From: a virus
Length of the DNA: 40,337 nucleotides
Virus record (IMG/VR): IMGVR_UViG_3300047472_000061
Span: 1-40,337 of that record
Direction: 5' to 3' (one strand)
The notes beneath the pieces were generated by a model. The model was not told the DNA's origin and did no database searches. It saw only the letters and a list, made by a program, of their open reading frames with translations. The number at the start of each line of letters is the position of its first letter. Position 1 is the stretch's first letter. Below are positions 1 through 40,337 of this stretch, piece by piece. Both the position numbers and the translations under genes were made by a program.

Positions 1-127
1 AATGGCATGAAGATTACGGCGATGTACTCTGGTGGACGTTCCCGATCCAGGAGCCGCCGTACTGCGGAAGCCCATTAGATATTGACTGGCCGGACTATCA
101 CACTCACTGGACACCGCTCGTGCTTCC
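1..127. repeat. Terminal direct repeat, left copy
   Basis: Bases 1-127 are identical to bases 40211-40337. The reading frame of the gene starting at 39721 continues without interruption when the two copies are collapsed. This shows that the sequence is circular or circularly permuted, with a unique length of 40,210 bp. A repeat of exactly 127 bases is what an assembler using k-mer 127 leaves on a circular contig, so this is probably not a biological terminal repeat. Confidence 0.95.
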
Positions 128-281
128 AGCAGCCCCAGCACCCAAGGAGGGAACAGAGAATAAATGTCCCGGATGCGGATCACACATGGTCCCACAATGG
201 GGTGGAGATGAAGGTCCCGATTCTCATTGGGAAGAGTGTCAGAACCCAGATTGCGATTATGAGGAAGGAGATAACCAATGA
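1..281 (+). CDS. C-terminal part of the gene crossing the join (zinc-finger-tailed unknown)
   Basis: Codons start at positions divisible by three, and the frame is open from base 3 to the TGA at 279-281. This is the 3' end of the gene that begins at 39721; joined, it encodes 256 aa. The tail has two Cys pairs (CPGC, then CQNPDC) about 25 residues apart, a probable zinc-binding knuckle. Before it is a Pro/Trp-rich stretch including WWTFPIQEPPYCG. The function is unknown. It overlaps the next start by ATGA (278-281), indicating translational coupling. Confidence 0.85.
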   Translation, partial: WHEDYGDVLWWTFPIQEPPYCGSPLDIDWPDYHTHWTPLVLPAAPAPKEGTENKCPGCGSHMVPQWGGDEGPDSHWEECQNPDCDYEEGDNQ

Positions 282-391
282 CACTTGAAACGGTGATTGT
301 GCCAGCGCTATTGTTCGTAGGCTGTTTTGGATTCTTCTGTGGGTACATGCAGGCGAAAATTAATTTAGACAGAAAGAAGGGCAACCAATGA
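278..391 (+). CDS. Small single-pass membrane protein
   Basis: This 37-aa ORF starts at the ATG overlapping the previous stop (ATGA) and ends in an ATGA overlap with the next gene. Residues about 5-24 form one hydrophobic segment (VIVPALLFVGCFGFFCG), followed by a charged tail (DRKKGNQ), so a single transmembrane helix with a cytoplasmic C-terminus is likely. The tight coupling on both sides supports it being real despite its size. The function is unknown. Confidence 0.6.
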   Translation: MTLETVIVPALLFVGCFGFFCGYMQAKINLDRKKGNQ

Positions 392-759
392 CACTCACAA
401 GGAAAGAGATACTGGCGATAAATCCGGGGCATGAACTGGACGCACTGATTGCTCATTATGTTTTTGGGTGGAACATACTTACAGACGGACGAATGGAATC
501 GCAAGACAAATTTGTAATTCGGTCTGTGCCTGAATATTCCACAGACATATCCGCAGCATGGGAATTACGAAAGGCTATGAAGGAATCGGGCTTCGATTTG
601 GCCTTGGAATCACTTAATGATTCTCTTAATGCCGGAGGAGATTTATACCATGCAAGATTTTTCAAACGGTTGGATGGCGATTACGGAGAGCATGACAGCG
701 AAGTGTCGTTTGAACATGCAATGGGTGTAGCTGCATTACTGGCGGTACTTAACTTATAA
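388..759 (+). CDS. Phage ABA-sandwich-type protein
   Basis: The product is 123 aa. The N-terminus (EILAINPGHELDALIAHYVFGW), the middle PEYSTDISAAWEL and the C-terminal ALLAVLNL match my memory of the small phage 'ABA sandwich domain' (BC1872-like) proteins: a conserved HELDALIA-type helix, a Tyr-Ser-x-Asp-Ile-x-x-Ala-Trp segment and a hydrophobic end. The family's molecular role is not established; it is usual in the accessory early block of Bacillota phages. It starts inside ATGA with the previous stop. A second, more divergent protein of this kind lies at 38050-38445. Confidence 0.65.
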   Translation: MTLTRKEILAINPGHELDALIAHYVFGWNILTDGRMESQDKFVIRSVPEYSTDISAAWELRKAMKESGFDLALESLNDSLNAGGDLYHARFFKRLDGDYGEHDSEVSFEHAMGVAALLAVLNL

Positions 760-773
760 GGGGGCAGAGACAC

Positions 774-956
774 ATGACTAAACACGATATTGTTTACGTT
801 TTGACTAACACGCTGCACGGAAAGGTGGAAATGGCAACCAGCAACGACTCAGAGGCATGGGCATTTTACCGGGATATGAAAGGAATTCGGCTTCAGGTGT
901 TCATGAATATGAATCTGATCGCAAACGTTGAGCCAATAGTATCAGCACTGGATTAA
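774..956 (+). CDS. Hypothetical protein, 60 aa
   Basis: A small ORF behind AAGGGGGCAGAGACAC. It has one Cys-free domain with strand-like VYVLTNTLHGKVE followed by a probable helix, and ends in Val-Ser-Ala-Leu-Asp. I recognise no family. It sits in a row of small co-directional ORFs with near-identical leaders, supporting expression as part of one early transcript. Confidence 0.6.
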   Translation: MTKHDIVYVLTNTLHGKVEMATSNDSEAWAFYRDMKGIRLQVFMNMNLIANVEPIVSALD

Positions 957-993
957 TTTAGGGGGCAGAGACCCCAAAGGGAGAGGATACAAG

Positions 994-1353
994 ATGGCAA
1001 AAGTACTTTTATCTGAAATTTCAGATGACACCATGTTGAGCTATGAAGATTCTCACGAAACGGTGACTGCGTTGGAACTTCGGCAGATGATAGCGGCCGG
1101 AGAAATAAAACCATTGGATCACACTTGGATAGTGGCAGAACCTAAAGTTTGGAAACCCGATGCTGAATACATGATTATCCAGTATATCGAAAATGAATAT
1201 CAAGATATGTACGAAGACTGGGATGAACGGGCGAATGACTGTATTAAGCCGGAACACATCGCAAAGATTCAGGCTGTGCTGGATGAAGCATTTAGTGATG
1301 GCCATGCCACACAGTACTGGATGCTCGATGGGCCAGATGTAATCATTGATTAG
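994..1353 (+). CDS. Hypothetical acidic protein, 119 aa
   Basis: It starts after GGGAGAGGATACAAG. The protein is strongly acidic, with clusters such as ENEYQDMYEDWDERAND around residues 70-86, and has a likely helical C-terminal half. There is no recognisable motif. Small acidic early phage proteins sometimes mimic DNA or bind host factors, but nothing here shows that specifically. Confidence 0.65.
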   Translation: MAKVLLSEISDDTMLSYEDSHETVTALELRQMIAAGEIKPLDHTWIVAEPKVWKPDAEYMIIQYIENEYQDMYEDWDERANDCIKPEHIAKIQAVLDEAFSDGHATQYWMLDGPDVIID

Positions 1354-1373
1354 GTATAAGGGGGAGAAGAGGA

Positions 1374-1718
1374 ATGGATAAAGTAACAGTAATGGTGATG
1401 CGCAATAAGACGAATGCAGAACGGTATCTTGCGGCAAACGCTGATGTTGGGGATTGGGATGATGAAAACCTGGATGTTACTTTGGCTGATATCCAGAATG
1501 CATACATGATTGTGCGCAAAGACAAACTCGCTCCAACAACCGCGGATTTCGAAGAGCATAAGAAATGGCATTCCGAACTGAAACGAGTACTTACTGAAAA
1601 GTGGGGGCCAGATCCGTTTATGTCGCTGGATTTTGAAGCAGTAAGCGAACATTACGAGCCGGTTAATGTTGAAATCACGCAAGAGCAACTTCAGTACGCA
1701 CAAGAACTGATGGAATAG
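1374..1718 (+). CDS. Hypothetical protein, 114 aa
   Basis: It is preceded by the shared leader GGGGGAGAAGAGGA. It starts MDKVTVMVMRNKTNAERYLAA, contains an acidic GDWDDENLDV segment, and ends in an amphipathic helix (ITQEQLQYAQELME). I recognise no family. Antisense frames are open here too, but lack ribosome-binding sites and conflict with the coupled + strand gene order. Confidence 0.65.
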   Translation: MDKVTVMVMRNKTNAERYLAANADVGDWDDENLDVTLADIQNAYMIVRKDKLAPTTADFEEHKKWHSELKRVLTEKWGPDPFMSLDFEAVSEHYEPVNVEITQEQLQYAQELME

Positions 1719-1737
1719 ATTGAGGGGGAGAAGAGGT

Positions 1738-1911
1738 ATGTTCATGAAAAAGGATCGGCAACTGTTAGAACTGGTTGAAAGCCAGACTAGAAGTATTGCT
1801 GCACTCACTATGGCATTGACTTCATGCCTTGCTGATGCAGGCCACATTGACGGAGATAAGGCAGCGGAGATATCGAAAGAACTCATGAAAATATATAACG
1901 TACGGAAGTAG
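1738..1911 (+). CDS. Hypothetical small helical protein, 57 aa
   Basis: The ATG at 1738 lies directly after GAGGGGGAGAAGAGGT and is chosen over an in-frame ATG at 1720, which lies within the leader itself. The protein starts MFMKKDRQLLELVESQTRSI and appears entirely alpha-helical, amphipathic and possibly oligomeric. The function is unknown. Confidence 0.6.
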   Translation: MFMKKDRQLLELVESQTRSIAALTMALTSCLADAGHIDGDKAAEISKELMKIYNVRK

Positions 1912-1926
1912 AGGGGGAGAAGAGGT

Positions 1927-2109
1927 ATGAGTCGAAAAGTTATTGTTCATACGTTCTATGCTGGCGGCAAATCTGTCTGTATATCTGAGTGGTATGAACC
2001 CCTTGATGAGTATCATTTGCGACAGAAAGCTGCTGAATTTAAGGAAAGAGGATACGGAGAAATAGACACGGTTACCGATACCACGGGTAGGCTTGTGAAA
2101 CTTTCATAA
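1927..2109 (+). CDS. Hypothetical protein, 60 aa
   Basis: It begins after AGAGGGGGAGAAGAGGT. The predicted pattern is strand-strand-helix-strand (KVIVHTFYAGGKSVCISEWYEP, then EYHLRQKAAEFKERGY, then IDTVTDTTGRLVKL), which looks like a compact globular domain rather than random sequence. No family is recognised. Confidence 0.6.
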   Translation: MSRKVIVHTFYAGGKSVCISEWYEPLDEYHLRQKAAEFKERGYGEIDTVTDTTGRLVKLS

Positions 2110-2128
2110 TTGAGGGGGAAAAGAGGAT

Positions 2129-2482
2129 ATGAGCGATAAAGTAAAACTGACGAAGGAACAAGCGGAAGTATTGGAAACCTTAAAGAAAACATGGAGTGAC
2201 ACCGAAATTGTGGCTGAACATGCGAACGAAGATGAATATTGGTCAGGAAGCAGCCTACCTTTAAACGAAATTGACCTTGATACCCTTATCAAATCTTTGT
2301 ACATCGGATATGAAATTATACAAACCCCAGAAAAACAGATGCTGGATTCGTTTGAAACCTATATGGGGTATGACGGTGACTACGGCGGATCAGTTGAGGA
2401 AATAAACGCATTTCAGGCAGGCATGATCACTGTACTGGACATTATCAAAATGAAAGTCGCAGGGATAAATGCGCCGAAATAA
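2129..2482 (+). CDS. Phage protein, 117 aa (possibly DUF1642-like)
   Basis: It opens with LTKEQAEVLETLKKTWSDTEIVAEH, has a central LPLNEIDLDTLIKSLYIGYEI and a C-terminal ITVLDIIKMKVAGINAPK. The LTKEQAE start and the 'L..L..DTLIKALYIGYE' helix are features I associate with DUF1642-type small proteins of Bacillota phages; the match is from memory and uncertain. It is the last gene of the leader-repeat cluster and is followed by the structured element at 2487. Confidence 0.6.
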   Translation: MSDKVKLTKEQAEVLETLKKTWSDTEIVAEHANEDEYWSGSSLPLNEIDLDTLIKSLYIGYEIIQTPEKQMLDSFETYMGYDGDYGGSVEEINAFQAGMITVLDIIKMKVAGINAPK

Positions 2483-2486
2483 TTCA

Positions 2487-2555
2487 TAGGCCGGAGGCCA
2501 TCTATCGACAGAATAATCCCAGCGCAGCGGGGGCCGGAACAGGTCTGGCTCCCCA
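2487..2555 (+). ncRNA. Two-hairpin RNA element, copy 1 (E1)
   Basis: This is an intergenic element with a second copy at 39008-39073. The shared skeleton is AGGCC-GNA-GGCC, about 14 nt, GAATAA, a CCCA(stem)GNA(stem)GGGGGCCG hairpin and AACAG. In this copy hairpin 1 is GGCC-GGA-GGCC and hairpin 2 is CCC-A-GC-GCA-GC-GGG. In the other copy hairpin 2 is CCC-A-GGC-GTA-GCC-GGG, so both sides changed together, which supports a base-paired RNA. All four loops are GNA triloops. No known class is recognised. It precedes the start at 2578 by about 25 nt, so it could act in the leader of that gene. Confidence 0.6.
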
Positions 2556-2577
2556 TAAAGAAAGGAACAACAAACCT

Positions 2578-2748
2578 ATGATCAACTGGATCAAGTTTAA
2601 CGTAAATCAAATCAATGATTATCCCGTACTAGTCACATGGTCCGGCAATGCCAAACTGATCCACAATCGGAAGTGGTTTGTAGATAACTATCACCTACCG
2701 ATTACCCATTATGGATATATCAACCTACCAGGGGAGGAAGACAAGTGA
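2578..2748 (+). CDS. DUF551-like protein, 56 aa
   Basis: It starts at ATG 2578 (MINWIKFNVNQINDYPVLV) and ends ITHYGYINLPGEEDK. The N-terminal INWIK and the C-terminal 'THY..INLP' are the hallmarks I associate with short DUF551 proteins in phages; their function is unknown. GAAAGGAAC about 10 nt upstream serves as ribosome-binding site. The stop overlaps the GTG of the next gene (GTGA). Confidence 0.65.
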   Translation: MINWIKFNVNQINDYPVLVTWSGNAKLIHNRKWFVDNYHLPITHYGYINLPGEEDK

Positions 2749-2993
2749 AGAAAGCAGATATCCAAGTAGGCGTAACCTACCATAACGGGAAAACGGGCAT
2801 CCGATCGTACTCAGCACGGAAGGTCGTTGAATTAGGTGTCGCATACCGAGATTGGATGTACGGGGTTATGCATGACGGCGTTAAATATGAGCAAATCGCT
2901 GGTCCATATAAAGGCCAAATATGCACAATTAATTCTAAGGCGTTCAGTCAATGGGCCAAAGGACCGGTAGGGGAGGAAACAGACAATGTCTGA
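2745..2993 (+). CDS. Hypothetical protein, 82 aa
   Basis: The GTG start overlaps the preceding stop and has AGGGGAGGAAG just upstream. The fold is probably small and beta-rich (VGVTYHNGKTGIRSYSARKVVELG, then YGVMHDGVKYEQIAGPYKGQICTIN, then AFSQWAKGPV), reminiscent of SH3-like small phage proteins. No function is assigned. Confidence 0.65.
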   Translation: MKKADIQVGVTYHNGKTGIRSYSARKVVELGVAYRDWMYGVMHDGVKYEQIAGPYKGQICTINSKAFSQWAKGPVGEETDNV

Positions 2994-3348
2994 ACTGATA
3001 GACGCTAATAAGATCAAACAGCACGTGTTGGAGAATTGGGAAATGGAACGGAATGCGGGAACGGATCATGCGGGCATTCGTGCTGAAGTTTGGTCAGAAT
3101 TAAATAATGCATTGCAGACAGATATATTTGACCACACACCACCAGTACATCCAGACATCAAGCCAGGGGATAGAGTAAATGTTGTAAAGTCGGTGCAGTG
3201 GGATTTTCTCCAGGATGTCAGAGTTAACAGTATAGTGGATAACCACTTTGGAAGATTTGCAAATCTTGAATACGAAGGAAAGGAATATACCATCAAAATT
3301 GAAAGACTGGAGGTAATAACCGATGATCAGCCAACAAAAGAAGCATAA
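2986..3348 (+). CDS. Hypothetical protein, 120 aa, KOW/SH3-like C-terminal half
   Basis: The start overlaps the end of the preceding gene; GGGGAGGAAACAGACA is the ribosome-binding site. Residues 1-45 are helical. Residues about 58-110 (IKPGDRVNVVKSVQWDFLQDVRVNSIV through YTIKIERLEVI) show the GDRV-type opening of small SH3-like barrels. It may be a nucleic acid or protein binding module; this is not proven. Confidence 0.65.
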   Translation: MSELIDANKIKQHVLENWEMERNAGTDHAGIRAEVWSELNNALQTDIFDHTPPVHPDIKPGDRVNVVKSVQWDFLQDVRVNSIVDNHFGRFANLEYEGKEYTIKIERLEVITDDQPTKEA

Positions 3349-3646
3349 GCGCGTCACCTCTTTGCCAGTAGTATCATCCTTTCCACCACCCAACCGCGAG
3401 ACAGTCCACAGCGAGGTCACCACATACGTCCTTACCGCGGAACAACTAGCAGATGTGATAGAAAAGTACGGGCCACCCACCCGCCCATACGGAAGCTATA
3501 GCAGCATAGCGACACCGCCAACACGCCAGCAGGGAGGTGCCAAGCGTGGTGCAGTTCGAGATAAAAGTAAAACCGATGGGAAGCGTAAGAATGACGCAAA
3601 AGGGAAAGTGGAAGGACCCGGCAGCACAAAGGTATCTGGACTATAA
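3323..3646 (+). CDS. Hypothetical protein overlapping the resolvase start
   Basis: The ATG at 3323 overlaps the end of the previous gene. The first 70 residues look like genuine coding (VTTYVLTAEQLADVIEKYGPPTRPYGSYSS); the last third is rich in Lys, Arg, Gly and Ser and lies out of frame over the first 100 bases of the RusA gene. The annotated C-terminus may be real, or may reflect loss of an earlier stop. The function is unknown. Confidence 0.5.
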   Translation: MISQQKKHKRVTSLPVVSSFPPPNRETVHSEVTTYVLTAEQLADVIEKYGPPTRPYGSYSSIATPPTRQQGGAKRGAVRDKSKTDGKRKNDAKGKVEGPGSTKVSGL

Positions 3647-3950
3647 GCGATTACTAGGGTACGAAGCGAGGAAATACATCAAGACACCGTTACAGCGCCC
3701 TATCATCGTCACTGCGGACTTTTATTATCAGATCCCGGCATCATATAGTAAAGCCAAACGGACGCTCATACAGGAAGGCAGGCTACGTCCAGTGGTCAAG
3801 CCGGACATCGACAACGCTGCGAAAGGAATTATGGACTCGCTAAACAAGATAGCTTACCTGGATGACAACCAAGTGGTCGGACTTATCACGAATAAGTACT
3901 ATGCAGACGAACCTAAGATTGTTATCAAAATCGAGGAGTGGATCGCATGA
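3546..3950 (+). CDS. rusA: RusA-family Holliday junction resolvase
   Basis: The 134-aa protein cuts four-way DNA junctions so that branched phage replication or recombination products can be packaged. It contains the RusA signature KPDIDNAAKGIMDSLN (Asp87 and Asp89) and a following YLDDNQV (Asp106/107), corresponding to the three catalytic aspartates of the family; the basic N-terminus and length also fit. Start choice: GGGAGG at 3532-3537 is correctly spaced from GTG 3546, whereas GTG 3537 overlaps the Shine-Dalgarno sequence. It probably works with the DUF1071 annealing protein encoded at 32845. Confidence 0.9.
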   Translation: MVQFEIKVKPMGSVRMTQKGKWKDPAAQRYLDYKRLLGYEARKYIKTPLQRPIIVTADFYYQIPASYSKAKRTLIQEGRLRPVVKPDIDNAAKGIMDSLNKIAYLDDNQVVGLITNKYYADEPKIVIKIEEWIA

Positions 3951-4144
3951 GAGCAGCATGGATTAACCTTGGAAACACATACTCGCTGGTGGACGACTGT
4001 GGAGACCATAGAGGCACGATCATCACCTTGGACAAGCAAACACACCAGCGGAGCTTACGGGCGCTGTATGAGCCTCCTGTGGTCGTATACACGGAAGGAA
4101 GCAAGATCCTGCGCAAAGGTGAGATTGATCGCAAAACGGCATGA
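3947..4144 (+). CDS. Hypothetical protein, 65 aa
   Basis: The start overlaps the rusA stop as ATGA. The sequence looks beta-rich (WINLGNTYSLVDDCGDHRGTIITLD, then YEPPVVVYTEGSKIL). It is the last gene before a promoter-bearing gap. No family recognised. Confidence 0.6.
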   Translation: MRAAWINLGNTYSLVDDCGDHRGTIITLDKQTHQRSLRALYEPPVVVYTEGSKILRKGEIDRKTA

Positions 4145-4180
4145 TTAAATCTATGAAAACGTGAGAAAACGGAAGATATT

Positions 4181-4211
4181 TGTACAATAGTCGCGGGAAA
4201 TAGTGTATAAT
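4181..4211 (+). promoter_or_regulatory. Putative promoter before the 4253 gene
   Basis: A consensus -10 hexamer TATAAT lies at 4206-4211 in the only sizeable gap of this block (4145-4252). TACAAT lies 17 bp upstream as a weak -35, with an overlapping TTGTAC farther away. An AT-rich stretch follows and then GAGGGG before GTG 4253. It is a reasonable candidate for a middle-gene promoter; the -35 is poor, so an activator may be needed. Confidence 0.45.
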
Positions 4212-4252
4212 ATAGGTAATAATTAATAATATGACCGAAAAGAGGGGTATTC

Positions 4253-5317
4253 GTGGAAATATCGGAATTGCAGACACTGATTGACCAGAAACAGTATGAG
4301 TTGAACACGGAGAATCAACGCGGCGGACTGAAGGACAGCGGCAAGGTAGCTACTCTTGAATTGGAGATTGCAGAACTCAACAAGCAGATCGAGGAACTGA
4401 ACCAAGCTGCCATCCAGGCATCGGTTACAACTGAGGTTTCTAAGTTCATGAGTACACTGGATTTCGAAGGTGTGGATCCGAAGGACCTATTCTTGAACTA
4501 CACTGAAGAAAAGGCCGGAGCGTCTTATGACTACGTAAACGCCGTAATTCAGAACGCTGTATCAAAAATGAAACAGGCCGAGCTTGCCAATACGAATACA
4601 CTCGAAGCTACGATTGCTGCGTTGCAGGAGAAATACAACCAATCTGAAGCAGCGAATGAGCAGCTTAACTTGGAACTAAGCAATAAAACGCTGGAAATCG
4701 CAGACCTGAACAGTCGGATTACCAACGCCACGCGGTTGCTGGATGAAGAAAAGTCCGAGGTAGAGCGTCTGAACAGTCAGGTGGATGATCTTCGCAAGGA
4801 AATTGCTATCGGTGCGGCTGCGGCGACAAAGGTTGTGGAAGTGGATGTACGGAGCGCCAGGGAGATTTGGGAAGAAGAACGCAGGAAAGAAGAAGATGCT
4901 AAGCCAGCTATTTATAACATTCACTGGAAAGACGACTTGCGAAGAGATGTGTACGTGGCAATTCTGGCTGCAACGGACGAAACAATTGAATTCCCTCACT
5001 ATGAAATGAACGGAAATATTAAAGCACCAACGACCATGAAAGGTAAGTACCGGGTGGTGACCAGCGAAGAAGCGCCATCGTTTCGAACCGTCACCGTGGA
5101 AGTACAAGACCCCGAATATAGTGATGCGGATAATACACACGATACTACCGACGAGGTAGCTTATACCGCACCTGCCTTTCGTGATACAGAGGAAGACGGG
5201 GCAACCGGTGGATTGGATCAAGCAGACGCTGGTAGCACGGTGGCAGGAGCGACAGTTGAAGAAAGACTCACGGCGCTCGAGTTAGCGGTATTTGGTACAG
5301 CGAGGGAGGCAGCTTAG
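4253..5317 (+). CDS. Coiled-coil phage protein, 354 aa
   Basis: The GTG start is preceded by GAGGGG. Residues 1-55 and about 105-185 form long heptad-like coiled coils (ELEIAELNKQIEELNQ; LNLELSNKTLEIADLNSRI; EVERLNSQVDDLRKE). A globular segment follows around 200-285 (AREIWEEERRKEEDAKPAIYNIHW; LRRDVYVAILAATDETIEFP), then an acidic Thr/Asp-rich linker and a C-terminal EERLTALELAVFG helix. There are no catalytic motifs. Its place between the nuclease block and the late activator suggests an early or middle role; structural use cannot be excluded. Confidence 0.7.
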   Translation: MEISELQTLIDQKQYELNTENQRGGLKDSGKVATLELEIAELNKQIEELNQAAIQASVTTEVSKFMSTLDFEGVDPKDLFLNYTEEKAGASYDYVNAVIQNAVSKMKQAELANTNTLEATIAALQEKYNQSEAANEQLNLELSNKTLEIADLNSRITNATRLLDEEKSEVERLNSQVDDLRKEIAIGAAAATKVVEVDVRSAREIWEEERRKEEDAKPAIYNIHWKDDLRRDVYVAILAATDETIEFPHYEMNGNIKAPTTMKGKYRVVTSEEAPSFRTVTVEVQDPEYSDADNTHDTTDEVAYTAPAFRDTEEDGATGGLDQADAGSTVAGATVEERLTALELAVFGTAREAA

Positions 5318-5330
5318 GCTGCTTTTCTCC
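5308..5330 (+). terminator. Possible weak intrinsic terminator
   Basis: GCAGC-TTAG-GCTGC (5309-5322) is followed by TTTTC and overlaps the stop codon of the 4253 gene. The stem is only five perfect pairs, so termination would be partial. Confidence 0.4.
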
Positions 5331-5332
5331 TT

Positions 5333-5773
5333 ATGCAGGTAAGAGACAGAGTCCGGCACAAGTCAGGATTAACGGGACGTATCATGAGTATCACAGAATG
5401 GGTATATGTATGGATAGACGGTACGAGGACGACATTACCTTATTATGCGAGTAGCCTGGAAGTGATTAAGGAGGGTAAGCGCATGAAACCGGAAGATATA
5501 CAGGTTGATCTTGAATATCCAAGGTCAGATGATAGGCCAGAAGGTGTACGAATAGATTTGAGCGATGTTAGGGCATCCGATGGTATAAGAGTATCATATG
5601 ATTTTGTGAGAGACGGATGGTCAATTCAGCAGCCTAAAACAACACGCCCATGGATTGAAGATAATACGTATGGACTTCATGAGGACTGGATTGAAACAGC
5701 ATTCGTACAATCATGGCCGTTTGGTGATGGGACAGTGTTTATTGAGAAGGATGGTACCAGTAGAACGGAGTAA
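5333..5773 (+). CDS. Hypothetical protein, 146 aa, with a strong internal start
   Basis: The ORF from ATG 5333 (MQVRDRVRHKSGLTGRIMSI) lacks a good ribosome-binding site and its first 50 residues look like an SH3-like module. An in-frame ATG at 5483 is preceded by AAGGAGGG with ideal spacing and would give a 97-aa protein (MKPEDIQVDLEYPRSDD). Either the long form is a fusion of two formerly separate small proteins, or the shorter form is the main product. No function recognised. Confidence 0.6.
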   Translation: MQVRDRVRHKSGLTGRIMSITEWVYVWIDGTRTTLPYYASSLEVIKEGKRMKPEDIQVDLEYPRSDDRPEGVRIDLSDVRASDGIRVSYDFVRDGWSIQQPKTTRPWIEDNTYGLHEDWIETAFVQSWPFGDGTVFIEKDGTSRTE

Positions 5774-5800
5774 TTCATATTATCTATAGGGGGGATAACC

Positions 5801-6220
5801 ATGAACTGGAAGGAGTCATACAACGACATATGCAGTGAGCTGCGGATCGTGCAGATACATCAACTGGAGATCCAACGAAGATTTGACATAGTGAAACGTG
5901 TGATGTGGTCAGGCAGCATACCATCATCAGGAGGATATTGCCATATACCTTTAGATAAAGGGCTAGAGAAGTATGATGATATCGTTGCGGAATATCGTGA
6001 GGTTGAAGAGGAGATAACAAGATTGTTGAGCGTAAAGGCTACAATGGAATCCGAAATGCTGAAATTCAACGGACTTGCAAATGTAATACAGTCCAAACGA
6101 ATGCAAGGAATGAATTACTATCAAATCGCTGAAGAATTGGGCTATAGCTACCACTACATCCGAAACTACATGAGTAAAAAAGGTTGCAAAGAGGGTGCAA
6201 CAAGTGCAAAGGCATCGTGA
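5801..6220 (+). CDS. Late-gene activator, ArpU/RinA/sigma-70-region-4-like
   Basis: The 139-aa protein starts after AGGGGGGATAACC. The first half is helical coiled coil; the C-terminal part (about 105-132) is a clear helix-turn-helix: SKRMQGMNYYQIAEELGYSY followed by HYIRNYMSKKG, like the region-4-type domains of ArpU/RinA/Xpf late regulators. Its size and its place immediately before the terminase operon fit those regulators, which activate the packaging and structural transcript. The target promoter could lie in the structured gap that follows. The call rests on context plus the HTH. Confidence 0.7.
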   Translation: MNWKESYNDICSELRIVQIHQLEIQRRFDIVKRVMWSGSIPSSGGYCHIPLDKGLEKYDDIVAEYREVEEEITRLLSVKATMESEMLKFNGLANVIQSKRMQGMNYYQIAEELGYSYHYIRNYMSKKGCKEGATSAKAS

Positions 6221-6236
6221 TATTATAGTAATATGA

Positions 6237-6620
6237 GGAATTGGCGACCAGTGACGCGCGGACTGCCCCTGTCGCCGATTCCCCAACACTCCCTCACTGG
6301 ACAATCTCATTACTCGGCGCCGGGAGATCGGCGCTACTCTTTTAGCAACAACCACACACCGCGAAAGGGACAGACTCACCCCAAGTGGTGGTGTGGATAT
6401 GCATATATGATGTGGTGGCGTAATAAACGCTAGGTAATCCCATTACGCAAACAAAGGGAGCAGCCGAAAGGCAAAAGCAAAGTTTGCCCACATTAAACAC
6501 AGCAGCCCCAGCGGACCGGGGATATGAGGCAGGAAAAGTTAGGACCGTCCCTATGCTGGCTCGGGTTATCCAGTACATAGTATCAAAGAGAGTGATGGCA
6601 TACGCCGTTGCTCTTTTTTG
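6237..6620 (+). ncRNA. Candidate structured non-coding RNA upstream of terS
   Basis: The gap 6221-6708 holds no convincing gene but many consecutive helices. There is a perfect 12-bp stem 6237-6248/6271-6282 (GGAATTGGCGAC with GTCGCCGATTCC, one G-U) enclosing CAGT/ACTG. GCGCC/GGCGC is at 6317-6334. A roughly 9-bp CCACACACC/GGTGGTGTGG stem is at 6351-6396. GGCAAA/TTTGCC is at 6471-6488. CCAGC-GGAC pairs with GTCC-GCTGG over about 6507-6560. A 12-bp intrinsic terminator ends the array. A series of stems ending in a terminator is the build of a discrete ncRNA. Alternatives are a late leader, or a pac/cos recognition region for the adjacent small terminase; these can coexist. Confidence 0.5.
6586..6619 (+). 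terminator. Strong intrinsic terminator before terS
   Basis: GAGAGTGATGGC (6588-6599), loop ATAC, then GCCGTTGCTCTT, pair over about 11-12 bp with a few G-U pairs, followed by TTTTTTG. It would end transcripts from the upstream structured region or insulate the late operon. Confidence 0.8.
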
Positions 6621-6708
6621 TTTTATCTCTGCATCGAGTAAGACCGAATAGGCTTAACGAAGTGGAGGCCGGATAAGGGTTATATCAATTTTCGAGGTGG
6701 TGAGATAG

Positions 6709-7101
6709 ATGGCATTGACGGAAAAGCAGAGAAACTTCGTGAATGAGTACATGAAGGACATGAATGGGACAGCAGCTTACCTTCGTGCCGGGTATGATTG
6801 CTCTGAGGATGCTGCAAGGCGTGCCGCAAGTCGTTTGTTGACAAATGTAGACATCCAGTCCGAAATCGGACAAAGGACGGACAAAATGCAAGAAGATTCG
6901 GGCATGAGTGTCCAATGGGTGCTAACGAAGTACAAGAAGATCATTGAAACCACAGAGGACGTTGATCCAGCAGTAGCCAAGGGAGCTCTTGATAGTGTGG
7001 CCAAGCATTACGGAATGTTCAAAGAAAAGGTTGAACACAGTGGAGAAATAAGCATCAAGGTATCCTTGCCGAAGGGACTGGAAGAATATGCCGACGATTA
7101 A
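6709..7101 (+). CDS. terS: Terminase small subunit
   Basis: The 130-aa protein recognises phage DNA and recruits the large subunit. The N-terminus MALTEKQRNFVNEYMKDMNGTAAYLRAGYDCSEDAARRAASRLL is the typical XtmA/Terminase_2 helix-turn-helix domain ('T.KQ..FV.EY..D.NGT.AA.RAGY'); a helical oligomerisation part follows, and the C-terminus (ISIKVSLPKGLEEYADD) probably contacts TerL. GAGGTGGTGAG precedes the ATG. It overlaps the large subunit gene by 14 bases, as usual for this pair. Confidence 0.92.
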   Translation: MALTEKQRNFVNEYMKDMNGTAAYLRAGYDCSEDAARRAASRLLTNVDIQSEIGQRTDKMQEDSGMSVQWVLTKYKKIIETTEDVDPAVAKGALDSVAKHYGMFKEKVEHSGEISIKVSLPKGLEEYADD

Positions 7102-8563
7102 CATCGACTTAACCGAGCTTCCGACATTAACCAATGATCGGTTCTATCCCCTTTATACGAATAAGGATAGATACTTGGTGCTGATGGGCGGCGGCGGTTC
7201 GGGTAAGTCGGTGTTTACGGCTCAGAAGATCATTTTCCGGCTGCTGACTGAACAGAAGCACCGCATCCTGGTACTGCGTAAGGTAGCTAAGACGCTGCGC
7301 GAATCAGTGTTTATGGAACTGAAGAACGCCATCTACCGCTGGGGATTGGAGAAATTGTTCAAGATTCCAAAAGGCACAAGCTCAGAATTGCATATCAGTT
7401 GTATTAACGGTAACGAGATTCTGTTTGCTGGATTGGATGATGTAGAGAAGCTTAAGTCCATTTCAGGCGTAACCAGCGTATGGATGGAGGAAGCCAGTGA
7501 GTGTTCCCCGGAGGACTTCAGGCAGCTCGATATCCGGCTACGTGGTAAGCACATCAACTACAAGCAGATGATGATTACCTTTAATCCAATTGATATCAAC
7601 CACTGGCTCAAGAAGGAGTTTTTCGATCATCCCAAGCCGAACGCCACAACAATCCACAGCACATACAAGCACAATAAGTTCCTGGACGATGAAGCCATTA
7701 AGGTGCTGGAGGCGTTCAGAGAGACGGACCCATACTTCTACCAGGTATACGCGCTTGGAGAATGGGGAGTGCTTGGTAAAACCATATTCAACGCTCAGAA
7801 AGTCAGTGAGCGCATCTCATACCTTCGCGACCATGATCCATTGGTGCAGCGGGGGTATTTTGTTTATCAGAAAGATGCTGCCGATAAGGTCCTGGACAGT
7901 ACCATCAAGTGGATTGAGGATGACACCGGGTATATCAAGATATTTGAGCGCCCACAACCGCAGACACCTTATGTAATCGGCGGTGACACGGCTGGTGAAG
8001 GGTCAGATAACTTTATAGGCCAAGTGATCAATAACGTCACAGGCAGGCAATCAGCCGTGTACAAGAACCAGTTTGACGAGGACTTGTACGCAGAGCAGAT
8101 GTACTGCCTAGGCAGACATTACAACAATGCACTGGAGAGCATCGAGACAAACTTCAGCAGCCATCCGGTTAAAGTACTCAGCCGCCTGGGATATACGAAT
8201 CAGTACATCCGAGAGCGAGAGGATACATTCACCGGGTCCATCACAAAGGCCTACGGATTTCGGACAGATAAGCTTACTCGTCCATCAGCCATTGCTGAGC
8301 TAGTGAAGATCGTCCGTGAGACAGTCAATCTGATCATGGACATTGACACACTGAACGAAATGCTAACCTTCGTACGCAATGAGAAAGGCAGACCACAGGC
8401 ACAGGAAGGCGCTCATGATGACTTGATCATGGCCCTTGCTATTGCTTATTACAGCCGAGGACAGCAGGAAAGCAGATTACTGCAGAAGGCGATAGAAACA
8501 CCTGTCACACCATTCCCATTCAGAACAGACGAACCCACCGGAGGTGATTACTTAGCATGGTAG
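7088..8563 (+). CDS. terL: Terminase large subunit, PBSX/Terminase_3 type
   Basis: The 491-aa packaging ATPase-nuclease pumps DNA into the prohead. Walker A is GGGGSGKS (Lys40), Walker B is VTSVWMEEASE (Glu134/135), and the coupling motif ITFNPI lies near 173-178. The C-terminal RNase-H-like nuclease shows GGDTAGEGSD (Asp300), a central acidic ESIETNFSS (about 350-358), and HDDLIMALAIAYY (Asp444/445). The length is normal. Relatives of this type commonly package by headful from a pac site, which would agree with a circularly permuted genome. Confidence 0.95.
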   Translation: MPTINIDLTELPTLTNDRFYPLYTNKDRYLVLMGGGGSGKSVFTAQKIIFRLLTEQKHRILVLRKVAKTLRESVFMELKNAIYRWGLEKLFKIPKGTSSELHISCINGNEILFAGLDDVEKLKSISGVTSVWMEEASECSPEDFRQLDIRLRGKHINYKQMMITFNPIDINHWLKKEFFDHPKPNATTIHSTYKHNKFLDDEAIKVLEAFRETDPYFYQVYALGEWGVLGKTIFNAQKVSERISYLRDHDPLVQRGYFVYQKDAADKVLDSTIKWIEDDTGYIKIFERPQPQTPYVIGGDTAGEGSDNFIGQVINNVTGRQSAVYKNQFDEDLYAEQMYCLGRHYNNALESIETNFSSHPVKVLSRLGYTNQYIREREDTFTGSITKAYGFRTDKLTRPSAIAELVKIVRETVNLIMDIDTLNEMLTFVRNEKGRPQAQEGAHDDLIMALAIAYYSRGQQESRLLQKAIETPVTPFPFRTDEPTGGDYLAW

Positions 8564-8835
8564 AGTGGCCGGAAGAATTTAAAAAGCAGATAAAAGAAAA
8601 ATATAATCATGAGTTTTTAGGATGGGCCAGAGCGAATCCGTTAGGTGATGCAGAAATCCAAGAATGCAAGGAACTAATTTATGAACATGCAAAGGAATCA
8701 TTGCAAGAAAAGGGTGTAGATATATCATCTCTGCAGACAGAGTGGATTGTTAAGGTTTCTCCGTATAATCTTGTAGATCCGTTAGATCAGAGTTTAATGA
8801 TATGTCTTAACCATAAGGCGGAGGTACACGGATGA
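8557..8835 (+). CDS. Hypothetical protein, 92 aa
   Basis: The start overlaps the terL stop (ATGGTAG). The protein begins MVEWPEEFKKQIKEKYNHEFLGWARANPLGD and is mainly helical with an SSLQTEWIVKVSPYNLVDP segment. Codon choice is visibly more A/T-rich than in terL or portal, suggesting a later insertion (moron-like). No function is recognised. Confidence 0.65.
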   Translation: MVEWPEEFKKQIKEKYNHEFLGWARANPLGDAEIQECKELIYEHAKESLQEKGVDISSLQTEWIVKVSPYNLVDPLDQSLMICLNHKAEVHG

Positions 8836-9014
8836 AGGAAGCAACTGAACTAGGCGAACTGCTAAAGCTGCCAAACCTGGAGGAAGAGACGACCGCGTTG
8901 ATCAATGCGAAGATGCGCGAATTTATAAGCGAGGTAAAGCCGACACCGCCGGAGATCAAACAGGAGATCGAAACAGTTGTAGCTGAGTGGCTCAGTGGAA
9001 AAGGGGGTGAGTAA
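8832..9014 (+). CDS. Hypothetical helical protein, 60 aa
   Basis: It is coupled to the previous gene by ATGA and ends one base before the portal start. The protein is a row of acidic amphipathic helices (ELGELLKLPNLEEETTALINAKMREFISEV). It might act as a small assembly partner of terminase or portal; that is inference from position only. Confidence 0.6.
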   Translation: MKEATELGELLKLPNLEEETTALINAKMREFISEVKPTPPEIKQEIETVVAEWLSGKGGE

Positions 9015-10751
9015 ATGGCAAGGGAAGAGCCGACAACGTTTGATAAGCTGGCTGGCGAGGTTGAGAAGCAATATAAAGAGGGCGTTGCTTACTTGCGTAA
9101 GATGGGCTGGCTTGATAAGTGGCCTGAATACGAGCGCTTCAGGGCTGGTGACCAGTGGCCCGCAGCAACACCTCGAACCAAAGCGCTGCCGCGACCGGTA
9201 TTCAACCTCATCAAGATGATCGAGACGCACAAGGTTGCCAATGTCATGAGTGAGCAGATCAACATGCTGTTCAGCCGTGAAGAGGCAGACGAAACGCAGG
9301 AGGAAGATGAAACTGGCGATCTGTTCAGCAGGTACTCAGCAGCGACATGGGAACGCATCAAACAAGATGATCTGAACGAGGAAGCGCTGGACATTGCAGC
9401 CAACACCGGTACAGTAGCCGTACATTATCACTATGACATGAGCATCCAGGGCGGCGTGAAGTTCCCCTTCATCGGTGAGATGGATGGCGAGGTCATTGAC
9501 CCGATCAACATATTTTTTGGCAATGAGCAGCAACGCAATGTGCAGCGACAGCCATATATCCTCATCAGCAGTCGCGAAAGTGTAAACAGCGTGCGCGATT
9601 ATGCCCGTAAGAACGGAATGAGCAAGGAAATGGTATCCCAGATCAAGCCAGACAAGGACACGCAGGATGAAGGATACGACTTGGCTAAGGTTGAGATTGA
9701 TGATAGCAAGAAGATCGCGGTCATCACCAAGTACTGGAAAGGAAATGGCGGAAAGATCATGTTTTGCAAAATTGCTGGCGGTATGACCATTAAAAAGCCT
9801 ACAGACACAATGCTTACCCGGTATCCTATCGCTGTGATGCAGTGGGAACGCCGTAAGAAGTCCATACGCGGTATAGGCGACACTGAGGGCCTTATCCCGA
9901 ACCAGAAGGCTGTTAATACATTGGTCGCCATGCAGATTCTATCTGTACATCTCACAGGATGGCCTAAGTTGCTCTACAAGAAAGGCGCGATTGACCCCAG
10001 CAAGATTACCAATGCTCCCGGTGAGATGATAGAGGATCACCTACCTGTGGGACAGGGTGACGGCGCTAAGTACCTCACACCCGGGAACATCAGCGCCGTT
10101 GCTGGCAGCTTGGTAGAGTCCATACTGACCTACACACGGCAAATGACCGGCGCTGATGAGGCTGCAACCGGCTCCGCGCCATCGGCTGACCTCAATGCAA
10201 CGGCTATCATGCTGCTGCAGAAGGCTTCAGCAATCCCGATTGAGTCCATCAAGCGCCGGTTCTACTCATTTATCGAGGACATTGGCCGGATTTGGGAGGA
10301 TATCTGGAAGGTTAAGTACAATCTTCCGCGTCAGGTCACGCTGAAAGACGATGATGGCGAAGAATACCCGGCCATGTTTGACGGTTCGCAGTACCAGGAC
10401 GTACCGATGTCGCTCAAAATTGATGTCGGTCCATCGTCCACGTACTCAGAATCACTTATGCTGTCGAGCTTAGACAAGGCTCTTGACCGTGGAGACATTG
10501 ATTATATCCAGTACCTCAAGTACGCACCTCATGCTGTGGTGCCGTTTAGGGACCGGTTGATGAAGGAATTGGAAGAGAAGAAGGGAATCATCGGGCAGAT
10601 GGAGCAGTTGGTCGCATCCATGCAGCCGGAAGAAAAGCAAATGTACGATTCCATGCCACCTGAGCAGCAGTTTGAATTCCTGTATCAGAACCTTCTCGCT
10701 CAACAAGCACCGCAAGCAGTACCGAATCAACCTACAGCCGTAGTGATGTAA
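9015..10751 (+). CDS. Portal protein (P22-like)
   Basis: The 578-aa portal forms the dodecameric ring at one capsid vertex through which DNA passes. The sequence begins with a helical segment and WPEYERFRAGDQWP, has a central wing/stem region (IKPDKDTQDEGYD; TRYPIAVMQWERRKKSIRGIGDTEGLIPNQKAVNTL), and then a helical crown with a Gln-rich end (EEKQMYDSMPPEQQFEFLYQNLLAQQAP). 'G.G..EGLIPNQKAVN' is typical of portal clips. The length and the lack of a fused minor head protein fit P22-type podovirus portals. It follows terminase directly and precedes scaffold. Confidence 0.85.
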   Translation: MAREEPTTFDKLAGEVEKQYKEGVAYLRKMGWLDKWPEYERFRAGDQWPAATPRTKALPRPVFNLIKMIETHKVANVMSEQINMLFSREEADETQEEDETGDLFSRYSAATWERIKQDDLNEEALDIAANTGTVAVHYHYDMSIQGGVKFPFIGEMDGEVIDPINIFFGNEQQRNVQRQPYILISSRESVNSVRDYARKNGMSKEMVSQIKPDKDTQDEGYDLAKVEIDDSKKIAVITKYWKGNGGKIMFCKIAGGMTIKKPTDTMLTRYPIAVMQWERRKKSIRGIGDTEGLIPNQKAVNTLVAMQILSVHLTGWPKLLYKKGAIDPSKITNAPGEMIEDHLPVGQGDGAKYLTPGNISAVAGSLVESILTYTRQMTGADEAATGSAPSADLNATAIMLLQKASAIPIESIKRRFYSFIEDIGRIWEDIWKVKYNLPRQVTLKDDDGEEYPAMFDGSQYQDVPMSLKIDVGPSSTYSESLMLSSLDKALDRGDIDYIQYLKYAPHAVVPFRDRLMKELEEKKGIIGQMEQLVASMQPEEKQMYDSMPPEQQFEFLYQNLLAQQAPQAVPNQPTAVVM

Positions 10752-10756
10752 AACAT

Positions 10757-10790
10757 AGGGCTTCCGCTGAGACTGCGGTGGCCCTTTTTA
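10757..10790 (+). terminator. Intrinsic terminator between portal and scaffold
   Basis: AGGGC-TT-CCGC, loop TGAGACT, GCGG-TG-GCCCT, followed by TTTTTA. This strong hairpin lies between two late genes that must both be expressed, so it is probably partial or subject to antitermination. Confidence 0.8.
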
Positions 10791-10832
10791 TATACAAATT
10801 TGCCCCAACCATAGGGCAAGGAGGCGTTACAC

Positions 10833-11621
10833 ATGGAAGAAACCGCCAACCATAGCGGCATTGAAAGTATTGAAGCACCTGTCACTGAGGTGACTGAGCC
10901 AATAGCAGCAACCGAAGGAGAGTCTTCCCCACCACAGGAAACGCCAAGAGGGATAAACGTTAAGTACAACAAGGAAGATCGCTTTGTGCCAGAGGACGAG
11001 GTGCCGAATTGGGTCCAAAAGGGACTGAATTACGACAAGGTATCCGAAAAAGCCCAGCAAGCCGAGCGATATCAGCAATCACTTGACCGAGTAGCGAAAT
11101 ATTACGGGTTTGATACTCATGAATCGTACATGGTCGCCCTGGAACAGGCCGAAACAGACCGCCGCATCACCGAAGAGTCTGATCGCCTGGGTGTGCCGGA
11201 GGATGTAATCCGCGAATACGTGCAGCCGCTGAAGAGTGAACTTGACCAACTCAAGCAGCGTGACCAACAACGCGCCGAACAAGACGCACTCCAAAAGGTA
11301 GAGTCGCAAATCTCCAGCATGGAGAGCGACACTGTCAACTATCCAAACTTTGCACAGCACAAGATAGACGTCATCAACCTTGCCGCATCAAAGGGATACA
11401 GCTTGGACGATGCCTATAAGCTACTTACTTACGACACGCGGGTAACTACCGCATCGCAACAGGCCCAGCAGGAGGCCATACGAAGACTGCAACAAAACGC
11501 CGACAGCTCAACAGGCGCATTGGGCGCTGACGCACCGGATCAAGCCACAGGTTATATGGCGATGTCTCCAGCAGAGCGTAAAGCGTACCGTGAGGCCATT
11601 AAGCGCGGACAACCATACTAA
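10833..11621 (+). CDS. Scaffolding protein
   Basis: The 262-aa product is the internal scaffold for prohead assembly. It has an acidic disordered start (about 1-50), a heptad-rich middle (about 65-165, with LDQLKQRDQQRAEQDALQKVESQISSME) and a basic C-terminal helix ending MSPAERKAYREAIKRGQPY, where scaffolds normally bind coat. Its position between portal and major capsid gene is diagnostic. AAGGAGGCG precedes the ATG. Confidence 0.85.
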   Translation: MEETANHSGIESIEAPVTEVTEPIAATEGESSPPQETPRGINVKYNKEDRFVPEDEVPNWVQKGLNYDKVSEKAQQAERYQQSLDRVAKYYGFDTHESYMVALEQAETDRRITEESDRLGVPEDVIREYVQPLKSELDQLKQRDQQRAEQDALQKVESQISSMESDTVNYPNFAQHKIDVINLAASKGYSLDDAYKLLTYDTRVTTASQQAQQEAIRRLQQNADSSTGALGADAPDQATGYMAMSPAERKAYREAIKRGQPY

Positions 11622-11635
11622 GGGGATGACTTACC

Positions 11636-12598
11636 ATGGCAACATCAGTACAAGGGTATAACGCAACAGCCGGAGTGAACGCACTTACAGCAGAACAACA
11701 TACATTTTTCCAGGATGAAATGCTTGAACGGCTTACACCGGAATTGGTTTGGACGGAATACGGTGAAAAGAAAACTATTCCTAACCACAAAGGTGCTACT
11801 ACCAGTTTCCGTCGGCTTAACTCTCTGGCAGTATCCACGACAGCGCTGACTGAAGGTGTGACTCCAGACGGCGTAAACCTGGATATCGTAACTATTTCTG
11901 CCACAGTTTCTGAATATGGAGCTTGGACAAAGATTTCAGAATTCATCAACATGACTGGTTATGATCCAATTTTGACAGAGGCATCCGGTTTGATGGGTGA
12001 AAACGCAGGAGAATCTATCAATGTAATCGCACGTGATATGGTGTCTGCAGGAACAAATGTTGTCTATGCAAACAGCAAAGCTTCCCGCGTGACGGTTGCT
12101 GCAACAGACAAGATTACTGCTCTCGATATCTTGAAGGTGAGACGTACCATGAAACGAAATAAAGTAAAACCGATTAAACTTCCTGGTGGTGGGACTGGAT
12201 ATGTAGCTTTGGTTCATACTGACGTTGCTATGGACATTATGCAATTGCAGGAGTGGAAGGATCAAAACACATATACTGACACCAAAAACCGTGAAGAAGG
12301 TATGCTTGGAAAAATGTATGGTATTTACTTCAAAGAAGTTGATGAAGGTGTTAAGTTTGCTGGCGCTGGCGCAGCCGCTGCTGATGTATATGGAACGATC
12401 TTCTTGGGCAGAAAGGCGTATGGTCTTCCTGACATCGGCGGTAGCATGAAGCCTGAAATCATTGTACATCCTGCCGGATCTGCTGGATCTGCTGACCCAC
12501 TGAATCAATTCAACACGGTTGCGTGGAAGTGCGCATTTACAGTTGTTCGCACACAGGAACTTGCAATCGTTCGGTATGAGAGTGGAGCATCGTTGTAA
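11636..12598 (+). CDS. Major capsid protein, N4-gp56 family
   Basis: The 320-aa HK97-fold coat protein has several N4-gp56 hallmarks: an N-terminal QHTFFQDEMLERLTPELVWTEYG, LTEGVTPDG, 'YGAWTKISEFINMTGYDPILTEA', and the C-terminal KPEIIVHPAGSAGSADPLNQFNTVAWK followed by a hydrophobic strand and IVRYESGASL. AAGGGGATGACTTACC precedes the start. Terminators on both sides of the scaffold-capsid pair suggest that its level is set separately from neighbouring genes. Confidence 0.92.
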   Translation: MATSVQGYNATAGVNALTAEQHTFFQDEMLERLTPELVWTEYGEKKTIPNHKGATTSFRRLNSLAVSTTALTEGVTPDGVNLDIVTISATVSEYGAWTKISEFINMTGYDPILTEASGLMGENAGESINVIARDMVSAGTNVVYANSKASRVTVAATDKITALDILKVRRTMKRNKVKPIKLPGGGTGYVALVHTDVAMDIMQLQEWKDQNTYTDTKNREEGMLGKMYGIYFKEVDEGVKFAGAGAAAADVYGTIFLGRKAYGLPDIGGSMKPEIIVHPAGSAGSADPLNQFNTVAWKCAFTVVRTQELAIVRYESGASL

Positions 12599-12611
12599 AA
12601 TACATTCAACT

Positions 12612-12635
12612 AAGGGGGCCTAAGGGCTCCCTTTT
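12612..12635 (+). terminator. Intrinsic terminator after the capsid gene
   Basis: GGGGGCC-TAAG-GGCTCCC (12614-12631, one G-U pair) is followed by TTTT. It is the expected place to reduce transcription after the most abundant structural gene. Confidence 0.7.
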
Positions 12636-12654
12636 AATTTGAGGAGGAATTTGC

Positions 12655-12978
12655 ATGGTAAAAGCGACAAATGACGAGCAAGCACTATTGGATAGTGAAA
12701 AAGCGTTAGAAAGACAAGCTGCAGCAGCCGAGAAAAGTGCAGCGCAACAACTCAAAGAAATGCCCAAAGTGCAGATATTGATACCTGATGATCCGCAGAA
12801 TCCCAAAGATAAGGTCGTGCCAATTGGATTTAACGGTGTAATTTACACTGTTCCACGCGGAGTGCTCACTGAGGTTCCGCAGGCAATCGCAGAAATCTGG
12901 AATGATTCTTACATCCGTACCCGTGCTGTCAACCAACGTATCGAAAACAGTACGCAGCAAGAAATTAAAGTGATGTGA
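12655..12978 (+). CDS. Small structural protein after capsid, 107 aa
   Basis: GAGGAGG lies upstream. An Ala/Glu-rich helical start (about 1-38) leads to a conserved-looking core, VQILIPDDPQNPKDKVVPIGFNGVIYTVPRGVLTEVPQAIAEIW. The 'IP.DP.NPKD....I..NG..Y...RG....VP..V' pattern occurs in small head-proximal proteins next to N4-gp56-type capsid genes. A capsid-decorating or head-completion role is plausible but unproven. Confidence 0.7.
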   Translation: MVKATNDEQALLDSEKALERQAAAAEKSAAQQLKEMPKVQILIPDDPQNPKDKVVPIGFNGVIYTVPRGVLTEVPQAIAEIWNDSYIRTRAVNQRIENSTQQEIKVM

Positions 12979-13005
12979 CAAGGGCCCCGCAATGGGGCCT
13001 TTTTG
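12979..13005 (+). terminator. Intrinsic terminator
   Basis: The AAGGGCCCC / GGGGCCTTT stem with loop GCAAT is followed by a T tract. Its stem overlaps an in-frame ATG at 12992 that would otherwise be read as the start of the next gene. Confidence 0.85.
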
Positions 13006-13024
13006 TCTATTAAGGGGTGATACC

Positions 13025-13609
13025 GTGACATTACAGGAAATTATCGACGAAATTGCAGAGAAGTACCCACATGGCCTGTCCAATGATAGCGTGATCCGTA
13101 AGCTTAACCAGGTGCAAAACGAACTGTTTCGGACGACGTTCCCGGTTCGTAGCTTGGCAATATACAACTTGCAAAAGGATGTGTTTGCCTACAACCTACC
13201 ATTTCCAAAAACAAGCTTAGTTGGCGTATTCGCAAATGGAATGGAGCATCGTTACCAGGACGTACGCAGAGCTTCGAATACGCCATTCTATTACTTTGTC
13301 GGGACAACAGGGTTTGCGTTATACCCAACACCTACAGAGGACGTTACAGGCGGTCTGACGCTGTTCTACAACAAGTATCCAATCCAATTATCTTCCTCCA
13401 ATTTAACGGCAGTACCGGAGCTTGATGCAGACTTTCACATGCTGCTGGTGTACGGGGCACTTGTTCATATCGCGGAGAACTTCAACGATGTGGCAATGGT
13501 CAACAATTACACAGAAAAATATAATGGATTGATTGAAGAATTCAACAAAGTCAATGATGAAACACCAGATTACCTTGTCATTGAAGATGTCATGGGGGGG
13601 TTGTTATGA
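13025..13609 (+). CDS. Head-tail adaptor-like protein, 194 aa
   Basis: The start chosen is GTG 13025, after AAGGGGTGAT; the in-frame ATG 12992 lies inside a terminator. The protein is helical at the N-terminus (LQEIIDEIAEKYPHGLSNDSVIRKLNQVQNELFR), has a beta-rich centre (GFALYPTPTEDVTGGLTLFYNKYPIQL) and a helical end (DADFHMLLVYGALVHIAENFND). This 'LLVYGALVHIAEN..D.....Y...Y' pattern is common to phage adaptors (gp4/gp6-like) that join portal and tail. The position supports this. Confidence 0.7.
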   Translation: MTLQEIIDEIAEKYPHGLSNDSVIRKLNQVQNELFRTTFPVRSLAIYNLQKDVFAYNLPFPKTSLVGVFANGMEHRYQDVRRASNTPFYYFVGTTGFALYPTPTEDVTGGLTLFYNKYPIQLSSSNLTAVPELDADFHMLLVYGALVHIAENFNDVAMVNNYTEKYNGLIEEFNKVNDETPDYLVIEDVMGGLL

Positions 13610-15267
13610 GCTCACAAAGCGATATTGCACAGCAATTTATAGATGGCGGGGTTGTGCCGGCCGACTTAGTTGGGCAGGAAACCGTATCAAAAACATACGT
13701 GGACGGACAAATCGACATTCAAGATGCTGCGATAGCTATTATTGCGAGCCAAGCAGCTACAGCGCAGAGCACCGCGAACAACGGTGTGAGCGCTGCGGCT
13801 ACGGCACAATCAACAGCAAATACAGCGGTAGGTGCGGCAGCCGCAGCACAAACAGCAGCGAACACCGCTCAGAATACTATTGATCTCCATAAAGTTTCTA
13901 GTACCGCCCACTCAGCGGCAAATATAACCTATAACGGTCCTGTATTGGCATCAAACGTAAAAAGCGCAATAGATACACAAGATCAACGAATCAATAACAT
14001 TGTTGCTAGTGGAGGTACAAGTAATGTCGAAATAGTGGATGCTAGACAACCGGCGACAGGAAGCGCGTTTACTGTACTCCGGGATCGTCTGAACAATGCT
14101 GATGCGCAGTTGGTGGATATGGATAACCTATCTACAGCAGTCATAAAATTCCCGGCCCATGCACAATGGAGAGCTGCTCAAGGTGTAACTACTAATGGGA
14201 CTTTTATCTATACATTTACCGACAGGACAGAGACGTTTACTTTTGAAAATATCATCAGTATCTATGATATGACCGGTAAATTTGTATCTGAAAAACGACT
14301 AGCTTATACAGGAACCGACCCACAAGGAAAGTTCATGAGTTTTGGTGATGGTAATATAATTGATGGCTTTCTTTATGTGACTGCTTATAACCTAAATGAT
14401 GGAGGTAGTCCGCTAGTCAGTCGAGTAATCAAATATAATTTATCAGATCTTAGTGTCGCGAATGTCTATGAGATCGGCGGTAATGTAGCTGAATCCGTAA
14501 CGAAACACAACAATGCTTTTTGGGCGGTTTTTCACGACATACTCGTCGTCCGTAAATTTGATTTGAATTTTAACTTTGTTCATGACTATCCGCTGACCAT
14601 AGATACTGCCCCGCATGGCTACTTTCAAGGTTCATTGTGGGAAGGAGATACGTTTTATGCAAACCTACACGGACATAATTTGAATAGCGATCCTAATCCT
14701 TTTGCGGAATTAAGAAAGTTCGCCTTTGACGGTACATCCTTTAACTTTGTTGAAAAGATTGACCCTCCTACCATTGGATGCAATCAAGGAATTTCAGAAT
14801 ATAGTGGTTACTATTTTTGGAATGATAGACCTAATCACAGCGTTGTGATTACGAAATCCATAAAAAAAGGTAGCATGTACCCCAAGACCATTCCATACGT
14901 ACCGTCAGATAGCTTCAAGCCAACTTTGTTAAATTCATGGGAAGCTTTTGATTTGGCATATGACCGAACAGCGAGGGTGACTGTTTTAAACGGAGTTGTC
15001 TATTTATCGGGAATTGTTAAAAATACAATAAACGCAAATGCTTTTAATGGATTTACTCCGATGATAACAATACCAAATCACTTATCTCCTAAATACAGCA
15101 TAAACTTTGTGGCGTTAAGTAATAAAGGACCTATAAGAATTGCAATAGCTGGAAGGAATACAGTATCAGTCGGGGAAACGGGTAATGTTAATCCTCAAAA
15201 CATTCTATCGTATACAGATATTGCTTGGGTATCATTGGACGGTTTGATTTACCCGATCATGGATTAA
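13606..15267 (+). CDS. Tail fibre / receptor-binding protein
   Basis: The 553-aa protein is coupled to the adaptor by ATGA. Residues 1-40 form a probable virion-anchoring segment; 45-95 is an Ala/Gln/Thr-rich fibrous coiled coil (ATAQSTANNGVSAAATAQSTANTAVGAAAAAQTAANTAQ). A linker with VEIVDARQPATGSAFTVLRDRLNNADAQL, typical of Gram-positive phage fibres, follows around 144-172, then a large beta-rich head (about 180-553) with repeated Phe/Tyr/Trp-Asp turns resembling a beta-propeller or lectin-like module. From about 14200 on, the gene is markedly A/T-rich, indicating an exchanged receptor-binding domain. Confidence 0.75.
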   Translation: MSSQSDIAQQFIDGGVVPADLVGQETVSKTYVDGQIDIQDAAIAIIASQAATAQSTANNGVSAAATAQSTANTAVGAAAAAQTAANTAQNTIDLHKVSSTAHSAANITYNGPVLASNVKSAIDTQDQRINNIVASGGTSNVEIVDARQPATGSAFTVLRDRLNNADAQLVDMDNLSTAVIKFPAHAQWRAAQGVTTNGTFIYTFTDRTETFTFENIISIYDMTGKFVSEKRLAYTGTDPQGKFMSFGDGNIIDGFLYVTAYNLNDGGSPLVSRVIKYNLSDLSVANVYEIGGNVAESVTKHNNAFWAVFHDILVVRKFDLNFNFVHDYPLTIDTAPHGYFQGSLWEGDTFYANLHGHNLNSDPNPFAELRKFAFDGTSFNFVEKIDPPTIGCNQGISEYSGYYFWNDRPNHSVVITKSIKKGSMYPKTIPYVPSDSFKPTLLNSWEAFDLAYDRTARVTVLNGVVYLSGIVKNTINANAFNGFTPMITIPNHLSPKYSINFVALSNKGPIRIAIAGRNTVSVGETGNVNPQNILSYTDIAWVSLDGLIYPIMD

Positions 15268-15306
15268 TGCCTGGTAACAAAAGTTACGCAATAAAGGAGG
15301 TGGCGC

Positions 15307-16698
15307 ATGAAACCATGGGTATCATCACCGGATAAAACAAAACCGGTAATTATCACTTTAGCTGACGGAATAAACCAATCAGTAGAGTCCATAGAGATTG
15401 CAGACGGTCAATGCACCGACGCAATTAACGTGGACTCTTTTATTTACCCAACGTTGCAGGTTCGTGATGGATACGTCTTGCACAGTACGCATACGGGCTA
15501 TATTAATCGCCTATTTAAGTTCCTAGGTGTTTTGTACTGCGGCAATGGCAAAGGCTTGTATCGCTTCACTGGCTCGTCTTGGGTAGCTATATTTGAATAT
15601 GGTGACACCAATAACTTCAGGTTGTGGGATGTAGCCATGTTTTTCGATGGAAGCAAGTTATATTTTTTAAATGGCGCTACGCAACTCACTCAGTATGATG
15701 GTACTACCTTAACTACATTAGGGAGTGCACCTGTTTTCAGCGCCTTCCTCACCACTCACGCCAATCGGTTTTATGTGGCGAACCGTGCAGATAATTTACT
15801 ATCGTATTCAGGACTTAGGGATGCCGCAGACTGGACGAGTACGAATAAATACACAGGTACAGGAAAAATCACTGTCGAAACATCTGATGGAGAGAAGCCT
15901 ACCGGACTCGTATCTTATGCCAATCACGTTATTCTCTTCAAAAAATACACGCTTCACGAATTATACGGTGAAGATTCGACCAACTTTCAGATGCAGAATC
16001 CCTATGAAGTGGGGTGTATATCGGATCGTACTATCGTCCCAACCAATCAATCCCTATTTTGGTTAGCTTCTGACGGTGTTTATTCTTACGCGGGTGGGGC
16101 TACTCCTGTCAAGATTAGTGATCCTATTAAATCTTATATCAAATCCATTAACCAAACTTACGTTGATCTTTGTGTAGCAGGTACGGATGGCAGATTTCTA
16201 TACTTAACTTTAGTCACTGGTGCCAACACATCACCAAACGTAACACTTAAATTTGACCTCCAGGGCGGGCGCTGGTGGCCTTGTAGTTTTGTGGCTACAT
16301 CTTATTATCTGGATGGACAAACGCTCTACATCGGAACCGCAGACGGTCGCATTCTTCAACTAGGAGGTTCTACGGACGCAGGGACGCCTATTACATGGTC
16401 TATAGAAACTAAGCCGTTCAGCGAAGGTGATGAAACGGTCAGGAAGACGATTAATCGCCTCTGGGTCATTGCGGATATTGAACCAAGTTCAACATTCAAT
16501 GTTGCTTATGCCGCTGGAACTGAGGGTGGTATCTGGAAAGTGGCAAGCACAATAACCAACGGAACCGGAGCTATCCAAAGCATCCGTATCCCGGTCATTG
16601 TCAACGCGCCACAAACATGGTTCAGACTGAAACTATATGGAACGGGAAAAGCAAAAATACACCGCGTAGTCCGCGAAACTTCAGGGAGGAATGCATAA
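15307..16698 (+). CDS. Beta-propeller-like tail hub/stabilisation protein
   Basis: The 463-aa protein starts after AAAGGAGGTGGCGC. Repeating beta blades are visible (KFLGVLYCGNGKGLYRFTG, DGSKLYFLNGATQLTQYDG, ANRFYVANRADNLLSYSG, DGRFLYLTLVTGA, DGQTLYIGTADGRILQLGG), and a C-terminal beta domain (FRLKLYGTGKAKIHRVVRE). Podovirus tail nozzle or stabilisation proteins such as P22 gp10 have this propeller build and lie after the adaptor, so a short-tail nozzle role is likely. No enzyme motif is visible. Confidence 0.65.
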   Translation: MKPWVSSPDKTKPVIITLADGINQSVESIEIADGQCTDAINVDSFIYPTLQVRDGYVLHSTHTGYINRLFKFLGVLYCGNGKGLYRFTGSSWVAIFEYGDTNNFRLWDVAMFFDGSKLYFLNGATQLTQYDGTTLTTLGSAPVFSAFLTTHANRFYVANRADNLLSYSGLRDAADWTSTNKYTGTGKITVETSDGEKPTGLVSYANHVILFKKYTLHELYGEDSTNFQMQNPYEVGCISDRTIVPTNQSLFWLASDGVYSYAGGATPVKISDPIKSYIKSINQTYVDLCVAGTDGRFLYLTLVTGANTSPNVTLKFDLQGGRWWPCSFVATSYYLDGQTLYIGTADGRILQLGGSTDAGTPITWSIETKPFSEGDETVRKTINRLWVIADIEPSSTFNVAYAAGTEGGIWKVASTITNGTGAIQSIRIPVIVNAPQTWFRLKLYGTGKAKIHRVVRETSGRNA

Positions 16699-17447
16699 TG
16701 GCATCGGTTAACTTACCTAATGTTGAAGGAATGACTAGCATAGATGATTTAAGGAATGCCGTGGGCAAAATGGTGAAGGAATTATCATGGCTGCTTGAAA
16801 ACTTAGACACTCGGAACGTAAATGAGTTAAATGCTGAGGTCATTGTTGTGGGGTCGATTACAGCTGAACAGATGTCGGTAGGTTCTGTAACAGCAGAAAA
16901 GATTGATGTAGATGAACTGTCTGCCATTACAGCTAATATGGGTAAATTGACGTCAGGTGAAATATACGGAGCGTATATTGCAACCAAAGAAGCTGCATAT
17001 CCAAGAGCTGAATTGAGTTCTACGGATAATCTGATTGGTGCTTTTGTGGACGCACTCAATGCGGTTACTATTGTTGCTAACGATTCAGGTTCACCGGCTC
17101 TCGACTTTATTAGCGGTGGAGTGGTCAAAGGGCAGCTCAATACGCGCCTGGGGCTACTAAGTGTGGAGGGTCGCCCGGATGTTGAGATATTCGCGGATGC
17201 TGGGAAAATATATTTAAGAGCAGCAACTAATGTAATTATAAACGGTTCTGACTTCAGCAAGTTTAAGCCGGAGACTTCTTCAGTCACCCTTCAGGATGCT
17301 TTGAATGCTAAGGCAACGAAAAGCTCAAACACAAGCACTGCTCTAGCAGTAAACGGAGGAATTCCAATTGGTACTGTGTTGATGGTAAGCGGTGGTGGAA
17401 CAGTTACCTGGAGTGGTGTTCCTGCGCATTCCCATACTCAGAATTAA
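16698..17447 (+). CDS. Minor virion protein, 249 aa
   Basis: The start at 16698 (TAATG overlap, AGGGAGGAATGC upstream) is preferred over an upstream in-frame start inside the preceding gene. A helical N-terminus is followed by the repeated motif VGSITAEQMSVGSVTAEKIDVDELSAITANMGKLTSGEIYGAYI (about 54-97), typical of phage tail and side-fibre proteins, then a beta domain and a Gly/Thr-rich end (PIGTVLMVSGGGTVTWSGVPAHSHTQN) resembling fibre collars. Probably a short fibre or spike component. Confidence 0.6.
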   Translation: MASVNLPNVEGMTSIDDLRNAVGKMVKELSWLLENLDTRNVNELNAEVIVVGSITAEQMSVGSVTAEKIDVDELSAITANMGKLTSGEIYGAYIATKEAAYPRAELSSTDNLIGAFVDALNAVTIVANDSGSPALDFISGGVVKGQLNTRLGLLSVEGRPDVEIFADAGKIYLRAATNVIINGSDFSKFKPETSSVTLQDALNAKATKSSNTSTALAVNGGIPIGTVLMVSGGGTVTWSGVPAHSHTQN

Positions 17448-17448
17448 A

Positions 17449-17458
17449 TGCTATACTT
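17449..17458 (+). promoter_or_regulatory. Possible extended -10 promoter element
   Basis: ATGCTATACTT just after the stop of the preceding gene matches TGnTATACT; no good -35 is visible. It could give the stalk-domain gene its own transcription. Weak evidence. Confidence 0.25.
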
Positions 17459-17488
17459 ATCCCAAATTCTAACATTGGGGTGCGGATT

Positions 17489-18082
17489 ATGAAAAAGTTT
17501 GGAACGCTTATCGTCGGCATTATTATAGGTGTCGGCTTGACGCTTTCGCCACAAATATATGGTGCTTCAGTTAAACTGTTGGGAAAGGATGTGGACAACC
17601 AATTGGAGGTTAAACTGAATGACAAGGTAATTGGACAGGCCGCAGTTATTGAAGGGACATCTTACATTCCTGTTCGAGCTTTTGCAAATGAGTACCAATT
17701 GGATGTTGCAGTAGACTCGAAAACGATAACCCTAACGTCACCTTCTTCTGAAGAAAATGCCAAACTAGCACAGGAACAGGAAGACGCAGCGAATCTACCT
17801 ATAAAAATAGAAAACTTAAAAAACCAAATCACATTTTCAAAAGAAAAAATAGCATCCTTGGAATCTGGTATTGCAGATGCAGAATTGGAAGTTAAAAAAT
17901 TTAAGGAACAACTTGATACAGCAAACTCCAACGCTGCTCTTGGACAGGTATATAAGGATCGGGCAAAGAACAACTATGATGCAGCTGTACAAGGTTTGGA
18001 ATCTGGTAAATCAGAACTCGCTAAAGAACAGACCAACCTCGCGGATCTCGAAGCCCAACTCGCCGCATTGCAACAAAAATAG
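17489..18082 (+). CDS. Exported stalk-domain coiled-coil protein
   Basis: The ATG at 17489 (GGGGTG upstream) gives 197 aa. MKKFGTLIVGIIIGVGLTLSPQIYGA is a signal peptide or membrane anchor. Residues about 27-82 (VKLNDKVIGQAAVIEGTSYIPVRAFANEYQLDVAVDSKTITL) are a copper-amine-oxidase-N/stalk domain with the YIPVRAFAN core, typical of Paenibacillus surface proteins. Residues 90-197 form a long coiled coil. An exported protein amid virion genes is unusual: it may be a lysogeny-expressed surface protein, a superinfection-exclusion factor, or a virion part that binds the wall. A terminator and possible promoters flank it, as for a moron. Confidence 0.75.
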   Translation: MKKFGTLIVGIIIGVGLTLSPQIYGASVKLLGKDVDNQLEVKLNDKVIGQAAVIEGTSYIPVRAFANEYQLDVAVDSKTITLTSPSSEENAKLAQEQEDAANLPIKIENLKNQITFSKEKIASLESGIADAELEVKKFKEQLDTANSNAALGQVYKDRAKNNYDAAVQGLESGKSELAKEQTNLADLEAQLAALQQK

Positions 18083-18092
18083 CACAAAAGTA

Positions 18093-18121
18093 TTGACTCC
18101 ACCTGCTACACTGAAATAAAT
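18093..18121 (+). promoter_or_regulatory. Possible promoter before the ejection genes
   Basis: TTGACT (18093-18098), a 17-bp spacer and ATAAAT (18116-18121). The -35 is good and the -10 mediocre. It lies upstream of the terminator at 18136, so transcripts from it would mostly stop unless read-through occurs. Confidence 0.3.
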
Positions 18122-18135
18122 AACAGATCGGCCAG

Positions 18136-18159
18136 AGGACTCCAAACGGGGTCCTTTTT
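18136..18159 (+). terminator. Intrinsic terminator
   Basis: AGGACTCC-AAAC-GGGGTCCT (one T-G pair) is followed by TTTTT; it separates the stalk-protein gene from the ejection-protein genes. Confidence 0.8.
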
Positions 18160-18180
18160 GCATTCAAAAGGAGGCCCAAC

Positions 18181-19605
18181 ATGGCGACCACGTTAGGAAA
18201 CGGCGTAGTGGACTACAATACAGCCACAGCAGACGCCAAGAAGAAACTGGTGCAGAATCAGCTGAAGATCAACAACGATCCCGGGTATGTAGCCAGTGAG
18301 CAGCAGCGCGCCTTACAGGTCATTGCACAGCGGCAAGCGCAGGGGCTGGACACAAGCGGACAGCAGAAGTATTTAACGCAGCAGTTGGGATACAAAGCTC
18401 CAGCGGCAAATACAGCGGCCACAACTGCTGCACCCGCCACGTCAGCAACGGCAGCGACGAAGACGAACGCACAGCAGGGATCGGATTATATGTCTCAGAT
18501 GGCGGCTATAGCTCAGCGGCAAGCCACTCCATTCTCTTATGACCCAAACAGTGATCCGGCGTATCAAGCCGCGCTAACCCGGGCTAAGGCCAATATTGCA
18601 GATGGTACAGCTCAGACAGAGGCTGAAATGAATCGGCGTGGGCTGCTGAACAGCACGATCACGTCTGACCGATCCGCAGAGATTGGCGCACAGGAAATGG
18701 GCAACGTTGAAACAACCGTCCTGCCACAATTGATGCAGCAAGCTTACCAGAAGTATGCAGACCAATTGGCACAGGAGCAACAGCAATTCAACAACCTCGG
18801 GACGGTGGCTAATTCTTATCTCAGTGAGGATCAACGTGGCATCGACAACACCAACACCCGAGCTAATATGACTGGATACCTTCCAGGCGGAGAAGAAGCA
18901 CAGCAGCTTTACTCTCAACTCATGGGCCTGAAGCAACAGGCAGAGGCTAAAGGCATCACCGCAGCAGACCGCAGCAAGCTAAGCAATCAAGCAGACGGAA
19001 TCCGCGCCATGCTCTCCACAATGGGCGTAGATATTAGCAAGCTCGGAGCGAACACAAACTACAACACGGCAAGCCAGATCACGCCAACCATTCGCACGCT
19101 GGCAGGTCAGAACCAGGACTTGGCTGCACAGAATCAGGACTTCAACCAATCCACGCAGACCCGCCAACTGGATACGGCCGATAAGCAGTATGCCGAGAAT
19201 ATGCAATATCAAAAGGCGCGTGACGCTATCTCAGATAAGCAATGGCAGTCCACTTTCGATGAAAACGTTAAGCAGAATGGCCTTGATTATGCGCTTCGAA
19301 AGCTTGCTCAAGATGATTCCACTGCCTATCAACAAGCACAAGTTGCGCTGTCGCAGGATGATAATGATAGAGCATGGGCATCTTTAGAGAATAAAGATAC
19401 TGCGGAAGCGACAAAGACATATGAGGATTACCAGTCGGCAATCGGTAAGATCGTACAAAGAGATTCCAAGACGAAGGCTATCACCAATCCTGAACAAGTG
19501 GAAGATTATATCTTGAACTCTGACCTGTCGGAGTATGAAATGTACCGAGCATATGGTGCGTACGGATTGAAATGGGGAGGTGCAGTACCAACAAAGGGGG
19601 AGTGA
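18181..19605 (+). CDS. Internal virion/ejection protein, short form (474 aa)
   Basis: AAAAGGAGGCCCAAC precedes the ATG. The protein is Gln/Ala/Asn-rich and almost entirely helical. Residues about 70-100 are an Ala/Thr-rich linker. Residues about 118-165 (PFSYDPNSDPAYQAALTRAKANIADGTAQTEAEMNRRGLLNSTITSDR) match a segment I know from podovirus and tail-tip internal proteins ('..DP.Y.A....A......Q......NRRG...S'). Such proteins are packed in the head and injected with the DNA. At its 3' end is a -1 frameshift signal, so a fraction of ribosomes should make a 580-aa form with a peptidase domain. Confidence 0.7.
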   Translation: MATTLGNGVVDYNTATADAKKKLVQNQLKINNDPGYVASEQQRALQVIAQRQAQGLDTSGQQKYLTQQLGYKAPAANTAATTAAPATSATAATKTNAQQGSDYMSQMAAIAQRQATPFSYDPNSDPAYQAALTRAKANIADGTAQTEAEMNRRGLLNSTITSDRSAEIGAQEMGNVETTVLPQLMQQAYQKYADQLAQEQQQFNNLGTVANSYLSEDQRGIDNTNTRANMTGYLPGGEEAQQLYSQLMGLKQQAEAKGITAADRSKLSNQADGIRAMLSTMGVDISKLGANTNYNTASQITPTIRTLAGQNQDLAAQNQDFNQSTQTRQLDTADKQYAENMQYQKARDAISDKQWQSTFDENVKQNGLDYALRKLAQDDSTAYQQAQVALSQDDNDRAWASLENKDTAEATKTYEDYQSAIGKIVQRDSKTKAITNPEQVEDYILNSDLSEYEMYRAYGAYGLKWGGAVPTKGE

Positions 19606-19625
19606 GTAGCCCAGCGGCTGGGGCT
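19593..19625 (+). promoter_or_regulatory. Programmed -1 ribosomal frameshift signal
   Basis: The slippery heptamer A-AAG-GGG (19593-19599) is in the correct phase of the 18181 frame. It is followed by an 8-nt spacer and a strong stem AGCCCAG / CTGGGGCT with loop CGG (19608-19625, one bulged G). The zero frame stops at 19603-19605, just after the heptamer. The -1 frame continues for 107 codons into a peptidase domain that has no ribosome-binding site of its own. All three canonical parts (heptamer, spacing, structure) are present. Confidence 0.8.
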
Positions 19626-19922
19626 GTCAAGACGAGCAAGGGGTACAATTCAGCCGCAGAAGATAGTGCAAAAACTTATGGGTTAACCAAAACTTCGGGT
19701 TATCGTTCGGAAGCAGACAATAAACGCGTCGGTGGAAGCAAGACCAGCGATCACTTGACTGGTAACGCATCCGACTTCGCAGGAAGTGCAAAACAGATGG
19801 AAGCATACGCACAGTGGGCTGCAAAGAGCGGCCTATTTACAAAAGTCATATATGGCGGTAGGGACTTGATCAGCGGAAGAAAAGATAGTGAGCATGATGA
19901 CCACGTTCACGTTAGCTGGTAG
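19599..19922 (+). CDS. M15 (DD-carboxypeptidase-like) peptidase domain, frameshift extension
   Basis: These are the 107 codons read after the -1 shift. The sequence contains TSGYRSEADNKRVGGSKTSDHLTGNASDFAG and ends HDDHVHVSW: the conserved Arg of the SGYRS motif, zinc ligands His and Asp in S-x-H-(6)-D, and the final HVH. This is the Hedgehog/DD-peptidase fold (peptidase M15, VanY/L5-like), which cuts peptide cross-links in peptidoglycan. An ATG at 19572 exists in this frame but lacks a ribosome-binding site and lies inside the upstream gene, so synthesis as a fusion to the ejection protein is more likely. It would open the cell wall during DNA entry. Confidence 0.8.
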   Translation, partial: GVSSPAAGAVKTSKGYNSAAEDSAKTYGLTKTSGYRSEADNKRVGGSKTSDHLTGNASDFAGSAKQMEAYAQWAAKSGLFTKVIYGGRDLISGRKDSEHDDHVHVSW

Positions 19923-19936
19923 GAGGGAGGTCAATA

Positions 19937-22900
19937 ATGGCAGAATCTTTTGTTGAGAAGCGAAAAAGGGAACTGCGCGAGAAAAATGGGGGAGGCACAA
20001 TAAGTGCCTCCTCTTTTGTTGAACGAAGAAGAAAACAACTGCGCGGTGAAGTCGAAACCCAAGAATCTCAAATACCTAAGCTGGCTTTAAAAGAGAAGTC
20101 CCTTGAACCAATAATCTCAGAAAAAGCTCCATACGCAGTTGACTTCAAAGCAGAACAAGCCAAACCACAGCAACAGTCTGTATTTCAGGATAAGGTACCG
20201 GCAGCGAATCTAATTCAGACAGGCCAAGGCATACAATCTACGCTGCAAAATAAGGTCCCAGCAGCCAACCTTGTACAGCAGACAGGGCGGGGACCAGCAA
20301 ATGCTTCACAGATCCCGGGAATATCTGAATACGGAATACGCAAAAAGGCGATTGATGAAACGAACATACCAGAAATCGCCAAGTTACCTTCTCGGGCCAT
20401 AAACTATGCTGCATACGGTAATCCATTGGGTATTGCAGCATCCCGTTCGTTTGCCGGGAACTCTGGCGCATCTCGAAGAGATTCAACAGACTTTCCATTA
20501 CTAGACAAGGCGACAGATGCAATAAACAATCTTGTCACTCCTTTCCTTACACCGACAGGTCAAGCATCTGGTCAAGGCATCATCGGTAGCACATATGATG
20601 CAGCGGGAAAACTTCAATATTTGAAGCCGGTAATGAAATATGCTGACTACTTGGGTGACTCATTAATCAAGAGTGGACTGATACCTAAGGCAAGCAAAGC
20701 AACTGCCGACAGAGTAGCAAAAACTATAATCACAGAAACCGTTGCCGGTGCGCCACAAGGTGCTGCGTTTGGTGTGATGCAAGGTCAGGACAGCGCTGAA
20801 GAGATTATTAACAACGCAAAATTGGGCGCTGCTGGCGGCGGATTGCTTGCTGGCGGCGGATCGATTTTGTCTGAAGCAGGTTCTAATCTATTCAAGCGAC
20901 TGTTTGGCAGTGCTGCTACAGTTGCTGAAGAGGCAACACCGAATGCTCCAATGTTGGCATTACCTGAAGGGAGAGGCACAGTTAGGCAATCGCAAGCAGC
21001 GGGTCGTTCTAATCTGTCTTCTAACACTGATCCTATTATCAATGATACTGGATGGACACCTGAACCTTTGGGGCTTCCAGAAGCTAATATAGGAGCACCT
21101 ACAACGGCACGACGTACAACTAAGCCTGGACTGAACAGCGTGCTTGAGCAGATGAAACCGATTGTAGATGAGCGAACGATCCCGCCTATGGATCATATGA
21201 ATGATCTGGCCAAATGGATTCATACACGTATCAAAGATAACTTTGGGCAGGATATCTCCCTAAATGAGATCAGGGTACTACCGTACGATGACATGAAGAC
21301 AGTAGCCAATGAAATCCGCAGTAGGATCAGCGTAGAAGATACTGCCCGACAAGTGGCCCGGGAACTCGGATATGACTATGACAAGCTATTGAGCACCCGA
21401 TCTGTAGATAAATCTCTCGTATCCAAAGCAAAGCAGACTCAGAATATGCGTGCTGCTGCTGGGGTAGATAACTTGGTGAAATCATCAAGCGATCGGTACC
21501 AAACAATCATTGGTAGGGCATCAGATCCAGAAACTGTGATAGCGAAACCAGGTATTAGCGATATTAGAGCTAGCCAAAGAAATAATAAAATTCCAACACT
21601 GACGAGAGAACCACTCAACGCAGAAAACGTAAAACGGCCATTGGCAGAAGGTAAAGTTGGTGGTTCATTGGCACCTATGAAAAATCTATCCAGCGAAGTG
21701 AAGAAACAATCAAATCTGTCTACAACGGTGAAAAAGAAATCAACACCAGGAGAACGCGGTTTCGCTCAAACGTTGAAACAGTCCGAAAAAACGCCTGAAG
21801 GATTTACATCCAAACTCGATACTAAGTATGAGCAGACTACCAATCGCGGAGACTTGGATAAGGCGGAGGAACGTATTAAAGACCGCGCGGGGGCTACAAG
21901 ATTCATACTTGAAGAATCTAAAGGCGGCATGACCTCTGAACAGTCCATTACAGCTCAGCGATTGATTGACACACACCTTAAGGAAGGTAATACCAAAGCA
22001 GCGGAAGAAGTGGCTGACGCTATCCTGAGAGAATCCACCCGCAGTGCTCAGTTCTTACAATCTCTCTCCACATACAACAAGCTTTCCCCGGAAGGCGTGT
22101 ATATGGTAGCCAAGCGAATGGCTAACAAAGTGAACCAAACATCTTCTAAACTTGTGAGAAAAGCAGAAGTCACTCCGCAAATGGCTGATGATATTGTCAA
22201 CCTAGCAACCGTAAATCAGAAAATGACCGGAGTGCAGGACTTATCAAACGATGCTGTCGATATTCTCAAGCGCGCAAAGGCTGGTGAAAAACTAACAGAT
22301 GCCGAAACGTCTGTTATTCAGAAGTTTGTGGACGAGTCACAACAGTTCATTAAAGAAACATCAAAGAAGCCAGTTGTCAAAGAGCCTAAGCTACCAAAGG
22401 ACAAACGTGTCAGAGATAACGTGTCCAGTTTTCTTGACGCTCAAGAGGCAGCTGCTAAAGCTCGTCTGAGAGCGAAAGGGCATCGGATCAGTTCTACGCC
22501 ACTTGACATATGGGCAGATTATGCAGTTATTGGCGCTGCTAAGATGGGTCGTAATATTATTAAATTTTCAGAGTGGTCAGAACAGATGATTAAGGACATC
22601 GGAGAAAATATTCGTCCGCATCTTGAGTCACTGTACGAACGTTCAAGAGAGGTATTTGACCTCTCAAGTAAGAAAGTAACCTCCAAGACAGTGAGTGCCG
22701 CTGAAAGATTGACGCAAAAGGTGATTAAGACGAAAGAATTGTCACCAGAAGAAGCAGATTCCCTATTGCAATTAGTGTCACAGGTGGATAATTTGTCTGG
22801 TGAAGCCAAACGCACCGCATCCCAAGACTTACAGGTAATTCTCCAAAGCTTGGATAAACCGTCTATTGGTCGTAAGATCAGCAGTCTTCAGACCCAAGCA

Positions 22901-24625
22901 CAACTATTAAATCCTAAAACGATAGTAAGAAACGTTGTCGGTAATGAGTTGTTCTATCGTCTGGAACGTATCAACAAATACGTTTCAACTCCCATCGACA
23001 TTGCACGTTCTAAATTGACAGGTACGGACCGCACTGTTACCTTTCGAACGCACAATCAGGGAAAGTACTGGGAGAATTTCATCAACGGAGGCCGTGCAGG
23101 ATGGAAGGGCGTGAACATCAACGGAATAGAGACACAATACGACCTTGCAAGCCCTGCGTTCACCGGGAAGTACAATCCACTTAAGTACACTGAGAAAGCC
23201 CTTGGTGCGGCCCTCAGAAGCTTTGATAACGCTGCATACAGCAGAGCGATGAACAAATCATTGGGTGAACTCGGAACGCTGGATGCAATCAACAGCGGGG
23301 TTAAACCTACAAAGGAATATGTGCAGGAGTTCATTCGTAATGCTGATGAAAATGTGAACAAAATATCTCAAAACTATGGTAAATATGTTACATTTCAAGA
23401 TAACAACTTGATTTCCCAAGGTTTCACAAAGTTCAAGCGCGGACTTAATCTAGGCAAAGACTTTGGAGCAGGCGACTTAGTTATAAAGTACCCTAAAACT
23501 CCCGGCGCTTTGCTCATGAGGGCAATTGAATATAGTCCTGCCGGGTTTCTCCGTAGCGCGAAGATTGCCGCTGGGCCTTTACTGCGTAACGGAGTAGAGA
23601 AAAACACGGCAGAGACGGTGCAAGCCTTGTCCAGAGCAATTATCGGCACGGGTGGTCTTAGTATGTTTGGGTACTATCTGATGGACAAGGACATTTTGAC
23701 AGGAGCAGCAAGCACGGATAGAGACATTCGTTCTCTTCAAACAAAAATTGGTCAAGGAGCATATCAAGTAAATCTGTCAGCACTGTACCGATTTGTGAAG
23801 TCTGGTTTTGATGATGACGAAGCAACTATCAAAGAAGGAGATCAACTGTATAACTACGATTGGTTACAACCCGTATCCGTGGCAATTTCTCTCGGCGCTA
23901 ATGTACGGAAGAACCAAGGTGCTGACAGCAGCAAGATAGCATCAGGAATCGCAGGCACAGCGTACAACAGCGTTTCTGGTGCACTAAACACTTTGACAGA
24001 GCAGTCATTGTTAAAGGGCGTGGAGCAAGCTCTGTCAGGTTACACAGGAGAGACATCCACCGATAAGGTTGTAAGCATCATTGCGGATATGCCGGCCTCA
24101 TTCGTTGCAACGTTTTCCAACCAGATCAAGCAGACAGGAGACAACACGAAGCGTGAAACATATGCTCCTAATGTCATTGATCAATCTATCAACAAAGTTA
24201 AAGCGAAGATACCGCGACTCGCAGAAACATTGCCGAAGAAATATGACACTTTGGGCGGTGAACAAACTCATTATCAAGACGGAAATGCCTTCAACATCTT
24301 TGCTAATCCTGGATTCCCATCCAAGTACAAACTTTCTCCAGAAGCAAAAACTATTGTGGACTTGATTAAAGCAACTGGTGATGAATCATTAGCACCGCGA
24401 GTTCCTGACAAAAAATTGGACGGAATCAAGCTAACCGGAGAAGAATATTCCAGACTATCACAACTTCAGGGAGAAGAAACAAAAAAACTGATTTCAGAGC
24501 TTGATACCACCATGAGTGTTGAAGATCAAGCAAAAGAGGTAACTAAAATCCTTACAGAAGCAGGTAAAACAGCCAAGGAAAGATTGCGTGAAGAATTTCC
24601 AAGGCTGGTGAAGGAAGATGATTGA
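19937..24625 (+). CDS. Giant internal virion (ejection) protein, 1562 aa
   Basis: AGGAGGGAGG lies 7-9 nt before the ATG. The protein begins with a duplicated helix (SFVEKRKREL and SFVERRRKQL, residues about 4-36) and a duplicated KVPAANL(I/V)Q segment (about 83-113). A Gly/Ala-rich hydrophobic stretch is near 297-315; long helical and coiled segments run to about 980, and a conserved-looking block LNPKTIVRNVVGNELFYRLERINK is near 992-1015. A second hydrophobic segment (AIIGTGGLSMFGYYLMD) is near 1233-1250. Giant proteins last in the structural block of short-tailed phages are injected to form a DNA conduit (T7 gp16-like) or act as polyvalent proteins. No polymerase or transglycosylase motif is visible. 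Confidence 0.65.
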   Translation: MAESFVEKRKRELREKNGGGTISASSFVERRRKQLRGEVETQESQIPKLALKEKSLEPIISEKAPYAVDFKAEQAKPQQQSVFQDKVPAANLIQTGQGIQSTLQNKVPAANLVQQTGRGPANASQIPGISEYGIRKKAIDETNIPEIAKLPSRAINYAAYGNPLGIAASRSFAGNSGASRRDSTDFPLLDKATDAINNLVTPFLTPTGQASGQGIIGSTYDAAGKLQYLKPVMKYADYLGDSLIKSGLIPKASKATADRVAKTIITETVAGAPQGAAFGVMQGQDSAEEIINNAKLGAAGGGLLAGGGSILSEAGSNLFKRLFGSAATVAEEATPNAPMLALPEGRGTVRQSQAAGRSNLSSNTDPIINDTGWTPEPLGLPEANIGAPTTARRTTKPGLNSVLEQMKPIVDERTIPPMDHMNDLAKWIHTRIKDNFGQDISLNEIRVLPYDDMKTVANEIRSRISVEDTARQVARELGYDYDKLLSTRSVDKSLVSKAKQTQNMRAAAGVDNLVKSSSDRYQTIIGRASDPETVIAKPGISDIRASQRNNKIPTLTREPLNAENVKRPLAEGKVGGSLAPMKNLSSEVKKQSNLSTTVKKKSTPGERGFAQTLKQSEKTPEGFTSKLDTKYEQTTNRGDLDKAEERIKDRAGATRFILEESKGGMTSEQSITAQRLIDTHLKEGNTKAAEEVADAILRESTRSAQFLQSLSTYNKLSPEGVYMVAKRMANKVNQTSSKLVRKAEVTPQMADDIVNLATVNQKMTGVQDLSNDAVDILKRAKAGEKLTDAETSVIQKFVDESQQFIKETSKKPVVKEPKLPKDKRVRDNVSSFLDAQEAAAKARLRAKGHRISSTPLDIWADYAVIGAAKMGRNIIKFSEWSEQMIKDIGENIRPHLESLYERSREVFDLSSKKVTSKTVSAAERLTQKVIKTKELSPEEADSLLQLVSQVDNLSGEAKRTASQDLQVILQSLDKPSIGRKISSLQTQAQLLNPKTIVRNVVGNELFYRLERINKYVSTPIDIARSKLTGTDRTVTFRTHNQGKYWENFINGGRAGWKGVNINGIETQYDLASPAFTGKYNPLKYTEKALGAALRSFDNAAYSRAMNKSLGELGTLDAINSGVKPTKEYVQEFIRNADENVNKISQNYGKYVTFQDNNLISQGFTKFKRGLNLGKDFGAGDLVIKYPKTPGALLMRAIEYSPAGFLRSAKIAAGPLLRNGVEKNTAETVQALSRAIIGTGGLSMFGYYLMDKDILTGAASTDRDIRSLQTKIGQGAYQVNLSALYRFVKSGFDDDEATIKEGDQLYNYDWLQPVSVAISLGANVRKNQGADSSKIASGIAGTAYNSVSGALNTLTEQSLLKGVEQALSGYTGETSTDKVVSIIADMPASFVATFSNQIKQTGDNTKRETYAPNVIDQSINKVKAKIPRLAETLPKKYDTLGGEQTHYQDGNAFNIFANPGFPSKYKLSPEAKTIVDLIKATGDESLAPRVPDKKLDGIKLTGEEYSRLSQLQGEETKKLISELDTTMSVEDQAKEVTKILTEAGKTAKERLREEFPRLVKEDD
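19991..20017 (+). other. Terminator-like hairpin inside the 1562-aa gene
   Basis: GGAGGCAC-AATAA-GTGCCTCC is a perfect 8-bp stem followed by TCTTTT, 54 nt after the ATG. It encodes the linker between the two SFVE(K/R)(K/R)R helices and could attenuate transcription of this very long gene. Confidence 0.6.
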
Positions 24626-24791
24626 GTATGACGAAACCGAATTCCAAGACGGCCTAAACTTCTGGGCGCTGGACTGGATCACGCACCTGTACGGTGCTGA
24701 AATGGCGGAGTTACTTGACCCGGAGGTGGTGCCGATAGATGTGGGGAGCAGCGGACACAATCTACGATCTGATTTACTTCGTACTTCGTAA
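24618..24791 (+). CDS. Hypothetical acidic protein, 57 aa
   Basis: The ATG overlaps the previous stop region (ATGATTGA). The product MIEYDETEFQDGLNFWALDW continues with a plausible helix HLYGAEMAELLDPEVVPI. It overlaps the next start at 24739 by 53 bases. It is coding-like, has no recognised family, and may be a minor virion or assembly protein. Confidence 0.5.
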   Translation: MIEYDETEFQDGLNFWALDWITHLYGAEMAELLDPEVVPIDVGSSGHNLRSDLLRTS

Positions 24792-25086
24792 CTTAAAAGA
24801 TTTCCGATGGGAGGCCCTAATAGGGTACTCCCTTTATTTATTCGGCAAGCGTTCTGGCATGAAAATGTTCCGCAAGTTCATGACCGGACACTTCCCCTAC
24901 CTTGCCGATGAAAACGATGACTGGCGCAGATGGGCGACGAACCAAATCCAATTATTAGGTGGGCGAAAATGGCAGCCGACGAAGCAGTATGGGCGTATGA
25001 AACGATCCGCGAGAGTGGGTCAGAGGAACTTAACTACATCATCGACCTCGTTACCGGAGGTCACAAACCAGGAAGGAGTGTTACCG
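24739..25086 (+). CDS. ORF read in frame into the endolysin (116 codons)
   Basis: ATG 24739 has GGAGGTGG upstream and starts MWGAADTIYDLIYFVLRNLKDFRWEALIGYSLYLFGKR, with a possible amphipathic membrane-associated segment. No stop occurs before the amidase ATG at 25087, so the formal ORF is 407 codons. The last 40 codons before 25087 are rich in Arg, Ser and Thr and look out of frame, while a 45-codon ORF in another frame looks better there. This may be a separate gene whose stop was lost, or an N-terminal extension giving a longer lysin. A terminator-like hairpin (24809-24839) lies inside it. Confidence 0.45.
24809..24839 (+). terminator. Terminator-like hairpin
   Basis: GGGAG-g-CCCT-AAT-AGGG-TA-CTCCC is followed by TTTATTT. 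It lies within the 24739 ORF and might reduce read-through into the lysis genes. Confidence 0.5.
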
Positions 25087-25106
25087 ATGAAGACAGAGAT
25101 ACTTGA
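24969..25106 (+). CDS. Small acidic protein, 45 aa
   Basis: The ATG follows AGGTGGGCGAAA. The product MAADEAVWAYETIRESGSEE continues LNYIIDLVTGGHKPGRSV and looks like a folded helical peptide. It overlaps the amidase start by 20 bases. It is out of frame with the 24739 ORF, and its composition is more protein-like than that frame here. Such small proteins often sit between structural and lysis genes (XkdX-like position); no family is assigned. Confidence 0.5.
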   Translation: MAADEAVWAYETIRESGSEELNYIIDLVTGGHKPGRSVTDEDRDT

Positions 25107-25962
25107 GAAGATAGTCGTGCTTGACTTCGGACATGGTAAAAAGGATTCTGGCGGGGTGGGCGCAACCAAGAAGCTTGAGAAGGACTTTAACCTATCTGTG
25201 GGACTGAAGATCAATGGTCTGCTGAAAAAGAACCCGGAGATTAACGTAATCCTCACTCGTTCAACGGACGTGTTCGTGGAGCTTGTAGACCGCGCCAAGA
25301 TCGCCAATAAAGCGAAGGCAGACGTATTCCTATCTATCCATGCCAATGCCGGGGAACCATCTGCCAAAGGCTCTGAGACGCTGTATACGAAGGAAATGGA
25401 TAAACCTTTCGCAACGATCATCCACAAATACCTGATGGCGACAACTGGACTGGTAGACCGCAAATGCCGGTATCAGAACCTATCCGTTTGCCGGAACACA
25501 ACGATGCCGGCATGCTTAATTGAACCGGGATTCCTGACGAATCCAGCAGAAGAGGAATTACTCTTTAATGAAGAGTTCCAGAATCGTCTTGCCGTGGCCA
25601 TGGCACAAGGCATCTGCGAGTACCTGGGTGTGAAGTACGGAGTGAGATCCACTCCGGCCGGTACGTATCCGGTAGACGTGCTGCTGAACGATGTGCCGTA
25701 TGATGGGCTGCTGATCGAAGGTAAGAGCTGGGTACCGGCCAAGCTTATCCTGAACGCCCTAGGCGCACGCTGGTCCTACGCGCTGCGGAGTATCTATGTC
25801 GGTGACACGAAGGTTGATACGAAAAATTACGACGGCACTAGTTATATCAAAGGAACGGACCTGCGTGACCTCGGCGTGGTACGCAGCGTGTTTCTGGACC
25901 CGGATGCGATCAACACCAAGCGCGTCTTAATCTATCCAAAGGAGAGTGTGACAAATGAATGA
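25087..25962 (+). CDS. Endolysin: N-acetylmuramoyl-L-alanine amidase with stalk domain
   Basis: The 291-aa lysin cuts the bond between muramic acid and the peptide stem at the end of infection. It is Amidase_3: VVLDFGHGKKDSGG (His16), Glu31, FLSIHANAG (His85) and the catalytic CLIEPGFLTNPAEE (Glu146). The C-terminal 100 residues (PVDVLLNDVPYDGLLIEGKSWVPAKLILNALGARWSYALRSIYVGD) form a copper-amine-oxidase-N/stalk-like domain, probably for wall binding. The start is chosen for AAGGAG eight bases upstream. There is no signal peptide, so export depends on the holin encoded next. Confidence 0.92.
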   Translation: MKTEILEKIVVLDFGHGKKDSGGVGATKKLEKDFNLSVGLKINGLLKKNPEINVILTRSTDVFVELVDRAKIANKAKADVFLSIHANAGEPSAKGSETLYTKEMDKPFATIIHKYLMATTGLVDRKCRYQNLSVCRNTTMPACLIEPGFLTNPAEEELLFNEEFQNRLAVAMAQGICEYLGVKYGVRSTPAGTYPVDVLLNDVPYDGLLIEGKSWVPAKLILNALGARWSYALRSIYVGDTKVDTKNYDGTSYIKGTDLRDLGVVRSVFLDPDAINTKRVLIYPKESVTNE

Positions 25963-26224
25963 TCTATTATTGCAAGTCATGGCCTTTGCATCTGCACTGT
26001 CTGTGATTGTCGTAGCGCTGCTTAATCTGGTCAAGGTTACGGTTACTCTGCCGAAGAATCTTATTCCTATCATTGGTCTTGTGATTGGTTTAGTCGCTGG
26101 AGCTGCGGCGGACATCTTTACGGACCTCGATTTAGTCCCAAGATTGTGGGCTGGAGCATTTGCAGGGCTATCGGCAACCGGTCTGTTCGAGCTGATCAAA
26201 AATAATCCTGGTACGACGAAATGA
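25955..26224 (+). CDS. Holin
   Basis: The 89-aa membrane protein overlaps the amidase stop by eight bases and has AAAGGAGAG upstream. Three hydrophobic segments are visible: about 5-26 (LLQVMAFASALSVIVVALLNLV), 33-53 (PKNLIPIIGLVIGLVAGAAAD) and 60-80 (LVPRLWAGAFAGLSATGLFEL), followed by a short polar tail. Its size, topology and position after the endolysin fit a holin that permeabilises the membrane at lysis time. The exact family is not certain. Confidence 0.8.
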   Translation: MNDLLLQVMAFASALSVIVVALLNLVKVTVTLPKNLIPIIGLVIGLVAGAAADIFTDLDLVPRLWAGAFAGLSATGLFELIKNNPGTTK

Positions 26225-26230
26225 CAAATA

Positions 26231-26259
26231 GGCCATCCTTAACCGGGTGGCCTTTTTTT
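26231..26259 (+). terminator. Strong terminator ending the late operon
   Basis: GGCCATCC-TTAACC-GGGTGGCC (8 bp, one T-G) is followed by seven T. It ends the + strand late transcript between holin and the convergent integrase. Confidence 0.92.
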
Positions 26260-26294
26260 AATGCAGTTATCCACATTGTGGACAATTATGTTAC

Positions 26295-26540
26295 TCGGGT
26301 AACATTTTGGGTAACAAAATGAACTGGTATGCCATGATATAAACATAAAGATGTTACAAATCTTTTCGATACTGATTCCTTGGAAAAGCCGAAATAGTGG
26401 CTATTTACTGGGATGCCGTTGTGCGGTTGTGAAGATGTTACAAATCTTGTGCGATACCAAAACCATATCGTTAAGTGTTGATTTACCGGGCTTTAATTAG
26501 GTTATTATGGTGTCGGGTAACATTTGGGTAACATTTTGGT
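26295..26540. other. attP: Putative phage attachment region (attP)
   Basis: A symmetric array lies beside the integrase gene. Two copies of AAGATGTTACAAATCTT (26348-26364 and 26432-26448) continue with a shared CGATAC; each has perfect AAGAT/ATCTT arms around a 7-bp centre. Exactly midway is the palindrome AAATAG-TGG-CTATTT (26392-26406). Outside lie paired GGGTAAC repeats at 26297/26309 and 26515/26526, the right pair being within the last codons of the integrase. Paired arm sites around a palindromic core are the build of a tyrosine-recombinase attP. The actual crossover bases cannot be fixed without the host attB. Confidence 0.6.
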
Positions 26541-27849
26541 CTCTGATGATCGGATTTTTAAGCAAATTGCTGTATTTTTCGACCGCATCACGCTTCTTGG
26601 GTTTAGTGGTATGCAAGTAGACACGAGTGGTCATTTTGTCATTGGCATGTCCTAACATTTCCATTACCTGTTCCAAGCTAACTCCAGCCTCAGCCATCAG
26701 TGACGTGAACGTGTGACGCATGGAATGGGGTGATAGATCTTTATCCAAACCAGAAATGCGTATTATCCTCTTCATCCTTTTATTGATTACAGCTTCCGGG
26801 ATAGGGTATCCGAGATACCTACCTTTTTGCTGCCCGAATATAAAACCTTGATCATAGTGTGTTGGATTGTTATGTTTGATCATTTTACTTTTTTCGATTA
26901 AACCCAACATCATAGTTGTGATCTCAGGGTCTATCTCCAACTCACGAATAGAGGATGTTGTCTTAGGTGGACCCAATTCAAATTTTTTATAATTATTGGT
27001 CTCGTTAGTATAGTTCTTAATGATTTTAATTTTATTTATTGATGGTTTAAATGCTTGCTCCTGTAATCCTTCTAGTTCCCCAATCCGTATCCCCGTATAA
27101 GCCAACATCGTGAATATTTCATAATCTAAGGGTACTCCAAATTTGTATGCCGTATCAAGAAATATTAGCAGCTCATCACGTTCTAAGAAATCAGGGATGT
27201 CTTCCCATTGTTCAATTTCTTCAACGGTTTGGTAATCTTGGGGGACGTGAGCATCTTTAGCCGGGTTATCTTCTAAAAATTTATGTTTTATTCCAAATTG
27301 GAAAATCATCTTTGCAGTTGTATGTGTGCTGTTTATGGTATTGGTTGTCAATTTACTTTTAAACTGTTCATGAGTACCTTCTTTTAACTGTATCAGAGTA
27401 GTTTGGTAATCCTCATGAGTGATTTCTCGGACTGGTTTATTAAAGCATCGACTGAGTCTATTTATGTCGTTGTTGCGAATTCTAAGGGTATTCATTCGTT
27501 TCCGTTTTCCTGTGACCTTATACGATTCTAACCATTGTTCGGCTAATTCCTCCAAACTAATATTAATCCGTTCCTCTTCCTTTTTCGCCTCTTCAAGTCT
27601 AAGCCGTTCCTCGGCTGCTCTACGGGCCACGTCTTCCGGAAGGGTGTTTGTCTTGTACTGTTCCATCATGATGGCTGCTGCGGCCTCTGCGTCGTCCTTA
27701 GTATCAAATCCGCCTCGCTTCTTCTGATTACGGCTGCCGTCCGGCTTCTTCCCCAAATCAAGCATAAACGCCCACTTGGCGCCACACTTACACTTCTTTT
27801 TCTTCAGACCAGGGCATTCGCAATGAGGCTTATAGTAATGTCCTTTCAC
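26497..27849 (-). CDS. int: Site-specific tyrosine recombinase (integrase)
   Basis: The 450-aa protein inserts and excises the prophage. The start is GTG after GAGGAG. The N-terminus has a Cys cluster (CEC at 10-12, CKC at 20-22) and an arm-binding domain with KRGGFDTKDDAEAAAA; residues about 97-195 are the core-binding helical domain. Catalytic residues are Arg255 (YTGIRIGE), Lys about 296, His375 and Arg378 (HSMRHT), His401 (LGHAND) and Tyr411. All are present, so it should be active. It is slightly longer than the usual 370-400 aa owing to the charged helix at about 70-97. It lies convergent to the late operon, beside the probable attP. Confidence 0.95.
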   Translation of the reverse strand: MKGHYYKPHCECPGLKKKKCKCGAKWAFMLDLGKKPDGSRNQKKRGGFDTKDDAEAAAAIMMEQYKTNTLPEDVARRAAEERLRLEEAKKEEERINISLEELAEQWLESYKVTGKRKRMNTLRIRNNDINRLSRCFNKPVREITHEDYQTTLIQLKEGTHEQFKSKLTTNTINSTHTTAKMIFQFGIKHKFLEDNPAKDAHVPQDYQTVEEIEQWEDIPDFLERDELLIFLDTAYKFGVPLDYEIFTMLAYTGIRIGELEGLQEQAFKPSINKIKIIKNYTNETNNYKKFELGPPKTTSSIRELEIDPEITTMMLGLIEKSKMIKHNNPTHYDQGFIFGQQKGRYLGYPIPEAVINKRMKRIIRISGLDKDLSPHSMRHTFTSLMAEAGVSLEQVMEMLGHANDKMTTRVYLHTTKPKKRDAVEKYSNLLKNPIIRDQNVTQMLPDTIIT

Positions 27850-27892
27850 CTTGGATCACTCCTCGTATCTCTATGATGTCATTGTAGGGGAG

Positions 27893-27899
27893 GGGTAAC
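27893..27899. promoter_or_regulatory. Additional GGGTAAC motif upstream of int
   Basis: GGGTAACAAAAA 44 bp upstream of the int start matches the GGGTAACAAAA motif in the attP array. It could be an Int-binding autoregulatory site, or chance. Confidence 0.3.
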
Positions 27900-27930
27900 A
27901 AAAAGACCATACCCGGATTGAGTATGGTCT
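27898..27930 (-). terminator. Terminator of the repressor gene
   Basis: On the minus strand, AGACCATAC, a 9-nt loop and GTATGGTCT form a perfect 9-bp stem followed by TTTTTG. It separates the repressor (27948) from the integrase. Confidence 0.85.
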
Positions 27931-27947
27931 GCGTCATCTTAGCAATT

Positions 27948-28490
27948 CTATAAATTTCTAAATTCTTCCCAAAAGCTATCTGAAGAAACTGCTCCCTCTT
28001 CTTGGTATGCAGTGTACTTGTCTATCCAGTATTTTTTTGTTGCTATATCACCTTCAAACCCGGGAATAGTAGAAATATATTCGAAAAACAACTCTAACGC
28101 TCTTTCCTCTTTTTGTTTTATGGAAACTAGCTCGTTTTTATATGAACGTAACAATTTCATGTTCAATTCAATTTGTTCACTGTTTTCTCTCATTAGGGAC
28201 TCGGTGTAGTCGACATCTTCTTCTTTTATTTCTCTCCCAGCTCGTGCTTCAGCATAAAAATAGTAAAGGTTTTTAGCTCTTTCGTCTTCAAAATAGAATC
28301 CAACTAGAAAGTCTAATGATTCCTTTGTCTCTACTCTGATTTTATATAGTGTTTCTAAGTTAGGCTGTCCAGTTCCCTTTTCAAATTTATTGTAATACTG
28401 CTGGGAAACCCCAATTCTTTCAGCCATCTCTTTTTGCGAAATGTTTAGTCTTTCACGTAACCATTTTAAACGCGCAGCAAATAAATTCAA
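27948..28490 (-). CDS. CI-like XRE repressor 1
   Basis: The 180-aa protein starts at TTG (AAGGGG upstream). Residues 5-60 are an HTH_3 DNA-binding domain (LKWLRERLNISQKEMAERIGVSQQYYNKFEKGTGQPNLETL); the remainder is a long acidic helical region (KNLYYFYAEARAGREIKEEDVDYTESLMRENSEQIELN), probably for oligomerisation. No LexA-type Ala-Gly cleavage site or S24 peptidase Ser-Lys dyad is visible, so it would not self-cleave on SOS; release by the antirepressor (28824) is more likely. It is divergent from a Cro-like gene, forming the first switch. Confidence 0.85.
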   Translation of the reverse strand: MNLFAARLKWLRERLNISQKEMAERIGVSQQYYNKFEKGTGQPNLETLYKIRVETKESLDFLVGFYFEDERAKNLYYFYAEARAGREIKEEDVDYTESLMRENSEQIELNMKLLRSYKNELVSIKQKEERALELFFEYISTIPGFEGDIATKKYWIDKYTAYQEEGAVSSDSFWEEFRNL

Positions 28491-28508
28491 AAAAACATCC
28501 CCTTGGTA

Positions 28509-28537
28509 TTGATATAATAAACAAATGGTTGTATTAT
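28509..28537 (+). promoter_or_regulatory. Early promoter of the first switch
   Basis: TTGATA (28509-28514), a 17-bp spacer and TATTAT (28532-28537). It lies in the 70-bp gap between the divergent repressor and Cro-like gene, where repressor operators are expected. Confidence 0.7.
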
Positions 28538-28560
28538 TTAATTATGGGAGGTGGAAAACA

Positions 28561-28767
28561 ATGGCACAGCCAAAAACAAGGGTAGAGTATCTGAGAAAAA
28601 TCAACTTTTTATCTCAAAAGGAAGTGGCTGAAAAGTTAGGAGTTTCGCAACAGTTCTATCACAAAATCGAGAAAGGTACTTCAAAAATCAACCTGGATAT
28701 GGCGGATTCTCTCAAGGTAATATTTAACCTGACATGCATTGAAGAACTGCTCAGAGATGTATCCTAA
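28561..28767 (+). CDS. Cro-like XRE regulator 1
   Basis: The 68-aa protein starts at ATG 28561 after GGGAGGTGG; an upstream in-frame ATG lies inside the promoter. Nearly all of it is an HTH_3 domain (RVEYLRKINFLSQKEVAEKLGVSQQFYHKIEKGTSKINLDMADSL). Its recognition-helix region (SQQFYHKIEKGT) resembles that of repressor 1 (SQQYYNKFEKGT), so both probably bind the same operators. Confidence 0.85.
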   Translation: MAQPKTRVEYLRKINFLSQKEVAEKLGVSQQFYHKIEKGTSKINLDMADSLKVIFNLTCIEELLRDVS

Positions 28768-28790
28768 CAACTCCGTGTTTATTGTATCAT

Positions 28791-28816
28791 TTGTAAATTA
28801 TATTTTACAAGGGAGG
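28791..28816 (+). promoter_or_regulatory. Hairpin abutting the antirepressor ribosome-binding site
   Basis: TTGTAAA-TTATAT-TTTACAA is a perfect 7-bp inverted repeat whose last base is directly followed by the Shine-Dalgarno GGGAGG of the antirepressor gene. It could be an operator, or an RNA stem affecting ribosome access. Confidence 0.5.
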
Positions 28817-28823
28817 ATTATTA

Positions 28824-29597
28824 ATGAATCAGTTAATTACGATTAATGGAGTTCGAGGTTTTATTGATAATGACGGCACAGCTCAGTTGAATTTGGATGA
28901 TATTTCACGTGGGCTTGGATTTACTCAACGAAAGGGTAAAGTGGAATACATCAGATGGGAGAGAGTAAATAGTTATTTGATTGATATGGGTTTTCCCCAG
29001 CTGGTGGGGAAAGAATTTATACCTGAAAATGTATTTTATCGACTTTCTATGAAAGGTGAGACTGATAATGCAGTTTCATTTCAGATTAAAGTTGCAGATG
29101 AAATACTGCCTTCGATAAGAAAACACGGTACGTATATGACTACTGATTTCATTGAAAAATCCCTTAGTGATCCAGAAACATATATTAAGTTTTTGACAAT
29201 GTATAAGGAAGAAAAGGAACAACGTTTGCTTGTTGAGATGAAACTTAAAGAAGTAGCTCCGAAAGCAGCATACTATGATACTATTCTTAAATCAAAAGGA
29301 ACTGTAACTAGTTCTCAGATAGCAAAAGACTACGGTTTGAGTGCCCAGGATCTAAACAAAATCCTACATGAATCCAAAATACAGTATAAGCAAAATGATC
29401 AATGGCTATTGTACAGTAAACACGCCGATAAAGGATATACTCAGTCACATGCATTTGATTTTAATCACAAAGATGGTACTCCAGATGTGAAAATGACTAC
29501 CAGATGGACACAACGAGGAAGGATCATGATACACGAACTATTGGTTTCAATGGGAATTAAGCCTAATATTGAAAAAGACTACGATGATGCAAAATGA
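28824..29597 (+). CDS. ant: Phage antirepressor (KilA-C/ANT)
   Basis: The 257-aa protein starts after GGGAGGATTATTA. Residues 1-110 resemble the Bro-N/ORF6N-like domain of antirepressors (INGVRGFIDNDGTAQLNLDDISRGLGFTQRKGKVEYIRW; SFQIKVADEILPSIRKHGTYM). Residues about 140-250 are the KilA-C/ANT domain (APKAAYYDTILKSKGTVTSSQIAKDYGLSAQDLNKILHESKIQYKQNDQWLLY and MTTRWTQRGRIMIHELL). Such proteins bind phage repressors and trigger induction. It lies directly after Cro-like 1, so it likely acts on repressor 1. Confidence 0.9.
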   Translation: MNQLITINGVRGFIDNDGTAQLNLDDISRGLGFTQRKGKVEYIRWERVNSYLIDMGFPQLVGKEFIPENVFYRLSMKGETDNAVSFQIKVADEILPSIRKHGTYMTTDFIEKSLSDPETYIKFLTMYKEEKEQRLLVEMKLKEVAPKAAYYDTILKSKGTVTSSQIAKDYGLSAQDLNKILHESKIQYKQNDQWLLYSKHADKGYTQSHAFDFNHKDGTPDVKMTTRWTQRGRIMIHELLVSMGIKPNIEKDYDDAK

Positions 29598-29637
29598 GTC
29601 ATGGTTAATACAAAATAATGATTAATCGGAGGAATAA

Positions 29638-29934
29638 ATGGGTGATGTAATGAGTTTTAGAGATGCGCTACTTCAAGGTTATATCGAATATTCAGATGAA
29701 AGTTGTGTAAAAATCGTTGATAAAGCATTAAAAGGACAGTTGTCTGAACTTGATTTTGAAGAGGAAGGTAGTGTTGTTTTCGGGTATATCATAAGCGCAT
29801 TATATACGTTTGACAGAGACAAATTTTACTCGCTTATTCAACCCATTGTTGACGATTATAAAGAAAGAATGGTTAAAGAAGAAATGGATGGATATCACGC
29901 AGTAATGAGAGAGAGTATACATGTGGTCAAATAA
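29638..29934 (+). CDS. Hypothetical protein, 98 aa
   Basis: GGAGGAATAA precedes ATG 29638; a second in-frame ATG is at 29650. The product is helical and acidic (FRDALLQGYIEYSDESCVKIVDKALKGQLSELDFEE) with a Tyr/Phe-rich centre. It follows the antirepressor on the same strand and may be a regulator partner; no family is recognised. Confidence 0.65.
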   Translation: MGDVMSFRDALLQGYIEYSDESCVKIVDKALKGQLSELDFEEEGSVVFGYIISALYTFDRDKFYSLIQPIVDDYKERMVKEEMDGYHAVMRESIHVVK

Positions 29935-29955
29935 AAAAAGCCGCTATGCAGCGAC
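29933..29955 (-). terminator. Minus-strand terminator
   Basis: On the minus strand GTCGCT-GCAT-AGCGGC is followed by TTTTTTT. It would end the transcript of the XRE gene at 30260-30484, leaving a 3' untranslated region of about 300 nt. Confidence 0.7.
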
Positions 29956-30259
29956 TAATCCGTTCACCTTTCTCCCACCAAGAAGTTAAGGTGACAACCA
30001 TTTTGGGCATAACCCATACAGCCACATTATATCCACAAACCCCATGACTGTAAAGGTTATGCCCTCTTTTTACCACTAAAATACCTGGATGTAAAAGATT
30101 ATGTATGTTCAATACTTAACGCCATAAATTGTAATACTTTACCGCTATTAATTACCAATATATCCATGGTAAATTATTCTTGTGCAGATGGTAGCGCTAC
30201 CATATAAGATAGAAGTTGTGAGATATGACAACTTTTACACCGAGCCGAGAGTAGAAATT
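29956..30259. other. About 300 bp without a clear gene; palindromes
   Basis: No convincing coding frame is seen. A minus-strand ORF (30112-29927) lacks a ribosome-binding site. The region holds a perfect 16-bp palindrome ATGGTAGCGCTACCAT (30188-30203) and an inverted repeat AAGTTGT-N8-ACAACTT followed by TTT (30213-30236). The latter could be a weak + strand terminator for the antirepressor operon; the former looks like an operator for a dimeric regulator. It is also the 3' UTR of the minus-strand XRE transcript. Confidence 0.5.
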
Positions 30260-30484
30260 CTACTCATGGCCTCCGCCTTGAATCCATTCGTACAGATCGT
30301 CAATATGACATCCTAGAGCATTAGCAATGGTTTTTGCTGTGGAAATATGCATTAAACCGCGGTCATTGGCGTAATAAGAAATTCTGTACTTATCTATACC
30401 AGTTTTTTCGGACAACCATTTCTGAGACTTACGTCTCTCTCTAAGCAACAGGCGGAGGCGGCATCGACCCGGTATATAGGTCAT
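30260..30484 (-). CDS. Small XRE-family regulator
   Basis: The 74-aa protein has GAGGAG before the ATG. It is a compact HTH_3/HTH_26 domain: RLRLLLRERRKSQKWLSEKTGIDKYRISYYANDRGLMHISTAKTIANALGCHIDDLYEW. The ending 'IDDLYEW' is typical of small XRE regulators. It is divergent from the 38-aa ORF at 30573, with a LexA-type box between, so it may belong to an SOS-responsive module. Confidence 0.8.
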   Translation of the reverse strand: MTYIPGRCRLRLLLRERRKSQKWLSEKTGIDKYRISYYANDRGLMHISTAKTIANALGCHIDDLYEWIQGGGHE

Positions 30485-30508
30485 GCACGTACTCCTCTTA
30501 TTTTAACG

Positions 30509-30537
30509 TTGTGTAAGAACTTATGTTCGTATATTAT
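30509..30537 (+). promoter_or_regulatory. SOS-type promoter with LexA/DinR box
   Basis: TTGTGT (30509-30514), a 17-bp spacer and TATTAT (30532-30537) form a promoter. Inside it is AGAACTTATGTTCG (30516-30529), which matches the Bacillus LexA (DinR) consensus CGAAC-N4-GTTCG at all but the outermost base. LexA bound there would block the promoter of the 38-aa gene at 30573 and possibly that of the divergent XRE gene. Confidence 0.7.
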
Positions 30538-30572
30538 TGTATTAACATTTCGATTTGACAGGAGAGGCTTAC

Positions 30573-30689
30573 ATGAAACAAACAAAGAAAGAAGTTATCG
30601 ACTGGTATGAAGTGTTCGTTAAACTGGGATTAGATAAAACGATCCTAGATTTTAAGAATCCTTCAGAACAAATCGAACATAAGAAATGA
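30573..30689 (+). CDS. 38-aa protein under a LexA-type box
   Basis: ATG 30573 follows GGAGAGG at good spacing. The product is MKQTKKEVIDWYEVFVKLGL followed by a charged helix DKTILDFKNPSEQIEHKK. Its 3' end overlaps the antisense end of repressor 2 by 38 bases. Small SOS-controlled phage proteins are known as antirepressors in other phages (for example Tum-like); that role here is inference from the promoter and position. Confidence 0.55.
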   Translation: MKQTKKEVIDWYEVFVKLGLDKTILDFKNPSEQIEHKK

Positions 30690-31077
30690 TTTTCTTGACA
30701 TCTTCTTCTTTTATTTCTTCTCCGTTTGATGTGTGATGGTACATATCAATGATTTGCTCATCGTCATATCTCAAAATAAGATCTTTAAGATCGCTTATAG
30801 CATTTATTGATTTTGTAACGCTTTCTATTTCCTGTTGGTGTTGCTCTTCAAGTTCTGAGTATCCGGCAGTAAGCATTAAGTCCTTATACGGGTAATTATA
30901 GGCGCGCGATAAGCTTCTCAAAGTATCAGGAGAAGGTTTTACAGGCGCGCCTGTTCTTGGATCTACCCCCTTTTCTACGATACTTAAATAGTTGTGACTA
31001 ATCCCTGCTCGTTTTGACACACTCCGCAAAGATTCCTTTCCTCTTAATTGTCTTAATAAATCACCTAAATTAACCAC
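30652..31077 (-). CDS. CI-like XRE repressor 2
   Basis: The 141-aa protein starts at GTG after GGAGGTGCAAT. Residues 3-70 are HTH_3 (LGDLLRQLRGKESLRSVSKRAGISHNYLSIVEKGVDPRTGAPVKPSPDTLRSLSRAYNYPYKDLMLTAGY), with an unusual insertion (DPRTGAPVKPS) after the recognition helix as in SinR/Rgg-like phage repressors. The rest is an acidic helical dimerisation region. No peptidase motif is present. It is divergent from the Cro-like gene at 31201, forming a second switch. Confidence 0.85.
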   Translation of the reverse strand: MVNLGDLLRQLRGKESLRSVSKRAGISHNYLSIVEKGVDPRTGAPVKPSPDTLRSLSRAYNYPYKDLMLTAGYSELEEQHQQEIESVTKSINAISDLKDLILRYDDEQIIDMYHHTSNGEEIKEEDVKKIISYVRFVLKDS

Positions 31078-31090
31078 ATTGCACCTCCGT

Positions 31091-31179
31091 GTAATTCTTA
31101 GATTACATTATGTAATACAAAAATAAAAATCTAATATTGTAATTCATACTTGACACTTAAGTAATCCACGTGATACATT
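31091..31179. promoter_or_regulatory. Operator cluster and promoter of the second switch
   Basis: GTAAT half-sites occur at 31091, 31112, 31139 and 31161, with the inverted ATTAC at 31102. GTAAT-N6-ATTAC (31091-31106) is a perfect inverted repeat and ATTAC-N5-GTAAT follows. TTGACA (31150-31155), an 18-bp spacer and TACATT (31174-31179) form the rightward promoter. This arrangement fits shared operators between a repressor and a Cro-like gene. Confidence 0.65.
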
Positions 31180-31200
31180 TATATCAAGGAGGTGTAACAC

Positions 31201-31428
31201 ATGAAGAACAAAGTGAAAGAGTATAGAACTGAAACTGGAATGAGTGTTGCTGAACTAGCAAGACGTGCAAAAACAAGCAGACAGACGATTCACGCAATCG
31301 AAAAAGGAGATAGAAAAAATATCTCTGGATCACTAATGTTTTCAATTGCCGATGCACTGAAAAGAGACGAAAGAGATATTTTTTTTGTTGATAATGTATT
31401 ACAAGAATTACATGACTGGACGGCTTGA
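31201..31428 (+). CDS. Cro-like XRE regulator 2
   Basis: AAGGAGGTG lies upstream. The 75-aa product is a full HTH_3 domain (VKEYRTETGMSVAELARRAKTSRQTIHAIEKGDRKNISGSLMFSIADALKRDERDIFFVDNV), like small Cro/YgzD-type regulators. Its partner is repressor 2. It heads the early rightward operon. Confidence 0.85.
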   Translation: MKNKVKEYRTETGMSVAELARRAKTSRQTIHAIEKGDRKNISGSLMFSIADALKRDERDIFFVDNVLQELHDWTA

Positions 31429-31509
31429 TGAACCAACGGTACTAACTAGTATCAATTATATACCAGTACAAATGTGCTTGAAAGGATAATACTCCCAAGG
31501 AGGTACACC

Positions 31510-31788
31510 ATGGCGAAAGAGATAACACTGGATGATATGCCTCAGGCGTTAACTGCCCAAAACATTGCTGATTACCTTATTTTATCCCGAAACAGAGTCT
31601 ATGAACTGTACGATACACCGGTTGAGCTGGGAGGCATACCGAACATGCGAATCGGAAACTCTCGCCGCACTCTTAAAAAAGACTTTATAGAATGGATCGA
31701 ATACAAGAAGAAAGAGCAAAAGAACGAAATGGACCAGAGGATGGCTTATATCAGAGGCGAGAGAAAAGGAGTGACGCGAGTTGGCTAA
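31510..31788 (+). CDS. Excisionase-like HTH_17 protein
   Basis: ATG 31510 follows AAGGAGGTACACC. The 92-aa product has a winged helix/MerR-like HTH_17 domain: ALTAQNIADYLILSRNRVYELYDTPVELGGIPNMRIGNSRRTLKKDFIEWIEYKKKEQ, matching 'T....A..L..SR..VY.L.....GIP..RIG..RR...DF..W'. Such proteins act as excisionases or DNA-binding regulators; with an integrase present, an Xis role is plausible. The tail is charged. Confidence 0.75.
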   Translation: MAKEITLDDMPQALTAQNIADYLILSRNRVYELYDTPVELGGIPNMRIGNSRRTLKKDFIEWIEYKKKEQKNEMDQRMAYIRGERKGVTRVG

Positions 31789-32023
31789 GAAAATTGAGGA
31801 TCTGCCTAAGTTAACGCTGGTGATACCACTTAAGCGGCCGGACAAGCCCAAGCACAAACGGACACATATCTTCACACCTATGTGTGGTAATTGCGGCAGG
31901 GAAGCAGAGTGGGAGGTATACGACACGCTTCAGCCTCATTGTACAGCGTGCAAGGACGAGGCAATGGACAGCAAGATTAAGCCGTTCGTGCGTCCCCTGG
32001 GAGGGTTTGATGATGCAAGCTAA
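31781..32023 (+). CDS. Zinc-ribbon protein, 80 aa
   Basis: The TTG start at 31781 overlaps the previous stop, with GGAGTGACG upstream. Two CxxC pairs (Cys35/38 and Cys54/57; CGNC and CTAC) define a zinc ribbon. The flanks are basic N-terminally and end PFVRPLGGFDDAS. The function is unknown; it may bind nucleic acid or a protein. Confidence 0.65.
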   Translation: MAKKIEDLPKLTLVIPLKRPDKPKHKRTHIFTPMCGNCGREAEWEVYDTLQPHCTACKDEAMDSKIKPFVRPLGGFDDAS

Positions 32024-32255
32024 GTATCTGCCACCACCACCTAGTATTGAGTGGTACATCGAAACGACGTGTGGTCGCCTTCTTTCTTGGTCGGCTGTTG
32101 ACCTGGATAGTCTGTTTATCCGGCTGCATGAGAAAAACTTCAAAGCCAAGAAAGTCATGACATGGGCTGAACATGAAGCACTAATGGCTGAACTAGAAGA
32201 GGCAAAAGAGTATTTGAAACGCGAAGAGGAAAGAGAGCTGAAAGAATCTGCTTAA
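32010..32255 (+). CDS. Hypothetical protein, 81 aa
   Basis: The start at ATG 32010 (or 32013) follows GGGAGGG and overlaps the end of the zinc-ribbon gene. The first half is PPPPSIEWYIETTCGRLLSWSAVDLDSLFIRLHEK; the second half is a Glu/Lys-rich helix (EHEALMAELEEAKEYLKREEERELKES). No family is recognised. Confidence 0.6.
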   Translation: MMQAKYLPPPPSIEWYIETTCGRLLSWSAVDLDSLFIRLHEKNFKAKKVMTWAEHEALMAELEEAKEYLKREEERELKESA

Positions 32256-32302
32256 GACGGTACTGGACATAATCGAACACTACGGGAAGGAGGTAAAGGA
32301 GG

Positions 32303-32473
32303 ATGATACCAAACAGACTGACATTTCTAGAACTTGCGAAGATCGCCAAGGCGAAAGGAACGCTGACTGACACACTATTGAGAGTCTACTTTATGAACAT
32401 GGTTCGTGCTAAACGCAAAGAAGAAGCAGCCACTGCAATGGCTGCCCGGGATAGACTGTTTGAAAATAATTAA
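32303..32473 (+). CDS. Hypothetical basic helical protein, 56 aa
   Basis: ATG 32303 follows AAAGGAGG. The product MIPNRLTFLELAKIAKAKGT continues LTDTLLRVYFMNMVRAKRKEEAATAMAARDRLFENN. It is helical and basic, resembling short phage proteins near recombination genes. Function unknown. Confidence 0.55.
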   Translation: MIPNRLTFLELAKIAKAKGTLTDTLLRVYFMNMVRAKRKEEAATAMAARDRLFENN

Positions 32474-32510
32474 TACATTCAGTATACCAAAACTTTAGGA
32501 GGAATGGAAC

Positions 32511-32633
32511 ATGCCTGAATCCTGGGAACAGTCACAAGAATATATCCAACAACTCAAATCCGAAAACGAGGACTTAGCGATGCAGTTGGCGATGGCGAAT
32601 GACTACATTGAGCAACAGGAACTGCTCAGATGA
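32511..32633 (+). CDS. Hypothetical protein, 40 aa
   Basis: TAGGAGGAATGGAAC precedes ATG 32511. The peptide MPESWEQSQEYIQQLKSENE and DLAMQLAMANDYIEQQELLR forms one probable coiled coil. It is coupled to the next gene by ATGA. Too short to assign. Confidence 0.5.
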   Translation: MPESWEQSQEYIQQLKSENEDLAMQLAMANDYIEQQELLR

Positions 32634-32848
32634 AGACCCGGGATGAACGTATCCGGTATGTCATACAGCACAAAAATGGCTGGTTTATAAACGTCAAAGG
32701 TGAGCGCAAGGATGATTTCATGGCTGCATCGCGGCTCACGGAGGATGAAGCAGCGGTGTTCCTGACCGGCCACTATGCGCCGGCGAATCCTGAGGACTAC
32801 CACGCGCAGCCGATACGGATAACTTACGAATTGGAGGTGCCAGAATGA
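32630..32848 (+). CDS. Hypothetical protein, 72 aa
   Basis: The start lies within ATGA of the 40-aa gene and the stop is within ATGA of the annealing-protein gene. The likely fold is strand-rich then helical (IRYVIQHKNGWFINVKGERKDDFMAASRLTEDEAAVFLTGHY). It is probably co-translated with the recombinase but has no known function. Confidence 0.6.
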   Translation: MKTRDERIRYVIQHKNGWFINVKGERKDDFMAASRLTEDEAAVFLTGHYAPANPEDYHAQPIRITYELEVPE

Positions 32849-33537
32849 GCGATAAAATAAATCACTTTACTGAACTTGCAAATATAAATGTCAACGAGCA
32901 TGTGGAGAAAAAAGGAAAGTTTTCATATCTCTCATGGGCGTATGCCGTAGACGTTCTACGCAAGGCAGATCCTACAGCAAAGTGGGAAGTTATACGTTTT
33001 AACGGAATGCCGTTCATGACAACACCGCTTGGATACTTTGTGGAAGTTGCTGTAACTGTGCAAGATATCACACTTTCACAGATTCATCCGGTGTTGGACA
33101 ACAATAACAGGCCGATTGCTCAGCCTACATCATTCCAGATCAATACAAGCATACAGAGGTGCCTTGTAAAAGCAATTGCCTTACATGGTTTAGGTTTGTA
33201 TATCTACGCCGGAGAAGACCTTCCAGATACCGGAGAAACTTTAGACGAGCAGCAAAAGGATCCTACGCCGCCTCCAGCAGCGCCTAGCCAACCAGCCCAA
33301 ACAAATACACCAGCAGCACAGCAAAATAGTTCCAGCGCAGGCACAGGGCCGCAGGGATTGATTAGCACCGCGCAGATCGGATATTGCCAGAAGCTCAAAA
33401 AGGATAAAGGGATTGATGAAGACGACTTCCGCCGCATGATCTCCGAGATCGGAGGCCGGGAGAGCATCAAGGAGCTTACAAAGAAAGAGGCCAGCGAGTT
33501 TATCAACCTTCTGAACAACTACCAGAAAGGAGCGTAA
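32845..33537 (+). CDS. DUF1071 single-strand annealing protein (Sak-type)
   Basis: The 230-aa protein anneals single strands in phage recombination. Its N-terminal 130 residues match DUF1071: FTELANINVNEHVEKKGKFSYLSWAYAVDVLRKADPTAKWEV, VEVAVTVQD, and FQINTSIQRCLVKAIALHGLGLYIYAGEDLP. A Pro/Gln/Ser linker (about 135-170) leads to a C-terminal helical domain (ISTAQIGYCQKLKKDKGIDEDDFRRMISEIGGRESIKELTKKEASEFINLL), seen on many SSAPs and probably contacting SSB or other partners. With RusA and HNH it forms the recombination module; no exonuclease partner is seen. Confidence 0.85.
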   Translation: MSDKINHFTELANINVNEHVEKKGKFSYLSWAYAVDVLRKADPTAKWEVIRFNGMPFMTTPLGYFVEVAVTVQDITLSQIHPVLDNNNRPIAQPTSFQINTSIQRCLVKAIALHGLGLYIYAGEDLPDTGETLDEQQKDPTPPPAAPSQPAQTNTPAAQQNSSSAGTGPQGLISTAQIGYCQKLKKDKGIDEDDFRRMISEIGGRESIKELTKKEASEFINLLNNYQKGA

Positions 33538-33540
33538 GCC

Positions 33541-33912
33541 ATGCAAAAGAAGAAGAAAAAGGAAGTATCGGCGTGGAAAAAGGACATTCTCAAGCATCAC
33601 AAAAAGAATAAGACCCGTTCACAGCGTGCCGAGTTTCCCCTGTGGGTGGTTGGTGAGCTCATCGCGGAGTCCGGCGGCCTATGCCAAGTCTGCTTCGTCA
33701 GCCGCGGCACTCAAACGCATCATATAATGCCGCGTAGCAGATCCGGGCGCGGCGTTAAGGAAAACGGACTGCGCGTCTGCAATTACTGCCATAAGGTGAT
33801 CCATGAGAAAAACTCTGTACTGAACAAGTACATTGAGCTGCACCGTGAAAAGTACGGAGAAAACTTCTGGTTCGATGAATTGGACCGAATCCAGTATAAG
33901 GAGGAAGCCTGA
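33541..33912 (+). CDS. HNH endonuclease
   Basis: The 123-aa protein has GAAAGGAGCG upstream. Its HNH core is CxxC (Cys48/51, CQVC), THHIMPRS (His60/61), an Asn at about 75 (ENGLRV), CNYCHKVIH (Cys80/83, His84/88). The N-terminus is very Lys-rich. This size and position after an annealing protein are typical of early-region HNH proteins that cut or repair DNA. It is not next to terS, so it is not the usual packaging HNH. Confidence 0.85.
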   Translation: MQKKKKKEVSAWKKDILKHHKKNKTRSQRAEFPLWVVGELIAESGGLCQVCFVSRGTQTHHIMPRSRSGRGVKENGLRVCNYCHKVIHEKNSVLNKYIELHREKYGENFWFDELDRIQYKEEA

Positions 33913-34136
33913 TGTTCAAACGTTTCTTGGCATCACTGTCCGGCACTCTAACAGACGAGCTAGAACAGGCCAAACAGGCTTCGTTCATCGACTTGGTAGT
34001 TTTACTGGAACGTAGGCTGAAACGCTCACTAGGGGCGAATGAGCTGCGTGTGGTATGGAGCATGGATGATAGTCAGACGGAGGTCATAACAAATCTACTG
34101 GAAGAGGCGCAGCATGGAGAGAAAAGAGGCACTTAA
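33912..34136 (+). CDS. Hypothetical protein, 74 aa
   Basis: The start overlaps the HNH stop (TGATG) with AAGGAGGAAG upstream. The helical product MFKRFLASLSGTLTDELEQA leads to QASFIDLVVLLERRLKRSLGANELRVVW. Unknown function. Confidence 0.6.
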   Translation: MFKRFLASLSGTLTDELEQAKQASFIDLVVLLERRLKRSLGANELRVVWSMDDSQTEVITNLLEEAQHGEKRGT

Positions 34137-34335
34137 AGAGTTGGACAAGCTGCTGCAGCAATGTCAAAGCTGCGAACAGCGCAAGGTACCGTTTTCCCCG
34201 CGAAGTCATGAGCACCGGAACAGTTACTGTATTAACCAATGTAAGGACGTAGGGCCGAAGCTACAGGAGTTAGGAAAGAGCATGGAGGACATTACGAGGG
34301 CGGAGAGAGCTAATAGAAAGGGGTTGAGCGCATGA
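34114..34335 (+). CDS. Small zinc-finger protein, 73 aa
   Basis: Cys17/Cys20 (CQSC) and Cys39/Cys43 (YCINQC) form a zinc-finger pattern seen in small phage and Bacillus proteins with 'SYCI.QC..G..L...G'. The last 30 residues are helical. It overlaps its predecessor by 23 bases. The function is unknown, perhaps a transcription or replication accessory factor. Confidence 0.65.
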   Translation: MERKEALKELDKLLQQCQSCEQRKVPFSPRSHEHRNSYCINQCKDVGPKLQELGKSMEDITRAERANRKGLSA

Positions 34336-34493
34336 GAGCACAAATTGCCATGTGGAAGGAATTCATCACCGTATATACCACAGCCTTAGCAGAGGCAGAA
34401 AGATACGGTGATGTCGGCGGTACAGAGTGGAACAAGCACATGATTGACTTTTACCAGGAGAAGATTGACGAGGCGGAACGGCAGAGTGCTTAA
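34332..34493 (+). CDS. Hypothetical protein, 53 aa
   Basis: ATG 34332 overlaps the previous stop (ATGA). The product MRAQIAMWKEFITVYTTALA and AEAERYGDVGGTEWNKHMIDFYQEKIDEAERQSA is helical. Its stop overlaps tail-to-tail by four bases with the XRE gene on the other strand. Confidence 0.55.
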   Translation: MRAQIAMWKEFITVYTTALAEAERYGDVGGTEWNKHMIDFYQEKIDEAERQSA

Positions 34494-34696
34494 TCAGGAA
34501 CGTATTCTATGAGGTCGCCGATTTTGCAGTCGAAGAAACGGCAGAGCGCTTCAATAGTGGAGTAGTCGATACGCACATTTGTCCCATCATAAAGACGCGC
34601 CAGTGTTGGACCGCTCACGCCAGTTTCTTTAGTTAATTTGTTCAAACTGCGGATCTTTTTTTCCGCCATAAGCATAGCTAGATTGCTTTTAATCAT
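34490..34696 (-). CDS. Small XRE regulator (HTH_26)
   Basis: ATG at 34696 (minus) follows AGGTG; an overlapping GTG one codon upstream is possible. The product is an HTH_26/YozG-like domain: MIKSNLAMLMAEKKIRSLNKLTKETGVSGPTLARLYDGTNVRIDYSTIEALCRFFDCKIGDLIEYVPD. It lies divergent from the ribbon-helix-helix gene, separated by a palindrome-containing promoter region. It probably represses itself and the replication operon. Confidence 0.8.
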   Translation of the reverse strand: MIKSNLAMLMAEKKIRSLNKLTKETGVSGPTLARLYDGTNVRIDYSTIEALCRFFDCKIGDLIEYVPD

Positions 34697-34770
34697 CACT
34701 TATCACCTATACCTATCATAATCATAACAGCTTATAAGTAAACGGTATAAGATAAAGTTTAACGGAAACG

Positions 34771-34799
34771 TTGTAAAATTAACGTTAACGTGATAATAT
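34771..34799 (+). promoter_or_regulatory. Promoter/operator of the replication operon
   Basis: TTGTAA (34771-34776), a 17-bp spacer, and TAATAT (34794-34799). The spacer contains TTAACGTTAA and repeated TTAACG, and AACGTT recurs at 34767-34772. These palindromes are likely operators for the adjacent XRE or RHH protein. Confidence 0.6.
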
Positions 34800-34829
34800 G
34801 ACGTCAAAGGAATAAGAGGGAGTGAGAAT

Positions 34830-34982
34830 ATGGAAGACACGAAGAAGTTAAAAAACATCCCCTACCGTCTTGATCCTAACGAGCATAAGCGGCTGAAGCT
34901 ATTCTGCGTAGAGCGTGGGATTCCAATGCAGCAGTTGCTGGATAAGGCGGTGCAAGAGTACCTGAAAAAGTGGGCGGTGTAA
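34830..34982 (+). CDS. Ribbon-helix-helix (Arc-like) protein, 50 aa
   Basis: GAGGGAGTGAG precedes the ATG. The protein MEDTKKLKNIPYRLDPNEHK has an RHH strand (NIPYRLD) followed by two helices (NEHKRLKLFCVERGIPMQQLLDKAVQEYLKKW), the Arc/MetJ/CopG pattern. It is first in the replication operon and probably autoregulates it. Confidence 0.75.
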   Translation: MEDTKKLKNIPYRLDPNEHKRLKLFCVERGIPMQQLLDKAVQEYLKKWAV

Positions 34983-34985
34983 ACG

Positions 34986-35873
34986 ATGGCCAGACCACGT
35001 AAGGAGGGGATGGATTACTTCCCCCATGATGTGAATTTATCATCTGACAAAAAGGTTGAAGCGTTACGGATTATTCACGGAAATGACGGTTACACATTCT
35101 TCTGCATCATGCTTGAACTAATCTATCAGGAACCAACTTTTGAGATAGACGTTTCTGACGCAGAAACTATTCAGATACTCGCCAAAAAAGTAGAAGTAAC
35201 TACACAAAAACTCACAGAAATGATTTCAACCAGCATAAAACATGGATGTTTTGATAGAGAAAAATACGAAAATGATCGTGTTTTAACATCAAATGGCATC
35301 AAAAAACGTGCATCGGTCGTAGTGGACAAGCGAGAGAAGATGAGATCAAAAAGCCGTAGTGACGCGGTTCCTGTAGTTTCACCACCAGTTTCTTCCCTAG
35401 TTTCTGACGCAGAAATGGGGGTAGAAAGTACACAAAGTAAAAGGAAAGTAAAAGATAAAGTAAAAGTAAAAGTAAAAGTAAAGAAAGATATTATACCTAA
35501 AATTAACTTTGCTGAATTCGTCTCAATGTCTCAAGAAGAATATGACAAGCTTCTCACAGCACACGGACAGGACAAGCTTAACCGGATCATAGAAACCCTG
35601 GACAATTACAAAGGAGCCAACAACAAGAAGTACGCTAGCGACTACCGGGCAATCTTAAACTGGGTGGTTAAGCGAGTCGAGGAAGAGAGCAGCCGACAAT
35701 CGCAGCCGCCGTGGCAGCAGAAGCAATGGACATCTGGAACATCGGGAAAACCGAAGATTGAAATTTACAAAAACCCGGAGAACATGGAGACCCCATCAGA
35801 CGAAGAGTGGCAGAAGTCACTTGAACGTGCAAGAAGGATCAAAGAGGAAAAATTGGGGAACAAGCCAGCATAA
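34986..35873 (+). CDS. Replication initiator, Lin1244/Lin1753-type (DnaD-like)
   Basis: The 295-aa protein opens with the DUF4373/Lin1244 domain: PRKEGMDYFPHDVNLSSDKKVEALRIIHGNDGYTFFCIMLELIY, a winged-helix domain of phage replisome organisers. Residues about 150-170 are a run of alternating Lys/Val (encoded by GTAAAA repeats). The C-terminal part (INFAEFVSMSQEEYDKLLTAHGQDKLNRIIETLDNYKGANNKKYASDYRAILNWVVKR) is DnaD-C-like with the 'Y.SDY.AI..W' motif. It should bind the origin and load host helicase; no separate helicase or loader gene is visible. Confidence 0.85.
   Translation: MARPRKEGMDYFPHDVNLSSDKKVEALRIIHGNDGYTFFCIMLELIYQEPTFEIDVSDAETIQILAKKVEVTTQKLTEMISTSIKHGCFDREKYENDRVLTSNGIKKRASVVVDKREKMRSKSRSDAVPVVSPPVSSLVSDAEMGVESTQSKRKVKDKVKVKVKVKKDIIPKINFAEFVSMSQEEYDKLLTAHGQDKLNRIIETLDNYKGANNKKYASDYRAILNWVVKRVEEESSRQSQPPWQQKQWTSGTSGKPKIEIYKNPENMETPSDEEWQKSLERARRIKEEKLGNKPA
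35430..35500. other. Candidate replication origin inside the initiator gene
   Basis: Tandem GTAAAA units (about 35447-35482, AAAGTAAAAGATAAAGTAAA and following) are flanked by an A/T-rich stretch. They lie in the linker between the initiator's two domains. Iterons inside the initiator gene next to an A/T-rich element resemble origins such as lambda ori in gene O. They could also merely encode a basic linker. Confidence 0.4.
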
Positions 35874-35890
35874 CAAGAGAGGAAACAGGG

Positions 35891-36124
35891 ATGAAGGATA
35901 TCACCATCAAACTAAACGGGTATCAGAGATTCATGATCGAATCAACTCAGGAATGCGGCGTTATGCTGGTGGACGAAATTTACATTATGCCCAACGGAAT
36001 GCAGATGAATTTCTCAGGTAAGTACTTCGACATTGATTTTGAGAAGATGACCATATCAGGTGAGCGTCCAATGGACATGAACATCCAGTACACCGAAAAC
36101 GCAATGTATAGCAACGATGAATAA
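35891..36124 (+). CDS. Hypothetical protein, 77 aa
   Basis: GAGAGGAAACAGGG precedes the ATG. The sequence is beta-rich (DITIKLNGYQRFMIESTQECGVMLVDEIYIMPNGMQMNFSGKYFDIDFEKMTISG). No family is recognised. It is followed by a 110-bp gap with a small CGCC/GGCG hairpin just before the next ribosome-binding site. Confidence 0.6.
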   Translation: MKDITIKLNGYQRFMIESTQECGVMLVDEIYIMPNGMQMNFSGKYFDIDFEKMTISGERPMDMNIQYTENAMYSNDE

Positions 36125-36234
36125 TAGACCGCATAGCTAATACAAGCCCCACACAGACGTTATAACCGCAAGGTCAGGTATTTGCTTAGATTAAACTATT
36201 AAACGCCGCAGAAAGGCGTACAGGAGGTAACACG

Positions 36235-36507
36235 ATGAAGGTACAAGTTGAAGGTAATCTGTACATCGAGTCAGACGAGTATCAATTTATTCTCAAGGAA
36301 TATACGGGAGCAATTAGCAAGCCACTGAAAGAAGGAGAGGCGGGTCGCCCAGTCTACAACACTAAAGGCCACTTTCCAACGGTTGAGAGTGCAATGGCGA
36401 AAGTGCTGACCATGAAGGTAAAGCAATCAACGGCGCAGACGCTCCACGAGCTTATAGCAGACGTCGAACGCATTCGGGAAGAGATTCGGACAGCAATAAT
36501 ATTTTAA
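36235..36507 (+). CDS. Hypothetical protein, 90 aa
   Basis: AGGAGGTAACACG is upstream. The N-terminal IEGNLYIESDEYQFILKEYTG-like part (here VEGNLYIESDEYQFILKEYTG) and C-terminal helix (AMAKVLTMKVKQSTAQTLHELIADVERIREEI) look like a conserved small Bacillota phage protein I have seen beside replication genes; no function is known. Confidence 0.65.
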   Translation: MKVQVEGNLYIESDEYQFILKEYTGAISKPLKEGEAGRPVYNTKGHFPTVESAMAKVLTMKVKQSTAQTLHELIADVERIREEIRTAIIF

Positions 36508-36547
36508 TCGCTCTACGGGGCGTACAGAAGGTGAGAGGGTGAAAGAA

Positions 36548-37087
36548 ATGACAATTAAAAGAGTTGCAACGAATGAGTGTGAAATCAGAATCACTCCAAG
36601 GAATGCTGGAGACTTTGGGTTTGTGAGGATTAGCGGAGAAAGCAGAAGCGCCAACCAAGAGTACAGACTGTGTGAGGAGATTGTTGATAATATCAAACGC
36701 CACGTTGACGACATTGGTTTTACCTACATTGAGCAGAAGCCCATGTATGAAACTGAAGACGGCGAACAATTTGAAACCATGTTTGAAGCATTGGAGCATA
36801 TGTACGACACGGAAGGCTGTGGATCGTATTTTGAGTACACATATAAGCGTCCAAACGATCAATATGGTACGAGAAGCCGCGCAAATAACTTTGAAAATCT
36901 CATAGTAGATGCTTACGCAAACCCGTGGGATTTTGAACTTGTGAGAGGAGAATTAACTCCTGAACAAACGATGTTTCTCTGGAAAGTGGTTGATGCATCG
37001 ATTGATGATAAACGGACGAAGGCCATCGAGTCGTCCGAAAACACTCAGGTGCAAGCCGGGGGCCGTATCGGGGGTTCCCATGAATAA
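36548..37087 (+). CDS. Hypothetical protein, about 179 aa
   Basis: ATG 36548 after GAGAGGGTG is preferred; an in-frame GTG at 36539 is possible. The product is mixed alpha/beta (MTIKRVATNECEIRITPRNA; GFVRISGESRSANQEYRLCEEIVDNIKRHVDDIGFTYIEQK) with an acidic middle and a helical segment near PEQTMFLWKVVDASIDD. No motif recognised. Confidence 0.6.
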   Translation: MTIKRVATNECEIRITPRNAGDFGFVRISGESRSANQEYRLCEEIVDNIKRHVDDIGFTYIEQKPMYETEDGEQFETMFEALEHMYDTEGCGSYFEYTYKRPNDQYGTRSRANNFENLIVDAYANPWDFELVRGELTPEQTMFLWKVVDASIDDKRTKAIESSENTQVQAGGRIGGSHE

Positions 37088-37388
37088 ACTAACAGAGATC
37101 AAAGAAGCGTATGAAATTTTAGAAGACGGCGTAGCATTGATTCCAGACTACACAATACTTGCAGCAGCAGCATTGAAAGACGTTAATTACCTACTTTCTC
37201 TCCTAGAAGAAAAGGACAAAGCCCTAGCGTTCTACGCAGACGAAGAAAATTACAAGCAAGAGATGGGTTATCATGACTTGGACAATAAATCTGTCTTTTA
37301 TTTCGAACCACCAGCAGTCATGGATGACAGTGGATTGATCGCCCGTAAAGCCCTTAATACATCCTCTAACAACGAAGGAGAGGTATAG
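37080..37388 (+). CDS. Hypothetical protein, 102 aa
   Basis: The start overlaps the previous gene's stop by eight bases (CGGGGGTTCCC upstream). It is helical with a conserved-looking DVNYLLSLLEEKDKALAFYADEENY segment, like many small phage proteins that end in coiled coil. Unknown function. Confidence 0.6.
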   Translation: MNKLTEIKEAYEILEDGVALIPDYTILAAAALKDVNYLLSLLEEKDKALAFYADEENYKQEMGYHDLDNKSVFYFEPPAVMDDSGLIARKALNTSSNNEGEV

Positions 37389-37865
37389 ATGAAAAGAAAT
37401 TTGAACGAATACATGGATGCAAAGCGTAGCGCTTTAATTGATCCATCCTGGGAAGATGTAGACTGCTTGCTGGCTGCTATAGAAGAGGCACGGAAAGAGC
37501 TTGACGACTTGGGCAATTCGATTGAAATCAAACGTGTGCTTTTGGAAAAGGCGAATCATGAGGCTATACGTCAAAGGGGCTTCAAGGAATCAACTGAGGC
37601 GAGGTTGGCAGAGGCACAACGACAATTAGCAGAAGAAAAGAAATGGCGTGCTGTAGAACATGAAGTTGCTGGTGGATATCACCGTGAGCTGGTTGAGGCA
37701 CAACAAACCATAGAAGAGGCGGACAAAGCGCTGGACCTATCCATTGAGGAAACGAAGAGGTGGTCAACATTGGCGAACAGCGCAATGGCTGATAACGAAC
37801 GATTGAGACGCCTACTCGAAGAAAGAGGCGAGGCAGATCCAGAGGAAGGGGAGATACAGCCATGA
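37389..37865 (+). CDS. Coiled-coil protein, 158 aa
   Basis: GAAGGAGAGG is upstream. Almost the whole protein is heptad-like (LAAIEEARKELDDLGNSIEIKRVLLEKAN; STEARLAEAQRQLAEEKKWRAVEHEVAGGYHRELVEAQQTIEEADKALDLSIEE). It is an oligomeric early protein of unknown role; coupled to the next gene by ATGA. Confidence 0.6.
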   Translation: MKRNLNEYMDAKRSALIDPSWEDVDCLLAAIEEARKELDDLGNSIEIKRVLLEKANHEAIRQRGFKESTEARLAEAQRQLAEEKKWRAVEHEVAGGYHRELVEAQQTIEEADKALDLSIEETKRWSTLANSAMADNERLRRLLEERGEADPEEGEIQP

Positions 37866-38053
37866 AATTGACCGCTGAACAAAAAGACGCATTTTACCGG
37901 AAGAGACAGATAGAACGGCTGAATTTTGAAAGAGTGGCAGCCAAATTGAATTGTACTCGGGTGCAGATGGTCAGTGCTCAAATGGGAAATAACCTGCCTG
38001 ACGAGGTGTACAGGGCTGTAACGGACTGGATCGGGGCAGGTGAGCAGCCATGA
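37862..38053 (+). CDS. Hypothetical protein, 63 aa, HTH-like
   Basis: It is coupled on both sides (ATGA). The segment RLNFERVAAKLNCTRVQMVSAQMGNNLPDEVYRAVTDWI resembles a small helix-turn-helix but is not a firm match. Basic N-terminus. Confidence 0.55.
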   Translation: MKLTAEQKDAFYRKRQIERLNFERVAAKLNCTRVQMVSAQMGNNLPDEVYRAVTDWIGAGEQP

Positions 38054-38445
38054 CACAGGTACAGACAATGACCGATAGCGAGCTTAACCGGGCGCTGGCG
38101 GAGTTGATGGGTTACACAATATACCATTATGACAAGGACTACGAGGAAAACTGCTATTTTATGCTGATGGATACTGATTTCGATCCGGTAGAACCAGATG
38201 ATGGACGGAGAAAAACGGAAGAAAGAGCATGGAATGATACCCCTGACTACTGCACTGACCCTGCTGCCTCTCTAGAGGTAGAACAGGCAGCAATAAAAGT
38301 ATCCACTCGATATGTTGATACGCTTGTTGAGGTCATGAAGCCGGAAAACATGGCATATAGCCGCGCATGTGTCGCAGAATTGCTCACCGCCAGCCCAAGG
38401 GAGAGGGCAGAGGCGGCATATATCACGCTTAGTAGTAAGCAGTAG
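38050..38445 (+). CDS. Phage ABA-sandwich-like protein, 131 aa
   Basis: It opens TDSELNRALAELMGYTIYHYDKDYEENCYFMLMD. The centre DTPDYCTDPAASLEVEQAAIKV corresponds to the 'P.Y.TD..A..EV' segment of phage ABA-sandwich proteins, and it ends SPRERAEAAYITL. It is a distant relative of the protein at 388-759. Role unknown. Confidence 0.55.
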   Translation: MTQVQTMTDSELNRALAELMGYTIYHYDKDYEENCYFMLMDTDFDPVEPDDGRRKTEERAWNDTPDYCTDPAASLEVEQAAIKVSTRYVDTLVEVMKPENMAYSRACVAELLTASPRERAEAAYITLSSKQ

Positions 38446-38478
38446 ACGCATACGGTTCACCAGGAAGGAGCAGTGCAG

Positions 38479-38982
38479 ATGTGGGAAATCTCTCATAGGG
38501 CTGATCCGAAAGCCCGCGAGATAGCAGATAGGCATTATAACCGTCAAAAAATAGGCTCACCGCAGTTTGTTCCGCCTGGGCGTTGCCTTGTACTATACGC
38601 CCAGAATGATGCCGGCAAAGCGTTCTGGGTTACATCATATCCATTTGCCGAGTACGTCAAGCACCAATGGGCCGGAGCGTGGATGTGTTCAGCCTTTCGC
38701 AATGAAGGAGCTGGCGTAGCTTCAGAAATGATTATTGAGGCCGTAGCAGCTACCCGCGCATACTTTGGTGATCCGCCGCCGCTGGGCATGGTCACATTCA
38801 TTGACCGGCGTAAGGTAAAGCCTACGATGGTGCGCGGAGTGAAGACCTGGGGTTACACATGGCTGAAATGCGGATTCGAGTATGTAGGAGAGACAAAGGG
38901 AGGACTAATAGCGCTACAGCTTAAGCCTGAGCGTATGCCTTTGCCTGCTGAAGCCTACGGTACGCAGTTACAGATGTTTTGA
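38479..38982 (+). CDS. Phage protein, acyltransferase-like, 167 aa
   Basis: ATG 38479 follows AGGAAGGAGCAGTGC. The protein MWEISHRADPKAREIADRHY continues NRQKIGSPQFVPPGRCLVL, then SAFRNEGAGVASEMIIEAVAATRAYFG and GYTWLKCGFEYVGETKGGLIALQL. This is a family widespread in phages of Gram-positive hosts; the alternating strands with 'RNEG.G....LI..A' and 'W...GF..VGET' recall the GNAT fold without a clear acetyl-CoA loop. Biochemical function is not established. Confidence 0.7.
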   Translation: MWEISHRADPKAREIADRHYNRQKIGSPQFVPPGRCLVLYAQNDAGKAFWVTSYPFAEYVKHQWAGAWMCSAFRNEGAGVASEMIIEAVAATRAYFGDPPPLGMVTFIDRRKVKPTMVRGVKTWGYTWLKCGFEYVGETKGGLIALQLKPERMPLPAEAYGTQLQMF

Positions 38983-39007
38983 GGCGCATTACGAAGAAAT
39001 GTTGCAC

Positions 39008-39073
39008 TAGGCCGTAGGCCACCATCCGGCGGAATAAACCCAGGCGTAGCCGGGGGCCGAAACAGATCGGGAC
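39008..39073 (+). ncRNA. Two-hairpin RNA element, copy 2 (E2)
   Basis: The second copy of the element at 2487-2555. Hairpin 1 is GGCC-GTA-GGCC (39011-39020 region), hairpin 2 is CCC-A-GGC-GTA-GCC-GGGG (39039-39055 region), followed by GCCGAAACAGATCGG. Compared with copy 1, stem 2 differs on both strands while pairing is kept, and loops remain GNA. It lies in the 137-bp gap before the methyltransferase-like gene. Confidence 0.6.
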
Positions 39074-39119
39074 AGAGAGGGTATACAGCCCTCCTATCAC
39101 ACTAAGGGAGGAACTAAGC

Positions 39120-39590
39120 ATGGCGTTAATTTTAGATGCTTGCTGCGGAAGCAGAATGTTCTGGTTCGACAAGCAGCAGCCAGACACCATATACATGGAC
39201 AATCGAGAACTGTCAGACGTTTTGTGTGATGGCCGTACTCTGAATGTTAGCCCGGACATTGTTGCTGACTTTCGCGCAATGCCGTTTGAAGATGAATCAT
39301 TTTACTTAGTCGTATTCGACCCCCCGCATTTGGTCAAAGCCGGAGATGAATCGTGGTTGGCCAAGAAGTATGGAAAGTTGAATGAAATGTGGCAATTTGA
39401 TATCAGACAGGGATTTTCCGAGTGTATGCGGGTGTTGAAGCCGAATGGAACACTAATTTTCAAGTGGAATGAGGATCAAGTGTCTCTGAGTGAAGTCCTG
39501 AAAGCCATCGGGTACAAGCCACTTTTCGGAAATAAGCGCAGTAAAACGCATTGGTTGGTATTTATGAAATTTGAGGAGGAAGCCCAATGA
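39120..39590 (+). CDS. SAM-dependent methyltransferase-like protein
   Basis: GGGAGGAACTAAGC is upstream. The 156-aa protein has LILDACCGSRMFWFD as motif I, an acidic YMDNRE end of strand 2, a MPFEDESF segment, VVFDPPHLV as motif IV (DPPH), and LKPNGTLIFKWNEDQV. This is a class I methyltransferase core; the DPP(H/Y) motif suggests amino-group methylation of DNA or another substrate. No target-recognition domain is present. It could protect phage DNA from restriction. Confidence 0.8.
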   Translation: MALILDACCGSRMFWFDKQQPDTIYMDNRELSDVLCDGRTLNVSPDIVADFRAMPFEDESFYLVVFDPPHLVKAGDESWLAKKYGKLNEMWQFDIRQGFSECMRVLKPNGTLIFKWNEDQVSLSEVLKAIGYKPLFGNKRSKTHWLVFMKFEEEAQ

Positions 39591-39721
39591 CACAAACATC
39601 ACAACTAATCTGCGGTAAGTGCGGATGTAAAAAGTGGGCGCATCGACAATTCGGAGTTCTAAAACTTCAGACTTGTGTGAGATGCGGAAATCCAATGCGT
39701 AAGAGAGAGGATGGAGAGTGA
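39587..39721 (+). CDS. Zinc-ribbon protein, 44 aa
   Basis: ATG 39587 overlaps the methyltransferase stop (ATGA). The peptide has CGKCGC (Cys9/12/14) and CVRCG (Cys30/33), a minimal zinc ribbon. Its stop shares bases with the next ATG (TGATG). Possibly co-expressed to assist a nucleic-acid-binding partner; function unknown. Confidence 0.6.
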   Translation: MTQTSQLICGKCGCKKWAHRQFGVLKLQTCVRCGNPMRKREDGE

Positions 39722-40337
39722 TGACACAAACACCGAGGGACTGGCAAAAGGATATGGAGATGTTTACCGCGGGAGTTGAGCAATCACGTAGGTTGGGATT
39801 CGCAGCAACAATAGAGTCAAGTCCTTATCAAGTTGCGATTCACTGGCTCCAAGAAGCCAAGGTATACAAAAAATCCTACAAAGGCACGTTAACGGCTTAC
39901 ACAGCCGAGAAAGCCCGTGCAGAGGCAGCAGAGGCCCGGGAACAACGGCTGAAAGAGGAAATAGAAAAATGCTTAGTAGCAGGAAATTCGCTTGCAAGTG
40001 TAGTTGTAGGTTACGACCTACCAGATGGGTATGTAAATTGGTCATATGAGCAAGCTAGTGCATTCTTTTATGCAACGTATACAGCAGACGTGGCCTATGA
40101 GAGATATGAGGTGTGGCTTGCGTGGAGAGCAATCAAGGACGTAGATAGCACCCTTTACCCAGATACCCCAGCACAACCAGCACCAGAGGTTACAGCAAGA
40201 CCAATAGACGAATGGCATGAAGATTACGGCGATGTACTCTGGTGGACGTTCCCGATCCAGGAGCCGCCGTACTGCGGAAGCCCATTAGATATTGACTGGC
40301 CGGACTATCACACTCACTGGACACCGCTCGTGCTTCC
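39721..40337 (+). CDS. N-terminal part of the gene crossing the join
   Basis: The ORF MTQTPRDWQKDMEMFTAGVE runs to the last base and continues at 128-281 after removing the repeat, giving 256 aa. Residues about 55-85 are an Ala/Glu-rich helix (LTAYTAEKARAEAAEAREQRLKEEIE); later a Pro-rich linker and WHEDYGDVLWWTFP lead to a C-terminal Cys4 knuckle. GAGAGGATGGAGAG precedes the ATG. No family is recognised. Confidence 0.75.
   Translation, partial: MTQTPRDWQKDMEMFTAGVEQSRRLGFAATIESSPYQVAIHWLQEAKVYKKSYKGTLTAYTAEKARAEAAEAREQRLKEEIEKCLVAGNSLASVVVGYDLPDGYVNWSYEQASAFFYATYTADVAYERYEVWLAWRAIKDVDSTLYPDTPAQPAPEVTARPIDEWHEDYGDVLWWTFPIQEPPYCGSPLDIDWPDYHTHWTPLVL
40211..40337. repeat. Terminal direct repeat, right copy
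   Basis: Identical to bases 1-127; it marks the circular closure point inside the 39721 gene. Confidence 0.95.

Follow-up and report, generated by a model that had tools for sequence, protein, structure and literature searches.

The tail assembly chaperones that long-tailed phages make by ribosomal frameshifting are not enzymes, and their genes lie between those for the tail tube and the tape measure protein. Podoviruses carry virion-associated peptidoglycan hydrolases, of which the SLT domain of T7 gp16 and phi29 gp13 are examples. Passages of the recoding review PMC5009743 describe Ig-like and other C-terminal domains that are added by frameshifting to phage capsid and tail proteins, including gene 10A/10B of T3/T7, Lactobacillus phage A2 and Listeria phages, and give G_GGA_AAC and G_GGA_AAG as chaperone slip sites in haloarchaeal viruses; lysozyme, peptidoglycan and hydrolase are not mentioned in the passages of that review drawn on here. 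Measured in E. coli, A_AA.G_GG.G is among the most efficient motifs, and G_GG.A_AA.C has a low efficiency, yet is used by IS elements (PMC4066793).

Here we describe a virus locus where a candidate -1 slip site lies at the end of a putative ejection protein gene (ORF A) and leads into a peptidoglycan hydrolase frame (ORF B). The locus lies in the IMG/VR virus record IMGVR_UViG_3300047472_000061, whose whole stretch of 40,337 bases was analysed and is called the window below.

Slip site, signals and enzyme in the window

The features of the locus are as follows:

18181-19605 (+): ORF A, 474 aa, 51.7 kDa, the 0-frame product, an all-helical putative ejection or internal virion protein
19576-19582 (+): GGAGGTG, a Shine-Dalgarno (SD)-like element within ORF A, a putative 5' stimulator 10 nt before the heptamer
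19593-19599 (+): slippery heptamer A_AAG_GGG, in phase with ORF A
19603-19605 (+): 0-frame stop TGA, 3 nt past the heptamer
19606-19627 (+): 3' hairpin GUAGCCC / GGGCUGU with a loop of 8, its 5' arm 6 nt after the heptamer
19599-19922 (+): ORF B, read in -1 past the slip, 107 aa and a stop, comprising a linker and an M15_3 peptidase
19937-24625 (+): 1562-aa protein, a putative large ejection protein directly downstream, a conserved neighbour of the A/B pair
24739-25962: amidase, separate from ORF B
25955-26224: predicted holin gene, adjoining the amidase

The 3' end of ORF A reads ACA AAG GGG GAG TGA in the 0 frame. The heptamer is of the X_XXY_YYZ type, and in this phase the tRNAs on AAG and GGG can shift back by one base and pair with AAA and GGG. 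The -1 frame stays open over 19539-19922, and a slip at the heptamer gives exactly 473 + 107 residues, a predicted fusion of 580 aa and 62.8 kDa. Its predicted tryptic junction peptide is GGVSSPAAGAVK, while the unshifted product ends in GE.

ORF B matches the Pfam profile Peptidase_M15_3 (PF08291) with an E value of 8.5e-12 and 45.6 bits against a curated cut-off of 23.2. It also aligns with 1LBU, a zinc D-Ala-D-Ala carboxypeptidase (E 2.4e-4), where SDHLTGNASD and EHDDHVH of ORF B face SRHMYGHAAD and HNDHTH. The zinc ligands, His(x6)Asp and the His of the HxH motif, are all present. By profile and alignment ORF B is an M15 zinc peptidase, with predicted activity.

An earlier note on this DNA, made from the letters alone, had proposed a canonical heptamer in the right phase, a 580-aa fusion and an M15 domain with zinc ligands in the -1 frame, all of which are borne out above. 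Two of its claims stand in part. The stem that it called strong is, for the window alone, a hairpin of 6 bp and -9.1 kcal/mol with a z score of -0.89 against shuffles, which is not significant, and the claim is upheld only across the family. It had also denied the -1 frame a ribosome-binding site; two start codons exist there, ATG 19572 and GTG 19602 (overlapping the stop as GTGA), with weak SD pairing of -5.2 and -3.0 kcal/mol (-9 to -16 for the strong sites of this phage), and the majority of relatives lack a start. The note overlooked the upstream GGAGGTG, whose anti-SD duplex amounts to -14.4 kcal/mol. Because the hairpin is unremarkable and two poor start codons are present, the window by itself is suggestive only.

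Junctions of ORF A in related phages

We searched IMG/VR, GTDB genomes and 400 host-family genomes using ORF A alone as query, so that the searches were blind to the downstream sequence. GTDB matches were found in Paenibacillus rhizophilus, P. maysiensis and Cohnella ginsengisoli, and 57 of the 400 host-family genomes had a match. These phages form a large, short-tailed group of Paenibacillus and related bacteria, in which the ribosome apparently slips one base back at the end of a virion gene.

The searches resulted in 85 distinct junctions. Relative to ORF A a peptidoglycan hydrolase is found in the -1 frame in 64 of these, in the same frame in 3 and in the +1 frame in none, and 17 have no hydrolase. 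At one further junction (L040) the -1 glucosaminidase frame is broken within B by an apparent single-base indel near a run of A, some 60-90 nt past the end of ORF A; either this copy is dead or the sequence is in error. The -1 arrangement greatly outnumbers in-frame fusion. Sequencing error as the source of the frame change was rejected, as independent records agree and only L040 looks like an indel, inside B. Extending the searches to the order and class added four -1 junctions with G_GGA_AAC or G_GGA_AAG (L140, L150, L157 and L158), one of which has an NlpC/P60 enzyme.

A canonical heptamer is located at most 3 nt from the stop in 53 of the 64 -1 junctions (directly at the stop in 47, 3 nt away in 6). 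The remaining 11 have a homopolymeric, shifty tetramer, G_GGG or U_UUU. For comparison, the 20 junctions that lack a -1 hydrolase (17 with no enzyme and 3 in frame, L040 set aside) are all devoid of a canonical heptamer before the stop (Fisher p 8e-12), and an in-phase canonical heptamer within 12 nt of the stop is present at 14 of 484 control ORF ends (2.9%). The p values given here are indicative only since the relatives share descent and the junctions are not independent. The control ORF ends and the homologues without hydrolase rule out a chance heptamer. Two junctions without canonical heptamer, L072 and L097, have GTT TTT CAG or TTT TTT CAG before the stop (U_UUU) together with a strong 13-bp hairpin.

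The most frequent heptamer is G_GGA_AAC (31), followed by G_GGA_AAG (11), A_AAG_GGG (3: the window, L012 and L015), and A_AAA_AAC, G_GGA_AAA and C_CCA_AAC with 2 each, and U_UUA_AAG and U_UUG_GGG are found once each. The wobble base preceding GGA is a G at 42 out of 42 G_GGA sites at the stop, in eight different codons, while G makes up 27% of third positions in these genes. A hairpin lies 4-10 nt downstream at 86% of the sites compared to 6.8% of control positions (p 7e-36). The family hairpins are built from 44 different stem pairs and the mean folding z score at the family sites is -2.8 against windows of the same genes. Upstream SD-like pairing of -6 kcal/mol or better is found at 31% of family sites versus 9.5% of control positions, an SD stimulator thus being present in only part of the family. 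The commonest family site, G_GGA_AAC, is inefficient in E. coli, so slip rates could be low.

Mapping heptamer and stem across homologous phages was the check that the earlier note had named for itself, and the 53 canonical heptamers and the family hairpins are its outcome; relatives in which the enzyme has a conserved start of its own and no heptamer did not occur. The signal and its conservation are plain from the comparison of these junctions. Taken together, the sequences strongly support programmed -1 frameshifting from ORF A into the hydrolase, which we regard as close to certain, and we infer that the fusion is made, as a minority, at some rate.

The enzymes behind ORF A belong, according to Pfam, to the SLT transglycosylases, glucosaminidases, VgrG3-C/GH46-like enzymes and M15, to which the search of the order and class added NlpC/P60. 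M15 is unique to the window among the 64 -1 junctions, being one of several interchangeable enzymes. On an ORF A tree of 55 rows we count at least 27 changes of enzyme family against a mean of 29.9 with shuffled labels; the enzyme labels are hardly better clustered than shuffled ones, while frame and signal persist. Junctions L024 and L031, for example, are 86% identical up to the junction and have ATACTCGGGAAACTGACTAGCCCC in common, after which L024 has a glucosaminidase and L031 an SLT domain, 34% alike. Across the family the slip site apparently behaves as a socket that stays in place, with wall-cutting enzymes that differ in fold being swapped behind it.

In-frame fusions of ORF A and enzyme occur in three lineages, two of which contain a fossil heptamer: in L038 and L066 the stop has been lost and the enzyme is in frame, with GGGAAAC or GGGAAAG retained. 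These two indicate that the fusion itself works, at full stoichiometry in some lineages. Since three lineages have the enzyme in frame, it need not strictly be confined to a minority of copies.

A search with the DNA pattern CGGGAAACTGANNAGCCCC brings up other short ORF pairs joined in -1 as well, of about 130-250 aa plus 76-105 aa, e.g. ...GSGN / GKLNSPNWLAVYAYR (members are L165, L166, L168, L174, L176, L179, L184, L186, L190 and L192). These short pairs resemble tail assembly chaperones; a comparison with PHROGs yielded no match that could be used.

Proposed role of the fusion and other explanations

We consider it highly probable that the locus is a frameshift site yielding a minority of fused lysin on a probable ejection protein. 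At the end of ORF A a slippery heptamer, the adjoining stop, a hairpin about 6 nt downstream and a dnaX-like internal SD 10 nt upstream would act together. Most ribosomes would terminate and produce the 474-aa protein, while a minority would slip one base back at AAG-GGG, resulting in the 580-aa form with the M15 zinc peptidase at its C-terminus. A few copies per particle would thereby carry a peptidoglycan hydrolase for local opening of the wall during DNA entry, and most copies of ORF A would stay enzyme-free.

ORF A is in a late-gene position of a podovirus-type genome and adjoins a very large late protein. Its neighbours in the window are a putative tail/connector protein and the 1562-aa protein, which has no family match and whose counterparts in relatives have 1190-1541 aa. 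Gene order is conserved in the relatives checked, with tail-type genes on one side of ORF A and a late protein of about 1,200-1,560 residues on the other. The AlphaFold model of ORF A is nearly all helix (pLDDT 75.5). A PDB sequence search with ORF A gave no match, and when the model was compared by Foldseek with viral and PDB structures the best E values were 0.025 and 2.7, respectively; in these searches neither sequence nor fold linked ORF A to a known ejection protein. The weak fold matches are only to uncharacterised phage proteins, several labelled Podoviridae, and the PHROG matched is of unknown function. Annotated phages searched with ORF A of the window and of two relatives gave no match, and the M15 part, used by itself to scan viral sequences, had a single weak match.

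Gene order, the all-helical model and the podovirus-type gene set suggest that ORF A is most probably an ejection protein; that it is an internal virion protein of this kind and that the fused enzyme acts in entry is, taken as one claim, likely. The phage has a separate amidase and a predicted holin, and lysis therefore does not need the fused enzyme. From this and the gene order we infer that the M15-type enzyme is carried in the virion and works during entry. A reading in which the frameshift is real and the enzyme is used for lysis or to mature the virion, or in which ORF A is a different tail component, draws on ORF A being without a detectable homologue of known function. We find it unlikely given the amidase with its adjoining holin, the position of ORF A ahead of the large late protein and a capsid 72% identical to those of the Bacillus megaterium podophages Page, Pascal and others.

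Upstream of ORF A, a 200-aa protein (17480-18082) has a weak, below-cut-off match (E 0.0028) of the copper amine oxidase N-terminal-like kind, along with weak matches to coiled-coil families. Further along, the window encodes an integrase-like protein (26497-27849, minus strand) and several helix-turn-helix-like repressors judged by eye (27948-31428), which suggests a temperate phage.

Another explanation treats ORF B as a gene of its own, whose translation starts by coupled re-initiation at GTGA (GTG 19602) or from ATG 19572. The window offers the GTG overlapping the stop, a purine-rich stretch ahead of it and the strong GGAGGTG 19 nt upstream, and an overlapping GTG is found in L014 and an overlapping ATG in L049 and L108. 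Against this, 44 of the 64 junctions contain no ATG, GTG or TTG between the opening of the -1 frame and a point 36 nt beyond the stop, many having GTA or CTG there, and SD spacing and pairing are poor for both starts in the window. Re-initiation would also leave the heptamers and the -1 frame bias unexplained, and we judge it very improbable. We hold it just as improbable that the frame break arose by chance as domains were shuffled, with selection tolerating out-of-frame enzymes. Passages of PMC5009743 suggest such shuffling for phage Ig-like domains, for which +1, -1 and in-frame versions coexist, and three in-frame fusions are present here; but the split of 64, 3 and 0 between the -1, in-frame and +1 arrangements is far from random and every new enzyme brings the same phase and its own hairpin. 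That RNA polymerase slippage on a homopolymer joins the frames is hardly credible. Five consecutive G occur in the window, and GGGGGAG or six A in some relatives, but the majority of sites read GGGAAAC or GGGAAAG, in which no run exceeds 3, and phase, wobble-base constraint and hairpin obey ribosomal rules.

Cultured podophages and comparison with known systems

The arrangement in which a minority fusion would be made by frameshifting has a counterpart in cultured phages. In Bacillus phage Page (NC_022764) the gene at the corresponding position, Page_18, ends TCG GGT TTT CTG GGG TAG, which contains G_GGU_UUU. The -1 frame continues for about 300 more codons with NlpC/P60 and SLT domains, and the slip site of Pascal (NC_027372) is identical. 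Page_18/Page_19 and the window are alike in gene position, in having a heptamer before the stop and in a -1 hydrolase thereafter. They differ in that a comparison of Page_18 with ORF A detected no sequence homology, and a viral scan with Page_18 matched only Pagevirus-like records at 91-100% identity. At the late genes of the Paenibacillus larvae podophage API480, which has a related capsid, no such arrangement was found.

The annotated lysin start is an internal TTG in Page and a GTG in Pascal, with a three-base ribosome site. In Page it falls inside NlpC/P60 past the presumed catalytic Cys codon, and the gene model is for this reason probably wrong; the lysin of Page and Pascal has probably been misannotated as a separate gene. 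The stretches concerned, for which GenBank has a 'lytic tail fiber protein', are 18857-19780 of NC_022764 (L200) and 1871-2860 of NC_027372 (L202). According to the Page announcement, which mentions no frameshift, the phage has a lytic tail protein containing transglycosylase and peptidase domains (PMC3990757).

We lean towards a general view of these loci as a frameshift socket in short-tailed Bacillota phages, in which a conserved -1 site and hairpin on a virion ejection protein would mount sub-stoichiometric, exchangeable entry lysins of at least five families (M15, SLT, glucosaminidase, VgrG3-C/GH46-like and NlpC/P60), and which would also be present in cultured Pagevirus on a protein without detectable relationship. 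Enzymes would join the short list of items that phages attach to virion proteins by frameshifting. A possible reason is that few wall-cutting copies per particle may suffice and that more could harm the producing cell or assembly. In this family a -1 site is replicated naturally dozens of times, with heptamer and hairpin varying and function kept, which is useful for learning frameshift rules in bacteria beyond E. coli. A fixed spot of lysin exchange in phage genomes also helps to find lysins missed or truncated by annotation, as in Page, where the annotated start removes the catalytic part of the NlpC/P60 domain.

Frameshift-added domains on virion proteins are known and are chiefly Ig-like; a wall hydrolase as the added domain was not found published, and the open-access papers searched (subscription papers being outside the search) contained no case of a frameshift-joined lysin. 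The tail assembly chaperones, such as lambda gpG/gpGT, share with ORF A/B a slippery heptamer near the stop. A chaperone was rejected as the identity of ORF A: it is long, its extension is an enzyme, and neither a major tail/tail tube nor a tape measure gene was recognised among the late proteins of the window that were scanned. E. coli dnaX resembles the window in having an internal SD about 10 nt upstream, a heptamer and a hairpin at similar spacing, but it uses another heptamer and its shifted product is shorter, while that of the window is longer. T7 gp16 and phi29 gp13 are like the fusion in placing a wall-cutting domain, thought to aid DNA entry, on an internal or tail protein; they carry the domain in every copy, whereas on ORF A it would be added by frameshifting to a fraction. 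The Ig-like and capsid systems are similar to ORF A/B in that a slip near the end of a virion gene yields a minority long form, with in-frame versions occurring too. ORF A/B differs from them in adding a peptidoglycan hydrolase, in doing so on a putative ejection protein, in using the -1 frame only and in the frequent exchange of the enzyme family behind a conserved signal.
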